Below, piece after piece: positions 1 through 64,000 of a stretch of DNA of 64,000 nt. A model generated the notes under the pieces. That model did not search any database and was not told the origin of the DNA. It saw only the letters and a list, made by a program, of their open reading frames with translations. Position 1 is the first letter of the stretch. Every line of letters begins with the position of its first letter. The translations under genes and the position numbers were made by a program. Source of the DNA: Niabella drilacis (GTDB lineage: Bacteria > Bacteroidota > Bacteroidia > Chitinophagales > Chitinophagaceae); the NCBI RefSeq assembly GCF_900101395.1, contig NZ_FMZO01000004.1:301009-365008 (forward strand), written 5' to 3'.

Positions 1-253
1 CCGTTAAGGCCTTCTGTGAAAATCTGCGCAATCCGTGAGTGCATTATTATACTGATTTGGAGCCTGCTCATCGCCAGCCAGCGGTCTGTTTTTTCTCGAA
101 GATGTTCACATAATGAGTATTTGATAGTGCGTATGATTGCTATTGCTCCTGGACCCGGCTTACACGAGCAGCAAAAGAGATCTGTGGAAATCCGTGGATT
201 CTGTAAGCTTAATTTACGCATTCTTTAATTTATGCCATCTGCCGAAGCCTTTG
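1..253. other. Left-edge non-coding stretch
   Basis: No convincing gene is visible here. Two degenerate copies of a short motif occur: TCTGTGAAAATCTGCGCAAT near 12-31 and TCTGTGGAAATCCGTGGATT near 181-200. They resemble the degenerate intergenic repeats common in Bacteroidota genomes. A short open frame at 16-228 has no recognisable product and is probably chance. Confidence 0.4.
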
Positions 254-261
254 TAACTTTG
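254..261 (+). promoter_or_regulatory. TAnnTTTG promoter element of hflX
   Basis: TAACTTTG matches the Bacteroidota -7 consensus TAnnTTTG. It lies only 7 nt before the hflX ATG, so the predicted transcription start is almost at the start codon. No clear -33 TTTG is present. Confidence 0.55.
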
Positions 262-268
262 CCCATTC

Positions 269-1456
269 ATGCTTGATAAAAAGAACATCATACAAGGAAC
301 GGAAACGGCGGTGATCGTTGGGGTGGTAACCAAGGACCAAACGGAGCAACAGGTGGTAGAGTACCTGGATGAGCTGGCATTTTTGGCCGAAACAGCGGGA
401 GCGGAAACAAAGAAACGGTTTATACAAAAGTTACAGCACCCGGATTCCCGCACTTTTGTAGGAAAAGGAAAGCTGGAAGAAATACGCCAGTATGCAATAG
501 CTAACCAGGTGAACCTGGTCATTTTTGATGATGAACTTTCCGGGGCTCAGATCAATAATATTACGACAGCCATTGGGGTAAAGACCATTGACCGGTCGGA
601 CCTGATCCTGGATATTTTTGCCCGCAGGGCTAAAACCGCCGAAGCCAAGGCCCAGGTAGAGCTGGCACAGTACCAGTACATTCTGCCGCGTTTGCGCGGG
701 ATGTGGAAGCACCTGGAACGTTTGGGTGGAGGCATCGGTACTCGGGGGCCAGGTGAAACAGAGATCGAAACTGACCGGCGTATTGTACGGGAAAAGATTT
801 CGTTGCTGCGGAACCGCTTAAAAGAGATCGACAAGCAATCGGCCACCCAGCGAAAGAACCGCGGGGAGTTTATCCGCGTGGCGCTGGTAGGCTACACTAA
901 TGTGGGCAAGAGCACCATTATGAACCTGCTGAGCAAACGTGAAGTGTTTGCTGAAAATAAATTATTTGCTACCCTGGATACCACTACCAGCAAAGTGGTT
1001 TTTGACAATACACCCTTCCTGTTAAGTGATACGGTAGGGTTCATCCGCAAATTGCCCCACCATCTCATTGAAAGCTTTAAAAGCACACTGGATGAGGTGC
1101 GGGAGGCCGATATATTAATTCACGTGATCGATATCTCGCATCCGCAGTATGAAGACCAGATGGCGGTGGTAAATAAAACCCTGCAGGAGCTGAAAGCGTT
1201 TGACAAGCCCATGATTACCGTGTTTAATAAAATGGATCTGTATGAACAACAGACCTTTGACGAGTGGCTGGGTGAAGATACCAAGAAGGAGATCCTGCAA
1301 GACCTTTATGACCGCTGGAACCACGAGACCGGTGGTAATGCTGTATTTGTTGCCGCAACCGAAAGACGGAATGTAGAAGGGCTGCGCTCTACCATCTTAA
1401 ACAAAGTAAAAGAGCTTTACCAGGTACGGTACCCGTATAAAACGATGTTTTTTTAG
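269..1456 (+). CDS. hflX: GTPase HflX
   Basis: HflX is a ribosome-associated GTPase that splits stalled or stress-inactivated 70S ribosomes. The N-terminal HflX domain covers about residues 20-150, followed by the family signature GGGIGTRGPGETEIETDRR (153-171). The G domain has G1 GYTNVGKS (208-215), G3 DTVGF (254-258) and G4 NKMD (320-323). At 395 residues it is close to the usual family length, with a short C-terminal region. The ATG at 269 follows a TAnnTTTG element by 7 nt, which supports this start and suggests a nearly leaderless message. The next gene, a Rieske protein, has its own promoter-like element, so hflX is probably monocistronic. Confidence 0.96.
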   Translation: MLDKKNIIQGTETAVIVGVVTKDQTEQQVVEYLDELAFLAETAGAETKKRFIQKLQHPDSRTFVGKGKLEEIRQYAIANQVNLVIFDDELSGAQINNITTAIGVKTIDRSDLILDIFARRAKTAEAKAQVELAQYQYILPRLRGMWKHLERLGGGIGTRGPGETEIETDRRIVREKISLLRNRLKEIDKQSATQRKNRGEFIRVALVGYTNVGKSTIMNLLSKREVFAENKLFATLDTTTSKVVFDNTPFLLSDTVGFIRKLPHHLIESFKSTLDEVREADILIHVIDISHPQYEDQMAVVNKTLQELKAFDKPMITVFNKMDLYEQQTFDEWLGEDTKKEILQDLYDRWNHETGGNAVFVAATERRNVEGLRSTILNKVKELYQVRYPYKTMFF

Positions 1457-1511
1457 GAAGGGATTTAATGCGTTAAAAACTTTTTGCCGCTTAAAAGTTT
1501 AATTTAGTGCC

Positions 1512-1862
1512 ATGAGCAAAAAACTGGAATGGCACCTGCTTGCCCTGCACCCGAATGAATTGAATTTTAATGAAGAGAACCTGGCAGAAATAAAGATCGG
1601 CGGCAGGCATTTATGCATTGCGCGGTTTCATGAGCGACTTTTTGCCTGTGCCGCCAAATGCCCGCACGCCGCTGCTCCGTTAGCGGGAGGCTATGTAAAC
1701 GTACAGGGAGATATTGTTTGCCCGGTACACCGCTACAAATTCAATCTGGAAACAGGCCGCAACACCACCGGTGAAGGTTACTTTTTAAAAACCTATCCGG
1801 TGGAAGAACGGGAAGATGGCTGGTATGTGGGTATTGAAAGGGATAACTGGTTTGGATTTTAG
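1512..1862 (+). CDS. Rieske-type [2Fe-2S] ferredoxin
   Basis: A small single-domain Rieske protein of 116 residues. The cluster-binding motif is complete: C50-x-H52 and C70-x2-H73, with an 18-residue spacer. There is no signal peptide, so it is probably a cytosolic electron carrier, like NirD-type or dioxygenase-ferredoxin proteins. No oxygenase or reductase partner lies next to it, so the physiological redox partner cannot be named. A TAATTTAG sequence (1500-1507, 7 of 8 matches to TAnnTTTG) ends 4 nt before the ATG and suggests its own promoter. Confidence 0.88.
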   Translation: MSKKLEWHLLALHPNELNFNEENLAEIKIGGRHLCIARFHERLFACAAKCPHAAAPLAGGYVNVQGDIVCPVHRYKFNLETGRNTTGEGYFLKTYPVEEREDGWYVGIERDNWFGF

Positions 1863-1992
1863 TTGGCTGTCGGCTATATTGGTTGTATTTCGCGCAACGG
1901 TGCTGCGGCGCGCATTTATATAAACCCCTGATGTTTTTTTAGTGCTCTGGGGATTTGTGGCACCGGCATCATACAAAACAATGGCACGCTGC

Positions 1993-2922
1993 TTATTTCT
2001 TAAGGTAATTAGGTGCCGGCGAAGCCCAATAACCCAGATTGTGTTGTACATTGAAAGTAGTAGTGTCCTGGTAAATAGACACCTTGGAATTTATGGACTT
2101 AAAGCCATTACTGCCGGTTACCGGTTTGCCTGAATTGATAAAACTGACAAATTTAACGGGCTTTATTGTGCCTCCGTTTGCAGTAATATCTATTGCCGCC
2201 ATTGCCGAGGGTTGAAAGCTGGATTGGTCTTTATATTTTGTATGGCCGTTTAAAGACTGCCACCAATGCAGATCTTCTCCAAACATAGAAGTATGTGCAT
2301 TCCACAATACAACACTTTTGCCGTTGATTACCGCCGGCACCCGTTGCTCCCCTATAAAATCTGTTGCGCCATTACTTTTATTGGTTACCCATAAGCCCCA
2401 CCATTTGCCAAGACTGTCTTCGCCACTGGGGCCCTGCTTCAGCTCAAACCGGTATTGCTGCCCGGGAGTCCAGTTGTATTGATACATGATCTGATAGCCA
2501 CCACTTTCATCATTGGCGGCATTTACCATTCCCTTTGATTTTCCGCCATTGGAACCCCAGATGGAAAAGTTAATCACTTTACCCTGGAACGAATTTTTGA
2601 AAACACCATTTGTCTGAAAACCCGCATAGCCACTACCAATATTGCCAGTGGCATTTACCAGCGAAAAATTATAGGCATAGTAATGCAATAAACCCTGCTT
2701 TGCCAGGCTTGGCGGAGGATCCGCAACCGGTACAAAGGTCCATTCCAGGCTCGCATAGCCTTCTTTGGCGGGGAAATACCAGTCGCTGTAAGTGCCGCCC
2801 GGACTATAATATACAGGCTCGCTGCTTTTTGATGTGTCGCTGTTTTGGGCAACCACCGTTGCTCCAGGCAATATACACAGCTGGAATAATAACAAAATCA
2901 AGCGCTTTTTTGGACTCATCAT
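1993..2922 (-). CDS. Secreted DUF3472-like protein
   Basis: A 309-residue exported protein. Residues 1-25 form a signal peptide ending in VVAQ. The body is rich in Trp, Tyr and Gly, with segments such as SGYAGFQTNGVF and INFSIWGSN that resemble DUF3472 proteins, a poorly characterised family of secreted proteins often linked to carbohydrate metabolism. That family assignment is from memory of pattern and is tentative. The gene begins 40 nt after the pgl stop on the same strand, so it may be the last gene of the pentose-phosphate operon, although a functional link is not obvious. Confidence 0.6.
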   Translation of the reverse strand: MMSPKKRLILLLFQLCILPGATVVAQNSDTSKSSEPVYYSPGGTYSDWYFPAKEGYASLEWTFVPVADPPPSLAKQGLLHYYAYNFSLVNATGNIGSGYAGFQTNGVFKNSFQGKVINFSIWGSNGGKSKGMVNAANDESGGYQIMYQYNWTPGQQYRFELKQGPSGEDSLGKWWGLWVTNKSNGATDFIGEQRVPAVINGKSVVLWNAHTSMFGEDLHWWQSLNGHTKYKDQSSFQPSAMAAIDITANGGTIKPVKFVSFINSGKPVTGSNGFKSINSKVSIYQDTTTFNVQHNLGYWASPAPNYLKK

Positions 2923-2962
2923 TATCGGTAGCTAAATTAGAAATGATATCTGGCCTCCGCGA

Positions 2963-3685
2963 TTACTTCCCCGTAACCGCCGCCTCATCCAGCATCCAGA
3001 TGGTTTGTCCTTTCTGCGGCGCTACACCTTGCACCGGGTAAAGCAGTTTGGAATTCTTTGCAAAGATCTTTTTCAGTATGGGGTATTTATTGGCATCGCC
3101 CACAAGGAACATTACTTCCTTACTTTTATTGATCAGGGTATAGGTAAAGCTGATGCGCCAGGTTTGCTTGCTTTCTACCCAAACTTCTTTTACCAGTCGC
3201 TTTGTTTCAGTTAAGATGGTGGTGCCCGGAAACAGGGAAGCGGTATGCCCGTCATCTCCCATGCCGAGCAAGGTTAAGTCGAATTGCGCGCTTTTACCAA
3301 GGATTGCTTTTACACTGGCTTCATATTCCGAAGCGCAGGCCGCGGGTTCTCCCTTTGTTGGTGTGACAAAAATATTTTTCCGGGGAATGCGGATATGATC
3401 CAGCAAAGCTGTCCGGCTCATTTTATAATTACTTTCATCGCTGGTATGCGGCACAAAACGTTCATCGCTCCAGAAAATGAATACTTTTTTCCAGTCGATA
3501 TTATTACTGAAGGTCGGCGTAGCCAGTATTTCAAACAATCTTTTGGGCGTGCTGCCACCAGAGAAGGCTACGGTAAAACGGTTGTTGGCGGCAATGCTTT
3601 TTGCAGCGGCGCTCACAAAATGATAAGCAGCTGCAATGCTTAAGGCTTCTTTATCTTTCCAAATAAGTTGAATCGGGTTGCTCAT
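2963..3685 (-). CDS. pgl: 6-phosphogluconolactonase
   Basis: Hydrolyses 6-phosphogluconolactone to 6-phosphogluconate, step two of the oxidative pentose phosphate pathway, in the cytosol. Family motifs are present: [10 protein letters not shown] (42-51), the SDERFVP segment (73-79) and [12 protein letters not shown] (141-152). The length of 240 residues is typical of the DevB/Pgl family. Its ATG overlaps the stop of zwf by 4 nt (3682-3685), which indicates translational coupling with the enzyme that makes its substrate. It belongs to the gnd-zwf-pgl group on the minus strand. Confidence 0.95.
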
Positions 3686-5220
3686 GATTTAATTTCTTTT
3701 CTGCGTTCTTTGCAAATATAGCGGTCTCTGTCGTTAGGCGGCGGCATCAGTACCCATTGAAAGCCATCTTTTTTGATCAGTTGTTCTGCTTTTCTTGGGC
3801 CCCAGCTTCCGGCCGGATATTTTTCCAGCCCGGTTTTGCCATTCTTTTCCCATTCCTGTAAAACAGGCATTACAATGCTCCATGCTGTTTCTACCTGGTC
3901 TGCCCGCATAAACTGGGTGGCATCGCCCTCCAGTGCGTCCAGCAATAAGGTTTCATAGGCTTCCGGTGGCTGTTCAGTAAAGGATTCATAATAGGTGAAA
4001 TCCATTTCAACGGGTTTCAGTTTCATCACGGGCCCGGGCACTTTTCCTTCAAACAACAACGTGATCTCCTGTTCCGGCTGTATGCTGATGATGAGCTGGT
4101 TGGGCGTTACATCATCCCTGAATATTTTAAAGGGAGAATCTTTGAAGGTGATCACGATCAGGGAGGATTGTTTTTGCAAACATTTGCCTGTACGCAGGTA
4201 AAAGGGAACGCCTTTCCAGCGGTCATTGTCGATATAAAGCTTGGCCGCTACATAGGTTTCCGTTGTGGAACCTTTGGTGATGCTGGTTTCCTGGAGATAA
4301 CCCTGCTGGTGCTGTCCATCTACTTCACCGGCCGTATATTGCGCCCGCACCACATCTGATGCAATAGCGGCTGCAGTAAACGGCCGCACGCTCTTAAGCA
4401 CTTTTACTTTTTCATTGCGGATGGCTTCTGCATCATTGCCTTTCGGACAATCCATACCCACTACGGAAAGTAATTGCATCAGGTGGTTCTGTATCATATC
4501 GCGCAGGGCGCCGCTTTTATCGTAATAGCTGCCGCGCGTACCCACACTTACCTGTTCGGTTACGCTGATCTGTACATTCTCAATAAAATTCCGGTTCCAT
4601 AACGGTTCAAAAATATAATTGGCAAACCGGAAGGCCAGCAGGTTCTGCACTACCTCTTTGCCCAGGTAATGGTCAATGCGGTAGATCTGGTTCTCTTCAA
4701 AATGATCTTTAAGCAGCTTGTTTAATGCCCTGGCAGATGCCAGGTCGGTACCAAAGGGTTTTTCTACCACAATGCGGTCCTTATTGGACTGCGGTGCCAG
4801 TTTGTATTTGGAAATAGATTTGGAGATGGGATCAATAAATGTAGGTGCTACGGAATAATAGAACAGGCGGGTGGCCCGTTTCTTCCAGTCCTTATCATTC
4901 TTATTCAAAATGGTTTTGAGCCGGGTGTAAGTATCATCCAGTGTAAAATCGCCCTGGAAGAAATAAAGCTTTTTAATAAATTGATTCCACTGTTCCGGTT
5001 TGGCCTTTCCGCTCCTGGAGAAATTATTTACGCCCTCCAGCATATGCTTTTCAAAAGAATCTTCAGGCATACCCTGGTAATGTACGGCATAGATCGCAAA
5101 CTCTTCCGGCATATAGCCATAGATAAAAAGATTATAGAATGCCGGGATCAGTTTTCTCCAGGAAAGGTCTCCAAAGCCGCCGAAAATGACAATATTGGCG
5201 GGTGTTTGTTTAAAGCTCAT
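3682..5220 (-). CDS. zwf: Glucose-6-phosphate 1-dehydrogenase
   Basis: Oxidises glucose 6-phosphate to 6-phosphogluconolactone with NAD(P)+. The 512-residue length is normal. The nucleotide-binding segment reads [11 protein letters not shown] (14-24), a variant of the usual GASGDLTKRKL. VEKPFG (152-157) and the active-site signature RIDHYLGK (181-188) are intact. It overlaps pgl by 4 nt downstream and lies 159 nt after gnd. The three enzymes of the oxidative pentose phosphate branch are therefore co-oriented, consistent with joint supply of NADPH and ribulose 5-phosphate. Confidence 0.96.
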
Positions 5221-5232
5221 ATAAACGGTTTA

Positions 5233-5376
5233 AGTCATGATGCCACTGAGGCACTGAGTCACGAAGTTATATAAAGAGACAAATAAAACCCCGGTATTTA
5301 AAGCAGCAAAATAACGCGCTGTATGGACTGCTGTCCAGGCACAGAAGTTTAGTGTTTCAGTGCCTCTGTGGCAACA
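5233..5376. repeat. Inverted pair of a dispersed intergenic repeat between gnd and zwf
   Basis: Near 5239 the plus strand reads TGCCACTGAGGCACTGAG. Near 5357-5373 the opposite orientation appears as TTCAGTGCCTCTGTGGCA. A weaker relative (TTGCCACAGAAGCGCTGAAA) lies near 15667. This motif type is scattered through Bacteroidota intergenic DNA. Here the two copies could pair in the gnd-zwf transcript. Confidence 0.5.
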
Positions 5377-5379
5377 ACA

Positions 5380-6798
5380 CTACTTTGCTTCTGCCGGTGT
5401 ATACGGCCAGTCCGTATGAAAACTTCCTGGTTTATCAATGCGCTCATACGTATGCGCCCCAAACAGATCTCGCTGCGCCTGTATTAGGTTGGCGGGCAGG
5501 CGCTCCGTGGTATAGGCATCAAAATAATTCAGTATCGAGGAAATAGACGAAGCCGCCACGCCCGCGTCCATCGCGGTTTTGAGGAACTGCACGATCGCCT
5601 TACGCTTTTCTTTCAATACACCGGAAAACTGGGTAGACCCGATGATATTGGTTAATGCCGGCTCTTTTTCATAGGCGTTGAACAGATCCTTCAACAACAC
5701 TGAGCGGATGATGCAACCACCTCGCCATACTTTTACCACGGTCTTGATATCGATCTCATAATTGTAATTGGCGGATGCTACCTGCAGCAGCTCCAGGCCC
5801 TGTGCATATGCCAGCATAAACGAAAAATGCAATGCATCGCGGCAAATATCTTTAAGCGCCTCCAGGTTGGTACCGGTTTTTTGGTTTTGGTGATCGTATA
5901 GCTTTGAAAAAGCAGTCCGTTCGTCCTTAAGCGCCGACAGGTAGCGCATGGAAACGGCAATGTCGATGGTGGGGAGGGGCACGTTAAGCTCCAGCGAACT
6001 TTCGGAGGTCCATAACCCCGTGCCTTTTTGTTTGGCTTTGTCCAGGATCAGGTCGATCAGGTCTTTGCCGGTTTCGGGATCTTTTTCTTTAAAGATGGCA
6101 GCTGTGATCTCGATGAGGAAGGATTGCAGTTCGCCCTGGTTCCATTCTTCAAACAGGTGGGCAAACTGCGCATTGGTCATGCCTTCGTTCTTCAGCAACC
6201 CGTATACTTCGCTGATCATCTGCATTACCGCATATTCAATACCATTATGGACCATCTTTACATAATGCCCGGCAGCGGTATGACCCATATAGGCCACACA
6301 GGGCTCGCCTTCTGCCCTGGCCGCAATGGCTTCCAGGATATCTTTTACCAGCTCATAGCTTTCTTTGTTTCCTCCCGGCATCATGCTGGGACCAAAACGG
6401 GCGCCATCCTCGCCACCGGAAACGCCCATCCCGATGAAATGGATGCCCGAGTTTTGCAGTTCCTGGTATCTTCTTTCGGTGTCTATAAAATGCGAGTTGC
6501 CTCCATCGATCAGGATATCGCCTTTCTGCAATTGCGGCACCAGTTCGCCGATCACGGCATCTACAATTTTCCCGGCGGGAACCAATAACATAATGATGCG
6601 GGGTGTTTCCAGTTTTGCGACCAGCTCAGCGGAAGAGGCGGCAGTGGAAACGGGTTTGCCCTTTCCTGCTGCTTCGGTGATTTTACGTTGGTGCTCATCC
6701 CGGTCGTAACCGCAAACTTCAAACCCATGATCGGCAATGTTTAATACGAGGTTCCGGCCCATTGTTCCCAATCCGATCATACCAAATCTTGCAGCCAT
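5380..6798 (-). CDS. gnd: 6-phosphogluconate dehydrogenase (decarboxylating)
   Basis: Catalyses NADP-dependent oxidative decarboxylation of 6-phosphogluconate to ribulose 5-phosphate. The N-terminal Rossmann motif is GLGTMGRN (9-16). The signature GVSGGEDGARFGPSMMPGG lies near residues 128-146, and the catalytic HNGIEYAVMQ segment follows near residue 190. The length of 472 residues matches the long dimeric class. It is the first gene of the minus-strand pentose phosphate group, with zwf 159 nt downstream. A TACCTTTA element on the minus strand (plus coordinates 6812-6819) is a plausible -7 promoter box 13 nt before the ATG. Confidence 0.96.
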   Translation of the reverse strand: MAARFGMIGLGTMGRNLVLNIADHGFEVCGYDRDEHQRKITEAAGKGKPVSTAASSAELVAKLETPRIIMLLVPAGKIVDAVIGELVPQLQKGDILIDGGNSHFIDTERRYQELQNSGIHFIGMGVSGGEDGARFGPSMMPGGNKESYELVKDILEAIAARAEGEPCVAYMGHTAAGHYVKMVHNGIEYAVMQMISEVYGLLKNEGMTNAQFAHLFEEWNQGELQSFLIEITAAIFKEKDPETGKDLIDLILDKAKQKGTGLWTSESSLELNVPLPTIDIAVSMRYLSALKDERTAFSKLYDHQNQKTGTNLEALKDICRDALHFSFMLAYAQGLELLQVASANYNYEIDIKTVVKVWRGGCIIRSVLLKDLFNAYEKEPALTNIIGSTQFSGVLKEKRKAIVQFLKTAMDAGVAASSISSILNYFDAYTTERLPANLIQAQRDLFGAHTYERIDKPGSFHTDWPYTPAEAK

Positions 6799-6811
6799 AA
6801 ACTTTTTTTTC

Positions 6812-6819
6812 TAAAGGTA
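6812..6819 (-). promoter_or_regulatory. TAnnTTTG-like promoter element of gnd
   Basis: On the minus strand this reads TACCTTTA, 7 of 8 matches to TAnnTTTG, shortly upstream of the gnd ATG. The 6799-6959 spacer is a divergent promoter region shared with the amidase gene. Confidence 0.4.
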
Positions 6820-6959
6820 ATACTGCATTAACAAAATCATAAAATAAATTGTTCGAATGCACAATTTTGGCCGGAATCGGTCATTTTACGAGGTTTTTCG
6901 TTACTTTCACGTGAGGAAACGGCCTTATTTTATAGATTCATTGAACGAAACGATCAGAA

Positions 6960-8036
6960 ATGTTGAGCAGCAAAGCATTATTTAGAATGGCGTTGTTGAT
7001 GGTGGTGCTGTACGCCTGTGGCACTTCGCAACCTGCCCGAAGGAATGTGTTGTCCAAGACATCGCCGCCCGCTAACCAGCAGCCAGCGGAAAATAACGGC
7101 CGGAACCCTGGCCAGACCACTTTTACCAAACCCGAGCAAATTACCCGGCAACAGCAAAAAACAGAGGAAACCCGGAAGGTAAATACCGCTGTCGAAAGAC
7201 GGCAGGAAGAAGCGGCTACTGTAACGGCAGCCGAAGCAAAGGCGGCGGGGTATCGCTCCCCGGCTTATTACCGGTATATTACAGACAGCATTCAGCAGAC
7301 TTCAGCAAAGTCGGCCTATTATAAAACAACAGAGAACCTGTTTAAGCAAATGGCTGTGGTGCCCAACCCGCAAAACCCGGCCATCAACTCCAGGTGGTAT
7401 ACTACTGTAAATTTTGACAACCGGAAACCCAATTTTGTGATCCTGCATCATACGGCACAGGACAACACAGAGCAGACCCTGTTCACCTTCTCCGTTACCC
7501 GTACCGGGGTAAGCGCACATTTTGTAGTAGGGAAGGATGGGATCACTTACCAGATGCTGAATGAATATTTCAGGGCCTGGCATGCCGGAAAAAGCAAGTG
7601 GGGGGCTGTTACCGATATGAACTCCTGCAGTATCGGTATTGAAATCGACAACAACGGTAAGGAACCGTTTCCGGAAGCGCAGATCAGCGCCCTGTTAAAA
7701 TTGCTGGATTACCTGAAGGATAAATTCGGTATCCCGCAGGCCAACTTTATCGCGCATTCCGATATCGCACCCGTACGAAAAAATGACCCCAGCAAGTACT
7801 TCCCCTGGAAGCGCCTGGCAGATGCCGGCTTTGGCTATTGGTACGATTCTGCTAACCTGGCAGAACCCCCTGCCGACTTTAACGCGTTGCTGGCATTGAG
7901 AGTGATTGGATATAATACCGCAATCCCCGCAGATGCCATCCAGGCATTTAAACTGCATTTTATCCAGAACGACAGCTCGCCCATGTTAACGGACTATGAT
8001 AAAAAAGTACTATACAACGTTTATAAGTACTACTAA
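6960..8036 (+). CDS. N-acetylmuramoyl-L-alanine amidase lipoprotein (Amidase_2/AmiD type)
   Basis: A 358-residue envelope enzyme predicted to cleave the MurNAc-L-Ala bond in peptidoglycan. The N-terminus carries a lipobox ending LYAC with C20 as the lipidated cysteine. A Gln/Glu-rich linker follows (about 25-100). The Amidase_2 fold covers about 150-290. Zinc ligands predicted by AmpD/AmiD comparison are H163 (ILHHTA), H266 (AHSD) and D276 (NDPS), with E228 in IGIEID. The 10-residue spacing between H266 and D276 matches AmpD. The C-terminal part (about 295-358) resembles the peptidoglycan-binding tail of AmiD. It is transcribed divergently from gnd. Confidence 0.9.
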   Translation: MLSSKALFRMALLMVVLYACGTSQPARRNVLSKTSPPANQQPAENNGRNPGQTTFTKPEQITRQQQKTEETRKVNTAVERRQEEAATVTAAEAKAAGYRSPAYYRYITDSIQQTSAKSAYYKTTENLFKQMAVVPNPQNPAINSRWYTTVNFDNRKPNFVILHHTAQDNTEQTLFTFSVTRTGVSAHFVVGKDGITYQMLNEYFRAWHAGKSKWGAVTDMNSCSIGIEIDNNGKEPFPEAQISALLKLLDYLKDKFGIPQANFIAHSDIAPVRKNDPSKYFPWKRLADAGFGYWYDSANLAEPPADFNALLALRVIGYNTAIPADAIQAFKLHFIQNDSSPMLTDYDKKVLYNVYKYY

Positions 8037-8126
8037 GTAGCAGGTAACCCCCGTTTATTTTAAAAAAGATATTTTTGCAGCCTCCATATTTACATATATG
8101 GAGGCTTTTATTTAAAGTAAAGATTA

Positions 8127-10745
8127 ATGACAGAAGAACATAAACGACTTGCAGCAAATGCAAAAAAAGCCATCCCGCTGGAACAATGGGGACCCTATGT
8201 GAGCGAGCGCCAGTGGGGAACGGTAAGGGAAGACTATAGCCAGAACGGGGATACCTGGAATTATTTTCCCTTTGACCATGCTAACAGCAGGGCCTATCTC
8301 TGGGGAGAAGATGGCCTGGCCGGTATCTCGGATTATTTTCAGAATCTTTGTTTTGCCATCTCCCTGTGGAACGGGCAGGACAAGATCCTGAAAGAGCGGC
8401 TATTCGGTTTGGGAAATAATGAAGGCAACCATGGAGAGGATGTAAAAGAACTGTATTTCTACCTGGATAACCTGCCTACGCATTATTATATGGAATACCT
8501 GTATAAATATCCCCAGCAGGCCTTTCCTTACGAACAATTGCGGGAGCAGAACCGCAGCCGGGGAAAGAACGAAACGGAATACGAGATACTGGATACCGGT
8601 ATCTTTAATGAGCGGAGGTATTTTGATGTGCAGGTGACCTATGCTAAACAGCACAGTACCGACATCGCTATACGGATCAATATCACCAACCGCTACAGTG
8701 AAGCAGCTCCCATAACCGTGCTGCCCCTGCTCTGGTTCTATAACCGGTGGTCCAACGGATCCAATACCGCTGTTCCGGATATATCCCTCGTCAACGATCA
8801 TACCGTACTGGCAAGGCACAACCGGATCGGCGATTATTATTTTTATTTCCAGGGTGCAGATGATGCACTGTTTACGGATAATGAAACAAACTTTGAAAAG
8901 CTTTTCGGGCGGCCCAATAACAGCATTTTTGTAAAAGATGCATTCCAGGATGCGATCATTGAAGGAACGAATACGGAAGCGCTGCGTAACCGGAAACATG
9001 GTACCCGCTTTGCGCCCGTGTTTAAACGCTCCGTTAATGCGGGTGAAACCATTGCTATTTATTGCCGGCTTACCAGCCAGGCTACCCAGCAGCCTTTTGA
9101 TGATGCGTTCCTGCAGTTGTTTGACAAGCGGCGGGGGGAAGCAGATGCCTTCTATAAGGCCATTTTCCCACGGGGAGTAAACCCGGGTATGGCGCGGGTG
9201 CAGCGCCAGGCTCTTGCCGGGTTGCTGTGGAGCAAGCAATATTATCATTACGACGTGGAGCGCTGGCTCAGTGTATCTGATGGTATTACGCCCATCGTTC
9301 CTTCAAGACTAACAGGAAGGAACAGCGACTGGACGCATCTCAAGAACCAGGACATTATTTCTATGCCCGATAAGTGGGAATATCCCTGGTATGCGGCCTG
9401 GGATCAGTCGTTCCAGTGTATTTCCATGGCTGTGGTAGACCCGGTATTTGCAAAGAACCAGCTGCTGCTGCTGATGCGGGAGTGGTTTACGAAACCGGAT
9501 GGGCAGCTGCCCTCTTATGAATGGAATTTCAGCGATGTAAACCCGCCTGTACAGGCCTGGGCGGCGATGGAGATCTATGAAATTGAAAAGAAGGCAAAGG
9601 GAAAAGGAGATATCGATTTTCTGAAAAAGGTATTCAACAAGCTTACCATCAATTTTACCTGGTGGATCAACCGGAAAGATCTGAAGGGGGATAATATCTT
9701 TGAAGGCGGCTTCCTGGGGCTGGATAATATCGGGGTGTTTAACCGCAGTTATCATGATAAAGGAGAGATCCAGCTGGAGCAGGCGGACGGCACCAGCTGG
9801 ATGGGGATCTATGCCCTGAATATGATGGACATTGCCCTGGAAATTGCGGTAGTTGATCCTTCTTTTGAAGATATGGTGACCAAGTTCTTTGAGCACTTTG
9901 TTTTAATTGCAGAAGCATTAAATGATCATGTACTGTGGAACGAGGAGGACCAGTTCTTCTATGATGTGTTGTGTATGCGCGATGCGCCGCCGCAGCCGTT
10001 AAAGATCCGTTCCATTGTGGGACTGACCTCCCTGTATGCGGTGAACATCATGAGCCGGGAGGTTTTTCAAAAACTTCCTGATTTTAAGAAACGGTTTAGC
10101 TGGTTTAAGAATTACCGGTTAAAAAATGACCTGTTCTGGCCCAATGAAGAAAAGGGGGATGGCGAGGAAATGCTGATGTCCCTGGTACAGCGCGACCGGT
10201 TGAAGGCCCTGCTGACCCGCCTGCTGGATGAAAGTGAATTTTTATCTGAAGGCGGTATCCGGGCATTGTCGAAATACCACGAAGCCAATCCCTACTCGGT
10301 TACCATTAACGGGGAAGTGCACTCCATCCAGTACGATCCGGGTGATTCCACATCCGATATGTTTGGCGGCAATTCCAACTGGCGCGGACCGGTCTGGATC
10401 CCGATCAATTTTATCATTATCCAGTCTATAAGGAGACTGGGCAAGTTTTATCATGATTCTTTTTTGATGGAATATCCTACAGGATCCGGAAATCGGATGA
10501 ACCTGTTCCATATTTCAACAGAATTATCCAGGCGGGTGATCAGCCTGTTTCAGAAAGACAAGGACGGCAACCGCCCCATATATGGAGAATATAACTGGTT
10601 TTTCAATCTCCCGGAAAACCAGGATCTGATCCTGTTTTATGAATACTTTAATGGAGATTCCGGCCGCGGACTGGGCGCCAGTCATCAAACCGGCTGGTCG
10701 GCACTGGTAGCTGAATTGATCAGTGAGCTGGCGGATAAAGAATAA
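8127..10745 (+). CDS. GH63-type glucosidase (MGH1-like)
   Basis: An 872-residue protein without a signal peptide, so probably cytosolic. It matches the bacterial glucosidase branch of glycoside hydrolase family 63, relatives of processing alpha-glucosidase I. Recognisable segments are the N-terminal QWGTVREDYSQNGD, the central PWYAAWDQSFQ and GQLPSYEWNFSD in the (alpha/alpha)6 barrel, and the C-terminal GASHQTGWSALVA. The true substrate is unknown in most bacterial members; alpha-glucosides or mannosylglycerate-like sugars are possible. The stop codon is the first part of a 23-bp hairpin (10744-10792). No other sugar-metabolism gene is adjacent. Confidence 0.85.
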   Translation: MTEEHKRLAANAKKAIPLEQWGPYVSERQWGTVREDYSQNGDTWNYFPFDHANSRAYLWGEDGLAGISDYFQNLCFAISLWNGQDKILKERLFGLGNNEGNHGEDVKELYFYLDNLPTHYYMEYLYKYPQQAFPYEQLREQNRSRGKNETEYEILDTGIFNERRYFDVQVTYAKQHSTDIAIRINITNRYSEAAPITVLPLLWFYNRWSNGSNTAVPDISLVNDHTVLARHNRIGDYYFYFQGADDALFTDNETNFEKLFGRPNNSIFVKDAFQDAIIEGTNTEALRNRKHGTRFAPVFKRSVNAGETIAIYCRLTSQATQQPFDDAFLQLFDKRRGEADAFYKAIFPRGVNPGMARVQRQALAGLLWSKQYYHYDVERWLSVSDGITPIVPSRLTGRNSDWTHLKNQDIISMPDKWEYPWYAAWDQSFQCISMAVVDPVFAKNQLLLLMREWFTKPDGQLPSYEWNFSDVNPPVQAWAAMEIYEIEKKAKGKGDIDFLKKVFNKLTINFTWWINRKDLKGDNIFEGGFLGLDNIGVFNRSYHDKGEIQLEQADGTSWMGIYALNMMDIALEIAVVDPSFEDMVTKFFEHFVLIAEALNDHVLWNEEDQFFYDVLCMRDAPPQPLKIRSIVGLTSLYAVNIMSREVFQKLPDFKKRFSWFKNYRLKNDLFWPNEEKGDGEEMLMSLVQRDRLKALLTRLLDESEFLSEGGIRALSKYHEANPYSVTINGEVHSIQYDPGDSTSDMFGGNSNWRGPVWIPINFIIIQSIRRLGKFYHDSFLMEYPTGSGNRMNLFHISTELSRRVISLFQKDKDGNRPIYGEYNWFFNLPENQDLILFYEYFNGDSGRGLGASHQTGWSALVAELISELADKE

Positions 10746-10792
10746 GCCTGTAAACCTGTTAGGTTTCTAAAACCTAACAGGTTTACAGGCTT
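10744..10792. repeat. Perfect 23-bp inverted repeat at the glucosidase 3' end
   Basis: Left arm 10744-10766 and right arm 10770-10792 are perfectly complementary over 23 bp with a 3-nt loop. The arm core is CCTGTTAGGTTT / AAACCTAACAGG. It starts inside the TAA stop codon. No T-run follows, so it is more likely a dispersed REP-like element that could protect the mRNA 3' end than a classical terminator. Confidence 0.7.
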
Positions 10793-11445
10793 AAAAGCAA
10801 AAAAGCATCGTGTTTTTTGTTTCAAAACCAGTTTCCCGGTTTATCACTTACGAACCCGATGCTTTTTTAATAGCTTCTGCTTTGTTGCTGTCTGGAAACC
10901 GTGTAACAGTTGTACATCCCTTTTACAGGCGGCACAGCTAAAACGGATGGATCCCCGGCAACCGGCAAGGCTTCCGCTGTTTTGCTTAAAATTCCGGGCG
11001 GGTGTTTGCACTTACCTCATGTCGAACGCTCCGCTACCTTGCGGTATTGCAGCTGTTTAACCTTTGGATAAGGGCCCCGTCCATGCTTTATTAAGCGAAG
11101 ACGATTTCTGATCCCCGGCTTCAGAACACATACGCTGCCCCGCATTGCTGCCCGGCAAATTTTGTGCTGCTCAAACCAGGATGTCAAAGAATCTGTTGGT
11201 GCATCCGACAAAACCGCTTAATAAATTAATTGTTCTCATCAAATGCAATTTGAAGGTACGACCCGGGAACAACCCTTTCCAAATTTTTACCCCGATTGTT
11301 TTGCAGCTATTATAAACAGGGTTATACACCAAAAAGGGCGGTTATGCACCCGAAAAGTGGGTTTTGAACCTGTTATGCACAATGGAATGCACATTCAAAA
11401 CGCTGGCCGGAAATTCTTTATTTTTATAAAAACCTGGTACACAAA
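10793..11445. other. 650-nt gene-poor spacer with three DnaA-box-like sites
   Basis: I see no convincing gene; short open frames at 11017-11211 and 11243-11449 look like chance. Three same-strand 9-mers resemble the DnaA box TTATNCACA: TTATACACC (11322-11330), TTATGCACC (11342-11350) and TTATGCACA (11373-11381, exact match). An AT-rich stretch precedes the M13 peptidase ATG. Confidence 0.45.
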
Positions 11446-13479
11446 ATGAACCGCTTTATAAAGGTGGGAATATGGGCGGCTGGAGCAGGCCTTTTACTGA
11501 CAACGATTATGTTGCTGATCCCAAAGAAACAACCTGCTGTTACCCCGGCAACCAAAGAAGCTTCCCTGAAACCAGGCGATGATTTTTACAGCTATGCCTT
11601 CGGTATTCAGGTTCAAAATACTCCCTGGGGTAAAGACCAGGTTGGGAACAATTTTGATCTCCTGCAGCGTTTTAATGTAAAGGATTTAAAATCAATACTT
11701 GAGAAAGCTGCTGTCAACAAAAAAGCGCCGGCTGGCTCAGTAGAAAAACGGGTGGGTGATTTTTATGCAGCGGGAATGGACACTATGACCATTGAAAAAC
11801 TGGGCTACACACCCATAAAGACAGACCTGGCTGTTATTGATGCGATAAAGACCCTTCCAGAGCTGCTGAAAGAAATAAATCATCTCCGTACCAACGGCAT
11901 CGCCTACCCGCTTTACGGGTTTTCTGCGGTGCAGGACCCCGAAAATGCGTCGGTTATCATTCCCTTCCTGTTCCAGGGCGGCACTTCGTTTGCCCAGGAC
12001 AATTATTTAAAGGATAATAAGTACGCTCTTGAGATCCGCAACAGGTATTCAAAATACTGTGCTACGCTTTTTGGCTTAACAGGAGTTTCCCCGCAGAAAG
12101 CATCCGTTAATGCAGCAATCATTTTTAATATTGAAAAACAATTAGCGGCAGCACAACTGAGCCCGGTGGAAATGCGCAACATAAATAGTGTGAACAATCG
12201 GTTTTACCTGGACGATCTTTCCAAAACCACACCGGGGTTAGATTGGCGAACAATCCTGTCGGAACTGGAAGTAAAAGGGCAGGATAGCGTACTGGTAAGC
12301 AGCCCGGTGTTTTTTGCCGCGGTTGCTAACCTGTTGAAAACAGTTCCGCTTGATCATTGGAAACTGTATTTGAAATGGAATATACTGAAAGAGGCCGCTC
12401 CGTTCCTGAGCCATCCTTTTGTAAAAGCAAGTGTTGCTGTAACAAGAGAGTGGCTGCCTGGTGAGATCCCAACTCCCCGATGGGAAAGGCTTTCATGGTT
12501 AACCGATGGCAGTATTGGAGAACTGCTGGGACAACTATACGTAAAAGAATATTTTGCCCCGGCAACAAAAGCAAAGATGGAAGAACTGGTGGCCAATCTA
12601 AGAAAAGCATTTGAAATACGGATAAAGAGGCTGAGCTGGATGGAGTCCGCTACCAGGCAAAAAGCGCTGGCCAAGCTGGCGGCCATCCGTCTTAAAATAG
12701 GTTATCCTGACAAATGGGAAAATTATGAAGGGCTGGAGATAAACCGGGGCACATTTTTTAAGAATATAAGAGCTGTTCGCCGCTGGCAATATCTTTTCAT
12801 GATCAGCTGGCTTGGAAAGCCGGCAAATCGGGAGCGCTGGGAAACAACACCGCCAACGGTAAATGCGTATTATAATCCCATACGGAATGAAATCGTTTTC
12901 CCTGCAGGAATCTTTCGGCCCCCGTTTTTTGATGCCAATGCGGATGATGCGGTAAACTATGGCGGCATTGGGGCGGTAATTGGCCATGAAATGACACATG
13001 GGTTTGATGACCAGGGTGCGCAATATGCAGCAGATGGAAACTTAAAAAACTGGTGGACGGCGGAAGATGAAAAGAAATTTAAAGCAAAAACCAAAATGGT
13101 GGAAGCGCAGTTTAATAAATACACGGTGCAGGACAGTATTCATGTAAATGGAAAGCTGACGCTGGGAGAAAATATTGCAGACCTGGGCGGCCTGAGTGTG
13201 GCCTATGAGGCCTTTAAGATGACGCCGGAAGGAAGATCGGGTCAAAAAACCGGAGGATTGACCCCCGATCAGCGTTTTTTTCTTTCCTGGGCACAGCTCT
13301 GGAAGGAATATCTGTCTGAAGAAGATCTAGCACAATCCATCCTTGTAAACCCGCATCCGCCAGGCCGGTACAGGATCATTGGCCCGCTGGTCAATATGGA
13401 TGCCTGGTACAAAGCATTCCAGGTAAAGCCGGGAGATAAATTGTATAAAAAGCCCGGAGACCGGATCCGGATCTGGTAG
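11446..13479 (+). CDS. M13-family zinc metallopeptidase, membrane-anchored paralogue
   Basis: A 677-residue neprilysin/PepO-like peptidase. Residues 7-25 form a hydrophobic segment without a clear cleavage site, suggesting an anchored periplasmic or surface enzyme. The zinc site is intact: HEMTH (H514, H518) with catalytic E515, and third ligand E575 in ENIADLGG. The substrate-binding NAYYNP motif lies before it, and the C-terminal RIRIW matches the family end. The N-terminal mini-domain is eroded compared with the next gene: the usual motif around WVKNNPVPAKETRWGSF is replaced by a diverged sequence. It is a tandem duplicate of the gene at 13620. Confidence 0.93.
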   Translation: MNRFIKVGIWAAGAGLLLTTIMLLIPKKQPAVTPATKEASLKPGDDFYSYAFGIQVQNTPWGKDQVGNNFDLLQRFNVKDLKSILEKAAVNKKAPAGSVEKRVGDFYAAGMDTMTIEKLGYTPIKTDLAVIDAIKTLPELLKEINHLRTNGIAYPLYGFSAVQDPENASVIIPFLFQGGTSFAQDNYLKDNKYALEIRNRYSKYCATLFGLTGVSPQKASVNAAIIFNIEKQLAAAQLSPVEMRNINSVNNRFYLDDLSKTTPGLDWRTILSELEVKGQDSVLVSSPVFFAAVANLLKTVPLDHWKLYLKWNILKEAAPFLSHPFVKASVAVTREWLPGEIPTPRWERLSWLTDGSIGELLGQLYVKEYFAPATKAKMEELVANLRKAFEIRIKRLSWMESATRQKALAKLAAIRLKIGYPDKWENYEGLEINRGTFFKNIRAVRRWQYLFMISWLGKPANRERWETTPPTVNAYYNPIRNEIVFPAGIFRPPFFDANADDAVNYGGIGAVIGHEMTHGFDDQGAQYAADGNLKNWWTAEDEKKFKAKTKMVEAQFNKYTVQDSIHVNGKLTLGENIADLGGLSVAYEAFKMTPEGRSGQKTGGLTPDQRFFLSWAQLWKEYLSEEDLAQSILVNPHPPGRYRIIGPLVNMDAWYKAFQVKPGDKLYKKPGDRIRIW

Positions 13480-13619
13480 CGGATTCTTTTTTACTTTTCA
13501 CTTGATATTGCTTACTCTACATCCCCGCAAAGAAAACAAAGGCTTGTTTTGAAAATTTAAAACAGGCCAGCATTGGTAATTGAAAAATATTTATTTTCAC
13601 ACCCTAATTTAACAATGAA

Positions 13620-15653
13620 ATGAATCAATTTTTAAAAATAGGGATTACAGGTGTCAGCGCCTGTTTTTTATTTGCCGGGCCGGTGCAGGCGCAGCAACGG
13701 CAATTCATAGATCGCTCAAATATGGATCTTTCGGTAATACCCGGCAATGATTTTTACGAATATGCGAGCGGTACCTGGGTAAAAAATAACCCTGTGCCTG
13801 CCAAGGAAACCCGCTGGGGAAGCTTTAATATGCTGCGCGATTTCAATATCAACGCTGTAAAATCGATCCTGGAGAAAGCCCGGGCCAATAAAAGTGCCCC
13901 GGCAGGATCTGTTGAAAAGAGGGTAGGGGATTTTTATGCCGCAGGCATGGATAGTGCAGCCATTGAAAAACTGGGCCATGATCCCATAAAAAAGGACCTG
14001 GCTTCCATAGAGGCGATAAAAACATTGCCGGAATTGCTGCAAAAGATCAACCAGCTCCGCAGCAATGGTATTGCATCCCCATTGTATGGATTCTACGTGG
14101 GGCAGGACCGTAAAAATGTAGAAGTCATGATCCCCCAGCTAGGCCAGGGGGGAACATCGCTGCCAGACAGGGATAACTATTTAAAGGACGATCAGCGGTC
14201 GGTTCAGATACGCGCGGCTTTTACAAGCTATGTTTCCAGGTTATTCGGGTTGGTAGGAGCAAATCCGGATCAGGCAACGGCAAATGCCAGTATCGTATTT
14301 AATATCGAAAAACAGCTGGCGGAAGCACAGCTCAGCCGGGTGGAAATGCGCGATGCCTATAAAACCTATAATAAGTTCTCCCTGGCTGATCTTTCCGGAA
14401 CTACTCCCGGTCTTGACTGGAAAACAACCTTGCAGGAGCTGGATGTAAAAGGCCAGGACAGTGTGCTCGTGAATAACCCGGCATTTTTTGCAACGGTGGC
14501 GGGCCTTTTAAAAACGGTTCCGCTTAACGACTGGAAAGTATACCTGCAATGGAATATCCTGAAAGGCGCAGCGCCCTATTTGAGCACTGCTTTTGTAAAC
14601 GCGAACTTTGCTTTTACGCAGGCGCTCACCGGGCAAAAGATCCAGACGCCACGCTGGCAGCGGATGTCTTCATTAACGGATGGTAATATAGGAGAGCTGC
14701 TGGGGCAATTATACGTAAAGGAATATTTTAAGCCCGCGGCCAAAGCAAGGATGGAAGAGCTGGTGGCCAACCTCCGGAAAGCCTTTGCGATCCGGATCAA
14801 AGGCCTGGATTGGATGAGCGCGGCTACCAAAGAAAAGGCCCTGGCAAAACTGGCTGCCTTCAGACCCAAGATCGCTTACCCGGATAAATGGGAAAATTAC
14901 GAGGGCCTGACCATTGATCGCCACCATTTTTTCCAGAACATAAGAAATGTAAATAACTGGGCATATCATTTTATGATCGGCCGTCTTGGGAAGCCCGTGG
15001 ACAGGGAGCGCTGGGGAATGACGCCTCCAACAGTAAATGCTTACTATAATGCCACGCTCAATGAGATCGTTTTCCCCGCGGGGATCCTGCAATTCCCTTT
15101 CTTTGATCCCAATGCAGATGATGCGGTAAATTATGGAGGAATTGGTGCGGTGATCGGGCATGAAATGTCGCATGGCTTTGATGACAATGGAAGCAAATAT
15201 GATGCAGATGGTACACTGAGGAACTGGTGGACGGATGAAGACCGGCAGAAATTTGATGCAAAGGCCGCAGCACTTGCCCGGCAGTTTGATGGATATACCG
15301 TGCTGGACACCCTGCATGTGAACGGAAAACTGACACTGGGTGAAAATATTGGAGACCTGGGTGGGATGAGCCTGGCCTATGAAGCGTTTAAAATGACCCG
15401 GCAGGGACAATCCAATAAAAAGATAGACGGCTTTACGCCGGATCAGCGCTTCTTTCTGTCCTGGGCACAGGTATGGAGAGGAAATATCCTGCCCGAAACG
15501 GCAGCCCAGTTTATATTAACCGATCCGCATTCTCCCGGACCTTACCGTACCATTGGCCCGCTGGTGAATATGGATGCATGGTATAAAGCATTTGATGTAA
15601 AAGAAGGCGACAAGCTGTACAAAAAGCCGGAAGACCGGATCCGGATCTGGTAG
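13620..15653 (+). CDS. M13-family zinc metallopeptidase, secreted paralogue
   Basis: Also 677 residues and alignable along its whole length to the preceding gene. It has a conventional signal peptide ending PVQAQ (near 25) and the canonical M13 N-terminal motif (DFYEYASGTWVKNNPVP). Zinc ligands are H514 and H518 in HEMSH and E575 in ENIGDLGG, at the same positions as in the paralogue, with E515 as general base. Members of the family cleave peptides of limited size and are usually periplasmic or surface-exposed in Bacteroidota. The 140-nt gap to the first copy has no evident terminator, so co-transcription is possible. Confidence 0.95.
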   Translation: MNQFLKIGITGVSACFLFAGPVQAQQRQFIDRSNMDLSVIPGNDFYEYASGTWVKNNPVPAKETRWGSFNMLRDFNINAVKSILEKARANKSAPAGSVEKRVGDFYAAGMDSAAIEKLGHDPIKKDLASIEAIKTLPELLQKINQLRSNGIASPLYGFYVGQDRKNVEVMIPQLGQGGTSLPDRDNYLKDDQRSVQIRAAFTSYVSRLFGLVGANPDQATANASIVFNIEKQLAEAQLSRVEMRDAYKTYNKFSLADLSGTTPGLDWKTTLQELDVKGQDSVLVNNPAFFATVAGLLKTVPLNDWKVYLQWNILKGAAPYLSTAFVNANFAFTQALTGQKIQTPRWQRMSSLTDGNIGELLGQLYVKEYFKPAAKARMEELVANLRKAFAIRIKGLDWMSAATKEKALAKLAAFRPKIAYPDKWENYEGLTIDRHHFFQNIRNVNNWAYHFMIGRLGKPVDRERWGMTPPTVNAYYNATLNEIVFPAGILQFPFFDPNADDAVNYGGIGAVIGHEMSHGFDDNGSKYDADGTLRNWWTDEDRQKFDAKAAALARQFDGYTVLDTLHVNGKLTLGENIGDLGGMSLAYEAFKMTRQGQSNKKIDGFTPDQRFFLSWAQVWRGNILPETAAQFILTDPHSPGPYRTIGPLVNMDAWYKAFDVKEGDKLYKKPEDRIRIW

Positions 15654-16287
15654 CATCTCCTCTCTTTGCCACAGAAGCGCTGAAATGTGGAGGGGGTTGG
15701 GCTTTTCTAAATTAAAAACGAGGCCATCGTTGTAGCATTAAAAGGATCTGTGTCCCGAACGTTCGGAACACAGATCCAGTGGCAATGGCACAGAATCTCC
15801 CTGGGGAAGCGAACCTCTTTTTGATTTTTACCAATATCCGTACCCAAACAATAAAGATGCGTTGTAGACACGCATTTGTAGACATTTAAAAAGTCTCCGG
15901 CGCCCATGTCTACAACCACTGGCAATACCCGAAGCAGAAAGCAACTGTTATGATGGGCCAATTTATGAAGGCAACCGGGTTCGCTATCCGCAAACGGGCG
16001 GCCATCCCGGGAATTTTACACAGTTTGATGGGGCGTAGCCTAAGGAGGAACCGGCCCCTGCCTGCGGATGCATTCGTGTAGTTTGCCGCATTCACGCAGG
16101 CGGGCATCTGCCTTAAAAACACGCCGGAAGAACACCGCATTATTCAGCACTATATACCCCTCAGGGTTTGAAATGAAAATCAAAAATGCAGTATAGTCAA
16201 TGTTTTAAGATTCATTGAGCGCATGATTTAGTGGTTTGCTGGACAATAATATTTTTATTGGATATTTTACATTCCCCGCAGGGGTAT
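15654..16287. other. Gene-poor, repeat-rich spacer
   Basis: About 630 nt without a supportable gene. It holds a degenerate copy of the GCCAC-GAGGCACTGA repeat (15667-15686), a 34-bp palindrome (15744-15777), and an inverted pair TTGTAGACAT (15876-15885) / ATGTCTACAA (15906-15915). A short open stretch ending at 16038 encodes a Gly/Pro-rich peptide I do not recognise; it could be a gene remnant. A CCCC-GCA-GGGG mini-hairpin (16274-16284) sits just upstream of the HAD gene promoter. Confidence 0.5.
15744..15777. repeat. 34-bp near-perfect palindrome
   Basis: The arms are GGATCTGTGTCCCGAAC (15744-15760) and GTTCGGAACACAGATCC (15761-15777). They are reverse complements with a single mismatch and no loop, centred on AACGTT. 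No neighbouring gene explains it. It may be a dispersed palindromic element or a binding site. Confidence 0.75.
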
Positions 16288-16295
16288 TACCTTTG
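16288..16295 (+). promoter_or_regulatory. TAnnTTTG promoter element of the HAD phosphatase gene
   Basis: TACCTTTG matches the Bacteroidota -7 consensus and ends 9 nt before the ATG at 16305. This decides the start: an in-frame ATG further upstream at 16236 would lie before the promoter. Confidence 0.6.
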
Positions 16296-16304
16296 CGGCA
16301 TTTT

Positions 16305-17099
16305 ATGATCAGACTTATTGTTACAGACCTGGACGGATCTTTATTAAATGACAAAAAGGAACTGCCTAAGGAGTTCTGGGACCTTGAAAAACAACTGGCG
16401 CAGCAAAACATAGTGCTGGGTATTGCCAGCGGCCGCCCTCATCATAACCTGCTGGCACTGTTTGCGCCAATAAAGGAGCGCACCTATTTTTTATCAGACA
16501 ATGGAAGTTTTGTAACCTACCAGGGAGCTGAATTACTGGTGAAAATGCTGGATCCGGAGGCTGTTACTACTTTTGTGCAAAAGGCCCGGGGGCTGAATAA
16601 GGTATACCCTGTACTTTGTGGCAAAGACCGGGCCTATATGGAAGACAATGATGAAACCCTTCTGCAACAGGCACTGCAATATTATCAGCATTACCAGATT
16701 GTTCCCGACCTTACAAAAGTTCCGGACCCCATATTAAAAGTATCCCTCTGCGATCTGATCAACGCGGAAACCAACAGTTATCCGCATTTCAGGCAATTTG
16801 AAACTGCATACAAAGTGGCTGTTGCCGGCGAGCGCTGGCTCGATTTTACCGCACGGGATGCCAATAAGGGCATTGGAATAAAACTGGTACAGGAGCAGCT
16901 GGGGATCGGGCGGGATCAAACCATGGTGTTTGGAGACTATATGAATGACCTGGAGATGATGGAAGCTGCAACATACAGTTATGCCATGAAGAACGCACAC
17001 CCGGGGATCATTGCGGCAGCAGCATACATTACAGAATTTGATAATAACGAGAACGGCGTGGTGCGTACCATAAAAAAGGTCTGCGGCTTAACGGTATAG
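16305..17099 (+). CDS. Cof-type HAD-family phosphatase
   Basis: A 264-residue cytosolic haloacid dehalogenase-superfamily phosphatase. HAD motif I is DLDGSLL near the N-terminus (residues 7-13) with nucleophile D7 and acid/base D9. A type IIB cap occupies the middle, and the late motif GDYMNDLEMM (motif IV) lies near residue 207. Cof/YidA-type enzymes dephosphorylate small sugar phosphates or cofactors; the substrate cannot be predicted here. The frame extends upstream to 16236, but the start at 16305 (MIRLIVTDLDG) is chosen because it fits the family and follows a promoter element. Confidence 0.92.
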   Translation: MIRLIVTDLDGSLLNDKKELPKEFWDLEKQLAQQNIVLGIASGRPHHNLLALFAPIKERTYFLSDNGSFVTYQGAELLVKMLDPEAVTTFVQKARGLNKVYPVLCGKDRAYMEDNDETLLQQALQYYQHYQIVPDLTKVPDPILKVSLCDLINAETNSYPHFRQFETAYKVAVAGERWLDFTARDANKGIGIKLVQEQLGIGRDQTMVFGDYMNDLEMMEAATYSYAMKNAHPGIIAAAAYITEFDNNENGVVRTIKKVCGLTV

Positions 17100-17309
17100 T
17101 TCCCGGTTTCAGGTATCCTGTGCAGGTAAACCCGCGATGGGGGCACACTTATTTATTTTGTGTTGTTGCCATCAAAAGAGAAAGGCATCGTGCCTGGCTT
17201 TATGCCATATGCTAAAAAAAATTAAATAATTGGGCATAGGACAACAAAACAGCACCCGGAGCGTCTTATAGTTGATAAGATATACGATTGCAATTAAAAG
17301 GATTCAGCA

Positions 17310-18476
17310 TTGATAAAATTGATTACAACGTTTTTCCTGCTCCTTTTTCCCGGGAGTATGTTAGCACAAGCACCAAAGGTTCAGAGCCTGCTGGAGTGGT
17401 TCGAGAAGGGATCTATTATCCAGGGCGTTTCCATAAACAACAAAGGGGATCAGCTGGTTTTTGTAAAACGGCTCCGCAACGGGAGTGCTGTGCCCGTCAA
17501 AAGTACAGCAGAAGAAAAATTAATTGAAAACCTGCTTACCACCCGGGGCGATACCAGCCGCCGGCTGGACCCGGTTGTTGTGCATTATGATATAGCCAGC
17601 CGCCGTCAGATGCTCCTGGATTATGGCTGGGCCCCCCGGTTTTCGCCAAACAGCCGGCGGGTTGTTTATACGCACCAGGAAAAACCTCTTGGTAATGCAA
17701 AAGTTGTGGCAGGATCGCTCCGGGGGAATGATATCCGCATCTTTGACCTGCCGTCGAAAAAAACGGCAGTAGCTGTGGCCGCCCCCCACGGTTTTTTGAT
17801 GGAGCCCGTATTCATTGATTCGGCCCGGATCATTTATAAAACCGGGGATGCTGTAAACGGCCCTTATGCAGCGGGCATTTCATTTCACCGGTATAACCTG
17901 GTTACAAAAAAAACGGAGCTGTTGCGGGGCGCAAGGATCCAGCACCGGCTTTATGATCTTATGGGAGATGTATATGGCTCAGGCGATGAATATGCATTTA
18001 CGGTATACAGTCCGCAGGATTCGGCTCCCGGGCTTGCAAATGAATACGCTCATTTATTAATGCGTGGAAATGACACCCTGCACCAGTTTGGTATCCGCCA
18101 TTTCAGTAACCTGGATTTTAAATTTGCCCTCCTTCCGCAAAACCGCCTGGTTTACCTGGACGATAATCACCTGATGACGGAAGATACCAGTTTTATAACA
18201 TATTATCAATCCGGGAAATTGACGGCAAAAAAACCGGTTGATTTTGAATTTACAAAAGCCTGGCTGAGTCCGGATGGTCGTTTTTTATGCTATGTAAACA
18301 ATGACCGGGAGACTTTTGTGGTAAGGATCAGCGATTTTTCAAAAGCACAGTTGCCACTTTCAAAAAAAGAGATCCATTCTGTAGTTTGGGCTTCTGACGG
18401 TAGCCAGGTGGCAGTTGTTCAGGATCATGATACGTTGCCGGAAACGGATATCCTGCGGTTGTTTACAGTAAATTAA
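17310..18476 (+). CDS. Secreted TolB/beta-propeller-like protein
   Basis: A 388-residue exported protein of unknown function. Translation most likely begins at TTG 17310, because this gives a proper signal peptide (MIKLITTFFLLLFPGSMLAQ) and no upstream ATG exists. An AAAGGA sequence lies a few nucleotides upstream. The mature part has repeated blade-like motifs such as RFSPNSRRVVY, LSPDGRFLCYV and WASDGSQVAVV, typical of TolB or S9-peptidase propellers. No peptidase domain follows, so it could be a stand-alone propeller or a shortened S9-peptidase relative. It converges with the CpxP-like gene 8 nt downstream. Confidence 0.65.
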   Translation: MIKLITTFFLLLFPGSMLAQAPKVQSLLEWFEKGSIIQGVSINNKGDQLVFVKRLRNGSAVPVKSTAEEKLIENLLTTRGDTSRRLDPVVVHYDIASRRQMLLDYGWAPRFSPNSRRVVYTHQEKPLGNAKVVAGSLRGNDIRIFDLPSKKTAVAVAAPHGFLMEPVFIDSARIIYKTGDAVNGPYAAGISFHRYNLVTKKTELLRGARIQHRLYDLMGDVYGSGDEYAFTVYSPQDSAPGLANEYAHLLMRGNDTLHQFGIRHFSNLDFKFALLPQNRLVYLDDNHLMTEDTSFITYYQSGKLTAKKPVDFEFTKAWLSPDGRFLCYVNNDRETFVVRISDFSKAQLPLSKKEIHSVVWASDGSQVAVVQDHDTLPETDILRLFTVN

Positions 18477-18484
18477 AGCCTGGA

Positions 18485-18868
18485 CTATTTTTTTCCGCTT
18501 TTCCGGATCGAAGGCTCTATATCTTCCTTCCACTTCTTATATTCCTCAGCGCTCAGCGCCTTCTTAAGCTGATTGTCTCTTTCTGTAAAGAGGTTTTCAT
18601 TTTGTTTTCTTACACTCTGGTAATCCTGCTGCAGCCCCTGCGCCAGGGTGGAAGAACCCTGTATATTATTACGCAGCTTGTCCTGTGCCGTATAAAAATC
18701 TGTAAAGATCGTTTCAATACTGCTTCTTTTGGCCTTGTCAGGTTTAATGGCCGCATCAAATTTTGTCAGGACCGCGCTCACCTTATCCCCAACTCCTTCC
18801 TTTTGGGCATAAATGGAGGTGCTCAATGCCAAAAACAGGCCTAAAACCAGGATAAATCTGTTTCTCAT
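18485..18868 (-). CDS. Small periplasmic helical protein, CpxP/Spy-like
   Basis: A 127-residue exported protein with a signal peptide (1-21, ending IYAQ) and a charged, almost entirely helical mature region. The segment LSAEEYKKWKEDIEP resembles the LTxxQ-type repeat of Spy/CpxP periplasmic chaperones, but the assignment is weak. It is the last gene of the minus-strand ECF-sigma group, 83 nt downstream of another CpxP-like gene. That context suggests it is an effector or feedback sensor of the sigma factor encoded upstream. Confidence 0.6.
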   Translation of the reverse strand: MRNRFILVLGLFLALSTSIYAQKEGVGDKVSAVLTKFDAAIKPDKAKRSSIETIFTDFYTAQDKLRNNIQGSSTLAQGLQQDYQSVRKQNENLFTERDNQLKKALSAEEYKKWKEDIEPSIRKSGKK

Positions 18869-18951
18869 GTTACAAAATTATACTATTTGATACCATTTAT
18901 ATACTACAAGAGGTTTCTTGCAGGTAAGAAAGTTGCAAGGGGCTTGATTTT

Positions 18952-19440
18952 TTATTTATTCGAAGGTCCCGGGGGAATAGGACGTCCGTTCCGGCCCTGC
19001 CGGATGATCTTTGTCATGAGGGAGTCGTATTTTGGTTGCTGCTCGGGGGTACAGATGGCGCGGGTGGCTTTGAAGTGATGAAACGATTTTACCTCTGCCT
19101 GTTTTTGCAGTGTGGCAATAGAATCTGCCAGGGCCTCAACCGTGCTGTCGGCAACAACAGGTCGCCTGGTAAGATCAAAAAGTTGTTGCTTGATCTTCCG
19201 GATCTGTTCCATATCTGCTTTGGCGCCGGCCCATTGCTTTTGTTTGAGTTGCTTAAATTGTTCGATCTGACTATCGGTAAATCCCACTTCATTTTTAAGG
19301 GCTGCGGTAAACCCTTCCCGCTCCCTCTCCGGGTGCGGCTTTTTTGAAAAGAAGAAAGTATATGCCAGTAATGCCAGATTGGTGATCAGCAGCAGGGCGA
19401 TGATAAAAATAAGGGTTCTGTTACGTGCCGAATTGTTCAT
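18952..19440 (-). CDS. Membrane-anchored CpxP/Spy-like periplasmic sensor
   Basis: A 162-residue protein with one N-terminal transmembrane segment (about 10-30) and a periplasmic helical domain. The motifs VGFTDSQIEQFKQLK and CTPEQQPKYDSLM correspond to the paired LTxxQ signatures of the Spy/CpxP/heavy-metal-sensor superfamily. Its start lies 5 nt after the stop of the putative anti-sigma gene, which indicates translational coupling. In Bacteroidota such genes often follow an ECF sigma factor and a small membrane protein, consistent with an envelope-stress regulon. Confidence 0.75.
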   Translation of the reverse strand: MNNSARNRTLIFIIALLLITNLALLAYTFFFSKKPHPEREREGFTAALKNEVGFTDSQIEQFKQLKQKQWAGAKADMEQIRKIKQQLFDLTRRPVVADSTVEALADSIATLQKQAEVKSFHHFKATRAICTPEQQPKYDSLMTKIIRQGRNGRPIPPGPSNK

Positions 19441-19445
19441 TCCTG

Positions 19446-19775
19446 TTATTTGTTAAAATCATAGCTGGTATTGGACGCCAGGATAAAATTCTCATTTTGC
19501 AGAATATCCGATTCTGTTCCTGCTGTGAATACCGTTTCGGTCTTTTGCTTACTGTTTGCATCTATAATAAGATACACATTCACCGTAACAACCGACACCA
19601 GGCAACAGATCGCCACAACCGGCTTTGCGATGATGCTGCTGGTCTTTGTCCAGAAATTGGTTTCCTCATTCAGACGGGCCCGGACCCTTGTATACATAAA
19701 GGGCCTCGATTCAGCCCTTTTCAGGCCGTCGAAACTATTGAGGATGGCTTCTATATGATCTTGTTCTTTCATCAA
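19446..19775 (-). CDS. Putative single-pass membrane anti-sigma protein
   Basis: A 109-residue protein with a cytosolic N-terminal helix region (IEAILNSFDGLKRAESRPFMYTRVRARL), one transmembrane helix at about 50-72 and a short periplasmic tail. It lacks a recognisable ZAS zinc motif. Position alone (88 nt behind an ECF sigma gene and 5 nt before a CpxP-like gene) suggests that it holds the sigma factor at the membrane. This function is inferred from context, not from a known domain. Confidence 0.6.
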   Translation of the reverse strand: MMKEQDHIEAILNSFDGLKRAESRPFMYTRVRARLNEETNFWTKTSSIIAKPVVAICCLVSVVTVNVYLIIDANSKQKTETVFTAGTESDILQNENFILASNTSYDFNK

Positions 19776-19863
19776 TAAACGGATTTAACATGTTTGATGA
19801 TGTCTCTAATACCCTAAATATATCTGATTAAATAGTATTTGACGTCATTTTTAAACTTTTCTT

Positions 19864-20439
19864 TTATTCCCGGGGCTTATAATCCTTTTCCAGTATCTTT
19901 CTCAGGTTGTTCTTTGCCCGGTGGAGCAGGGATTCAATAGAAGATACCGAGGTTTCCAGCACTTCACTTACCTCCTGGTAGCTAAGGCCCTCCACCTTGT
20001 TCAGAATAAATGCAATTCTCTGATTCTCAGGAAGCTGGTCGATCGCTTTGAACAGGATCGAGGCATTTTCCTTTTTATCCAGTACCACGCCGGGATGTTG
20101 AAAATCGGGAGGGTTCACCACTACCTGGCTGTCTTCTCCGAAAATGCTGCGTACAAAGCCAAACCGCTTTTTCCGCTTCTTTTTCCGCTCAAAATCCAGC
20201 GATTTTGTGGTGGCTATCCGGTAGATCCAGGTTGATAATTTAGACTCCCCCTTAAAAGAGCGGATCGATTGAAATACCTGGACAAATACTTCCTGTGCAA
20301 TGTCCTCCGCATCCTCTTCACTCTTTACAATTGCCAGGCAGGTGTTATAGACCATGTTCTGATAGGTATCTACCACCTCTTTAAACGCGGCTTCATTGCC
20401 CTGCCTTAATTCCTGTACAAGTATTTCTTCTTTCAGCAA
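19864..20439 (-). CDS. ECF-family RNA polymerase sigma factor
   Basis: Regions sigma2 (about 10-80, with EEDAEDIAQEVFVQVFQSI and LSTWIYRIATTKSLDFERKKKR) and sigma4 (about 125-180, with LPENQRIAFILNKVEGLSYQEVSEVL and SIESLLHRAKNNL) are clear. The open frame runs upstream into the preceding barrel gene, but that extension is not sigma-like. The best start is TTG at 20437-20439, giving a usual ECF length of 191 residues. It directs core polymerase to a small stress regulon. It lies 50 nt after the barrel gene and is followed by a putative anti-sigma gene. Confidence 0.9.
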   Translation of the reverse strand: MLKEEILVQELRQGNEAAFKEVVDTYQNMVYNTCLAIVKSEEDAEDIAQEVFVQVFQSIRSFKGESKLSTWIYRIATTKSLDFERKKKRKKRFGFVRSIFGEDSQVVVNPPDFQHPGVVLDKKENASILFKAIDQLPENQRIAFILNKVEGLSYQEVSEVLETSVSSIESLLHRAKNNLRKILEKDYKPRE

Positions 20440-20489
20440 TGTAATACCGGTTAATTCAGCGATATTACAAAAAAAATAAATAGTACTGC

Positions 20490-23384
20490 TTAAAACATTG
20501 GCCCGCCGGGGCGGCCGCCGCCACGCATCATACCCGGAGGACCTCCCTGCCATTCACGCCTCCGCTCACCGCCCTCTTCACGGGCGGAGGTTTTGCCCTT
20601 ACCGAAATTGCGCAGGCTATAAGTAAAGGTGAGCATAAAATACTGGCGTAATACCATGTTGCGGGCGTCGGTGATATAATTGGCATTCACGGTCCTGGAA
20701 ATGCTCTGATTCTGGTTCAGCAGGTCAAAAACGGAGAGCTTCAGCTCGCCTGCCTGCTTTTTCAGGAACTTTTTGCCGATGCCTGCATTCCAAAGCCAAA
20801 AGGATTGATTCATGCCGGCCGTCAAACCGGAATAATTCTGGTAAGAAAGGTCATTTTGCAGGAACCAGCCGCTCTTGGAGAGCAGGTTCGCAAAAAAGCC
20901 TCCCGTTTGGGTTACATAGCGGTTAGCTGTAGTGCGCTGGTCGGTGCTGGTAGTATTATTGAACTGGGCATTATAGGATAAGCTGAAGTCCACATATTCA
21001 CTGATATTGCTGCCCAGCACCAGGCCGGCGGAAATACCCTGGTTGGTAGTGCGGGTGCTTTGGTAGTCGATCATGCCGGGCGCTTCCTGGTAGGTATACC
21101 CGGTATTAATGTTCAGGTTTGATTTTATCGGTTTCAGCGGCAGGCTGTAGGTTAAGAAGGTATTAAGGTTTTTATACCCGTTCATATTGACCGGCTTGCT
21201 GAACTGGGCGCCTTTCTTGATCTCAACCCCGTTGATAATTGAGTCCTGCATCGGGAAATAGGTAGCTGTCGTAATATAATTATTGGACAACTGGCCAAAT
21301 ACGTTCAGGAAAAAACTTTGGCTGTTGCGGGTATTGGTATAGGAATATCTTGCAGACCCCCAGTTGGTGGTTGTTTGCTTCAGTTCCGGATTACCGCTGC
21401 TGATACTCAACGCATTACTGGCATCCACAACGTCCTGCAGCTGGTTGATATTGGGAAAATCGTTCCGCATACGGTAAAATACCCGGATATTGCTGAATCT
21501 TCCGATCTTTTTCATCCAGCGGAGATTGGGCAATAAGGTATTAAAGGTCTGATTCACGGCTGAGGCAGTAGGGTACACCCGCATGCTTTGCAATAAGGTA
21601 TTTTCAAAGTTCAGGCCCACAGATAACTGGTTATCCCTGCTTTTGCCCAGGCGGTAGTCCACTTCGCCGGAATGGGTCTTAATGGTATTATCAAATTTGT
21701 TGGATTGCAGCTGGTTAAAGTCATTGTACCCGCTTCCGTCGTAGTCGAAGGTTTCCTGGTCGGCTTTGTTCTTTTGTACCTGGTAGCTGTACTCAAACTG
21801 GAACATTCCCTGCTGGCCGGCCGGTTCTGTATAGGTAGCACGGGCCCGGTACTGGTTCCCGTTTGTATTATTATCGCGGTACTGGTTCACCAGCGAGTCC
21901 AGGCGTGTTCCGGAATTATAATAGTTCAGCATATTATAATTAAAAGAGGTACCATCGTTTTTGTTATGAGAGGTCTGGAGGCCGATGGAGAAGGTTCTGC
22001 CCTGTTTGGCAAAAGAGTGGCGGTACATCAGGTTATTGTTGATGTTGAACCCGCTCCGGTTGGAGCTGGAATGTCCGTTCGCATTGTTTAGGGAATCAAC
22101 GCTCCCCCCTTCCGGCAGGAGGTAGGTATGTGTTTCCGATTGTGCATTGGAGCTGTTGTTCTGGAAGCTCAGGCTGGGAATAAAATAGATAGAGTTGCTG
22201 GAATCGATCTTGTATTCCAGGCGCATGTTAAAACGGTGGTTGTTATTATTCGAGGTGTTAAAGTTCTTACTGTTGACAAACCGGGAGTTGGTAAGGTATT
22301 GCGTATTGGTTTCAGACTCGTTGGTAGAATACTGGTTGTTGAAGAAATAACTGCCTGTTACATCAATTTTTTTCCCCCATTTATCGCCATAGTTCACACC
22401 AAAGGCATTGGTTTTACTGATGCCGGGGGTAAGGCCCACCATAAAGTCGCCTCCGTTTCCGCCCCCGCGGTAACCGCCACCGCCGCCTCTTCCGCCGCCG
22501 CCGCCGCGTCCGCCGCTTGAGGTAACACCCAGCAGATCCTGCTGGGCAAAGTTCTGCTGGTTAATATTATTGAAGTTCCCCACCAGCGAGATCCGCCGGC
22601 TGCCGTTAAAAAAGCTGGTATTACCACCGGCAGTATAACGGCTGTCTGTGCCGTATCCCGCAAAAATGCGCCCAAACTGGCCGTTCCTGATACCGGATTT
22701 GGTGACAATGTTGATAGACTTCTGGGAGTTGCCGTCATCAAAGCCGGTCAGCTGGGCCTGGTCGCTCATGCGGTCAAAAACCTGTATCTTATCTACTACT
22801 TCAGACGGAAGATTCCGGATGGCCATTGTAGCATCGTCGCCAAAAAAGTCTTTACCATCTACGGTTACTTTTTTTACTGATTCCCCCTGGGCCGTTACAT
22901 TTCCACCGCGGTCAACGGTGATGCCGGGCATTTTTTTTATGAGGTCCTCAACCGTGGCGTCCGGGTTGGTCTTATACTGGCTGGCACTGAATTGCGTGGT
23001 GTCTCCCTTTTGGCTCACGGCAGGGGCCGAGGCTATGACCACCACACCTTCAAGCGTTGTGGTTTTTTTGGGTATATAAACGTCCCCAAGGTCTGCATCC
23101 CGCAGGGTGTCCGAAAGGGTAATGGCTTTTTCCAGGGGCTCAAAGCCGATCGAGGTCGCTTTTAAAATATAGGCGCCCAGGCTAAGGTTACCAAAGCTGA
23201 ACCTGCCTTCTTTATCGGAAAGTGCAGATGCTTTTACGGTAGAATCAACGGCATTTTCCAGCTGCACGGTAGCTCCGCTTACGGTGGTACCTTCAACGGG
23301 ATCCATCAAAGTACCTTTTATGGATTGACCGTTTACAACGATTCCTGTCATCACGAGTACAAATAAGACTGCAATATGCTTCAT
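20490..23384 (-). CDS. Outer-membrane beta-barrel protein, TonB-receptor-like with carboxypeptidase-regulatory domain
   Basis: A 964-residue outer-membrane protein. Order of parts: signal peptide 1-20; carboxypeptidase-regulatory-like beta-sandwich about 21-105; plug-like domain about 130-235 with DGKDFFGDDATMAIRNLPS; then a long barrel. It belongs to the Bacteroidota outer-membrane beta-barrel family related to TonB-dependent receptors, and no SusD partner follows. Two low-complexity regions are unusual: a Gly/Arg stretch at about residues 289-316 (plus strand 22439-22520) and an Arg/Gly/Pro/Met-rich C-terminal tail (last 30 residues) beyond the usual barrel end. The ECF sigma gene begins 50 nt after its stop. 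The ligand is unknown. Confidence 0.85.
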   Translation of the reverse strand: MKHIAVLFVLVMTGIVVNGQSIKGTLMDPVEGTTVSGATVQLENAVDSTVKASALSDKEGRFSFGNLSLGAYILKATSIGFEPLEKAITLSDTLRDADLGDVYIPKKTTTLEGVVVIASAPAVSQKGDTTQFSASQYKTNPDATVEDLIKKMPGITVDRGGNVTAQGESVKKVTVDGKDFFGDDATMAIRNLPSEVVDKIQVFDRMSDQAQLTGFDDGNSQKSINIVTKSGIRNGQFGRIFAGYGTDSRYTAGGNTSFFNGSRRISLVGNFNNINQQNFAQQDLLGVTSSGGRGGGGGRGGGGGYRGGGNGGDFMVGLTPGISKTNAFGVNYGDKWGKKIDVTGSYFFNNQYSTNESETNTQYLTNSRFVNSKNFNTSNNNNHRFNMRLEYKIDSSNSIYFIPSLSFQNNSSNAQSETHTYLLPEGGSVDSLNNANGHSSSNRSGFNINNNLMYRHSFAKQGRTFSIGLQTSHNKNDGTSFNYNMLNYYNSGTRLDSLVNQYRDNNTNGNQYRARATYTEPAGQQGMFQFEYSYQVQKNKADQETFDYDGSGYNDFNQLQSNKFDNTIKTHSGEVDYRLGKSRDNQLSVGLNFENTLLQSMRVYPTASAVNQTFNTLLPNLRWMKKIGRFSNIRVFYRMRNDFPNINQLQDVVDASNALSISSGNPELKQTTTNWGSARYSYTNTRNSQSFFLNVFGQLSNNYITTATYFPMQDSIINGVEIKKGAQFSKPVNMNGYKNLNTFLTYSLPLKPIKSNLNINTGYTYQEAPGMIDYQSTRTTNQGISAGLVLGSNISEYVDFSLSYNAQFNNTTSTDQRTTANRYVTQTGGFFANLLSKSGWFLQNDLSYQNYSGLTAGMNQSFWLWNAGIGKKFLKKQAGELKLSVFDLLNQNQSISRTVNANYITDARNMVLRQYFMLTFTYSLRNFGKGKTSAREEGGERRREWQGGPPGMMRGGGRPGGPMF

Positions 23385-23579
23385 AAATAGGGGATATAAA
23401 GTTCATTGGACGATGAAAAGGGTTTAAACTTTCGGTCTGCATTTTTGATAAGTGCTAAAAATGCCGATAAATGGCTGCCGGTTTCTGCTGTTTTTGCCGG
23501 AAATCTTAAAAGAATGGTAGAAATAAACATGTTTAGGCATATTCTTAGAAAAAGTCATTTATCTTGCGGCTTTTAAAAA

Positions 23580-24161
23580 ATGACCATGGAGTATAATAAG
23601 TTAGTTGCTGTAAGTGGATTATCGGGCTTATTTGAGCTGATCAGCAGTAAAAATGATGGAGCCATCGTGCGCTCCCTGAATGATAAAACGACCAAATTTG
23701 CGTCTTCCCGCATTCACCAGTTCTCTCACCTGGAAAGTATTGAGATCTATACCATACGGGAAAATGTAAACCTGGTGGATGTATTCACTGTCATGAAAGC
23801 GGATACCACCCCTTTACCTGATGTAAAGGACGACAAGGCTGTCCGGGCTTATTTTCAGAAAGTATACGCCGATATGGACTTTGACCGTGTGTATGTTTCC
23901 GATATGAAGAAGATCGTAAAATGGTTCGACCTGCTGCAAAAGAACAATATCGAGATTAAGTTAACGCAGGCAGAAGAAGCGGAAACCGGGGAGCCGGAAG
24001 TGGCAGAAGAAACAGAGGCGGCACCCGCTAAAAAGAAGCCCGCGGCAAAGGCAAAGGAAGAAAAGGAAACAATATCTGAAGAGGAGGGAACCGGCAAAAA
24101 GGAAAAAGCGCCGGCCAAGAAAGCTGCAGCCAAGAAGGCCGCCAAAAAGAAAGAAGATTAA
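23580..24161 (+). CDS. DUF5606 protein with Lys/Ala-rich tail
   Basis: A 193-residue cytosolic protein. Residues 1-130 match the Bacteroidota-specific DUF5606 pattern (LVAVSGLSGLFELIS, then SLNDKTTKF, VNLVDVF and a C-terminal WFDLLQKN). The function of the family is unknown. The remaining 60 residues are almost only Lys, Ala, Glu and Pro, ending in KKAAAKKAAKKKED, which resembles histone H1 and bacterial nucleoid-protein tails. An alternative start is the second Met (23586). A hairpin at 24184-24211 follows the gene and probably ends its transcript. Confidence 0.82.
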   Translation: MTMEYNKLVAVSGLSGLFELISSKNDGAIVRSLNDKTTKFASSRIHQFSHLESIEIYTIRENVNLVDVFTVMKADTTPLPDVKDDKAVRAYFQKVYADMDFDRVYVSDMKKIVKWFDLLQKNNIEIKLTQAEEAETGEPEVAEETEAAPAKKKPAAKAKEEKETISEEEGTGKKEKAPAKKAAAKKAAKKKED

Positions 24162-24183
24162 TCATCCGGTTATATTGTTATTG

Positions 24184-24211
24184 ATACGGCCCCCGCTACA
24201 GCGGGGGCGTA
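24184..24211 (+). terminator. GC-rich hairpin after the DUF5606 gene
   Basis: An 11-bp stem with one bulged G (TACG(G)CCCCCGC / GCGGGGGCGTA) and a TACA loop is followed by ATTGTTT. The U-tract is weak but the position between two genes fits a terminator. Confidence 0.6.
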
Positions 24212-24309
24212 TTGTTTGGGGAGGTTTGCTTTTTATAAAGTATATTGCTGTTGCCGGTTGCCGGGAGCATTTTGGCACCTTAACCCCGCCGTAAAACATC
24301 AAAAAAATA

Positions 24310-26034
24310 ATGAACATGAAATTAGATGCAAATATTCAACCGTTAAAGCGGAGCTTTTTACCGGAAAATTTTAAGATAACGGACTGGAATACCCTCGAGC
24401 CCTATTTTAAAGATCTTGCTGAAAGAGCACTTACAAACCACGGGGAACTGGACCAATGGCTAAAGGATACCAGCGAGTTGGAGGCCGTGGTAAGCGAAGA
24501 AGCCTGCTGGCGGCAGATCAATATGACAAGGGATACAACCGATACCGCACTGGCCGAATCCTTTACCTTCTTTATGACGGAGATCCAGCCCTGGATGCAG
24601 CCCTATGCCGACCAGCTGAACCGGAAACTGATCAGCAGCCCGCTTTCAGCGGCACTTACAGGTCCCGGATTTTTTACCTATCTCCGGAATGTTAAGAAAA
24701 ATATTGAGCTGTTCCGGGAAGAAAACATTCCCCTGCAATCGGAGCTGGCGGTAGAGGCGCAGCAGTTTGGCGCCATTGCGGGAAAAATGACGGTTACCGT
24801 AAATGACAGGGAATATACCCTGCAGCAGGCGGCAAAATTTCTTGAAAGCCCGGACCGGGCACTGCGCGAAAGCGTATACCGGAAGATCGGCGACCGGCGG
24901 TTGCAGGACCAGGAGGCCCTGGATGACCTTTTTGATACGCTGCTGAAGAAGCGGCACCAGGTGGCATTAAATGCAGGGTTTGAAAATTACCGCGATTATC
25001 GTTTCGCAGAACTGGGCCGGTTTGATTACAGCAAGGAAAACTGTTTCCAGTTTCACGAAGCGGTAAAAGAACATGTGCTGCCGCTGGTGGACAAGATCTA
25101 TCAGCAGAAAAAAGAAAAGCTGGGGCTGGAGCAGCTGCGCCCCTGGGATATTGATGCAGAACCGGAGGGCACCGAGCCCCTGCGCCCCTTTAGTACCGGT
25201 AGTGAGCTGGTAGAAAAAGCCATTCACTGCTTTAATGAGCTGAAACCTTTCTTTGGGGATTGTTTGCGGAAGATGAATGAAATGGGGCGGCTTGACCTTG
25301 AAAGCCGCAAGGGAAAGGCCCCGGGCGGGTATAACTGCCCGCTGGCAGAAACGGGCGCGCCTTTTATATTTATGAATGCGGCAGGCACTATGGATGATGT
25401 AACGACAATGGTGCACGAAGGCGGTCATGCCATTCACTCCTTTTTAACCCATTCACTGCAATTGTCGGCATTTAAAGAGTACCCCACGGAAATTGCCGAG
25501 GTGGCCAGCATGAGTATGGAGTTGTTCAGCATGGAGCACTGGACCGGATTTTTCAAAACGCCGGAAGAATTAAAACGGGCGCATGAGCAGCAGCTGGAGC
25601 GGGTGCTCACCATTTTCCCCTGGATCGCGACCATTGACCAGTTTCAGCACTGGATCTACGAGCACCCCACCCATACCCGTGGGGAGCGGCTGACGGCCTG
25701 GCAAAATATCCTGGCTTCCTTTACTCCGCAAACACTGGATACCAGCGGGCTGGAGGATTACCGCAATTTCAGCTGGCAGCGCCAGTTACATTTGTACGAA
25801 GTACCCTTTTACTATATCGAATATGGCATTGCCCAACTGGGTGCCATTGGTCTCTGGCAGCAATACAAGATCAATAAAGAGCAGGCGCTGGATCATTATG
25901 TGCAGGCGCTCAGCCTGGGTGGAACCGAACCGTTGCCGCGGCTTTTTGAAGCAGCAGGATTAAGGTTCGATCTGTCGCCCAACCATATTAAAGGGCTCAT
26001 GGAATTTGTAAAGAACGAACTGGACCGGCTTTAA
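24310..26034 (+). CDS. pepF: M3-family oligoendopeptidase (PepF-like)
   Basis: A 574-residue cytosolic zinc oligopeptidase. The HEGGH zinc site (H369, E370, H373) is in VHEGGHAIHSF, and the downstream EIAEVASMSMELFSMEHW segment supplies the third ligand region. M3B enzymes degrade peptides of about 5-20 residues in protein turnover. There is no signal peptide and the length is normal for the family. A strong terminator directly follows (26061-26083), and the gene appears monocistronic. Confidence 0.94.
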   Translation: MNMKLDANIQPLKRSFLPENFKITDWNTLEPYFKDLAERALTNHGELDQWLKDTSELEAVVSEEACWRQINMTRDTTDTALAESFTFFMTEIQPWMQPYADQLNRKLISSPLSAALTGPGFFTYLRNVKKNIELFREENIPLQSELAVEAQQFGAIAGKMTVTVNDREYTLQQAAKFLESPDRALRESVYRKIGDRRLQDQEALDDLFDTLLKKRHQVALNAGFENYRDYRFAELGRFDYSKENCFQFHEAVKEHVLPLVDKIYQQKKEKLGLEQLRPWDIDAEPEGTEPLRPFSTGSELVEKAIHCFNELKPFFGDCLRKMNEMGRLDLESRKGKAPGGYNCPLAETGAPFIFMNAAGTMDDVTTMVHEGGHAIHSFLTHSLQLSAFKEYPTEIAEVASMSMELFSMEHWTGFFKTPEELKRAHEQQLERVLTIFPWIATIDQFQHWIYEHPTHTRGERLTAWQNILASFTPQTLDTSGLEDYRNFSWQRQLHLYEVPFYYIEYGIAQLGAIGLWQQYKINKEQALDHYVQALSLGGTEPLPRLFEAAGLRFDLSPNHIKGLMEFVKNELDRL

Positions 26035-26060
26035 CGGGCCCGGTCATTTGGAACAGAAAG

Positions 26061-26083
26061 GCTCCTCCTGCAGGAGCTTTTTT
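26061..26083 (+). terminator. Rho-independent terminator of pepF
   Basis: Stem GCTCCT/AGGAGC (26061-26066 with 26072-26077), 5-nt loop, then six T residues. It lies 27 nt after the pepF stop. Confidence 0.85.
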
Positions 26084-26093
26084 ATTTCCGTCA

Positions 26094-26276
26094 CTAACGG
26101 TATTCATAATGCCCCCGCATCCAATGGGAATGACCCTGATAGCCCGGAGTCCAATGACCGGGAACCCAAACGCGATGTCGGTGTGTACGGGGATAGGCGT
26201 TTACCGTACAGGCTCCAAGCCCGCTGAGGAACAGGATACACAACGCTCCGCAAATAAAGATTTTAAAAGCTTTCAT
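26094..26276 (-). CDS. Small WXXGXW-repeat lipoprotein
   Basis: A 60-residue predicted lipoprotein: a hydrophobic signal with lipobox LGAC (C23), then a His/Trp/Tyr/Gly-rich mature part containing WVPGHW and WMRGHY. These correspond to the WXXGXW (YXWXGYW) repeat of small envelope lipoproteins. No enzymatic function is known for such proteins. The tight spacing to flanking terminators supports an independent small transcription unit. Confidence 0.7.
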   Translation of the reverse strand: MKAFKIFICGALCILFLSGLGACTVNAYPRTHRHRVWVPGHWTPGYQGHSHWMRGHYEYR

Positions 26277-26385
26277 AGCATAGTAATTAGATCGTTAACA
26301 AACGGGTTTTTATTATTTGAATGCGGGTAAGGAAAAAGGTTTAAAGCCAATAGGCTTCCGGTTGTTAAAAGCGATTTAAAACAAA

Positions 26386-26415
26386 AGAGGTTGCTGGGAC
26401 AGGCAACCTCTTTTT
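26386..26415. terminator. Bidirectional terminator between the WXXGXW lipoprotein and the S8 peptidase genes
   Basis: A 9-bp stem AGAGGTTGC / GCAACCTCT (26386-26394 with 26403-26411) is flanked by T-runs on both strands (TTTTT on plus, TTTTGT on minus). It lies 24 nt behind the minus-strand peptidase stop. Confidence 0.8.
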
Positions 26416-26434
26416 ATGAGCAGTAATACGGTTT

Positions 26435-27796
26435 TTAAAATTTGCTGATATCCAGTCTTCCGCCTGTAACACATTTTCCTGTAAGCGAAGGAGTAGGTAT
26501 AGCCGCGGAGAGGATCGCATTTTTGATCTCTTTCATGCCCGCACCGGGATGTGTGGAGGCATACAGTGCAGCAGCGCCTGCCACATGTGGTGCTGCCATG
26601 GAGGTGCCACTCATTCCTGCATAGGCATTATTCAGGTAGGTAGATGTAATGGATTCACCGGGAGCGGCAATATCAACTGATCTGGTACCGTAATTGGAAA
26701 AATAGGAAAGGCCGCCGGCCTGGTTGATGGATGCAACAGAAATTATGTTATCTCCTTTATAATTGGCGGGGTATACGGCAACTTTGTCGTTATTGCTGGA
26801 GCTGTTGCCCGCAGCAGCAATGATCAGGATCCCGGCCTTGCCCGCTCTTTTGATCGCAGCTTCCAGGTTTTTGGAACTGCCGCTGCCTTCCCAGGAGCAG
26901 CAAAGGGCCACGATATTCAGCTTTTGTTTAATTTTCAGGGCCACCATATAATCAATAGCCTGTACCGCAGCAAAAGAGTTGCCGATACGGCCGTCCATAA
27001 ATTTTGCCCCCAGCAGTTTTACATTCCATACCACTCCGGCCACGCCAATGCCATTGCCCCCCTCGGCCCCGATGATCCCGGCTACGTGCGTACCATGATA
27101 ATCGGTGCCATTGTAGAGCACCGCATCATTGCTATAAAAATTCCAGCCGTACACATCGTCGATATAGCCGTTCTTATCATCATCAACGCCATTTCCGGGA
27201 ATTTCGCCCGGGTTAACCCCTGCATTGTGCGCCAGGTCCTCATGCTGGTACATATACCCCTGGTCAACAACGCCAACGTACACGTTGGAAGCTCCTGTTT
27301 TATGATTGGTCCAGGCAGTGCTGGCCTGACATCCGTATCCGCCGGCCTGCATGTTCCATTGTGCGTTGGTGAAATAGGGATCATTGGCCGCTTCTGTGGT
27401 ATGATAGATGTAATTGGGCTCAACAAAATCGATATCCGGGTCATTCTTGATATGCTCGATCGCTGAAAGAACTTCGACAGATGTTTCGATCAGGTCGATA
27501 CCCCCTTCATCCTCAAACCCGGGAATCGCGTTCGGATTGAGCTTATTTTTATACTTCCCTTTTAGTTTGGCAAGAATGTTCCCTTTTGTTTTGGCGGAAG
27601 CCCCGTTTTTGAATTTTACCAGCACCTGCCCGGGGATGTAGGCCTCATCCTGACGGGCCTGCTGCCGGGACTGTTTATTACTGGCAGCGGAAACAGAAGC
27701 GGGTACTTCTTCAGCAAGGGCACTGCGTTTTTGACAACTGTACAGGCTCAGGCCAATACATAACCCCATAGTGAATCTGAATAATTCTTTGATCAT
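26435..27796 (-). CDS. S8 subtilisin-family peptidase lipoprotein
   Basis: A 453-residue serine protease anchored by lipid: lipobox LYSC with C21. A propeptide-like region (about 50-130) includes YIPGQVLVKFKNG, as in fervidolysin-type prodomains. The catalytic triad is D178 (GVVDQG), H234 (YHGTHVAG) and S399 (GMSGTSMAAPHVAG), with oxyanion N331 in AAGNSS. The protein ends shortly after the catalytic domain, with no secretion-sorting tail. It probably acts in the periplasm or on the cell surface as a general protease. Confidence 0.93.
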   Translation of the reverse strand: MIKELFRFTMGLCIGLSLYSCQKRSALAEEVPASVSAASNKQSRQQARQDEAYIPGQVLVKFKNGASAKTKGNILAKLKGKYKNKLNPNAIPGFEDEGGIDLIETSVEVLSAIEHIKNDPDIDFVEPNYIYHTTEAANDPYFTNAQWNMQAGGYGCQASTAWTNHKTGASNVYVGVVDQGYMYQHEDLAHNAGVNPGEIPGNGVDDDKNGYIDDVYGWNFYSNDAVLYNGTDYHGTHVAGIIGAEGGNGIGVAGVVWNVKLLGAKFMDGRIGNSFAAVQAIDYMVALKIKQKLNIVALCCSWEGSGSSKNLEAAIKRAGKAGILIIAAAGNSSSNNDKVAVYPANYKGDNIISVASINQAGGLSYFSNYGTRSVDIAAPGESITSTYLNNAYAGMSGTSMAAPHVAGAAALYASTHPGAGMKEIKNAILSAAIPTPSLTGKCVTGGRLDISKF

Positions 27797-28132
27797 CGTG
27801 GTTTAGAGTTTAAGTATGTTTATTAAAGGGCCGGAACATGGGCTAATGTTCCCGGATCAGTGCGAAAGTATTAACAAAATATGATATCTGAACAGCTGCC
27901 GTCCTTTGGTGCTATATTTATTTTTTGTAATGGGTATTCCCCGTGGACGGGGAATACAGGCAAAGCTGAGTTGACTGTTTTTTTGATGTAAAGAGGTCCT
28001 TATTTTTACATATCTTTATAGGGCATAATAAAAGTGGCCGGTTTAGCGCAGCCGTATCGGCTGGTTGAAAATAGCTGTTGTACCGGTACCGCTGTTGGCA
28101 AACATTTTGCGCATTTTTTTAAAAAAAAGTAT
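27797..28132. other. Divergent intergenic region with a hairpin
   Basis: This is the upstream region of both the S8 peptidase (minus) and the DUF2911 gene (plus). A 10-bp stem GTATTCCCCG/CGGGGAATAC with a TGGA loop lies at 27934-27957, without a T-run, so it may be an operator or repeat. No small gene is supported; the frame upstream of the DUF2911 start is not coding-like. Confidence 0.4.
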
Positions 28133-28648
28133 ATGAAAAAATTATTATTTCTTTTGGCAGGTGTCTGCTTTGTAATAGGTGTATCTGCTCAAAACGGCGA
28201 AAAGAAAAAGCCGGCAAGTCCTCCTGCTTCTGTATCAAAAACGGTAAAGTCGGGTGTAACCATCTCGGTAAACTACAGTCAGCCTTCGGTAAAAGGGCGT
28301 ACTATAGGTAAAGATGTAGAGCCCAAAGATGGCACTGTTTGGCGTGCCGGAGCCAATAAAACCACCCTTTTTGAGATCAGTAAAGATGTAACGGTGGATG
28401 GCAAGCCGCTTGCTGCAGGGAAATATGGTTTGCACGTGCTGACCAACAACGGGAGCTGGACATTTATTTTCAGCAAAAAATGGGACCAGTGGGGTACCGA
28501 GTATAACGAAGCGGATGATGCGCTGCGGGTAACGGTAAAGAGCAAAAAGCCCGCAAAATTTGCAGAGGCATTAACGTATACGATCAATGATAACGGCCGC
28601 GTTGCACTTTTGTGGGGCGATCATGAGGCGGGCTTTACAGTAAAATAG
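28133..28648 (+). CDS. Secreted DUF2911 protein
   Basis: A 171-residue exported protein. The start at 28133 is preferred over an upstream in-frame ATG at 28034 because it gives a standard signal peptide (MKKLLFLLAGVCFVIGVSAQ). The mature domain has the DUF2911 hallmarks: VSVNYSQPSVKGR-like, WRAGANKTT, LAAGKYGLHV and a W-rich FSKKWDQWGTEY. The biochemical function of DUF2911 is unknown. A hairpin terminator (28670-28702) separates it from the pigment-type cluster. Confidence 0.85.
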   Translation: MKKLLFLLAGVCFVIGVSAQNGEKKKPASPPASVSKTVKSGVTISVNYSQPSVKGRTIGKDVEPKDGTVWRAGANKTTLFEISKDVTVDGKPLAAGKYGLHVLTNNGSWTFIFSKKWDQWGTEYNEADDALRVTVKSKKPAKFAEALTYTINDNGRVALLWGDHEAGFTVK

Positions 28649-28669
28649 TTTAAGGAAACATAAGGTATC

Positions 28670-28702
28670 AACAGGCCAGCCCTTGCGGGTGTGGCCTGTT
28701 TT
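28670..28702 (+). terminator. Terminator between the DUF2911 gene and the ketosynthase cluster
   Basis: Outer stem AACAGGCCA/TGGCCTGTT (28670-28678 with 28692-28700) with an inner CCC/GGG helix and a TTTT tract at its 3' side. It lies about 22 nt after the DUF2911 stop. Confidence 0.7.
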
Positions 28703-28730
28703 AGTGACAAATATGAACTGGTTTTCCCGT

Positions 28731-28738
28731 TAAATTTG
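28731..28738 (+). promoter_or_regulatory. TAnnTTTG promoter element of the biosynthetic cluster
   Basis: TAAATTTG is a full match to TAnnTTTG and ends 5 nt before the ketosynthase ATG at 28744. A nearly leaderless message is predicted. Confidence 0.6.
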
Positions 28739-28743
28739 CACCA

Positions 28744-29961
28744 ATGAACAGAGTAGTGATTACAGGCCGTGGAATTTATTCCTGTATCGGCAAAAATCTT
28801 CCGGAAGTAAAAGAGTCGTTGTACCAGGGAAGATCGGGGATCATATTTGATCCGGTCCGCAAGGAATTTGGCTACCGGTCGGCCCTGACGGGTTTTGTAG
28901 AACGGCCCTCTTTAAAAGGATTGCTGGACCGGCGCTCCCGGATCATGCTCCCCGAAGAGGGAGAGTATGCATATATGGCTACAATTGAGGCGTTCAAAGA
29001 GGCCGGCCTGTCGGAAGATGACCTGGCGCGGCTGGAACCCGGTATCCTTTACGGAAATGACAGTTCAGCAAAGGCGGTGGTCGAATCCACGGACCTGATC
29101 CGCGAAAAAAAAGACACGATGCTGGTGGGGTCGGCCGCAGTATTTCAAACGCTGAACTCTACGGTTACCATGAACCTGGCCACGATCTTTAAGTTAAAGG
29201 GGATCAATTTAACCGTAAGTGCAGCCTGCGCCAGTGGGTCACACGCTATAGGGTTGGCTTATATCCTCATAAAAATGGGGTTGCAGGATTGCATTGTAGC
29301 CGGTGGCGCCCAGGAGATCAACCATTTATCTATGGGCACCTTCGATGCATTGGGAGCTTTTTCCATCAGGGAAGAAGTGCCTGAAAAAGCCTCGCGGCCC
29401 TTTGATAAGGATCGCGACGGCCTGATCCCGAGTGGTGGTGCCGCCACAGTGATCCTGGAGAGCCTGGAGTCCGCCGAAAAAAGAGGTGCAAAGATCCTGG
29501 CCGAAGTGATCGGTTATGGCTTTTCTTCAAATGGGGAACATATCTCCAACCCCACCATCGCAGGTCCGGCCAAATCCCTGCGAATGGCATTGAATGATGC
29601 CGGTTTGGAACCGGGCGTGATCGATTATATTAATGCACACGCCACCAGTACGCCGGCAGGAGATGCCAGCGAGGCAAGAGCCATTGCGGAAGTATTTAAA
29701 GGCTGTAATACACCGGTAAGCTCCACAAAATCAATGACGGGCCATGAATGCTGGATGGCCGGGGCCAGTGAGATCGTATACTCCAGTATTATGATGGAAC
29801 ATGGATTTATGGCCCCTAATATTAATTTTGAGCACCCGGATGACGATACAGCCGCCTTAAATATTGTAAAAAATACAACGAATAAAAATATAGATGTATT
29901 TTTGTCCAATTCATTTGGATTTGGGGGAACCAACTCCACCCTCATTGTAAAAAAGTGGTAA
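28744..29961 (+). CDS. Beta-ketoacyl-ACP synthase (FabB/FabF type), cluster KS 1
   Basis: A 405-residue condensing enzyme that extends an ACP-bound acyl or polyene chain with malonyl-ACP. The catalytic set is intact: C162 (SAACASGSH), H299 (INAHATSTPAGD), K329 and H334 (STKSMTGHE). The FGFGGTN glycine motif is near the C-terminus. It is the first gene of the cluster, right behind a TAnnTTTG element, with an ACP gene 10 nt downstream. Relatives in aryl polyene and flexirubin loci fill the same role. I infer this rather than a housekeeping fatty-acid role because of the neighbours. Confidence 0.9.
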   Translation: MNRVVITGRGIYSCIGKNLPEVKESLYQGRSGIIFDPVRKEFGYRSALTGFVERPSLKGLLDRRSRIMLPEEGEYAYMATIEAFKEAGLSEDDLARLEPGILYGNDSSAKAVVESTDLIREKKDTMLVGSAAVFQTLNSTVTMNLATIFKLKGINLTVSAACASGSHAIGLAYILIKMGLQDCIVAGGAQEINHLSMGTFDALGAFSIREEVPEKASRPFDKDRDGLIPSGGAATVILESLESAEKRGAKILAEVIGYGFSSNGEHISNPTIAGPAKSLRMALNDAGLEPGVIDYINAHATSTPAGDASEARAIAEVFKGCNTPVSSTKSMTGHECWMAGASEIVYSSIMMEHGFMAPNINFEHPDDDTAALNIVKNTTNKNIDVFLSNSFGFGGTNSTLIVKKW

Positions 29962-29970
29962 TTTGAGCTG

Positions 29971-30231
29971 ATGCTAAGCATGGATAAAATAATAAGCACA
30001 ACCAACGCGTTTCTGGTAGATGAATTTGAGGCTGATGCTGACCTGATAAAGCCGGAAGCCAACCTGAAAGAGGTATTGGATCTGGATAGCCTGGACTATA
30101 TCGACCTGGTGGTAGCCCTGGAAAGTAACTTCCATTTTAAGGTGCAGCCCGGCGATTTTCTGCCGCTGGTTACCTTCAGTGATTTCTATAATTATATACA
30201 CGCACAGATCCGGAAAAAAGAGACAGCTTAA
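29971..30231 (+). CDS. Acyl carrier protein 1
   Basis: An 86-residue carrier protein. The phosphopantetheine attachment serine lies in LDLDSLDYIDL (DSL motif). The helical-bundle pattern continues with an acidic helix II and a C-terminal YIHAQIRKK. It is separated from KS 1 by 9 nt and presumably carries the growing chain. A start at the second Met (29980) is equally possible. It is distinct from the ACP at 37824, so the locus has two carriers, as aryl polyene clusters usually do. Confidence 0.88.
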   Translation: MLSMDKIISTTNAFLVDEFEADADLIKPEANLKEVLDLDSLDYIDLVVALESNFHFKVQPGDFLPLVTFSDFYNYIHAQIRKKETA

Positions 30232-30493
30232 CTCCTGATTTTTTATTTTATTGTGCCGGCTGCAGTACAAAGGGCAGCTTTGTTGCCACGCTCGCTTGTA
30301 CACCGGTGCAGGAGGGGGCAGTCTTTTCGAGCATTGTATAAGGGGCAATGGAGCTGGTACATACTGCTGTGCCGCACCATCAGCCCCGGGGTTGATATTG
30401 GCGTACCGCTATATCCGCCAGGTCCTCCCCCTTCCACAGGAATTGGTAAAGGCCCGGCAAATAAAAAGCCCCTGCGCATTCTGGCAGGCTTCC
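30232..30493. other. Spacer inside the biosynthetic cluster
   Basis: About 260 nt with no supportable gene. Overlapping short open frames here encode Pro/Arg-rich sequences with no recognisable features. A promoter element for the next gene lies at its end (30494-30501). Confidence 0.4.
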
Positions 30494-30501
30494 TATATTT
30501 G
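30494..30501 (+). promoter_or_regulatory. TAnnTTTG promoter element of the acyltransferase gene
   Basis: TATATTTG fits the Bacteroidota -7 consensus, 20 nt before the ATG at 30521. It suggests a second promoter within the cluster after the long spacer. Confidence 0.5.
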
Positions 30502-30520
30502 GATCTTTTAATGTAATTAA

Positions 30521-31411
30521 ATGGCAAACTGGGACGGAAGCTCCAAGGGGAACAAACTGGGCTACAGCATTTTTATAGGCCTTCTTAAAGCCGGGGGCGC
30601 CACACCGGCTTACTTCCTGCTGCGGTTTGTTGCCGCGTACTATTTTTTATTCAGCGCCGGGGCCAACCGGGCTATAAAATATTACCTGAACGAACGGCTG
30701 AAATTTTCAGGATGGAAAGCTGCCCGATTGCGGTATCAGAATTATTATTGGTTTGGGCAGGCGCTCATTGACCGCATTGTAATGATGAGTGGCATCCGGA
30801 ACCGGTTCACTTTTGATTTTGACGGGGAGGAGCACCTCCGGGAAATGGTGGCCGCCGGAAAGGGGGGGCTCCTGCTGAGCGCCCATATCGGTAACTGGGA
30901 GATAGCGGGCCATTTGTTAAAACGGCTGCAGACAAAGATCAATATTGTAATGTATGACGGCGAACATCAACAAATAAAAGAATATCTTGATGGCGTAACA
31001 GGCGAACGGAATGCGCGCATTATTATTATAAGGGATAATATAACACATATCTATGAAATAATGGAGGCATTAAACAACAATGAGCTGGTTTGTATGCACT
31101 CCGACCGGTTTTTGGAGGGCAATAAAACATTAACCGCTTCTTTTCTCGGTGCTCCGGCCCGGTTTCCGGCAGGCCCCTTCACCATCGCATCAAAACTGCC
31201 GGTGCCCGTTTCCTTTGTGTTTGCACTAAAGGAATCGAACAAACATTATCATTTTTTTGCAACTCCGGCCACCACGTACCGCCATCATCCTGAAAAAGCC
31301 GGCCCGGAAGCGATCCTGGCCGATTTTGTAGCGCAAATGACCGGGAAAGTAAAGCGTTACCCTGATCAATGGTATAACTATTACCCGTTTTGGGATGAAA
31401 CCCCGTCATAA
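30521..31411 (+). CDS. LpxL/HtrB-type lysophospholipid acyltransferase
   Basis: A 296-residue inner-membrane acyltransferase. The HxxxxE catalytic motif is HIGNWE (H122, E127). An N-terminal hydrophobic segment (about 25-48) anchors it. Members transfer an acyl chain from ACP to a lipid hydroxyl. In aryl polyene and flexirubin loci such enzymes are thought to attach the polyene to a lipid acceptor; that role here is inferred from context. Housekeeping lipid A acylation cannot be excluded. Confidence 0.85.
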   Translation: MANWDGSSKGNKLGYSIFIGLLKAGGATPAYFLLRFVAAYYFLFSAGANRAIKYYLNERLKFSGWKAARLRYQNYYWFGQALIDRIVMMSGIRNRFTFDFDGEEHLREMVAAGKGGLLLSAHIGNWEIAGHLLKRLQTKINIVMYDGEHQQIKEYLDGVTGERNARIIIIRDNITHIYEIMEALNNNELVCMHSDRFLEGNKTLTASFLGAPARFPAGPFTIASKLPVPVSFVFALKESNKHYHFFATPATTYRHHPEKAGPEAILADFVAQMTGKVKRYPDQWYNYYPFWDETPS

Positions 31412-31575
31412 ACGGCCGGTATTTTCGCTGCCATGGCTGTATTTCCCCTTTCATGAACCCGGAATGACGATTGATCCCATACAAATAACAACCGGGAGAA
31501 AAACTCCCGCTGCAAACCAAAGTTTCTGTAATTTTAGCGCGTTGGCCCTGTGAAATGCCAACTGTTTATTAGAGT

Positions 31576-31992
31576 ATGAGCATAGCCAAGGATATTTTAC
31601 CATATATTCCGCAACGTCCGCCCTTTGTAATGGTGCAAACGCTGGAGCGTTCGGATGACAGCGGGGCTGCAACACAGTTTACCGTAATGGAAGATAATAT
31701 CCTGGTGGCGGACGGGTATTTAAAAGAGCCCGGACTGGTGGAAAATATTGCTCAAACGGCGGCAGCCCGCATCGGCTATATCTGTAAACAGGAAAACAAA
31801 CCCGTTCCCGTTGGCTTTATTGGGGCGGTACAGCAGTTAAAGATAAACCGCCTGCCTGCCGTCGGGGAAATGCTGGAAACGTCTATTCATATTAAGAACC
31901 AGGTATTCAATGCCACCATCGTTGATGGGGCCATCACTATAAATGGCGATGTTATTGCATCCTGTGAAATGCGCATATTTGTTGCCGGGTAA
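31576..31992 (+). CDS. Hot-dog 3-hydroxyacyl-ACP dehydratase-like protein (ApeP-like)
   Basis: A 138-residue single hot-dog domain. The N-terminal motif reads YIPQRPPFVMVQ, the place where FabZ-type enzymes have LPHRxPFLLVD, so Q13 stands at the usual histidine position. The helix carries LVENIAQTAAARIGY, as in aryl polyene dehydratases of the ApeP/ApeI kind. The canonical GHFP motif is absent. It may dehydrate the 3-hydroxyacyl intermediate together with the FabZ-like protein at 44034, or act as a partner subunit. Confidence 0.75.
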   Translation: MSIAKDILPYIPQRPPFVMVQTLERSDDSGAATQFTVMEDNILVADGYLKEPGLVENIAQTAAARIGYICKQENKPVPVGFIGAVQQLKINRLPAVGEMLETSIHIKNQVFNATIVDGAITINGDVIASCEMRIFVAG

Positions 31993-32022
31993 AAATTTTC
32001 AACAACTTAAAACAACACAATC

Positions 32023-32667
32023 ATGAAAAAGATCTCAGCCAAAATATTGTTATTGCTTTTTGCGTGTACCGCAATGGCCGGTTTGAACAGCCAGGCGCAA
32101 ACGCTGAATGAGGTGTTAACCAATAAGGAAACACCGATCTATTATTTTGGTATTGATTTTACAAAAGCAAAACTGATCGGAGATGCCGCTGCAAAGGCCG
32201 ATGATATTGTGGCCCGCCAGTTTGATGGTATTAACGACCTGATGGTGAATGAGGCTAAAAAGTACGACATCGCCGGTGCCTTCCGCAAAGATGAAATGAA
32301 CAGCGACCTGGGCTTTGTTTCCAAACGCAATCAGAAGCGGGACCCGGAAACCCTGCTTTCCTCCAGCTCTGAAGATTATAACCTGTTGAAGGAAAGCGAT
32401 ATAACCTCCCTGGTAAAAGGATTTAACACCGGTGATAAAAAAGGTACGGGACTTTTATTTGTGGTAGATGGAATGAATAAACCCAAAAAGGAATTATCGG
32501 TTTGGGTAACCCTTTTCGATATCGGTTCCAAAAAGATATTGCTCACAGAACGCGTAGAAGGTTCGGTGGGTATGGGTTTTAGCTTCCGGAATTATTGGGC
32601 TACCGGGTTCAAAAAAGTCATCGACAACATCAAAAACAGTAAATACGCTGCGTGGAAATCGAAATAA
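32023..32667 (+). CDS. Conserved exported protein of unknown function in the cluster
   Basis: A 214-residue protein with a signal peptide (1-26, ending SQAQ). I do not recognise a domain. The mature part has an alpha/beta look, with a repeated YFGIDFTKAKLIGDA start and a C-terminal FSFRNYWATGFKKVIDNIKN. Its stop codon overlaps the ATG of the thioesterase gene (TAATG), which indicates translational coupling and a place in the same pathway, perhaps in periplasmic handling of the product. Confidence 0.7.
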   Translation: MKKISAKILLLLFACTAMAGLNSQAQTLNEVLTNKETPIYYFGIDFTKAKLIGDAAAKADDIVARQFDGINDLMVNEAKKYDIAGAFRKDEMNSDLGFVSKRNQKRDPETLLSSSSEDYNLLKESDITSLVKGFNTGDKKGTGLLFVVDGMNKPKKELSVWVTLFDIGSKKILLTERVEGSVGMGFSFRNYWATGFKKVIDNIKNSKYAAWKSK

Positions 32668-33086
32668 TGAAGGAACTTAAAGATACAACCGAAGTCCTCA
32701 TCCGTTTTAATGAGGCCGATCCGCTGGGTATTGTCTGGCACGGTCATTACATCCGCTATTTTGAAGATGGCAGGGAGGCCTTCGGGAAAAAATATGGTAT
32801 CGGGTATCTCGATTTTTTTAAGGAAAATGTGGTGGTGCCGATCGTTCACGCAGAATGCAATTATAAAAAATCATTGAAGTTCGGTGACTCCGTAGTGGTA
32901 GAAACCATTTACGAGCCCTGCGAAGCGGCCAAGATCAATTTCCGGTTCAATCTTTACAAAGCATCAGACAGGACCCTGGTGGCCACCGGGAGAACGACAC
33001 AGGTTTTTCTGGACAAGGATACCCAAACCCTTTTGTTGAACAATCCGGCTTTTTTTGAAGAGTGGAAGCAAAAATTTGTGAAATAA
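32667..33086 (+). CDS. 4HBT-type acyl-ACP/CoA thioesterase
   Basis: A 139-residue hot-dog thioesterase. The motif ADPLGIVWHGHYIRYFEDGREAF near residues 17-39 contains the catalytic Asp (D19) of the YbgC/FadM-like family. An in-frame GTG at 32652 exists, but the ATG at 32667 overlaps the preceding stop as TAATG and fits the family start. In this cluster it may release the chain from ACP or edit wrong intermediates. It ends 6 nt before the next ketosynthase gene. Confidence 0.85.
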   Translation: MKELKDTTEVLIRFNEADPLGIVWHGHYIRYFEDGREAFGKKYGIGYLDFFKENVVVPIVHAECNYKKSLKFGDSVVVETIYEPCEAAKINFRFNLYKASDRTLVATGRTTQVFLDKDTQTLLLNNPAFFEEWKQKFVK

Positions 33087-33092
33087 AAGGGA

Positions 33093-34220
33093 ATGAAGAA
33101 GGTGTTCGTTTTATCCCGGAATATTGTATCTCCATTGGGAAATACAGCAAAAGCGAACTTTGAAGCGCTGTGTGCCGGACAAACTTCGGTAAAAATACAC
33201 CACGATGCTTCAAGAAGTGAAGTGCCTTTTTGCGCATCCCTGATGGACCCTGCCTTTTTTGAAGGCACTCCTTCATTTACCCCTTTTGAATCGGTACTGA
33301 AAGCTTCTGTTGCAGATGCAGTAACGCAGGCAGGCATTGATCCGTCAGACCCCGGTACGGCGCTGATCCTTTCTTCCACAAAGGGGAATATTGGCCGCCT
33401 GGAGCAATACCCGGTTACGGATGAGCTGAAAAAGGAAGTGGCGCTAACGGTTTCGGCAGAGCGGCTGGCAAAGCATTTTGGGTTTGTGAACCCGCCGGTG
33501 ATCGTTTCCCATGCCTGTATTTCGGGTACCCTGGCCATTATCACTGCCAAAAGACTGATCGATGCCGGTAAGTACAAGACCATCGTAGTTGCTGGCGCCG
33601 ACCTGATCACGCGGTTCATCCTGTCAGGGTTTCAATCCTTTCATGCAGTAAGCGGTACGCTTTGCAAACCATTTGATGCCAATCGCGATGGAATCAATCT
33701 TGGAGAAGCGGCAGCAACTGTCGTTTTATCTGCAGATCCCTCTTCCGGTAATGAAAAGATCATCATAGGCGGCGGCGGCGTAAGCAACGACGCCAATCAT
33801 ATCTCCGGCCCTTCCCGTACCGGGGAGGAACTGTTTATGGCCATAGACCGGGCAATGAAGGAAGCCGGGACAGGCGCTGCGGATATTGACTTTATTTCGG
33901 CGCATGGAACGGCCACGGTCTATAACGACGATATGGAAAGCCGTGCCATCAACCTCGGGGGGGTACAGGGGGCTCCGGTAAACAGCCTGAAAGGATATTA
34001 CGGGCATACTTTAGGAGCAGCAGGATTGTTAGAGACCGTGATCAGCATTGAATCCCTCTGTAACAATAAGATCATTCCGACAAAAGGCTTTGAAACCCCC
34101 GGAACCGTAGAACCTATTTCTGTGTGCAGCACATTGATTGAAAAACCGGTTCAGGCTTTTTTAAAGACCGCATCGGGATTTGGTGGGTGCAATGCGGCTA
34201 TTGTAGTTGTCAAAGTTTAA
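33093..34220 (+). CDS. Beta-ketoacyl-ACP synthase-like condensing enzyme, cluster KS 2
   Basis: A 375-residue ketosynthase, shorter than FabF. Catalytic residues are present: C142 (SHACISG), H271 (SAHGTATVYND), K300 and H305 (LKGYYGHTLGAAG). The FGGCNAA glycine motif is near the end. Its N-terminal half is diverged and lacks part of the usual cap. It is coupled to the thioesterase gene (6-nt gap). I read it as an active condensing enzyme of the polyene pathway, possibly for a specific elongation round. Confidence 0.85.
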   Translation: MKKVFVLSRNIVSPLGNTAKANFEALCAGQTSVKIHHDASRSEVPFCASLMDPAFFEGTPSFTPFESVLKASVADAVTQAGIDPSDPGTALILSSTKGNIGRLEQYPVTDELKKEVALTVSAERLAKHFGFVNPPVIVSHACISGTLAIITAKRLIDAGKYKTIVVAGADLITRFILSGFQSFHAVSGTLCKPFDANRDGINLGEAAATVVLSADPSSGNEKIIIGGGGVSNDANHISGPSRTGEELFMAIDRAMKEAGTGAADIDFISAHGTATVYNDDMESRAINLGGVQGAPVNSLKGYYGHTLGAAGLLETVISIESLCNNKIIPTKGFETPGTVEPISVCSTLIEKPVQAFLKTASGFGGCNAAIVVVKV

Positions 34221-34232
34221 AAGTTTAGGGGT

Positions 34233-34638
34233 ATGGGCACTGTCAGCAGGTTTGAAGATCTTGAAATAGGGAAACTCGCACGAGAACTGTCAAAACGCAT
34301 CTGTAGTTTTACTTTGAAGGAGCTTTTTTCAAAGGATCAAATAAGAGGCTCTTCCGGCTCTGCGATGGATAATATCGCAGAAGGCTTTAAGAGAAGCTTG
34401 CGGTTGACGGGTATAAATTTTCCGGGTTTTGTGAAAGGGACTTGTGGCGAAGTAAAATTCCAGTTATACAGGGCATTGGATCTGCAATGTATAACGGGAG
34501 AGGAGCGGGTCGGATCCTGTAATCAATTATCTACCGGTACATCGCTACCGGCACTGTACCTCAATGATGGTTGCTAAACTTAAAGGCAGAACAGCGGGAT
34601 GAAGATGAGTGGAATCAATACGAAGAATCGGAACATTA
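34233..34638 (+). pseudogene. Decayed four-helix-bundle (S23/avd-like) protein gene
   Basis: The N-terminal part encodes VSRFEDLEIGKLARELSKRI and SSGSAMDNIAEGF, the hallmarks of the four-helix-bundle family found as 23S rRNA intervening-sequence proteins and relatives of diversity-generating-retroelement avd. A short stretch around the FSKD-DQIR junction is missing. The frame stops at 34577 after YLNDGC, but the expected charged tail (EQRDEDEWNQYEESEH) continues in another frame to a stop at 34636-34638. A single indel near 34570 therefore explains the truncation. AT-rich AAAGTTTAAAAGTT-like sequence flanks it on both sides, suggesting insertion as a unit. Confidence 0.65.
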
Positions 34639-34664
34639 AACCTTTTAACTTTTAAATATTAATA

Positions 34665-35747
34665 ATGATAGATTTCTACAAAGGAGAGCACTACTCGGCA
34701 ATAGAAGGGAAACATATGGCACAGATCATTGCCCATGGACCCATTGTATTCCAGGTAGCACGTGTTTTAAGGGATAAGCAGATCTTAAAAGTGATAGAAG
34801 AGGCCCGCAGCGGAGGGATCGCATTAAAAGATATTTGTGAAAAAGTGGGGCTTTCTGAATATGCCGTACGCGTGTTGCTCGAAGCCGGCCTCGGTATGCA
34901 CCTGGTAAAGTATACAGCCGATGAAAAATTTGCATTGACCAAAACCGGTTATTTTATCCTGCATGACCCGCTTACCAATGTGAACATGAATTTTGTGCAG
35001 GATATCTGCTATAAGGCCATGTACCATTTGGAGGAAGCCATCGAAACCGGAAAGCCCGCCGGGCTGCCGGAACTGGGCAACTGGTCCACTGTATATGAAG
35101 GTCTGTCGCAGCTTACGCCCCGGCAGCAAAAAAGCTGGTTCGAGTACGACCATTTCTTTTCCGATATTGCATTTCCGCCTGTATTAAAACATATTTATAA
35201 ACCGGAGAATCATATTGAAAAGTTGCTGGAAATAGGTGGTAACACCGGTAAATGGGCCCTCGCTTCTACCCGGTTTGATGAAGCGGTGAAGATCACGATC
35301 GTGGATCTGCCCGGCCAGGCAGCAATGGCAAAGAAGAATATTGATGACCTGGGTCTGACCGACCGGGTTGATTTTTATCCGGCCAATGTGCTGGATGAGT
35401 CCGTAGTCTTTCCTCAGGGATATGATGCGGTTTGGATGAGCCAGTTCCTGGACTGTTTTTCTGAGGAAGAAATTGTATCCATTATGAAGCGTTGTGGCGC
35501 CGCACTGAATGATGACGGCAGCATTTATATACTGGAGGCATTCTGGGACAACCAGCGTTTTGAAACTTCGGCCTTCTGTATCCAGCAGCTATCGATCTAT
35601 TTTACCGCTATAGCCAATGGCAACAGCCAGATGTATGACTCAAGGGTTTTTAAGAAATGTGTAGAAAAAGCGGGTTTTGAAATTATAGAGCAGATCGATG
35701 GCATTGGACTCAGTCATACCTTATTGAAATGTAAAAAGAAGGGCTAA
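34665..35747 (+). CDS. SAM-dependent methyltransferase with winged-helix N-domain
   Basis: A 360-residue enzyme. Residues about 20-110 form a dimerisation/winged-helix region, as in small-molecule O-methyltransferases. The SAM fold covers about 170-330 with motif I LLEIGGNTGKWAL and an acidic residue in the ITIVDLPGQ strand. Flexirubin aryl heads are commonly methylated, so ring or hydroxyl methylation is the natural hypothesis, but the substrate is not shown by sequence. The gene lies directly upstream of the FAD enzyme and downstream of the decayed four-helix-bundle gene. Confidence 0.85.
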   Translation: MIDFYKGEHYSAIEGKHMAQIIAHGPIVFQVARVLRDKQILKVIEEARSGGIALKDICEKVGLSEYAVRVLLEAGLGMHLVKYTADEKFALTKTGYFILHDPLTNVNMNFVQDICYKAMYHLEEAIETGKPAGLPELGNWSTVYEGLSQLTPRQQKSWFEYDHFFSDIAFPPVLKHIYKPENHIEKLLEIGGNTGKWALASTRFDEAVKITIVDLPGQAAMAKKNIDDLGLTDRVDFYPANVLDESVVFPQGYDAVWMSQFLDCFSEEEIVSIMKRCGAALNDDGSIYILEAFWDNQRFETSAFCIQQLSIYFTAIANGNSQMYDSRVFKKCVEKAGFEIIEQIDGIGLSHTLLKCKKKG

Positions 35748-35808
35748 CTTTGATTTTTAAAGAAAGAAGCCTTAATCATAGAGCAGAACCTTAAATCAGA
35801 ATTGTAAT

Positions 35809-37080
35809 ATGCAAATGGAACAAACAGATGTACTGGTGATTGGCGCCGGGCCCGCAGGAACCGTAGCGGGGGCTATTGTAAATAAAGCCGGGTATAAAGT
35901 AAAAGTGGTGGAAAAAATGAAGTTCCCCCGCTTTGTAATCGGGGAAAGCCTGCTGCCACGTTGTATGGAAGCGCTGGAAGAAGCGGGTTTGCTGGACAGC
36001 GTATTGAAAATGGGCTTCCAGCGCAAGACCGGTGCCAAGTTTGTACGCGACGGGGTAATTTGCGATTATTCTTTCTCCGATCAGTTTACAGATGGCTGGA
36101 ACCATGCATACCAGGTAACCCGGGCCGATTTTGATAAAGCACTGGCAGACGGGCTGGAGGCACAGGGGGTGCCTGTCGAATATGAAACGACGGTTACCGC
36201 TATCCGGTTTAATGAAGACGGATCATCGGTCACAACATTAACGGACGGAAATGGTAACGAAAAGCAAATAGAAGCAAGGTTCATCATCGACGGAAGCGGC
36301 TACGGGCGGGTGATCCCCCGCCTCTTCGGGCTCGATAAGCCCTCTAACCTGGCCCCGCGTAAGGCACTGTTTGTGCATACGAATGATGTAAACCGCCAGA
36401 TGGACGATGAGCCCGATCGCATTACCGTAATTGTACATAAGCCGGATGTTTGGGTTTGGGTGATCCCCTTTGCCACCGGGGTTACATCGGTAGGGTTTGT
36501 AGGAGATCCGGCCTTTTTTGAAAAATATACCGGCACGCCCGAAGAGCAGTTGCGGGCTGCTATCGCAGACGAGCCCTATATCGCGGAGCGCATGAAAGGC
36601 GTGGAGTATTTATGGGAGCCGAAGATCCTGCAATCCTGGTCCAGCACTACTGAAAAATTTTACGGCAATGGTTTTGTGCTGACCGGTAATGTAACAGAGT
36701 TCCTGGATCCTGTATTCTCTTCTGGTGTAACGCTGGCAACTGTTTCGAGCCAGATCGCCGGCAAACTGGTGGTGCGTCACCTGAAGGGAGAGCCGGTTGA
36801 CTGGGATAAGGACTATACCGAGGTGATGATGCAGGGGGTGAATACCTTCAGAAGCTATGTAATGGGTTGGTATGATACTACCCTCCACACCATTTTCTTT
36901 GCGAAGGATCAGAACCCGGATATTAAGAAAATGATCTGCTCGGTGCTGGCCGGGTATGTATGGGATACCAGCAACCCCTATGTAAAGGAGCATGATACGG
37001 CACTGCATAAACTGGCCAAGACTATTCGTTTGCGGGATAGTATCGAATATATTAACAACGGATTTAAGGATAACGGGTAA
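35809..37080 (+). CDS. FAD-dependent monooxygenase/halogenase-like enzyme with WxWxIP motif
   Basis: A 423-residue flavoprotein. The FAD-binding GxGxxG is GAGPAG (12-17), followed by FPRFVIGESLLP. Residues 215-220 read WVWVIP, an exact match to the WxWxIP motif of flavin-dependent halogenases. K73 in QRKTGAKF is a candidate for the catalytic lysine seen in phenolic halogenases. A second flavin motif, EFLDPVFSSGV, is near residue 300. Chlorination or hydroxylation of the aryl ring of a flexirubin-like pigment is a reasonable inference. An alternative is a geranylgeranyl-reductase-like oxidoreductase. Confidence 0.8.
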   Translation: MQMEQTDVLVIGAGPAGTVAGAIVNKAGYKVKVVEKMKFPRFVIGESLLPRCMEALEEAGLLDSVLKMGFQRKTGAKFVRDGVICDYSFSDQFTDGWNHAYQVTRADFDKALADGLEAQGVPVEYETTVTAIRFNEDGSSVTTLTDGNGNEKQIEARFIIDGSGYGRVIPRLFGLDKPSNLAPRKALFVHTNDVNRQMDDEPDRITVIVHKPDVWVWVIPFATGVTSVGFVGDPAFFEKYTGTPEEQLRAAIADEPYIAERMKGVEYLWEPKILQSWSSTTEKFYGNGFVLTGNVTEFLDPVFSSGVTLATVSSQIAGKLVVRHLKGEPVDWDKDYTEVMMQGVNTFRSYVMGWYDTTLHTIFFAKDQNPDIKKMICSVLAGYVWDTSNPYVKEHDTALHKLAKTIRLRDSIEYINNGFKDNG

Positions 37081-37088
37081 TAAGAAAT

Positions 37089-37718
37089 TTGGAGCAGGGG
37101 CGTATTTATATAACATCGGCGGTAGTTTTGCGCAACGGGGTCATGGTAAAAGACGGATCCGTTATTTTCCGGGCCCCGGAGAAGGGTGCAGCATTTTTAC
37201 AGGCCGCGTATGAGCATCTTGGGATCGACTATCCCCGCTTTTATAAGATGGACCTGCTAAGTAAAGCGGGTACAGTAGCGGTGGATATGTTGTTAAGGGT
37301 GCATTTGGGGGCCTGGGCTTACCGGCCGGAAGAAACCGGTATGGTATTGAGTAACCGGAATGCCAGCATTGACGCCGATGTGCAATACCTCGAAGCTTCA
37401 AAAGCCTATCCAAGCCCGGCCCTGTTTGTATATACATTGCCCAATATCGTGATCGGGGAGATCAGTATCCGGTATAAATTCAAAGGTGAAAATGCTTTTT
37501 TTATATCGGAGACCTTTGATGCGGATTGGATACACTGGTATGTGACCGACCTGGTGCAGCGGGGGCTGTTGAAAGCCTGCATTTGCGGTTGGATCGATGT
37601 CATGAATGAACAGCCGGATGGCTGCCTGTTCCTGGTGGAGCAGGCCCCTGCCGCAACCGGACAGCTTTTTACCGCAGAAAACCTGTGGGATATTTATAAT
37701 AAAGATTATGAAATGTAG
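37089..37718 (+). CDS. Truncated, catalytically dead ketosynthase-like protein
   Basis: A 209-residue protein corresponding only to the N-terminal half of a ketosynthase-like fold (Ketoacyl-synt_2-like). The segment PSPALFVYTLPNIVIGEISI aligns with the nucleophile region of its relatives but has no catalytic Cys, and the His/Lys half is missing. A similar dead homologue is encoded at 40960. Homologues appear in flexirubin and aryl polyene loci, where a scaffold or chain-length role can be proposed. The start is 8 nt after the FAD enzyme stop. It is followed by a long inverted repeat (37719-37768). Confidence 0.75.
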   Translation: MEQGRIYITSAVVLRNGVMVKDGSVIFRAPEKGAAFLQAAYEHLGIDYPRFYKMDLLSKAGTVAVDMLLRVHLGAWAYRPEETGMVLSNRNASIDADVQYLEASKAYPSPALFVYTLPNIVIGEISIRYKFKGENAFFISETFDADWIHWYVTDLVQRGLLKACICGWIDVMNEQPDGCLFLVEQAPAATGQLFTAENLWDIYNKDYEM

Positions 37719-37768
37719 CATAAGAGAAGATTCATTTTCTTACCTCAAAACATGAATCGTCTCTTATG
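37719..37768 (+). repeat. 17-bp-arm inverted repeat between cluster genes
   Basis: Left arm 37719-37735 (CATAAGAGAAGATTCAT) and right arm 37752-37768 (ATGAATCGTCTCTTATG) pair with one mismatch around a 16-nt loop. No U-tract follows. It could stabilise or process the operon mRNA, or be a dispersed repeat. Confidence 0.7.
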
Positions 37769-37823
37769 TGGAATTACATCTCGCCGATAAAATCGTTCCG
37801 CCGGGCGGGACAACAAAAAAAAT

Positions 37824-38093
37824 ATGCAGATGAAAAATAAGCAAGAACTGATACTCCATTTAAAGGAGCAGATCATTAAACAGCTAAAATTGGAAGACAA
37901 AAAGCCTGAAGATATCGGGGATCATGATCCTCTGTTCGTGGAGGGACTGGGGCTCGACTCTATTGATGCGCTGGAGCTGATCGTATTGCTGCAGCAGGAG
38001 TATCATATCAAATTAAAAAATGCGGAAGAAGGTCAGGATGTATTTCGCTCGATAGATACCATGGCGGATTATATCCTGGAGCATTCGGTGTAG
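37824..38093 (+). CDS. Acyl carrier protein 2
   Basis: An 89-residue carrier protein with the phosphopantetheine site in GLGLDSIDALELIVLL. It is more basic at the N-terminus than ACP 1 and only distantly similar. The second Met (37830) could also be the start. A 110-nt spacer of low-complexity repeats separates it from the next ketosynthase. Two separate ACPs suggest one for the polyene chain and one for another acyl branch, but this is inference. Confidence 0.88.
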   Translation: MQMKNKQELILHLKEQIIKQLKLEDKKPEDIGDHDPLFVEGLGLDSIDALELIVLLQQEYHIKLKNAEEGQDVFRSIDTMADYILEHSV

Positions 38094-38203
38094 TCAATAG
38101 TGAGAAGTGAATAGTCAATTGATCCAAAACTTCTTATCGCAAACGTTTCACTCATTGCTTTTCACCATCTGAAATCTAATATCTGGTGTCTAACATCTAA
38201 TGA
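38094..38203. repeat. AT-rich degenerate direct repeats inside the cluster
   Basis: The spacer contains AGTCAATAGTGAGAAGTGAATAGTCAA-type near-repeats and ATCTAATATCTGGTGTCTAACATCTAA-type near-repeats (each given only as a pattern). Similar junk repeats are frequent between Bacteroidota genes. No promoter box or gene is visible. Confidence 0.45.
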
Positions 38204-39403
38204 ATGTCAAAAGAACAAACCGTTTATATAAGTGGCCTGGGCGTTATTTCGGCAATCGGGAATAATGTAGCCGAAAACCTGGACGCGTTGACATCGGGCA
38301 GGGCGGGAATGCGGACCATGCAACGGTTACAGTCGGCACATAAACAGATCCTGCCGGTAGCGGAGGTTCAGTTGTCGAATGATGCATTAGCCGGACTTGC
38401 GGGGCTGCCTGAAGAGGTCAGCCGTACGGCATTGCTAAGTGCCATTGCGGCTCAAGAAGCGGTTGCGGATGCAGGCATTGAGCTTGCCGCATGGCGCACG
38501 GGCTTTATTTCTGCCAACTCTGTAGGCGGAATGGATAAGACCGAGGATTTTTTCCCCGGCTTTTTGCAGGATGCTTCCGGCGGCGATCTTAAAATGGTGG
38601 TTAACCACGAGTGCGGAGCCGTTACCGAGGTAGTGGCAGATGCGCTGGGAATCAAAGATTTTGTTACAACCATCAGTACGGCCTGCTCTTCTTCTGCCAA
38701 CAGCATTTTCCTGGGTGCGCGCATGATCCGGCAGGGGTTGCTGGATGTAGCGGTGGCCGGGGGCACAGATGCGCTGACGCGGTTTACCTTAAACGGATTC
38801 AATACACTGATGATCCTGGACCAGGAATATTGCCAGCCTTTTGATGAAAACCGCCGCGGACTTAACCTGGGTGAAGGTGCGGGTTACGTGGTATTGGTTT
38901 CCGAAAGGGTAGCTGCCACGCTTGCCAGGAAACCTGTGAGTGCCTTAAGCGGCTGGGCAAATGCAAACGACGCACATCATCAGACAGCCTCTTCTCCCGA
39001 AGGAAAGGGAAACCTGCTGGCGATGGAGGGCGCTTTAAAAAAGGCCGGCTTAAGCCCCGCCGATATAGATTATATAAATGTACACGGAACGGGCACCAGC
39101 AATAACGACAGTTCCGAAGGGCGGGCTATTGCTGCTTTATTTGCAGGCCATTATCCGGCTATGAGTTCTACCAAGTCCTACACCGGCCATACCCTTGGGG
39201 CCAGTGGAGCAATAGAAGCAGTATACGCGGTGCTGGCCATCAGGGAAGGTGTGGTATTTCCCAGCCTGAGACTACAAACGCCCATACAGGAGCTGCCTTT
39301 TGCAGTTACAACCGTACTTGAAAAAAAAGAGATCAGCCATGTGTTGTCCAACTCCTTCGGGTTTGGAGGCAATTGCAGTTCGCTGGTGTTCAGCAAGGTC
39401 TGA
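38204..39403 (+). CDS. Beta-ketoacyl-ACP synthase (FabF type), cluster KS 3
   Basis: A 399-residue condensing enzyme with C161 (STACSSSANS), H294 (NVHGTGTSNND), K324 and H329 (STKSYTGHTLGASG), and the C-terminal FGFGGNCSS motif. It is the most FabF-like of the three intact ketosynthases in the locus. Its 3' end converges with the CE15-like gene 68 nt away, so transcription of the plus-strand cluster is interrupted here. The final five cluster genes (40960-44402) probably need another promoter. Confidence 0.9.
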   Translation: MSKEQTVYISGLGVISAIGNNVAENLDALTSGRAGMRTMQRLQSAHKQILPVAEVQLSNDALAGLAGLPEEVSRTALLSAIAAQEAVADAGIELAAWRTGFISANSVGGMDKTEDFFPGFLQDASGGDLKMVVNHECGAVTEVVADALGIKDFVTTISTACSSSANSIFLGARMIRQGLLDVAVAGGTDALTRFTLNGFNTLMILDQEYCQPFDENRRGLNLGEGAGYVVLVSERVAATLARKPVSALSGWANANDAHHQTASSPEGKGNLLAMEGALKKAGLSPADIDYINVHGTGTSNNDSSEGRAIAALFAGHYPAMSSTKSYTGHTLGASGAIEAVYAVLAIREGVVFPSLRLQTPIQELPFAVTTVLEKKEISHVLSNSFGFGGNCSSLVFSKV

Positions 39404-39471
39404 TAAAGAAAAAGGCCAGGGCAATGGGCTGTGTTCTTACGAGCCATGGGGAACCATAGCGCCCTATCCTG

Positions 39472-40752
39472 TTACAGCCTGTGGCTAAAATGCTTATCGG
39501 CAAACCGGATAAATGCTTCCCAGTCAAAGAGTGTAACATCATGAACACCCTTACGAATGTGGTATCCCACATCGTTCATTACAGGCCGTTCTATTGCCGG
39601 CTGCATCATGCTGGTAAGGCCTTTACGCCCATAAAGGGTATATACTGGGGATGCATAAAATGCGGAAAGATATTCCCCTTTTGGATCGGCCCAGCGATCT
39701 TCCTGCGCGCTTGCAACATATACAGGCCGGGGTGCTACCAGCGCAATAAGCTCATGCTGATCAAAGGGAAGCGCTTGCTCATTGCTGCGATATTGATTAA
39801 AAGCGGTACAGAACCAGGCAGGTTTGATTTTTGTAACCTGCTCAACAGTTTCTCCGTAGGCTCTTTTTGAGAGGGCGGCCCCTCCGGCCCCGGAGCAGTT
39901 GGAGATAACGATCGCAAACCGTTTATCCTGGGCGCCCGCCCAGAGGGCAGCTTTTCCCTGTCGGGAATGGCCCATGATGGCAATTTTTTTTGAATCGATT
40001 TCTTTAATGGTTTCGAGGTAATCCACAATCCTGCTTGATCCCCATGCCCAGGCTCCGATAGCCTGCCACTCATCAGGTTTGCCGGATAACGAATCATAAC
40101 CGGAAAACAGGGAGGCAATACCAAAGTTTTTAAACCCCGGCACGTCGGGAAAAATGTCATGATAGCACATGGTAGCCAGGGCATAACCCTTACTGATAAT
40201 AAAATCAAGGGGCCAGCGACTCATCTGGCAGCCCCGGGCCCAATCCGGGTTGCCGGGCTTTTTTACACGCGTAAAATTGGGCGAGTAAAGAATAGAGGTG
40301 TCATAGCTCATACTATGATTGCCTTTAAAGTTATATCCTACAAAAACAGGCACTTTACCCCGCGTATGGTTAGGAATGTATAAAAGGAGAATGGCCTCGG
40401 TTTGCTTTCCGTTGTTTGAAAAAATGAACCGGATCTGGCGGCTGGTAGCTTTCCCCGAAAGAGCTTTCCGGTTTTCTGTTAATACTTCGTAGCGGACGGA
40501 GATTTTTTCTTTCGGTGTGCGCCCGTACTCTTGTGTGGCAAAGATTTCCAGCAGCTCCGGGCGCCGGATCCTTTCCCACTGCTGTACGGTTTTGATGGGA
40601 GTGCCATTTTCGGAAAGGAGCAATGCGGGCAACTCAAACGCCGGAACTTTTGCTTCATCATAGTTCACTGCTTCTTGTGCAGTAGAGGCATTCAGGCCGG
40701 CGATGGCAGCCAGCAAAAGGATGGTAATACTTTTTATTTTGCAACGTTTCAT
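39472..40752 (-). CDS. CE15-like glucuronoyl esterase / carbohydrate esterase
   Basis: A 426-residue secreted alpha/beta hydrolase; the ATG at 40752 gives a signal peptide (1-26, ending STAQ). An in-frame start further upstream is less likely. The nucleophile S263 is in GHSRQGK, the CE15 hallmark G-x-S-R-x-G-K. SGAGGAALSKR and PFDQHELIALVAPRPVYV follow, and the catalytic His is in GVHDVTLFDW. CE15 enzymes cleave ester links between glucuronoxylan and lignin. This activity is unrelated to pigment synthesis, and the gene lies inverted between two halves of the cluster. Confidence 0.85.
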   Translation of the reverse strand: MKRCKIKSITILLLAAIAGLNASTAQEAVNYDEAKVPAFELPALLLSENGTPIKTVQQWERIRRPELLEIFATQEYGRTPKEKISVRYEVLTENRKALSGKATSRQIRFIFSNNGKQTEAILLLYIPNHTRGKVPVFVGYNFKGNHSMSYDTSILYSPNFTRVKKPGNPDWARGCQMSRWPLDFIISKGYALATMCYHDIFPDVPGFKNFGIASLFSGYDSLSGKPDEWQAIGAWAWGSSRIVDYLETIKEIDSKKIAIMGHSRQGKAALWAGAQDKRFAIVISNCSGAGGAALSKRAYGETVEQVTKIKPAWFCTAFNQYRSNEQALPFDQHELIALVAPRPVYVASAQEDRWADPKGEYLSAFYASPVYTLYGRKGLTSMMQPAIERPVMNDVGYHIRKGVHDVTLFDWEAFIRFADKHFSHRL

Positions 40753-40959
40753 AAAAACAGGGTAATTGTTCCGGATATGAGCCTGGGGTATATAGCAAAC
40801 AGCCGGAGGAAAACAATCTTTGCTCATCCCGGCAAAGGCGAAGATATAAAAAACAGGACAACTTTAAAACCGGGATATGCACCCCTGCCGGTGCCGATTC
40901 TTCATGAAATACATTAGTTTTGACCTTTAGAGCCGCAGCTCGCTTTTTAAAATAACTGA

Positions 40960-42048
40960 ATGTCAGAAAATAAGGATACAGGTGAAGTTGTAAAGGCCCG
41001 CCAAAACGGGGGAGGGCCGGTGTATGTACGGGCGGCCCGGACGGTATCGCCCCAGGGAACATTTGAGGAGTTGCTGGAGAACCCTGCGCAATACCTTGGC
41101 GACCGGCTGGCCTGTAAAGAGCCGGATTATTCAAAGTATATCGATCCCAAGCTGATCCGGCGGATGAGCCGTATCATTAAAATGGGTGCAGCTGCAGCAA
41201 TGGAATGCCTGCAGGATGCGGGGCAGCCCCTGCCCGATGCCATTATTACGGGTACGGCCTATGGTTGCCTGGCGGATACAGACCAGTTTCTTACCCGGAT
41301 GGTAGAATTTAATGAGGAGCTGCTGTCCCCTACAGCCTTTATACAATCGACCCATAATACGGTAGGCGCACAGATAGCACTGATGCTGAAATGCCATCAC
41401 TATAACAATACCTACGTGCATCGCGGATCTTCTTTTGAAGCAGCCATGATGGATGCAATAGGGCTCATGCATGAAGAAGAAGCCGGTACGGTACTTGTTG
41501 GCGGAGTAGATGAGATCATTGAAAAAAGCCATGTTATCTTAAGCCGGTTTGGTCTTTACAAAAAGGACGGCAATACCGAAACACTGACCGGAAGTACGAC
41601 CAATGGTACTATGGCCGGCGAGGGTGCTGCATTTTTCCTGCTGGCAAAGGAGAAAGGCGAAAAATGTACGGCCCGGCTGGATGCCATGCAAACCTGGTAT
41701 AAGCCGGCCGTTGCTGCGGAAGACCTGGTTAATAGCTTCCTGGAAAGCAACGGGGTTTCAATCGGTTCCATCGATCTTTTAATTACAGGAGAAAATGGGG
41801 ATCTGCGTCATAAAGAGCATTATGGGGAGCTGAAACGATCCCTTTTCACGGGGAAACCCATCATTACCTATAAACAATTTTGCGGGGAATATCCTACCTC
41901 TTCCGCTTTTGCGCTTTGGCTGGCATCCATGATCGTAAATACAGGTAAGGTACCGGGAGGTTCCGATGTGGTTGCCCCCCAACGGGTATTGATCTACAAT
42001 AACTACAAGCTGCAATACCCGACGCTTTATTTATTGTCTGCATGTTAA
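40960..42048 (+). CDS. Ketosynthase-like protein lacking catalytic residues (chain-length-factor-like)
   Basis: A 362-residue protein with a ketosynthase-like N-domain. In the nucleophile region TYVHRGSSFEAA, G156 stands where active enzymes have Cys. The expected HGT loop reads ITGENGD, and the KxxxGH site reads YKQFCGEY. All three catalytic positions are therefore lost. The AFIQSTHNTVGAQIAL segment marks the Ketoacyl-synt_2 group seen in aryl polyene and flexirubin loci. A chain-length or scaffold role, forming a heterodimer with an active ketosynthase, is plausible. It overlaps the deacetylase gene by 7 nt. Confidence 0.8.
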   Translation: MSENKDTGEVVKARQNGGGPVYVRAARTVSPQGTFEELLENPAQYLGDRLACKEPDYSKYIDPKLIRRMSRIIKMGAAAAMECLQDAGQPLPDAIITGTAYGCLADTDQFLTRMVEFNEELLSPTAFIQSTHNTVGAQIALMLKCHHYNNTYVHRGSSFEAAMMDAIGLMHEEEAGTVLVGGVDEIIEKSHVILSRFGLYKKDGNTETLTGSTTNGTMAGEGAAFFLLAKEKGEKCTARLDAMQTWYKPAVAAEDLVNSFLESNGVSIGSIDLLITGENGDLRHKEHYGELKRSLFTGKPIITYKQFCGEYPTSSAFALWLASMIVNTGKVPGGSDVVAPQRVLIYNNYKLQYPTLYLLSAC

Positions 42049-42815
42049 ACTTCAGAAATACCACGATCGTTTTTTTTGTTCTGCTGGTGTTGTACATTTT
42101 CCTGCAGGTGCAGCAGCACTGGCCCTGGTATGGGTATTATATTTTGCCCGTTATATATACACTCCTGCTCTTTTATGGCAGCTTTTATATCGGGTCAAAT
42201 TTTTATATGCCGGTAGTGTGCGCGGGAGATGCCGGTAAAAAACAGATTGCGATCAGTTTTGACGACGGGCCTATCGAAAAATATACACCGGAAGTGCTGG
42301 CTATTCTGAAGGAACGGCAGGTGCCCGCCACTTTTTTTTGCATCGGTTACCGGGTGGCGGAACACGAGGGCCTGCTAAAACAGATCCTTGCAGAAGGACA
42401 TATCGTAGGCAGCCATTCGTATTATCATGATTTCTGGTTTGATATGCACGGTGCAAAAAGAATGACGGCCGAGTTGCAACAAATGCAGGGCCTGGTGCAT
42501 CATATAACAGGGAAGCAAATGAAATGGTTCCGTCCGCCTTATGGGGTTACCAATCCCAATGTGCGGAAAGCGGCCCGGGCAATGGGATACACTGCTATCG
42601 GGTGGAACGTGCGGTCGCTGGATACCATGATCAGGGACAGGGAAAAGCTCCTGGAAAAGGTAAAAAGAGGGCTGAAGCCCGGTGCGGTTTTTTTATTTCA
42701 TGATACCAGCCATGCAACGGTATTGATACTTCCGGATTTTTTAAAATATGTTAAAGAGCAAGGGTATGAGGTGGTTCCCCTTGATAAATTAATAAATTTG
42801 CAGCCCTATGCGTAA
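42042..42815 (+). CDS. NodB-type polysaccharide deacetylase, membrane-anchored
   Basis: A 257-residue protein. Two hydrophobic segments (about 8-22 and 32-50) anchor it in the inner membrane. The NodB domain shows motif 1 SFDDGP (D74, D75), motif 2 HSYYHD (H125, H129) and motif 3 RPPYG (164-168), and LFHDT further on. Members remove N- or O-acetyl groups from carbohydrates. In this cluster it could deacetylate a lipid or sugar acceptor of the polyene. It overlaps both neighbours (7 and 8 nt), so it is translated as part of the block. Confidence 0.85.
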   Translation: MLNFRNTTIVFFVLLVLYIFLQVQQHWPWYGYYILPVIYTLLLFYGSFYIGSNFYMPVVCAGDAGKKQIAISFDDGPIEKYTPEVLAILKERQVPATFFCIGYRVAEHEGLLKQILAEGHIVGSHSYYHDFWFDMHGAKRMTAELQQMQGLVHHITGKQMKWFRPPYGVTNPNVRKAARAMGYTAIGWNVRSLDTMIRDREKLLEKVKRGLKPGAVFLFHDTSHATVLILPDFLKYVKEQGYEVVPLDKLINLQPYA

Positions 42816-43434
42816 ACTATTTTTTATCTTATTGCTGGCGGGGATCAGCGGGGCCGGTTGGGCACAATACAAGCCCGTGAGCAATGCCCCGGCTGTTAAA
42901 GCACAGTTTGCGGCTGCAGCACAGAAAATAAACAGTATTGCCAGCGACTTTATACAGGTCAAGAACCTGAGCATGCTTTCTGAAAAAGTAACCTCAAAGG
43001 GCAAATTCTATTTCAGGAAAAATAACCTGCTGCGTATGGAATATGTCACACCTTATCGATACCTGATGGTGATCAATGGCACTAAAGTAAGCATTAAGGA
43101 TGGCCAGAAAACGAACCGGATGTCTGCCGGTTCCAGCAAAATGTTCCAGCAGGCCAACCAGCTGATGATGGATTGTGCAAAAGGAACGGTATTCGACAAC
43201 CCCAGCTTTTCTGTAAAGCTGCTGGAGAACGGCAACACCTACCTGGCCGATATGACACCGGTGACCAAAGAAATGAAGACCCTTTTCAGATCGGTAAAAG
43301 TGATCCTGCAGAAAACTGATTTCCTGGTCAGCCAGGTACAGATGGTGGATAACAGGGGCGATCAGACCATCATCACTTATTCCGGTCAGCAATTAAATAC
43401 CAACCTTCCGGATGCGCTTTTTACAACTCGTTAG
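42808..43434 (+). CDS. LolA-like periplasmic lipoprotein/lipid carrier
   Basis: A 208-residue exported protein with signal peptide 1-19 (ending GWAQ). The mature part fits the LolA fold: an N-terminal helix, then SKGKFYFRKNNLLRMEYVTPYRYLMVINGTKV and later strands. LolA-like proteins in aryl polyene loci probably ferry the lipid-linked polyene through the periplasm. It overlaps the deacetylase by 8 nt and the lipoprotein gene by 23 nt. The housekeeping LolA role is unlikely given this context. Confidence 0.82.
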   Translation: MRKLFFILLLAGISGAGWAQYKPVSNAPAVKAQFAAAAQKINSIASDFIQVKNLSMLSEKVTSKGKFYFRKNNLLRMEYVTPYRYLMVINGTKVSIKDGQKTNRMSAGSSKMFQQANQLMMDCAKGTVFDNPSFSVKLLENGNTYLADMTPVTKEMKTLFRSVKVILQKTDFLVSQVQMVDNRGDQTIITYSGQQLNTNLPDALFTTR

Positions 43435-44047
43435 TATGCTGCTTTTATTGGGCAGCTGTGCACCCGCGGTGTATAAAAAATTACAGCGCACGGAGGGAAA
43501 CACCGCCTGTATTGCTGCATTCAAACCTCATATCCGGCGGGCGCTGTACCGGACATCGGTCGATGTGACCGGGAACCACCTGAGCGGGCTTTTGCTCATC
43601 AAACAGATGCCGGATAGCTCCACCCGTATTGTATTTACCAATGAGGCCGGGTTTTCTTTTTTTGATTTTGAGTTTTCGCATAAGAACGGGTTTCTCGTGC
43701 ATAGCATCATCCCGAAAATGGATAAAGAGGCAGTGCGGAAAACCCTTCGTAAGGATTTTGAACTGCTGTTAATGGAAGTGGCAGACACGGCCACCGTTTC
43801 CTCGGTTTTTCAAAAAGGAGCAGAACGCTACAATGCTTTTTACGCAGGGGACGATGTGTATTATTACGTTACAGATATCCCGTGCGCGCAATTGATCCGG
43901 ATGGAGCGCGGAAGCCGGAAGCGGAAGGTGCTGGAGGCCACCAGGGGCACAATGAAAGACGGGGTACCCGAAAGTATGCACATCCAGCATACCAACTTTA
44001 ATTTTACCATTGATTTAAAAAGAATAGACGACCATGCTGAAGAATGA
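43412..44047 (+). CDS. Cluster lipoprotein of unknown fold
   Basis: A 211-residue predicted lipoprotein with lipobox LLGSC (C16). The mature region is beta-rich and contains a strand-rich HLSGLLLIKQMPDSSTRIVFTN pattern. I do not recognise a named domain. Its start overlaps the LolA-like gene by 23 nt and its end overlaps the dehydratase gene by 14 nt, so the five genes form one translationally coupled block. A likely role is outer-membrane reception of the LolA-carried product, by analogy with LolB; this is inference. Confidence 0.72.
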   Translation: MRFLQLVSMLLLLGSCAPAVYKKLQRTEGNTACIAAFKPHIRRALYRTSVDVTGNHLSGLLLIKQMPDSSTRIVFTNEAGFSFFDFEFSHKNGFLVHSIIPKMDKEAVRKTLRKDFELLLMEVADTATVSSVFQKGAERYNAFYAGDDVYYYVTDIPCAQLIRMERGSRKRKVLEATRGTMKDGVPESMHIQHTNFNFTIDLKRIDDHAEE

Positions 44048-44402
44048 GCTGTATACGATAACAACTTTTGAAAACAATGCCGGGGCTGTGGCTGCCGGCA
44101 TCCGTCTGAATACGGCGCATCCGATCTTTGAGGGACATTTTCCGGGCCAACCGGTATTGCCGGGGGTTTGCATGATGCAGATCGTAAAGGAGCTTGCCGA
44201 AGAGGCAACAGGCAAAAAACTGTTCCTGGGTGAAGCCGCTCAATGTAAATTTTTATCCATGGTAGACCCGGGAAAAACGCCGGAGCTCCGGGCAACGATC
44301 GACTATAAGGAATCCGGTGAAGCCGCCTTGGCGATCACGGCGGCATTAAAAAGTGAAACGGCTGTTTTTTTTAAGATGAGTGCAACCCTGGCAATTATTT
44401 AA
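44034..44402 (+). CDS. FabZ-like 3-hydroxyacyl-ACP dehydratase
   Basis: A 122-residue hot-dog protein with the full FabZ/FabA motif HPIFEGHFPGQPVLPG, in which H35 is the catalytic histidine, and E53 in the following helix as partner. It dehydrates 3-hydroxyacyl-ACP to trans-2-enoyl-ACP, which builds the conjugated double bonds of a polyene when no enoyl reductase acts. It is the last gene of the cluster. No ketoreductase is encoded in the window, so that activity must come from elsewhere in the genome. Confidence 0.85.
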   Translation: MLKNELYTITTFENNAGAVAAGIRLNTAHPIFEGHFPGQPVLPGVCMMQIVKELAEEATGKKLFLGEAAQCKFLSMVDPGKTPELRATIDYKESGEAALAITAALKSETAVFFKMSATLAII

Positions 44403-44412
44403 CAATAGGTAA

Positions 44413-44573
44413 GAGCCTGTTTAAATTTTATTGATGGAATTTATTATGAAGCTATTTTGGAGCGAAACAAGGAAAATTTTGCAGGCATAGTAGGCCACTA
44501 TGGCGAAAAATTTAACGCAGTTGCAGCCCAAAACAGCCATAATAAAGCCATTGAATGAATTTTAAACAGGCTC
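44413..44573. mobile_element. 161-bp foldback element, MITE-like
   Basis: Terminal inverted repeats GAGCCTGTTTAAA (44413-44425) and TTTAAACAGGCTC (44561-44573) are perfect over 13 bp. Imperfect complementarity continues inward to about 50 bp per arm. A central hairpin CATAGT/ACTATG (44486-44491 with 44497-44502) sits at the symmetry centre. TAA flanks both ends (44410-44412 and 44574-44576), which looks like a 3-bp target duplication. No open frame is inside. Such TNA duplications are typical of IS5-group transposases, so mobilisation in trans is a fair inference. Confidence 0.7.
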
Positions 44574-44712
44574 TAAGGAAGTGTCCTTTTTTCTGAGGGT
44601 CCTTTGTCTTGCTGCCTGCAGAGGACGGAGATATACTGTATAGGTATAGATCACATCAGGCGCTTTGTCCCCAAGAACATGAATGAAAAAGAGCGCGCCA
44701 GCAATCCTGTAT

Positions 44713-45297
44713 TTATAGTTTCAGCCCCCCGATCAGGTGCTGCACCATATTTTCTTCCATTACTTCTGCGCTATGCGTTTTGGCGCTTTTTTGCCAGAAC
44801 TCCAGTCCACGCACGGAAGACAGGATATTGAGCACCACCACATAGGGCAGCACCGGCTTAAACTCCTTACCGTCAATACCCTGCTGTACAATAGATTCGA
44901 TCTTTTTTACATAACGCCGCCGTTCACTTACAAATTCCCCCAGTTTTTCCTCATCCAGGTGCATCCACTCGCTTACCATTACGGAATAGGATTCAAAATG
45001 ATCGATCATCATCTTGGTATGAAAACGGATCAGGGATTCGATTTTCTGCAGGGAAGTACCGGAGGGGTCCATATTGTCCAGCTGCTCACGGCAATCACGG
45101 GAAATGGAAAAGATAATTTCCTCCAGGATTTCACTCTTGGAATGGATGTGGTTGTAGAGGCTGGCAGCCTCGATACCTATCTTTTCGGCAAGGTCACGCA
45201 TAGACGTACCGGCATATCCTTTTTCCCGGAACATACGCGCAGCTGTTTTCAGAATTTCTTCTTTTTTTGAAGATCGTTTACGTGTTGTGGTGGCCAT
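44713..45297 (-). CDS. TetR-family transcriptional regulator
   Basis: A 194-residue regulator. The N-terminal helix-turn-helix (about 10-57) reads EILKTAARMFREKGYAGTSMRDLAEKIGIEAASLYNHIHSK in pattern, classic TetR. The C-terminal ligand domain resembles acyl-CoA-responsive TetR proteins, but the ligand is not known. It faces away from a PfkB kinase gene, and an inverted repeat (45319-45345) lies between them, probably its operator. It is the nearest regulator to the biosynthetic cluster, though separated from it by the foldback element. Confidence 0.92.
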   Translation of the reverse strand: MATTTRKRSSKKEEILKTAARMFREKGYAGTSMRDLAEKIGIEAASLYNHIHSKSEILEEIIFSISRDCREQLDNMDPSGTSLQKIESLIRFHTKMMIDHFESYSVMVSEWMHLDEEKLGEFVSERRRYVKKIESIVQQGIDGKEFKPVLPYVVVLNILSSVRGLEFWQKSAKTHSAEVMEENMVQHLIGGLKL

Positions 45298-45318
45298 GTT
45301 CCAAAACTATGCTTTTTA

Positions 45319-45345
45319 TCCAAAATACCGCTAAGTAATTTTGGA
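45319..45345. promoter_or_regulatory. Inverted repeat, candidate TetR operator
   Basis: TCCAAAAT (45319-45326) and ATTTTGGA (45338-45345) form perfect 8-bp arms around an 11-nt spacer, 21 nt before the TetR start and between divergent genes. A half-site-like TTCCAAAA also occurs at the TetR start (45299). Confidence 0.5.
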
Positions 45346-45387
45346 AAAAACCTCCGGCCTTCACTCACAAACTTCAGCCGAATCAGA

Positions 45388-45395
45388 TACCTTTG
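45388..45395 (+). promoter_or_regulatory. TAnnTTTG promoter element of the PfkB kinase gene
   Basis: TACCTTTG is a full match to the consensus, 30 nt before the ATG at 45426. Confidence 0.55.
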
Positions 45396-45425
45396 CAGCC
45401 GTATTTTTAATTAAAAACAGAATTC

Positions 45426-46355
45426 ATGTCCGTGATTACCGTAGGCACTATGGCCTTTGATGCTATTGAAACCCCTTTTGGCAAAGCAAACAAGATCGTG
45501 GGAGGCTCGGCCACCTATGCGGCTTATGCAGCCAGTTACTTTGTAAAACCGGTTCAGCAGATCTCGATTATAGGGTATGACTTCCCGGAGGAAGAACTGG
45601 AATCCCTGGCCGCCAGGGGTGTGCAGCTGGAAGGTGTGGAAAAGGTAGCCAACAAGAAATCATTCTTCTGGAAAGGCCTGTATCATGAAGATATGAACAC
45701 CCGGGATACGCTGGTAACAGATCTGAACGTACTGGAAGATTTTGATCCCAGGGTTCCGGACAGCTACCAGGGTGCGGAGTTTTTAATGCTGGGTAACCTG
45801 ATGCCTAAACTGCAGATGAGTGTGATTGACCAGCTGAAGCAAAAGCCCAAACTGATCGTTCTGGATACCATGAATTTCTGGATGGAAACGGCCATGCCGG
45901 ATCTTGAAAATGTATTAAAACATGTGGATCTTTTAATGGTGAATGACTCTGAGGCCCGGGAGCTTACCCATCAGTATTCCCTGGTAAAAGCTGCAAAAAA
46001 GATCCGTGAAATGGGCCCTAAATACCTGATCATCAAAAAAGGAGAGAACGGTGCCTTATTGTTCCATGAAGACAAAGTGTTTTTTGCCCCGGCCTTCCCC
46101 CTGGAAGATGTTTTTGATCCCACCGGAGCGGGAGATACCTTTGCCGGCGGATTTATCGGCTACCTGGCCAAAACCGGCGATATCAGCTTCAATAATATGA
46201 AAAAGGCGATCATTGCCGGTTCGGCAATGGCCAGTTTCTGTGTGGAAAAATTTGGAAATACCCGCCTGAGAGAGTTAACAAAAGAGGAGCTCAGCAACCG
46301 TATTCAGCTCTTCAGGGAACTTACCAGCTTTGAAACAGAGCTGGAGCTGGGCTAA
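45426..46355 (+). CDS. PfkB-family sugar/nucleoside kinase
   Basis: A 309-residue ribokinase-fold kinase. The N-terminal GG signature lies in KIVGGSATYAAYAAS, and the C-terminal anion-hole signature DPTGAGDTFAGG (about 235-246) holds the catalytic Asp. The second substrate may be a sugar, nucleoside or aminoimidazole; sequence alone does not decide. It has its own promoter element. A short AGACCTG/CAGGTCT palindrome (46361-46375) follows its stop. Confidence 0.92.
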   Translation: MSVITVGTMAFDAIETPFGKANKIVGGSATYAAYAASYFVKPVQQISIIGYDFPEEELESLAARGVQLEGVEKVANKKSFFWKGLYHEDMNTRDTLVTDLNVLEDFDPRVPDSYQGAEFLMLGNLMPKLQMSVIDQLKQKPKLIVLDTMNFWMETAMPDLENVLKHVDLLMVNDSEARELTHQYSLVKAAKKIREMGPKYLIIKKGENGALLFHEDKVFFAPAFPLEDVFDPTGAGDTFAGGFIGYLAKTGDISFNNMKKAIIAGSAMASFCVEKFGNTRLRELTKEELSNRIQLFRELTSFETELELG

Positions 46356-46466
46356 ACTTAAGACCTGGCAGGTCTGACCAGGCCAACCGCCCTAAAAAAT
46401 CGGTGAATAACGGGACCGGATACAACGTTTGGCGGGCTGTTTGTAATCTATAATAAAAATAAAAAG

Positions 46467-46769
46467 ATGACAGCTATAAAAAAATCGCCTTCCCTCCTGT
46501 TTTGCATCCTGATGGATATTATTGGGTGTTTGTCCTTTACCATTCCTGGCGTGGGTGAATTTGCCGACGTTATCTGGGCGCCTGTTTCGGCCATTATACT
46601 GGCCAGGACCTTTGGAGGTGCCAAAGGGATGTTTGGCGGGGTCTTTAATTTTATAGAAGAGATCCTACCGGGTACCGATATCGTTCCCACGTTTACCATT
46701 ATGTGGCTGCTGACCAACAAAGCCCCGTTTTTTGGTAAAAAAACAGCGATCCCGGTAAAGGCACGGTAA
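46467..46769 (+). CDS. Small conserved inner-membrane protein
   Basis: A 100-residue protein with two to three hydrophobic segments (about 8-28, 34-52 and 66-86). The segments LMDIIGCLSFTIPGVGEFADVIWAPVSA and GGVFNFIEEILPGTDIVPTFTIMW look conserved in pattern to small membrane proteins that I recall from other Bacteroidota, but no function is known to me. It stands alone between the PfkB gene and the asd leader. Confidence 0.7.
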   Translation: MTAIKKSPSLLFCILMDIIGCLSFTIPGVGEFADVIWAPVSAIILARTFGGAKGMFGGVFNFIEEILPGTDIVPTFTIMWLLTNKAPFFGKKTAIPVKAR

Positions 46770-46800
46770 AATTATTTTTGAAAATTATATATTTCCCTTA

Positions 46801-46808
46801 TACCTTTG
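46801..46808 (+). promoter_or_regulatory. Promoter of the asd leader (TTTG-N20-TACCTTTG)
   Basis: TACCTTTG is preceded by TTTG at 46777-46780 with a 20-nt spacer, a full Bacteroidota -33/-7 promoter. It ends 7 nt before the leader ATG, so the leader transcript is nearly leaderless. Confidence 0.75.
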
Positions 46809-46815
46809 CGATCCG

Positions 46816-46875
46816 ATGATGATAAAGAAACATACAAAAACTACCAAGAAGCAGTCCCTGGCGGAGGGTTTGTAG
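46816..46875 (+). CDS. asd leader peptide, Lys/Thr-rich
   Basis: A 19-codon open frame encodes MMIKKHTKTTKKQSLAEGL and stops at TAG 46873-46875. Eleven of the first twelve residues are Met, Ile, Lys or Thr, all products of the aspartate family. The downstream gene asd makes the common precursor of exactly these amino acids. Codons 4-12 (46825-46851) would be the stalling region. The peptide overlaps one hairpin and is followed by a competing terminator, as in thr and his operon leaders. It is too short to have a product function and acts as a sensor of charged tRNA. Confidence 0.8.
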   Translation: MMIKKHTKTTKKQSLAEGL

Positions 46876-46935
46876 TTTTGTACACAAAACATAAATTTTT
46901 AACAGACCTTCCGTAAAAGCGGAAGGTTTTTTTTT
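46837..46935 (+). promoter_or_regulatory. Ribosome-mediated transcription attenuator of asd
   Basis: Segment 1 (46837-46844, AAAACTAC) pairs with GTAGTTTT (46872-46879), with an inner CCCT/AGGG helix. Segment 2 (46861-46873) can instead pair with 46902-46914 over 13 contiguous bp, including three G-U wobbles. This antiterminator excludes the terminator stem 46906-46913 / 46920-46927, which is followed by nine T residues. Ribosome stalling on Lys/Thr codons would free segment 2 and let transcription continue into asd. Efficient translation or no translation would favour termination. Confidence 0.8.
46906..46935 (+). terminator. Intrinsic terminator in the asd leader
   Basis: Stem ACCTTCCG/CGGAAGGT (8 bp), loop TAAAAG, then T9. 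It stands 25 nt before the asd ATG on the same strand, with a promoter but no complete gene upstream, so it is regulatory. Confidence 0.9.
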
Positions 46936-46960
46936 AAACGATAAACAGTAAAAAACAACA

Positions 46961-47968
46961 ATGAGAGTAGCCGTAGTAGGCGCCACTGGTCTGGTAGGCA
47001 CTAAAATGTTACAGGTCTTGGCCGAAAGAAATTTTCCCGTATCGGAACTGATCCCCGTTGCTTCTGCAAAAAGTGTGGGAAAGGAAGTGGAGTTTAAAGG
47101 CACTAAATATAAAGTGATAGGTATGGAAGAGGCCATTGCTGCAAAGCCCAATGTGGCCCTGTTTTCAGCAGGGGGCAGCACTTCAACCGAGTGGGCACCG
47201 AAGTTTGCGGCTGCCGGCATTACGGTGGTAGACAATTCCTCCGCCTGGCGCATGGACCCCAAAGTACCGCTGGTAGTGCCCGAGATCAATGCGGATGTGC
47301 TTACCAGCAACGACAAGATCATTGCCAACCCCAATTGCTCCACCATACAGATGGTAGTGGCCCTGGCACCGCTGCATAAAGCCTACAAGGCACAACGCAT
47401 CGTGGTTTCTACCTACCAGAGTGTTACCGGAACCGGCGTTAAGGCGGTAAGCCAGCTCAGGGGAGAGCGGCAGAAAGAAGTTGCCGGTAGCGAGGAAGGC
47501 TATGAGATGGCGTATAAATACCCGATTGACCTGAACGTGATCCCCCAGATTGACGTGTTCCTGGATAATGGATACACCAAGGAGGAAATGAAGATGGTGA
47601 ATGAAACCAAAAAGATCATGAGGGACGATTCGATCCGGGTGACGGCTACCACCGTAAGGATCCCGGTAATGGGCGGCCACAGCGAAGCCGTAAATATTGA
47701 ATTTGAAAAGGATTTTGACCTGGCAGAAGTGCGGCATTTGCTGGAAACCGCCCCGGGCGTGGTGGTTACAGACGACCTGCCCAACCAGCATTACCCCATG
47801 CCGATGGATGCGCATGAAAAAGACGAGGTGTTTGTAGGGCGGATCCGCCGGGATGAATCGCAGCCCAATACCCTGAATCTTTGGGTGGTGAGCGACAATT
47901 TGCGCAAAGGCGCAGCCACAAACGCCGTACAGGTGGCTGAATACCTGGCCGCAAATAATCTTATCTGA
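46961..47968 (+). CDS. asd: Aspartate-semialdehyde dehydrogenase
   Basis: Converts aspartyl phosphate to aspartate semialdehyde with NADPH, the branch point to lysine, diaminopimelate, threonine, methionine and isoleucine. The 335 residues contain the nucleotide motif GATGLVG (7-13), the catalytic C126 in ANPNCSTIQ and H240 in GGHSEAVN. The only gene upstream on its transcript is the 19-codon leader, so expression is predicted to depend on attenuation. The gene is followed by a 100-nt repeat spacer and uppS. Because diaminopimelate is needed for peptidoglycan, its position beside uppS and bamA fits an envelope theme. Confidence 0.97.
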   Translation: MRVAVVGATGLVGTKMLQVLAERNFPVSELIPVASAKSVGKEVEFKGTKYKVIGMEEAIAAKPNVALFSAGGSTSTEWAPKFAAAGITVVDNSSAWRMDPKVPLVVPEINADVLTSNDKIIANPNCSTIQMVVALAPLHKAYKAQRIVVSTYQSVTGTGVKAVSQLRGERQKEVAGSEEGYEMAYKYPIDLNVIPQIDVFLDNGYTKEEMKMVNETKKIMRDDSIRVTATTVRIPVMGGHSEAVNIEFEKDFDLAEVRHLLETAPGVVVTDDLPNQHYPMPMDAHEKDEVFVGRIRRDESQPNTLNLWVVSDNLRKGAATNAVQVAEYLAANNLI

Positions 47969-47970
47969 GA

Positions 47971-48067
47971 AATGTAATATGTAGAACAGGGAATGTAAAA
48001 TGTAGAAGTGGGTCCCCTACACGGATAAACTTCTACATTTATCATTTATTATTCTACATTTTAAATT
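47971..48067. repeat. GTAGAA/TTCTAC repeat cluster between asd and uppS
   Basis: Two direct copies of AATGTAAnATGTAGAA (47971-47986 and 47992-48007) face two inverted copies TTCTACATTTAtcATT and TTCTACATTTTAAATT (48031-48046 and 48052-48067). The four units can form alternative hairpins. They are of the low-complexity intergenic type common in Bacteroidota. Confidence 0.65.
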
Positions 48068-48074
48068 TACTTTG
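48067..48074 (+). promoter_or_regulatory. TAnnTTTG-like element of uppS
   Basis: TTACTTTG (7 of 8 matches) ends 8 nt before the uppS ATG at 48083. It overlaps the last repeat unit. Confidence 0.4.
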
Positions 48075-48082
48075 CACCCAGT

Positions 48083-48826
48083 ATGTCAGATCTGTTACAA
48101 AAAATTGACAAGGACCGTCTGCCGCGTCACATTGCTATTATTATGGACGGCAACGGCCGATGGGCACAGGAACAGGGCCAGGACCGTCTTTTTGGCCACT
48201 ATCATGGCGTGGAAAGTGTTCGGGATATTGTGGAAGGTGCGGCAGAGCTGGGGATCGGGTATCTTACATTATATGCATTCAGCACGGAGAACTGGGACCG
48301 CCCGGAATACGAAGTGGTCGGTTTAATGGAATTACTGGTGTCCACCATCCGTAAGGAGGCCGAGGTATTGCATAAGAACAGGATCCGGCTGCATGTGATC
48401 GGGGATATGCGGATGCTGCCGGAAAGTGCCCGCAGGGAACTCAATGAAGCCCTGGAAATGACAGCGGGGAACACAGGGCTGAACCTGGTTATGGCCCTCA
48501 GCTACAGCGGGCGCTGGGAACTGCTGAACGCCGTGCAACAGATCGCCCGCAACGTGCAGGAAGGGAAGCTGGCTGTTGAAGCGATCACCCAGGACGTTTT
48601 ACAGGAATACCTCTGCACCAGCAATTTTCCGGACCCGGAACTCATGATCCGCACCAGCGGGGAATACCGTATCAGCAACTTTTTGCTGTACCAGCTGGCC
48701 TATGCGGAACTTTATTTTACCGATGTCCGCTGGCCCGATTTCCGGAAAAACAATCTTTACGAAGCTATTATCGATTACCAGAACCGGGAAAGAAGATTTG
48801 GTAAAACATCGGCACAATTAACATAA
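48083..48826 (+). CDS. uppS: Isoprenyl transferase / undecaprenyl diphosphate synthase
   Basis: A cis-prenyltransferase of 247 residues that makes the C55 lipid carrier for peptidoglycan and surface glycans. Family signatures are IIMDGNGRWA near residues 19-28 (catalytic Asp), AFSTENWDRP near 69-78 and the C-terminal PELMIRTSGEYRISNFLLYQ motif. The length is standard. The gene lies upstream of bamA, a gene order (uppS-bamA-skp) that is conserved in Bacteroidota, which supports an envelope-biogenesis block. Confidence 0.95.
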   Translation: MSDLLQKIDKDRLPRHIAIIMDGNGRWAQEQGQDRLFGHYHGVESVRDIVEGAAELGIGYLTLYAFSTENWDRPEYEVVGLMELLVSTIRKEAEVLHKNRIRLHVIGDMRMLPESARRELNEALEMTAGNTGLNLVMALSYSGRWELLNAVQQIARNVQEGKLAVEAITQDVLQEYLCTSNFPDPELMIRTSGEYRISNFLLYQLAYAELYFTDVRWPDFRKNNLYEAIIDYQNRERRFGKTSAQLT

Positions 48827-49036
48827 TACCTTCTTATTTGTTTGATAAAACGCTCTAAAACGGCAAATACTGGTGCTTTTTAACATACAGTTTCCAAATT
48901 TTACCCTTAATTTGCCGCCGCAATAGGAATGAAGTGCGTGGGTACCGGGCTGGCAACAGATCGTAGCAGATTTAGGAAACTAAGGGCTTCCTGCTTTGCA
49001 AAATAAAATTGATTACCGTAATACATTAACCCTTAT

Positions 49037-51778
49037 ATGCGTTTTTTTATATACAAAGTTTGTATTTTATCCATATTTACTTTTGCGGTACATCATACCT
49101 ATGCACAGGTAGACACCACGCCGGTCACTTCCGTTGATCCCAGGCTGAAAGAGTTCCTGGAAACCACGACCCCCCGGGAATATGTGATTGCCGACGTAAA
49201 GGTAACAGGAGCCACGAATCTCGACTCGTCGATTGTTTTGTCCGTTTCGGGCATCCAGAAAGGCCAGCAATTCATATACCCCAACTCTGATATCTTTTCA
49301 AGAGCTATCCAAAGCCTCTGGAAAAATCAACTTTTTGCAGATGTAAAGGTGTTTGTAACACATGTGGATAATGAAAAAGTAAGCATCGAAATTGCCGTTA
49401 CAGAACGGCCCCGTTTGGGAAACTTCAAATTTGAAGGGGTCAAAAAGACAGAAATTGAGGAATTGACCAAGAAGATCGGGCTTGTAAAACAACGTATTCT
49501 CTCAGAAGGAACCCGGCAGAACATACACCAGGTGGTAAAAACCTATTTTGAAGATAAAGGATATTATGATGTAGTGACCAACCTCGATGAGTCCAAAGAC
49601 CCGGTTTACCCCAACTCCACGTTTCTTACGATCAAGATCAATAAGGGAAAAAAGGTCAAAATTGATGAGGTGAACTTCTTCGGCAACGAAAGCGTAGACG
49701 CTACTAAACTGAAGAAGCAAATGAAAGGTACCAAGGAAATGACCCGTATGTCCCTGTATCCTTCAAAATATGTAAGTCCCTATGGTCCCCGGCAGGTATA
49801 TAGTTTTAATGAATATATGGATGAATGGGGATTCCTTACCGGAACAAAGACGCTGAAAGTGCTGGACCCGTATTTCCGGTTCAAGTTCTTCAGCTCCTCA
49901 AAGTTCAATAATAAGAAATACGCTGAAGATAAAGATAAAGTACTCAAATACTTTAACTCAAGGGGATACCGCGATGCCCAGATCATTGCCGATACACAGG
50001 TGATCCAGAATAACCGCATGTATGTGGATCTTAAAGTAAATGAAGGGCATAAATATTATTTTGGGAATCTTACCTGGAAGGGGAATTCCAAGTTCTCTGA
50101 TACATTGCTGAACAACATACTGGGCATCGCCAAAGGGGATGCGTATGATGCGAGCGTGCTGAACAAAAAGCTGGGACTGGAGCCCAGCCAGGATGTATAT
50201 GACATCACCACACTTTACAACGATGAAGGCTACCTGTTTTTTCAGGTAACACCCGTGGAAACCCGTATTTACAATGACACGATTGATCATGAGATCCGGA
50301 TCGTGGAAGGCCCCATTGCGCGGATCAAGAATGTAGTGATCATGGGCAATGAGCGCACCAAGGATCATGTGATCCGGAGAGAGTTGCGGACCCTTCCCGG
50401 AGAACTGTTCAGCCGGACAGACCTGATGCGTTCGATCCGGGAACTGAATGCGCTGAACTATTTTGAAACGGAATCCATTAACCCGCAGCCGTTACCTAAC
50501 ATGGCAGAAGGAACGGTGGATATTAACTGGAAACTGAAAGAAAAATCTTCCGACCAGCTGGAGCTTTCTGCCGGATGGGGCGGGGGGATCGGTCTTACCG
50601 GAACACTGGGGGTTACCTTTAACAACTTTTCCATTAAAAACATCTGGAAAAAAGAAGCCTGGGATCCGTTGCCGGTGGGCGATGGCCAGAAGCTGAGCCT
50701 CCGGGTGCAATCGAATGGCCGCGTATACCGGTCCTATAACTTCTCCTTTACCGAACCCTGGCTGGGTGGCAAGAAAAGGACCTCGCTGACCCTGGGTTAC
50801 AACAATACCAAATATAACGCATCCTTTTATGATCCCTACCGGAGCGGCGGTTACCGGTTTTCAAAAGATACCTCCCTTACAGTTAACGGGATCAGCGTGG
50901 GACTGGGCAAAGTGCTGAAATGGCCGGATGATTATTTTACGATCGGTTATACGGTTGCCTATACCCGGTATAAAGTAAAGAAGATGGGTTACCAGTACGG
51001 GCTTCCTTTTAATGACGGAACATCAAACAACCTGAGCTTTAAGCTGAGCCTCAGCCGGTCTTCGGTATCGGACCCCATATTCCCCCGGAGTGGTAGTGAG
51101 CTTACGGCAAGTGTGCAGGCCACACCGCCTTACTCCGCTTTCAAATCTTCGGTATTAATAGCAGATTCGGCCCAGTACAAGAACGTGGAATATCACAAAT
51201 GGCGCTTTGGGGCACAATGGTATGTACCGCTGGGCCGCCCGAAGGGAGAAGACAAGAACCGGCAGTTTGTGCTGAAGCTGGCTGCTAAATACGGTTTTAT
51301 GGGCCGGTATAATAAAAACCTGAACTATTCGCCTTTCGAACGCTTTCAGTTGGGTGATGCCGGTATGAGTAATACTTATTCCTTAACCGGTTTTGATATC
51401 ATTGCCCAGCGTGGTTACCCGATCTACAACAGCTCGGATCCCACCGTAAACCCGGATAACGGAAGCGGAGGTGACACCCGGAACATGTTCATTATTTTTA
51501 ACAAATACCAGGCAGAACTGCGTTACCCGCTGGTAACCAACCCGGGAAGTACCATTTACGGCCTCGCCTTTTTTGAAGCGGCTAACGGCTGGCACGATTA
51601 TAAGGAGTATAATCCATTTAAATTGCGCCGCAGCGTAGGCCTGGGTATGCGTTTTTACCTGCCGATGTTCGGGCTGCTCGGGTTTGACTATGGTATTGGT
51701 ATTGACCGCCTGGTGCCTGGCCAGGGGCTGAAGAATGCCGGCAAGTTCACATTTATGCTTGGGTTTGAACCGGAGTAA
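49037..51778 (+). CDS. bamA: Outer-membrane protein assembly factor BamA
   Basis: A 913-residue Omp85 protein. Signal peptide 1-23 (ending TYAQ); POTRA repeats over about 35-480; and a 16-stranded barrel domain from about 500 to the end, starting with ELSAGWGGGIGLTGTLGVTFNNFS. The late barrel motif GDAGMSNTYSLTGFD and the VRG-like region are present. It inserts beta-barrel proteins into the outer membrane. A TTAATTTG element at 48907-48914 would give a 5' leader of about 115 nt. The skp-like genes follow immediately. Confidence 0.95.
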   Translation: MRFFIYKVCILSIFTFAVHHTYAQVDTTPVTSVDPRLKEFLETTTPREYVIADVKVTGATNLDSSIVLSVSGIQKGQQFIYPNSDIFSRAIQSLWKNQLFADVKVFVTHVDNEKVSIEIAVTERPRLGNFKFEGVKKTEIEELTKKIGLVKQRILSEGTRQNIHQVVKTYFEDKGYYDVVTNLDESKDPVYPNSTFLTIKINKGKKVKIDEVNFFGNESVDATKLKKQMKGTKEMTRMSLYPSKYVSPYGPRQVYSFNEYMDEWGFLTGTKTLKVLDPYFRFKFFSSSKFNNKKYAEDKDKVLKYFNSRGYRDAQIIADTQVIQNNRMYVDLKVNEGHKYYFGNLTWKGNSKFSDTLLNNILGIAKGDAYDASVLNKKLGLEPSQDVYDITTLYNDEGYLFFQVTPVETRIYNDTIDHEIRIVEGPIARIKNVVIMGNERTKDHVIRRELRTLPGELFSRTDLMRSIRELNALNYFETESINPQPLPNMAEGTVDINWKLKEKSSDQLELSAGWGGGIGLTGTLGVTFNNFSIKNIWKKEAWDPLPVGDGQKLSLRVQSNGRVYRSYNFSFTEPWLGGKKRTSLTLGYNNTKYNASFYDPYRSGGYRFSKDTSLTVNGISVGLGKVLKWPDDYFTIGYTVAYTRYKVKKMGYQYGLPFNDGTSNNLSFKLSLSRSSVSDPIFPRSGSELTASVQATPPYSAFKSSVLIADSAQYKNVEYHKWRFGAQWYVPLGRPKGEDKNRQFVLKLAAKYGFMGRYNKNLNYSPFERFQLGDAGMSNTYSLTGFDIIAQRGYPIYNSSDPTVNPDNGSGGDTRNMFIIFNKYQAELRYPLVTNPGSTIYGLAFFEAANGWHDYKEYNPFKLRRSVGLGMRFYLPMFGLLGFDYGIGIDRLVPGQGLKNAGKFTFMLGFEPE

Positions 51779-51937
51779 ACCTTTTTACTACGTTTTGCAT
51801 CTATCATGTAGAAAGACCAATTTGTATATAAAATGACGATAAAAATTTTCGGGCCGATGAATATTCAACGCGATGAAAGTTTTTATACAAAATCCCCCGG
51901 ACCTTCGGGATGGCTAAAATCAATAAAAAATATACAC

Positions 51938-52450
51938 ATGAAACAATTAGTTGTACTGGTTATGGGGCTTTTGTTTTCAGCGTCCGCTGCAATGGCTCAA
52001 AAATATATCATCATCGATACCCGCTATATATTTGATAAAATGCCGGAATACAAGCAGGTGCAGAACTCGATAGACAAGATGGCGGCTACCTGGCAAAAAG
52101 AAATTGACCTGAAGCAGGAAGCGCTGGATAAAGCATATGATGAATATGATTCCCAGGGGACCATGCTGAGCGCAGATGCCAAGAGAAAAAAGGAAGATGA
52201 TCTTTTTAATAAAGAGCGGGAGTTGAGAGACCTGCAGAAGCAACGCTTTGGTTTTGAAGGCGATTTGTTTAAGAAGCGACAGGAGCTGATGGCTCCCCTG
52301 CAGGAAAAGGTAAACCGCGCTGTGCAAAAACTGGTGATCGACCGGGGATATGACCTGGTTTTGGATAAAAGTGAGGGGAAATCCATTATATTTGCCGACC
52401 CGAAATTGGACAAGAGTGATGAAGTATTAAAGTTACTTTCGGTAAAATAG
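51938..52450 (+). CDS. OmpH/Skp-like periplasmic chaperone 1
   Basis: A 170-residue exported chaperone. The start at 51938 is chosen over an in-frame upstream ATG (51833) because it gives a proper signal peptide (MKQLVVLVMGLLFSASAAMAQ). The mature part has the OmpH pattern: IDTRYIFDKMPEYKQVQ, a long charged coiled-coil arm (about 40-125) and a C-terminal beta strand near LVLDKSEGKSIIFADP. Skp keeps unfolded outer-membrane proteins soluble before delivery to BamA, which is encoded directly upstream. Confidence 0.92.
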   Translation: MKQLVVLVMGLLFSASAAMAQKYIIIDTRYIFDKMPEYKQVQNSIDKMAATWQKEIDLKQEALDKAYDEYDSQGTMLSADAKRKKEDDLFNKERELRDLQKQRFGFEGDLFKKRQELMAPLQEKVNRAVQKLVIDRGYDLVLDKSEGKSIIFADPKLDKSDEVLKLLSVK

Positions 52451-52503
52451 ATCCGTCAGCACTTCTGAAACAATTCATTCATAAAAAATAAACTTAAAAA
52501 ACC

Positions 52504-52533
52504 TGTCCCACCGCTGCTATTGCGGAACGGACA
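52504..52533 (+). repeat. Hairpin between the two skp-like genes
   Basis: TGTCC/GGACA with an inner CCGC/GCGG helix. There is no U-tract, so transcription can continue. It may modulate the relative level of the two chaperones. Confidence 0.45.
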
Positions 52534-52548
52534 AACAAAAAAACTTAA

Positions 52549-53118
52549 ATGAAACGTATAAAATTTCTTGCTCTGGCGCTCGGTATGGTCATCGCTTCCG
52601 GTTCTATGGTTTCTGCACAAAAGATTGGTACTGCTGATCTGGATGCTCTTATCGCCAACCTGCCCGAATTCCAGGGAAAACAGCAACAGCTGCAACAGTT
52701 TTACCAGGATTCTATAGGCGGTGAATATGAGCAGTTGTATAAAGAGTTTGTTGACAAAGACAGTGCTATGAAAAAGGCAACTTCGCCTTCCGTAAAAGCT
52801 ACCCTGGAAAAAGAAGTAGGCACATTGCAGCGTACCCTGCAGGGCTGGCAGGATTATGCTACCCAGCGCAACCAGGCAAAGCAAGCCGAATTGTTTGGCC
52901 CCCTGGTTAAAAAGGCACAGGACGCTTTGAATGCTGTGGCAAAAGAAAAGGGGTATACGTATGTGTTACAGCCGGGTGCATTTCTGGTAATGCCTCCCGC
53001 TGATGACCTGACCATGGCTATTGCCGAAAAACTGGGTATTAAGCCTGCTGGTGCTCCCGGAGCGGCTCCTGCGGGTGGTGCTCCCAAACCGGCAGCAAAA
53101 CCTGCGGCTAAGAAGTAA
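52549..53118 (+). CDS. OmpH/Skp-like periplasmic chaperone 2
   Basis: A 189-residue paralogue with signal peptide 1-23 (ending VSAQ). OmpH-type segments are IGTADLDALIANLPEFQGKQ, a central helical arm and a YTYVLQPGAFLVMPPADDLT strand region. Unlike the first copy it ends with an Ala/Pro/Gly-rich low-complexity tail of about 25 residues (GAPGAAPAGGAPKPAAKP), probably disordered. Paired skp genes after bamA are usual in Bacteroidota. A terminator follows at 53142-53177. Confidence 0.92.
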   Translation: MKRIKFLALALGMVIASGSMVSAQKIGTADLDALIANLPEFQGKQQQLQQFYQDSIGGEYEQLYKEFVDKDSAMKKATSPSVKATLEKEVGTLQRTLQGWQDYATQRNQAKQAELFGPLVKKAQDALNAVAKEKGYTYVLQPGAFLVMPPADDLTMAIAEKLGIKPAGAPGAAPAGGAPKPAAKPAAKK

Positions 53119-53141
53119 GCATTTTTCACAAAAGATATAAG

Positions 53142-53177
53142 AAAGCGGACTGGTAAAACCAGTCCGCTTTCTTTATT
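53142..53177 (+). terminator. Terminator of the bamA-skp operon
   Basis: A perfect 13-bp stem (53142-53154 with 53158-53170) with a 3-nt loop is followed by CTTTATT. It lies 24 nt after the last skp-like stop. Confidence 0.82.
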
Positions 53178-53521
53178 GGAGTACTCCCGAAGAGCGATTT
53201 CGGAAGCTGATTGATGCAGCGGTAGCTGCCGGCCAGGTGTATGAACGGAGGGAGATAAAACGAATGTCCGGGAGCCTGAAAGCGATCCTGCAGGCAATGC
53301 AGGTGCCGGCTGGCCGGAGTTTATTTGGATGTGGCTTTGGGTCCGGCGGCCGCGGTCATGTTTTAGGGTACACCATGGCAGGGCCTGTTGCGCATCCTTC
53401 ACGTCAATTGAAAATGTTGATCACAAAATGATCATCAAACGATCTGTAACCAGATTGCCCGATTACAAAACGTTTGATTACAGGAGGGCCTTCCGGCGTC
53501 GGGCATTATGCCGGGGCCGCT
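53178..53521. other. Intergenic region with no supportable gene
   Basis: An open stretch from about 53178 to 53431 encodes a sequence with plausible codon choice (TPEERFRKLIDAAVAAGQVY) but no upstream start codon of its own after the terminator, and no recognised family. A weak inverted repeat ATCAAACG/CGTTTGAT occurs at 53434-53441 and 53471-53478. Confidence 0.35.
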
Positions 53522-55897
53522 CTATTTACTGTTTTCTTTTTTCTTCGAAAAGCTGATCAGCAATGCCGGCAATAAGATCAGGTTGGTGAAAGTGGCGGTA
53601 ATAAGGGTAAGGGAGGTGAGCCAGCCAAGGGCCTGGGTACCGCCAAAATTGCTGAAGCAGAAAATGACAAAACCGGCGATGAGTACAATAGACGTATACA
53701 GGATGCTGATGCCGGTACTGTGAATGGTTTGTATCACGGTAGCGGAAACATTGTTCTGATGCAGCGGTAGTTCCTGCTTATAATTAACAAGAAACCGGAT
53801 CGTGATATCGATGGCGATGCCCAGTGCCACACTAAAGATCAATACGGTGCTGGGCTTTAACGGAACACCGGCCCAGCCCATGATGCCGGCTGTGATCACC
53901 AGTGGAATGATATTGGGGATCAGTGAGCAGAGCAGGATACGCAGTGACTTAAACAGGTATAACATACAAAGTGCAATGAGCAGGAAAGCCCAGAAAATGC
54001 TCTCTTTTAGCCCGTCGATGATAAACTGCCCGCCTTCAAGAAAAGTAATGGAAGTACCGGTGAGCTTGACCTTGTAGTCCTTTTCGGGGAACAGCTGGTT
54101 AATGCGCTTGCTGATGTCGCTCATCAGTTCCGGCAACCGGTGTGACCCCACATCTGCCATGTTAACGCTGATACGGGCTTCCTGGCGGGCACTGTCCATA
54201 AAGCTGGAAAGCAGCCGCGTAAAAGAGGAATTGGATGCCCCACCGGAATCCCGGCCGATATTCAGGTACTGGGCCAGCCCGGGCAGCTCAAATTCTGATG
54301 GCATGGAATAGTTGGAAGGGTCGCCTTCATAAAAAGCCTGTTTGGCAAATTTTAATCCCTCGGTAATGCTCAGGGGACGGGCAATTTCGGGTTTTGAAGC
54401 CAGGTATTGCGCCAGGGAATCGATCCGGGCCAGGTTGTTAAAGTTGCGTGTAACACCCATCTTTTTCTTCGTATCCACAAGGATCTCCAGTGGCATCACA
54501 CCTTTGAAATTGTTTTCAAAGAACTTAAGGTCTGTATAGATCTTATCGTTGTGCGGTACGTCGTCCACCATGTGCGCATTGCTCTTCAGCCGGAAAATAC
54601 CGATAGTGGTGATGGCGATCACCAGGAATGTTACTGCATAGACCAGTTTCCGGTGATTGATGGACCAGCGTTCCAACCGGCTCAGCCAGCGGTTCAGCCG
54701 CGGATTGAACAAATAACGGGTATGTTTGGATTTGGGCGCAGGTAAGAAACTCAGCACAGCGGGGATCAGGATCAGCGAAATAAAGAAAAGCAGCATGATG
54801 TTAATCCCTGCCACAACGCCAAATTCCTGCAGGATCTCGCTTTTTGTAAGCGCAAATACGGCAAAGCCCACGGCCGCGGCCAGGTTGCAGAACAGGGTAA
54901 CGATCCCCATTTTGCCCACCATGTTTTCGATCGCCTGTTTTTTCAGCGAGGTCTTGCGGGCCTGGATCTCCTCATCGGTAAGCCCCTCTGTGAGCTCATT
55001 CCAGCTGGTATGGAATTTATTGAGGAAGTAAATACAGTTCGGGATACCGATCACTACAATAAGCGGTGGGATCAGCGCCGTTAAAAGCGTAATACTGTAA
55101 TGCAGCAAATGCATGGTGCCAAGACTGAACAGTACACCAATGATCACTACGGAAAGAGAAAGCAGCATGGAGCTGAAGGAACGGAAGAACAGCAGGAGGA
55201 TGATCGCAGAAAGCACAATAGAGGCTACCAGGAAATATTGCATTTCATGCGCAATGCGCGCTGCCAGTATGGTCCGGATATAAGGCAATCCACTTAGTTT
55301 AACATCGATACCCGTGGCGCCGGAAAAAACAGCGGTCTGTGCTTTTACTGCCGCAATAGCGGCATCTCTTTTTGCAGAGTTGATCACTTGTTTATTCATC
55401 CGCAGCCCCATCAGGTAGGAATGGGTTTGTGGATTATATAAAAGCCCCTGGTAAAAAGGGAGCCTTTTAAAAGCAGCGGCGCCGGTATCGATCTGTGCCT
55501 GGCTTAGTGTGCCCCCGGGGAATATTTTTTTTACGGTTAGTTTCTCGGTTGCCACATCTTTAACCAGGTTGATCGCCGTGGGTACGCTGATCACATCTTC
55601 TACACCGGGTATGTTTTTTAAACCGGCCTGGAGCTGTAAGTAGGCATTGAATATTTTTTCAGAAAACAACTGTTCGGTCTGGATGCCTGCTACAAGCAGG
55701 TTGCCATCCTCCCCGTATTTCTTTTTAAATTCCTGGTAGGCGATATTTACGGGGTTATTCGTGGGAATCGCTTTGGAAAACTCGTAACTCAACCCTACTT
55801 TACTGGCCCAAAATCCGGAAATAGCGGTTATAATGGCTAGCAAGATCAGGAAAATGAATCGGTATTTAAGAATAAAACGGCCAGACTGCTTCCACAT
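53522..55897 (-). CDS. RND/MMPL-family transporter
   Basis: A 791-residue inner-membrane protein with two repeats, each one transmembrane helix, a large periplasmic loop and a block of five helices (about 215-370 and 615-780). The MMPL/RND pattern includes ILLLFFRSF, LTALIPPLIVVIGI and the C-terminal STVLIFSVALGIAIDITIRFLVNY. The ATG at 55897 (MWKQSGRF) is preferred over one 42 nt upstream. Substrates could be lipids or hydrophobic compounds. MMPL proteins occur in aryl polyene loci, but this gene is 9 kb away from the cluster, so a link is only a hypothesis. Confidence 0.85.
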   Translation of the reverse strand: MWKQSGRFILKYRFIFLILLAIITAISGFWASKVGLSYEFSKAIPTNNPVNIAYQEFKKKYGEDGNLLVAGIQTEQLFSEKIFNAYLQLQAGLKNIPGVEDVISVPTAINLVKDVATEKLTVKKIFPGGTLSQAQIDTGAAAFKRLPFYQGLLYNPQTHSYLMGLRMNKQVINSAKRDAAIAAVKAQTAVFSGATGIDVKLSGLPYIRTILAARIAHEMQYFLVASIVLSAIILLLFFRSFSSMLLSLSVVIIGVLFSLGTMHLLHYSITLLTALIPPLIVVIGIPNCIYFLNKFHTSWNELTEGLTDEEIQARKTSLKKQAIENMVGKMGIVTLFCNLAAAVGFAVFALTKSEILQEFGVVAGINIMLLFFISLILIPAVLSFLPAPKSKHTRYLFNPRLNRWLSRLERWSINHRKLVYAVTFLVIAITTIGIFRLKSNAHMVDDVPHNDKIYTDLKFFENNFKGVMPLEILVDTKKKMGVTRNFNNLARIDSLAQYLASKPEIARPLSITEGLKFAKQAFYEGDPSNYSMPSEFELPGLAQYLNIGRDSGGASNSSFTRLLSSFMDSARQEARISVNMADVGSHRLPELMSDISKRINQLFPEKDYKVKLTGTSITFLEGGQFIIDGLKESIFWAFLLIALCMLYLFKSLRILLCSLIPNIIPLVITAGIMGWAGVPLKPSTVLIFSVALGIAIDITIRFLVNYKQELPLHQNNVSATVIQTIHSTGISILYTSIVLIAGFVIFCFSNFGGTQALGWLTSLTLITATFTNLILLPALLISFSKKKENSK

Positions 55898-56336
55898 AAA
55901 ATTTAGGTATACTTTAAAAAATGAGTTGCAAAGAAACAAAAAACAGGGCGTTTACAGGGTGCCATTTATCAAATGAGTTGCATAACATTTTTAACTTTGT
56001 TTGCCGGAACCGGAAAACGGGGTGGGTGGCCGTAGTGCATAGCTTCACCCGCCGGATTAGCAATAAAAACAATATACAGTCATCAGCGGCAATGTGCTGT
56101 TGATTCAATCTCATGTACCGCAAAACTAATCATTGCCCGGTAAATGACCATTATTTGTAAAAAAACCTACCTTGCGGGCGCCGGGAAACGGAACCTATTT
56201 AAACTTTTTCCTGTATTGAAGATGAGTGTAGCTATCGTGATGTGGACCTGTGCAAAAAGGTCTTTTATAATCTGCAGGATCCCGGGAACTGCACTAAAAA
56301 AAACATTTTTAAACGGTATCGGACAGTAAACAAAAT
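55898..56336. other. Divergent region between the RND transporter and recO
   Basis: A TAACTTTG box is at 55992-55999 on the plus strand, about 340 nt before recO, so recO may have a long leader or an unseen small gene precedes it. A 61-codon frame at 56144-56329 has no recognisable features. Nothing else is supported. Confidence 0.35.
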
Positions 56337-57095
56337 TTGGCAGATATCTTACATAAAGTAAAGGGTGTTGTTCTCCGGACATCGAAGTATGGAGAAACAA
56401 GTGTGATCGTTACCCTGTACACGGACAAGCTGGGGCTGCAGTCCTACCTGGTAAACGGTGTCCGGTCCGGTGGTAAAAGAAGTGGCAACAAGGCCGTTTT
56501 CTTTCAACCGGCTGCCCTTTTGGACCTGGTGGTGTATCATAATGAGTTGAGAACGCTGAACCGGATCCGGGAGTTTAAATTTTCTGCCATCTACCAGCAC
56601 CTTTTCAGCGATGTGCTTAAAAATGGCGTGGCCCTGTTCATGATCGAGCTGTTGCATAAAACACTCCGGCAACCGGAATCCAATGAAGATCTTTTTGCAT
56701 TTATGGAGGACAGCCTGCTGGCCCTGGATGAGGCGGAGGTAACGGTTACTGCTAATTTTCCCGTTTTCTTTGCCGTACACCTGTGCAGTATCCTGGGTTT
56801 TTCCCCGGGGAGCCCTTCGCCGGACCTGCTTACTTCTTCGCAGCTTTTGCTGGACCTGCAGAGCGGAGAGTTTATGGAAAAGGCGCCTGCTCATTCTTAT
56901 TACGCAGACCGGGAAGCTGCATTGCTGATCACCGAGCTGTTGCAGGCGCGGCTTCCCGCAGAATTAAAGAGTATGAAGCTGTCTTCCCATAAAAGGAACA
57001 TTGTGCTGGACCTGATGGAGATCTATTATTCCCTGCACCTGCCGGAATTTGGAAAGCTGCGAACCCTGCCAGTGCTTCGCGCAATTTTAAGCTGA
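56337..57095 (+). CDS. recO: DNA repair protein RecO
   Basis: A 252-residue RecF-pathway mediator that helps load RecA on SSB-coated DNA. The N-terminal OB-fold shows HKVKGVVLRTSKYGETSVIVTLYT. The helical C-domain is recognisable by pattern (HLCSILGFSPG). No zinc cysteine set is visible, as in many Bacteroidota RecO proteins. There is no ATG near the expected start; TTG at 56337 gives the best family alignment. Confidence 0.88.
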   Translation: MADILHKVKGVVLRTSKYGETSVIVTLYTDKLGLQSYLVNGVRSGGKRSGNKAVFFQPAALLDLVVYHNELRTLNRIREFKFSAIYQHLFSDVLKNGVALFMIELLHKTLRQPESNEDLFAFMEDSLLALDEAEVTVTANFPVFFAVHLCSILGFSPGSPSPDLLTSSQLLLDLQSGEFMEKAPAHSYYADREAALLITELLQARLPAELKSMKLSSHKRNIVLDLMEIYYSLHLPEFGKLRTLPVLRAILS

Positions 57096-57176
57096 TTGCT
57101 GTTGACCAACATCTCGGGTAACAAAAATAGGGCGGCGATGATCTATGGGTAGATTTCTTAACCATAAAAAAAGATC

Positions 57177-57575
57177 ATGGCACAGCACATCAAAAAAACA
57201 GTAAGCCTGGTTGCGGCAGTTTTTATCCTGGGTACCGCCTGGGGGCAGGAAACGAGAGCGTTTAACCAGAATGCATCCAGGAGCAATCACACGCGTGTTA
57301 CCTATACAACGGGGCAACTGCCACAGGCTACTACAGTACAGAATAATAATACCGTTCGCAGCAACCGGGGCGAACCTGCCGCAGTGGTGATAATGGCGGA
57401 CCTGGATGGCGATGGGGTGTATGAAACCGATTGCTCGTCTGAACTGGCCGGACTGGTTACTGCTTTTGAAGGTTATGCTGCGATTGTGCTGGACCGGAAA
57501 CCGGTTGTCGTGAAGATCACCCGCCTAAAAACAAGGCACGAAACAGCAAAGAACTCGATCGGGAATGTCCGGTAG
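57177..57575 (+). CDS. Small exported protein of unknown function
   Basis: A 132-residue protein with a signal peptide (1-23, ending AWGQ). The mature part is Asn/Thr-rich, then has ADLDGDGVYETD, a DxDxDG calcium-loop-like motif of the kind found in dockerin/EF-hand repeats, although only one is present. I do not recognise the family. It stands alone between recO and the convergent amidohydrolase gene. Confidence 0.6.
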   Translation: MAQHIKKTVSLVAAVFILGTAWGQETRAFNQNASRSNHTRVTYTTGQLPQATTVQNNNTVRSNRGEPAAVVIMADLDGDGVYETDCSSELAGLVTAFEGYAAIVLDRKPVVVKITRLKTRHETAKNSIGNVR

Positions 57576-57690
57576 GAGCTGCCGCCGCAGGAACTGTCAT
57601 GAACCGGCGGATTTAAAGTACATTGACGCCCGCTTATGCGACCGGAGCGGCGCCACGGCCTTACCGGGTCTGCAGTGCTCCTGTTCTGGC

Positions 57691-58833
57691 CTAAACGAGC
57701 CGGTTGATGGTATCGTTCACGATCTGGACAACCCCCGGCGTTTTCCCTTTTTCAAAGCTGCCATATTGATCCTGGATCTGCAGGGCCTTTGCGCCGTTAA
57801 TGGTGGCCCAGGATAACATTTGTTCCACCGGGATCTGCGGGTAATGTTGCCGGATGCGGAGGATCTCATCCCAGATGCTCAGGCTGTAATTGGACGCCAG
57901 GCTGTCGGTACCCAGCACCAGCCGAATACCCGCTCCCTGCAACATCGGGATATCCGGCAGCCGGTTGGTGATATAATAATTGGCATTGGCACAAAGACAC
58001 CAGGATGCTTCCGGGAAACGGTCCTGTGCGTAGCGGATATCTTCTGCCGTGGTAAACACATTATGTATGAACAGCAGCCGTTGCCCCTGCGGCAGGTAAT
58101 TACCATAGGTTTGAAGGCTGGTCCTTCCCTCCGGAACAACGGGAACCTCGTTCAGCTGAAGCCGTTCATATAAGGCCTTAAAGCCACCGGTACCGTTCAG
58201 GAACCATTCGGTTTCATCTTCGGTTTCCTGGTTGTGGATGCTTAATAAGCCATTGCCGGGAAATGCCGCCAGCAACTTCCACAGCGGTGTGGATACGGAA
58301 TAGGGCGCATGAGGGGTTAACGACACCTGTTGAGCATCAAAATGCCGGCAATAGTCGTCATAAATGGCTCTGTAGCTATCAAAATGCTGTTGTGCCTGAA
58401 CCGGCTCAAAGCCGATCACTTCTACAAAATTGTGATAATAAAGATGCCCTTTTGTTTTTTGAAAGAGGGTATCCGTGGTATTGCAGATATCACCAACAGC
58501 TACAATGCCATTTTTTACCATGGCCAACTCAGCGCTTTCTATGGCGGCAGGAATGGCCTCCGGATGGGCGTATCTTTTACTAACGATCTGGTTCACAAAC
58601 TTTAACAATCCTGTATGTTCCTCAATAACCCCTTTCATATGGCTTAGCTCCAGGTGGCAGTGACAATTGATAAAACCCGGGCTCAGGATGCCAGCCACTG
58701 TTTTTACATCATCACCGGCATCGGCGGTATCCGCAATATCCACAACGGTTCCGTTGTGATCTGTGATCAATACTTTGTCCGGAAGCATACGGTATCCGTC
58801 AAACAACTGTGCCGGTCTTATTTTTTTATACAT
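57691..58833 (-). CDS. Amidohydrolase-superfamily deaminase/hydrolase
   Basis: A 380-residue metal-dependent hydrolase of the cytosine/adenosine-deaminase-like group. Metal ligands are the HCH motif in FINCHCHLELSH (about 55-66), a His in TPHAPYS, a His in SIHNQETEDE and an Asp in LGTDSLASN. There is no signal peptide. Homologues in menaquinone biosynthesis act as aminodeoxyfutalosine deaminase, and others deaminate guanine or S-adenosylhomocysteine. The window gives no neighbour that decides the substrate. Confidence 0.85.
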   Translation of the reverse strand: MYKKIRPAQLFDGYRMLPDKVLITDHNGTVVDIADTADAGDDVKTVAGILSPGFINCHCHLELSHMKGVIEEHTGLLKFVNQIVSKRYAHPEAIPAAIESAELAMVKNGIVAVGDICNTTDTLFQKTKGHLYYHNFVEVIGFEPVQAQQHFDSYRAIYDDYCRHFDAQQVSLTPHAPYSVSTPLWKLLAAFPGNGLLSIHNQETEDETEWFLNGTGGFKALYERLQLNEVPVVPEGRTSLQTYGNYLPQGQRLLFIHNVFTTAEDIRYAQDRFPEASWCLCANANYYITNRLPDIPMLQGAGIRLVLGTDSLASNYSLSIWDEILRIRQHYPQIPVEQMLSWATINGAKALQIQDQYGSFEKGKTPGVVQIVNDTINRLV

Positions 58834-59083
58834 ACTTCAAAGATAATATCAGTACGGTATTTTATGCAGGCAGGAAGAAGGCTGACCGCAGGAGAGTGGG
58901 TTTCTGCGTTTAAGATTCCGGCTATACCCCGTCTGCTCTTCTTGTACTATTGATCATTGCCTGTTGGTTTTCCCGTTTTACGGGATCGAAAAAGCCCCCG
59001 GCCAAAAGAAGGAACATGGAGTTGTAACGGGTGCATCATTTCCACATTTCCATATTTTAAAATTCCCGGATTTTCAAATTGTT

Positions 59084-59091
59084 TACCTTTG
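59084..59091 (+). promoter_or_regulatory. TAnnTTTG promoter element of prfA
   Basis: TACCTTTG is a full consensus match, 29 nt before the prfA ATG (59121). The rest of the 58834-59120 spacer shows nothing else. Confidence 0.55.
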
Positions 59092-59120
59092 CGCCCTGTT
59101 GATCCAAAATAAAGTTTTTG

Positions 59121-60185
59121 ATGTTAGATAAACTGGAAGCCATAAAGGCCAAGTATGACCAATTGGGTGTAGCGCTCACCAACCCGGAGATTGTGGGAAA
59201 TAACAAGAGATTTGCGGCAACCAGTAAGGAATACCGGAGCCTGGAGAAGATCGTTACGGCCTATAATGCCTATAAAAACCTGCTGGATGATCTGGAGTTT
59301 AATAAGGAAGCGCTGAATGGTGATGATGATGAACTGCGGGAGCTGGCAAAAGAGGAAATGACCGGCCTGGAGGAGCGTAAGGAACAGATGGAAGCGCATA
59401 TCCGCCAATTGCTGATCCCTAAAGATCCGCAGGACGGCAAGGATGTGATCATGGAAATACGCGCCGGTACCGGTGGTGATGAGGCCAGTCTCTTTGCGGG
59501 CGATCTTTTGCGGATGTATATCAAATACTGTGAGCGGCATGGATTTAAAACCGCAGTGTTGAGCGAAAGCGAGGGAACAGTGGGCGGATATAAAGAAGTG
59601 CAGCTGGAAGTTACCGGGGATGATGTATATGGCACCATGAAGTTTGAAAGCGGAGTGCATCGTGTACAGCGGGTTCCGGATACGGAAACGCAGGGCCGGG
59701 TACACACATCTGCAGCAACCGTTGCGGTAATGCCTGAAGCCGAGGAGATCGATTTTGAGTTAAAGGAGAGCGAGGTGAAGATGGAAACGGCACGTAGTGG
59801 GGGGGCCGGCGGTCAGAACGTAAACAAAGTGGAAACCAAAGTGATGCTGACCCATATTCCGACGGGTACGGTGGTGATCTGCCAGACGGAACGTACCCAG
59901 CTGGGCAACCGTGAAAAGGCCATGCAGATGCTGCGTACGAAATTATACGAGGAGCAGGTACGGAAGCAGGAGGAAGAAATCTCCCGGCACCGGAAAAGCC
60001 TGGTGAGTTCCGGGGACCGGAGTGCGAAGATCCGGACCTACAATTATCCCCAGGGAAGGGTTACAGACCACCGGATCAACCTGACCTCCTATAACCTGGA
60101 TGCCTTTATGAACGGGGATATCCAGGAGTTTATTGACCAGCTGCAGTTTGCAGAAAACTCTGAAAAGCTGGCAAAGCAGGAGTAG
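59121..60185 (+). CDS. prfA: Peptide chain release factor 1
   Basis: RF1 recognises UAA and UAG stop codons and triggers peptide release. The GGQ motif is at 230-232 in [14 protein letters not shown]. The codon-recognition tripeptide is PDT (186-188), in the place of the usual PAT/PVT; it keeps the P-x-T form. The length of 354 residues is normal. ATG 59121 is chosen over TTG 59118, which is in the same frame. Confidence 0.95.
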
Positions 60186-60344
60186 GGAGCTATTCGTATT
60201 CAGCTGTCAGCAGCCGCCATCAGCGCCCGGTAACCAGGGCTATGCATAAGAACGCGCCCGGAATGGTTGCTGGTTCGGTCATCTAAAAAAGCTGCGCTTT
60301 TCTGAAAAACACGTAAATTGACGTCTGTATATAATTCCCGATTT

Positions 60345-61301
60345 ATGAAACCTATACTACCCCTGCTGCTTATACTTGCTGCCGTACAATTTTCCAGCGC
60401 GCAAAAAGTAGAAAAGTATTTTGACTACCGTTGGAAGGAATGCGCTCCTGTAAATGCACGCTATTACAGCCTTACCATAAAAACGGACTCCGGATGGACC
60501 CGGAAAGATTACTATATAAACGAAAGGAAATTACAGATGAAGGGCCTCTATGCCGATGAGGATTGCAAAATTAAGAACGGCTTTTTCACCTATTTTTACC
60601 CTGATGGAGATATCGAACATACCGGGAAGTTTTTGGATGATAAAAGGGAAGGCCTTTGGTTGGGATATGCCCGGAACCAGCAGCTGACCGACTCATCGGT
60701 TTATAAGACCGGCCAGGTTACAGGAACCTCACTGAAATGGAACAGCGCCGGGCAGCTGACCGACTCTCTTGTACTAAGTCCTGATGGGAGTGGCACCCGG
60801 CTTTCGCGGTTTGCGAATGGACGTATTTCATCTTCGGGTAAATTAAGTGCAGGGGAAAAACAAAACGGCGCCTGGACCTATTATCATCGGAATGGGACAA
60901 AGAGCTCTGTAGAAGAATATAGAGAGGGGGCGCTGGTAAACCGGAAATATTTTTCTGAATTGGGAAAGCCTGTCAGCGATACCGCCAATACAGAAAGAAC
61001 GGCTTCCTTTCCCGGGGGAAATGCCGCCTGGCAAAATTATCTTGTATCCCGCCTGGTAATGCCCCCCAATTATAAGATCGAAAATTCTGATAGGGCTATA
61101 GTGGTTGTGGACTTTATAGTTGATGAAGAGGGCCGGATTGAAGATGCCTTTACCAGCGTTCCTTTTCACCCGGCATTTGATAAAATAGCATTGGACATCA
61201 TCAAAGCTTCTCCGAAATGGAATCCTGCAACAGATGCGCACAACCGGAAAGCAAAGGCATACAGAAGACAACCGGTAAATTTTGTACAGGTCCGCCGTTA
61301 A
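60345..61301 (+). CDS. Exported MORN-repeat protein with C-terminal TonB domain
   Basis: A 318-residue exported protein; the ATG at 60345 gives a clear signal peptide (1-20, ending SSAQ), better than TTG 60318. The middle has MORN/YwqK-like repeats (GFFTYFYPDGDIEHTGKF, GAWTYYHRNGTKSS). The last 90 residues form a TonB C-terminal-like domain with VVDFIVDEEGRIEDAF and LDIIKASPKWNPA. There is no transmembrane anchor typical of true TonB, so it may be a soluble relative. It is followed after 10 nt by the thioredoxin-fold gene, an apparent operon. Confidence 0.8.
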   Translation: MKPILPLLLILAAVQFSSAQKVEKYFDYRWKECAPVNARYYSLTIKTDSGWTRKDYYINERKLQMKGLYADEDCKIKNGFFTYFYPDGDIEHTGKFLDDKREGLWLGYARNQQLTDSSVYKTGQVTGTSLKWNSAGQLTDSLVLSPDGSGTRLSRFANGRISSSGKLSAGEKQNGAWTYYHRNGTKSSVEEYREGALVNRKYFSELGKPVSDTANTERTASFPGGNAAWQNYLVSRLVMPPNYKIENSDRAIVVVDFIVDEEGRIEDAFTSVPFHPAFDKIALDIIKASPKWNPATDAHNRKAKAYRRQPVNFVQVRR

Positions 61302-61311
61302 AAAATATGCT

Positions 61312-62646
61312 ATGAAATCTACAGGGTTACTGCTGGTGCTTACGTTTTTGACAATGGCTCTTCGCGGGCAATCGCCGTTTTTGAATATAACCTATAAAAC
61401 CGCCCTGGACAGGGCTGCCCGGGAAGATAAGCTGATCTGCGTGCTGTATACATCGGCCGATTGTGAAAGTTGTAACGAGACGCTGTACCGCCACCTGAGC
61501 TCCGGAAAAGTGAAGCAGCAGATAAACCGGTCCTTTATACCGGTAAGGGTCGGATCGGAAAGCGGTGAACGGGAGCATTTGCGCGTGTTGTTTGATCTTA
61601 AAATACCTGCGGGGATCTTGTTTGTAGATGGTTCCGGTCAGCTTGTTTATGCAGTACCCTACGGTGCTCCGTTAAGTATTGACTCGCTCATCAACGAAGC
61701 CCTAAGCCGGCAAAAAAGTATTGAGATCTTAAGGGTAAAAGAAAAAAGTTATTTTGGACAGAATCATAAAAGTATAAAAGACCTGGAACAGCTCATCGCT
61801 GCCAAAACGAACCTTGAACAGGATACCCGGTTATTGCTGACGGAATATCTTGGCCTGGTGCCGAGGGACTCCGTTAATACCCTTTCTGTTCTCTGGTTTT
61901 TAGCAAGACAGGCGCCGGTTTTTGAATCGATGGCTTACAATATAATGGTAAGCAGCCCGCTTTACAAGGAGGCCTGGTATCAGATGCCGGTTGAGGAGCG
62001 CGTTAGAATTAATGATCAGATCTCCGGAAAATCTGTAAAGATTGCTGCGGAGACGGGGGACGAAGCATTTGCAGAACGCATTGCAAAGTTTGCCGCATCT
62101 ACCTATAATAATGTTCCCGGAAGTTTGTATGCAGAAAGGAGGGTGATGATGTATTACTACCTGCATACAAGGAATATGACCCGGTATCTTGATGTGGCAG
62201 TGCTCTTTTATGACGATTATCTTCGTTTTGTGGTGAGCGAGACAACTGTGCAGCCGTCTGTTGTTCCGGCAGATCATGAGCTTCCGGAGGCCTTGCTGAA
62301 GGTACGTACGGCAACCGCGGTGAAAACGGTAGCACCAGCAGTTTATGCGCGTTACCTGTCTGAGGCAGCCGGTTTTTTTTACCGGAATGATTCAACCGGC
62401 AAATACCTGGGCAACGCGCTATCCTGGGCTGATAAAAGCGTTGCCTTGGCGCCAGGTTTTGTAAACCAGCATGTGTACGCTCAGCTCCTTTATGCTTCCG
62501 GTAAAAAAGAAGAAGCCATCCGCTATGAAACCCTTGCAATTGAGGGGAGCCGGAAAGTGAAAGCTGCTTATACTGCCCAATGGCCACAGATCCTGGAGAA
62601 AATGAAAAGAGGGGAGCGGATCGGACCGGGAGCGGGTAGTTTTTAG
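61312..62646 (+). CDS. Exported thioredoxin-fold protein with TPR-like tail
   Basis: A 444-residue exported protein: signal peptide 1-20 (LRGQ), then a thioredoxin-like domain (about 25-130) with a CESC redox motif and the cis-Pro region IPAGILFVDGSGQ. The remaining part is helical and probably TPR-like (ALSWADKSVALAPGF, HVYAQLLYASGKKEEAI). A periplasmic thiol-disulfide or chaperone role fits. It starts 10 nt after the TonB-domain gene stop, so both are probably co-expressed. Confidence 0.78.
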   Translation: MKSTGLLLVLTFLTMALRGQSPFLNITYKTALDRAAREDKLICVLYTSADCESCNETLYRHLSSGKVKQQINRSFIPVRVGSESGEREHLRVLFDLKIPAGILFVDGSGQLVYAVPYGAPLSIDSLINEALSRQKSIEILRVKEKSYFGQNHKSIKDLEQLIAAKTNLEQDTRLLLTEYLGLVPRDSVNTLSVLWFLARQAPVFESMAYNIMVSSPLYKEAWYQMPVEERVRINDQISGKSVKIAAETGDEAFAERIAKFAASTYNNVPGSLYAERRVMMYYYLHTRNMTRYLDVAVLFYDDYLRFVVSETTVQPSVVPADHELPEALLKVRTATAVKTVAPAVYARYLSEAAGFFYRNDSTGKYLGNALSWADKSVALAPGFVNQHVYAQLLYASGKKEEAIRYETLAIEGSRKVKAAYTAQWPQILEKMKRGERIGPGAGSF

Positions 62647-62787
62647 AGAATGGTCTTACGGTAGATCCGTTTCATAATCGATGATCTGTTGCCCCTTGCC
62701 TATTAACGTTGGTTAAATCCATATTTATTGCCAGGCGTATTCCCGAATTTTTGGCACTTATAGCTGAAGACGGACAGCTGTCAACCA

Positions 62788-63708
62788 CTACCACATAAAC
62801 CCTACCTGCAAACTGCCGTACCACTGGGCAGAGAGCTGCGTAAGGGACTGCCGGCTTTCATAAACGGCAGCGGCACCAAGAGAGAGTTTATTGCCGGAGT
62901 ACATGGCACCCATCCGGGTCTGAAAAAAAACAGGGTTCAGCCGGCCTTCTACGGGCTCGGGTCCCTTCTTAAACATTCCTCCCTGTACCGTAGCATCATA
63001 GGCTTTAAATGATACCGTGGGAAACACATAAACAAAATATTCCCGGTCTCTTTTGGAACTCCCATTGTGATGATCCCAGAATACGGTGGTATTATTGGGG
63101 TTCGATCGCCCCAATAAAAAGGCCGATCCCAGGGTAGCATTGGTAAAGATATTGCCTGCGGTTGCGGAAATCAGGGGCTTAACTTTAAAGAGTGATGCGT
63201 GCTTCCCAACCTGTGGCGACCACCCCAGATCGGCAATCAGGCCCCAGTCTGCCCGCAGCTGTTTGTCCCAGTTCTTGGGCTTGTAGATCTGCATGACCTG
63301 GTGCACGCGTTCCTGCATTTCCTTGCCAAAAGCAGGCGGTCCTATCAGTCCGAAGCCAACACCCCATTTCAGCAGGTTTTGCCGGCTATTGAACCGCTTC
63401 TGATGAAAATCGCCGTAGAGATAGCCGGTGATCGGCCGGTCGAGTTTTGCCTCGCCGGCAAATTGCGACGTATAAATGAACTGGCCAACCTGGAAGACAT
63501 TTATTTTTTCGCGGCGTGTTTCATCCGCCGGCGGGCGTCTCCATTGGTATGCCACTTTTAATCCGTTGGTGTAGTAGCCATCATTGTTCACAGAAATATA
63601 CCCGTCGTTTTCAGAAATAATAGTAACCTGGCGCCGGGTTTGCGCGGAAACCGGTAGGAAAAAAGAAGTCAAAAAAAGAAGAAGCACCGTTCTGAATAAG
63701 CAGGCCAT
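62788..63708 (-). CDS. LpxR-like outer-membrane lipid A deacylase
   Basis: A 306-residue outer-membrane barrel of the LpxR family (formerly DUF2219). The signal peptide starts at ATG 63708 (MACLFRT, ending VSAQ); another in-frame Met lies 24 nt upstream. The family motif IISENDGYISVNNDGYYTNG carries the conserved Asn-Asp pair and the YTNG loop. The barrel ends in VGFMW with a terminal aromatic residue. LpxR removes the 3'-acyloxyacyl chain of lipid A; whether this homologue does so is not shown. Confidence 0.87.
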   Translation of the reverse strand: MACLFRTVLLLFLTSFFLPVSAQTRRQVTIISENDGYISVNNDGYYTNGLKVAYQWRRPPADETRREKINVFQVGQFIYTSQFAGEAKLDRPITGYLYGDFHQKRFNSRQNLLKWGVGFGLIGPPAFGKEMQERVHQVMQIYKPKNWDKQLRADWGLIADLGWSPQVGKHASLFKVKPLISATAGNIFTNATLGSAFLLGRSNPNNTTVFWDHHNGSSKRDREYFVYVFPTVSFKAYDATVQGGMFKKGPEPVEGRLNPVFFQTRMGAMYSGNKLSLGAAAVYESRQSLTQLSAQWYGSLQVGFMW

Positions 63709-63795
63709 TATCTGATATAATAATGGGGTCAAATATAGATACTGTTTTTCATTTAATACAATGGGGGCGTAATATTTTTGAAGCGTGGAACGGGT

Positions 63796-64000
63796 TTACC
63801 AAACATGTTCCGTGGCTTTCTGTTTTAACTCCTTTTTTCCAAACTTACGCGGGTAATAGGAGAAGGTAAGCAGGAAGTACTGCTGCAGACCGTTGGTGAT
63901 ACGGGTGGTGGTGCCGTCAAAATTGACATCGTTACTGATGTTTTGATATTGTTTTAAGATATCCATAGCCGAAAATTTAAACTCCGCCTGCTGTTTCATA
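63796..64000 (-). CDS. C-terminal end of an outer-membrane TonB-receptor-like barrel (partial)
   Basis: The gene runs off the right edge of the window, so only about 68 C-terminal residues are visible. The last strands read YFLLTFSYYPRKFGKK, close in pattern to the end of the barrel protein encoded at 20490-23384 (YFMLTFTYSLRNFGKG). It therefore belongs to the same outer-membrane beta-barrel family. A short Lys-rich tail follows. The Met near 63997 is internal, not a start. Confidence 0.75.
   Translation of the reverse strand, partial: MKQQAEFKFSAMDILKQYQNISNDVNFDGTTTRITNGLQQYFLLTFSYYPRKFGKKELKQKATEHVW

Follow-up and report, generated by a model that had tools for sequence, protein, structure and literature searches.

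What governs asd in Niabella drilacis, and which amino acid would the RNA in front of this gene report on? In the window, as we call the whole 64 000-nt stretch of DNA analysed here (positions count from its first nucleotide, and all features described lie on the + strand), asd is preceded by a promoter, a very short reading frame and a terminator, an arrangement that the initial annotation took for a ribosome-mediated attenuator sensing aspartate-family amino acids. Conservation and covariation in relatives back such an attenuation of asd and its four-segment logic. The earlier reading is thus partly supported: the attenuator mechanism stands, and the signal is to be narrowed to lysine. Our best explanation, which we hold to be very probable, is that asd follows the supply of charged tRNA-Lys through ribosome-mediated transcription attenuation, with threonine perhaps as a second input.

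The controlled gene (46961–47968) encodes an aspartate-semialdehyde dehydrogenase of 335 aa, required for lysine, threonine and methionine synthesis, that scores above the curated cut-offs of NCBIfam TIGR01296 asd_B and NF011456; a plasmid collection search gave only partial asd matches. The promoter (46777–46808) consists of TTTG (−33 type, 46777–46780), 20 nt and TACCTTTG (−7 box, 46801–46808), as had been claimed, while a sigma-70 scan returned nothing useful. An ATG at 46816 opens a leader peptide gene of 19 codons (46816–46875), reading MMIKKHTKTTKKQSLAEGL and a stop codon, with a predicted 5′ UTR of about 3 nt. Residues 1–12 comprise two Met, one Ile, five Lys, three Thr and one His, so that the earlier codon and residue counts are exact in translation. 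The Lys-Lys codons AAG AAG at 46846–46851 fall on Lys columns in relatives and are the main predicted stall site.

Four RNA segments follow from pairing, folding and covariation. Segment 1 (46833–46844) is the 5′ arm of a protector hairpin, 1:2, whose 3′ arm (46872–46882) overlaps the end of segment 2; the helix has the 8 bp already described (46837–46844/46872–46879) and, past one bulge, three further pairs that extend it to 46833/46882. Segment 2 (46861–46873), the 5′ arm of the antiterminator, makes 13 contiguous pairs, three of them G-U, with segment 3 (46902–46914), which also serves as the 5′ arm of the terminator; all the pairs earlier proposed for this helix exist. Segment 4 with its T9 tract (46919–46935) is the 3′ arm of the intrinsic terminator, found where it had been placed, with an 8-bp stem (46906–46913/46920–46927; 10 pairs when two G-U end pairs are counted), the loop AAAA and nine T at 46927–46935. 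The window therefore holds the components of the class: a leader ORF (its translation predicted) with end-product codons, a terminator, the 2:3 and 1:2 helices, and the characteristic placement of codons and stop. The 128-nt leader folds with z −3.7 relative to shuffles (1 of 200 as good) and the terminator alone with z −4.7 (0 of 200). In 2000 dinucleotide shuffles of the window leader alone, the Lys count was reached 34 times, and the counts of Thr (238), Met (723) and Ile (1221) were unremarkable. That the asd element is more than chance is settled, at the level of sequence, by comparison with relatives.

Among 80 named asd loci, 26 have before asd a short leader ORF built like that in the window and then a terminator; the genera represented include Niabella, Niastella, Flavihumibacter, Limnovirga and Sediminibacterium. 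The 26 loci were chosen by eye for the shared leader motif, excluding six that have a terminator and some ORF (L036, L040, L041, L042, L075 and L077), and were combined with the window in a covariance model, R1. One of them (L006) apparently comes from the same genome as a locus outside the order (L275), and R1 is not blind to that family. On the 81 sources R1 gave 27 matches at E<1e-6 and the next at E=0.014, partly by construction, as the same sequences built the model. The best R1 match had E<1e-5 in 172 of 294 genomes of the family (counted by hand from the table), a figure we prefer to the 206 of 294 at E≤0.01, which includes false positives; 88 of the 294 were without a match at E≤0.01 (stricter filters). 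Fetching 140 loci by R1 irrespective of gene yielded 122 before asd, 18 (16 distinct) before dapA and none elsewhere, the downstream gene having been checked in the fetched loci only.

In 248 genomes from the order, 45 of 46 matches at E≤1e-4 lie in the same family, and the remaining one (L325) resembles a gene end with its terminator. Weak R1 matches in the class (E 1e-4 to 1e-3) comprise asd elements, leaders of other kinds and plain terminators. A broader model, R2, whose input alignment (A4) includes one wrong-strand row (L211), gave E<1e-6 matches confined to the family (11 genomes) when run on 395 phylum genomes; of 19 weaker R2 loci inspected, four have matched leaders (two at thrA, one Trp, one at ilvD), the others being plain terminators or unclear cases. 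For the comparisons that follow, R1 was run on 241 loci and the window: 190 matched, 21 weak ones were excluded, two (L009 and L121) that the terminator rule had missed were dropped, and 165 copies were thinned to 93 with 0.80 as the alignment-score limit.

Alignment of the Chitinophagaceae asd upstream regions shows the leader and its Lys codons kept and, at sequence level, helices that covary, 1:2 and 3:4 strongly and 2:3 weakly. Across the 93 copies, 1:2 and 3:4 together have 86.3% of cells paired, 152 two-sided changed cells (49.6 when shuffled, at most 60 when slid), and two-sided changes in 16 of 19 pairs; their covariation score is 0.323, against 0.173 in shuffles and no more than 0.087 in slid versions. 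Helix 3:4 by itself is 96.2% paired, with two-sided changes present. Helix 2:3 is paired in 80.5% of cells versus at most 65.5% when slid, and scores 0.174 (0.135 shuffled, at most 0.131 slid). Its 31 two-sided cells compare with 16.4 in shuffles and with 34 and 32 at slides of −3 and −2, a test of low power because the segments are nearly invariant.

Folding before segment 4 is made gives 2:3 in 79 of the 93 copies (70.4 with segment 3 swapped among copies). The consensus 1:2 helix forms in 68 (39.7 when swapped), and 25 copies form fewer than five of its 10 pairs; in the window the 1:2 helix has a shifted register and none of the consensus pairs formed in folding. At equilibrium, with a stalled ribosome and segment 4 present, the terminator conformer has −25.9 versus −21.7 kcal/mol for 2:3, and in untranslated RNA 2:3 (−31.1) is slightly preferred over 1:2 plus 3:4 (−29.0). 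Such equilibrium energies do not give a switch, so a folding order set during transcription would be required; 1:2 (−12.8) is available before segment 3 exists, and 2:3 (−19.2) before segment 4 exists.

The second Lys of the Lys-Lys pair lies 11–18 nt before segment 2 in all the copies having both Lys, 68 of the 93. The footprint of a ribosome extends about 12–15 nt ahead of the A site. Given this similarity, a ribosome stalled at Lys-Lys would cover segment 1 and leave segment 2 free. Relative to segment 2, the stop codon falls at −6 to −2 or at +6 to +12 in 89 of 92 copies, which would put a finishing ribosome over segment 2.

In 79 of 90 copies a TAnnTTYG box stands 0–18 nt ahead of the leader ATG, which agrees with the near-leaderless sensor peptide proposed earlier; about 4 of 90 have it in shuffles of the upstream 26 nt, a control that took a single start for each leader, set no limit on distance and so matches the observed count inexactly. 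The distance is 7–9 nt in 57 of the 79, for a predicted 5′ UTR of 3–5 nt. Passages of a study of F. psychrophilum (PMC9723704) place a TAnnTTTG box at −12 to −5, from which we predict a transcription start in the window near 46813, three bases before the ATG. Leaderless mRNAs are otherwise rare in Bacteroidota, to judge from the figures quoted in passages of two papers, 5.5% in F. psychrophilum (PMC9723704) and, for 5′ UTRs of <10 nt, about 3.7% in B. thetaiotaomicron (PMC7366714).

From this layout we infer how the leader would be translated, where a ribosome would stall, in which order the RNA would fold and how asd would respond to lysine. RNA polymerase would start near 46813, and a ribosome would load on an AUG only a few bases from the 5′ end. 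If lysine is sufficient, this ribosome would reach the stop codon at 46873 and cover segment 2; the 3:4 terminator would form and asd would be off. When Lys-tRNA is short, the ribosome would stall on the Lys codons, mainly the AAG AAG pair, covering segment 1 and ending about at the start of segment 2. The free segment 2 would then pair with segment 3 as it emerges, the terminator would come too late, and asd would be transcribed. If no ribosome had loaded, 1:2 would form first and should keep segment 2 from segment 3. At asd in Chitinophagaceae, the Thr codons may supply a second input.

Which amino acid the leader reads was approached through codons 2–13 of 82 non-redundant asd leaders (983 codons), with dinucleotide shuffles as the null, which addresses the possibility that A-rich DNA alone yields Lys, Thr, Ile, Met and Asn. 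Lys is the strongest residue by far (330/983, null 166, z 23). Thr is above the null (175/983, null 119, z 6), as is His (83/983, null 45, z 7), the latter tied to the CAT of helix 1; Asn is below it (55/983, null 113). Ile and Met were considered as signals and set aside, Ile being near the null (99/983, null 79, a modest excess) and the Met excess (66/983, null 24) consisting mostly of extra ATG at variable first positions. An aspartate-family signal, as first proposed, is therefore too broad: A-initial codons encode K, N, T, I and M (also S and R), so an A-rich leader mimics the family. Its Lys part, and to a lesser degree its Thr part, hold up in the comparison, and its Ile and Met parts fare poorly.

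The lysine excess depends on the frame: Lys makes up 33.6% of codons in frame 0 and 5.3 and 14.0% in the two alternatives. For the 17 of 167 loci that offered several candidate frames, we took the frame with the most Lys + Thr, which favours the Lys reading. When the leader was instead read, blind to composition, from the first ATG downstream of the promoter box (82 of the 93 copies), Lys amounted to 34.2% in the 74 asd leaders and to 38.5% in the 8 from dapA, and 81 of the 82 had at least three. Four columns carry Lys in 78/93, 84/92, 79/90 and 79/90 copies (84–91%), with both AAA and AAG used; the positions of the Lys-Lys stall site have 79/90 each. Thr occupies its one freely varying column in 46 of 88 copies; some other Thr codons are dictated by the 1:2 helix (the ACA within CATACA). 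Because the conserved AAACATACAAA core is also under constraint at the RNA level, not all of the K-H-T-K conservation reflects codon selection.

In 16 genomes from five genera the element recurs, as a second strong match, in front of the lysine gene dapA; the one such gene tested scored above the NCBIfam dapA cut-off. The dapA leaders have Lys at 37 of 96 codons (null 18.6, z 7.8) and Thr at 8 of 96 (null 5.3; 46 of 400 shuffles have as many), and one set of them reads MNSIKKYSSKKNISQREDA, without Thr. We also considered whether each dapA element arose as a copy of its genome's asd element. This idea is unsupported: of the 14 dapA elements that could be compared with the asd element of their own genome, only 2 had it as the top-ranked match. 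In N. drilacis itself, no leader was seen in the 470 nt upstream of dapA, and R1 has no match there.

Outside the order, asd elements occur in four families of the class (f42, f49, f58 and f62), where 13 asd leaders average 5.1 Lys and 0.4 Thr, and nine have no Thr; this set excludes the frameshifted L282, counts the similar L283 and L284 once, and includes L275, which resembles L006 of R1. Two loci were read by eye, L211 (no ORF called) and L205 (wrong ORF called), giving 5 and 3 Lys; L195 has 2 Lys. In L282 (G874) the A run of the asd leader apparently has one A fewer than in genus mates and the frame is shifted, a real loss or an assembly error. From these comparisons, lysine is the constant residue and threonine an addition at asd in Chitinophagaceae.

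Threonine might weigh more heavily than this. A joint signal of Lys and Thr, or of the whole aspartate family, with a stall at either codon opening asd, overlaps our best explanation, and we give it an appreciable chance while thinking it the less likely case. It would account for the three Thr beside five Lys in the window leader, for the Thr excess over the shuffled null at asd, and for the 14 genomes with both elements, in which Thr in the first 13 residues is more frequent at asd than at dapA in 11, equal in three and less frequent in none, although these 14 pairs stem from five genera and are not independent. Against it speak the asd leaders of the four other families, mostly without Thr, the helix that fixes some of the Thr codons, and a separate Thr/Ile leader at the organism's own thrA.

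That leader is one of several in the N. drilacis genome. It reads MQYIFQNIKPSLAFGNETTTTITTTP and a stop codon (G000:C40, ~115993–116073; L326), 171 nt before the start of thrA, a fused aspartokinase-homoserine dehydrogenase gene whose fragment is too short to pass the NCBIfam cut-off; inspection by eye found no clear T-rich terminator after it, and resembling Thr/Ile leaders occur at thrA in three genus mates. The hisG gene (G000:C29, ~427400–427690; L138, L254) has the leader MKILVHTHHHVTDLPV and a stop codon, followed by a hairpin (GGCTTACAA/TTGTAAGCC) with a T run, an R1 match of 41 bits; of 26 hisG loci in this genome and its relatives, 23 have a leader with at least three His. At a trpE-like gene (G000:C30, L334), a Trp leader, MNYSNNNNWWWHGNSFGVL and a stop codon, directly follows a TATATTTG box and is succeeded by CCCCGGTAGTACCGGGG and a T run. 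At ilvD (G000:C40, L331), an Ile/Val-rich leader (NVIAVIVIVIT) is followed by a hairpin with a T run. NCBIfam places hisG and ilvD above their cut-offs and the trpE-like protein (best match trpE) below, at 400.6 of 517.7 bits. With leaders matched to the product of their own gene in the same genome, attenuation is the natural reading at asd too.

Other families of the phylum provide further observations: a Phe-rich leader (FFF/YF) before prephenate dehydratase (L318), an Asn-rich one (NNN) before asparagine synthase (L319), a WWW leader (L350), a Thr/Ile/Val leader at an ilvD-like gene (L353), and Thr/Ile leaders before aspartokinases further afield. An Asn attenuator would be another unusual specificity. 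At L315 (G685:C10) the short ORF MNNNAKHILNTINSNMMCCMMCI, which contains runs of Met and of Cys, stands before a terminator and may be a Met/Cys leader.

Three explanations would dispense with lysine codons as the signal. If the leader served general translation capacity, any stall before segment 2 would open asd, and the geometry alone indeed needs no Lys, since a ribosome held anywhere over codons 8–12 would free segment 2; yet Lys is kept at four columns, in common with dapA, and each leader in the one genome matches its own gene's product, which makes this explanation improbable. A sensor acting without the peptide, with lysine or another ligand bound, by RNA or protein, at the conserved AAACAUACAAA/GUAUG hairpin and the short ORF incidental, is more doubtful still. 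The 1:2 helix does keep much sequence beyond what pairing needs, and other bacteria regulate their lysine genes by lysine riboswitches, as a passage of PMC1262725 has it. However, an Rfam search of the 64-kb window with 4227 families, among them L-box, T-box and the enterobacterial Thr leader, gave no match at gathering score. The Lys codons, moreover, persist where the RNA sequence has changed, AAA and AAG exchange at the Lys columns, the stop position is tied to segment 2, and product-matched leaders stand at four other genes of the genome.

Least credible, with hardly any probability left to it, is a plain terminator of the upstream gene combined with a chance ORF. A same-strand ORF of 100 aa does end at 46769, which leaves 137 nt up to the terminator stem, but the promoter box, leader and helices are conserved, and all 140 loci fetched with R1 precede asd or dapA; conservation and covariation refute this candidate. 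The evidence leaves attenuation by lysine codons as the reading we prefer.

The mechanism class is already known, for other amino acids. The enterobacterial thrL-thrABC attenuator has Thr and Ile codons before thrA. The asd element resembles it in its end-product codons, in its alternative antiterminator and terminator and in its aspartate-pathway gene, and differs in having mainly Lys codons and in standing before asd (dapA in some relatives). In a lysine riboswitch the ligand binds the RNA directly and there is no leader peptide. Both systems would control lysine genes via leader RNA; the asd element differs in its leader peptide and in lacking an Rfam match. The L-box riboswitch is named as lysine control in PMC1262725, where a review-type passage assigns lysine genes to riboswitches and His, Thr and Phe genes to attenuators.

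Within the phylum, passages on F. psychrophilum report 'strong clues' that leader peptides attenuate amino-acid operons, with pheA and hisG among the conserved 5′ elements (PMC9723704); asd, thrA and lysine have no occurrence in the main text of that paper. A histidine leader peptide at hisS/hisZ in Bacilli (PMC2965389) was likewise predicted by comparison and lies outside Proteobacteria and Actinobacteria, beyond which, a passage there states, no leader-peptide system had been known before; it differs from ours in amino acid, gene and phylum. Titles and abstract beginnings among the matches listed in a search of the open-access literature held no lysine leader-peptide attenuator and no asd or dapA attenuation in Bacteroidota.

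More tentatively, at somewhat less than even confidence, we suggest that the asd leader belongs to a Bacteroidota set of sensor peptides, one per amino-acid pathway, that start at the very 5′ end of the mRNA or a few bases from it: Lys at asd/dapA, Thr/Ile at thrA, His at hisG, Trp at trpE, Ile/Val at ilvD and probably Phe at pheA and Asn at asnB. Lys would be a new specificity for ribosome-mediated attenuation. The 5′-terminal start would replace the missing Shine-Dalgarno sequence, allowing immediate ribosome loading and continued coupling to RNA polymerase, and at asd, a shared branch point, the peptide would read both end products, Lys and Thr, together.

A lysine-codon attenuator, if true, adds lysine to the amino acids that are measured by the ribosome. 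It would offer a testable, conserved system for Bacteroidota, where start signals and regulation differ from those of model bacteria, and leaders that start almost at the 5′ end would be a natural probe of initiation without Shine-Dalgarno. For the pathway itself, the element suggests how the gene of a branch-point enzyme may be tied to one end product while thrA has a sensor of its own.
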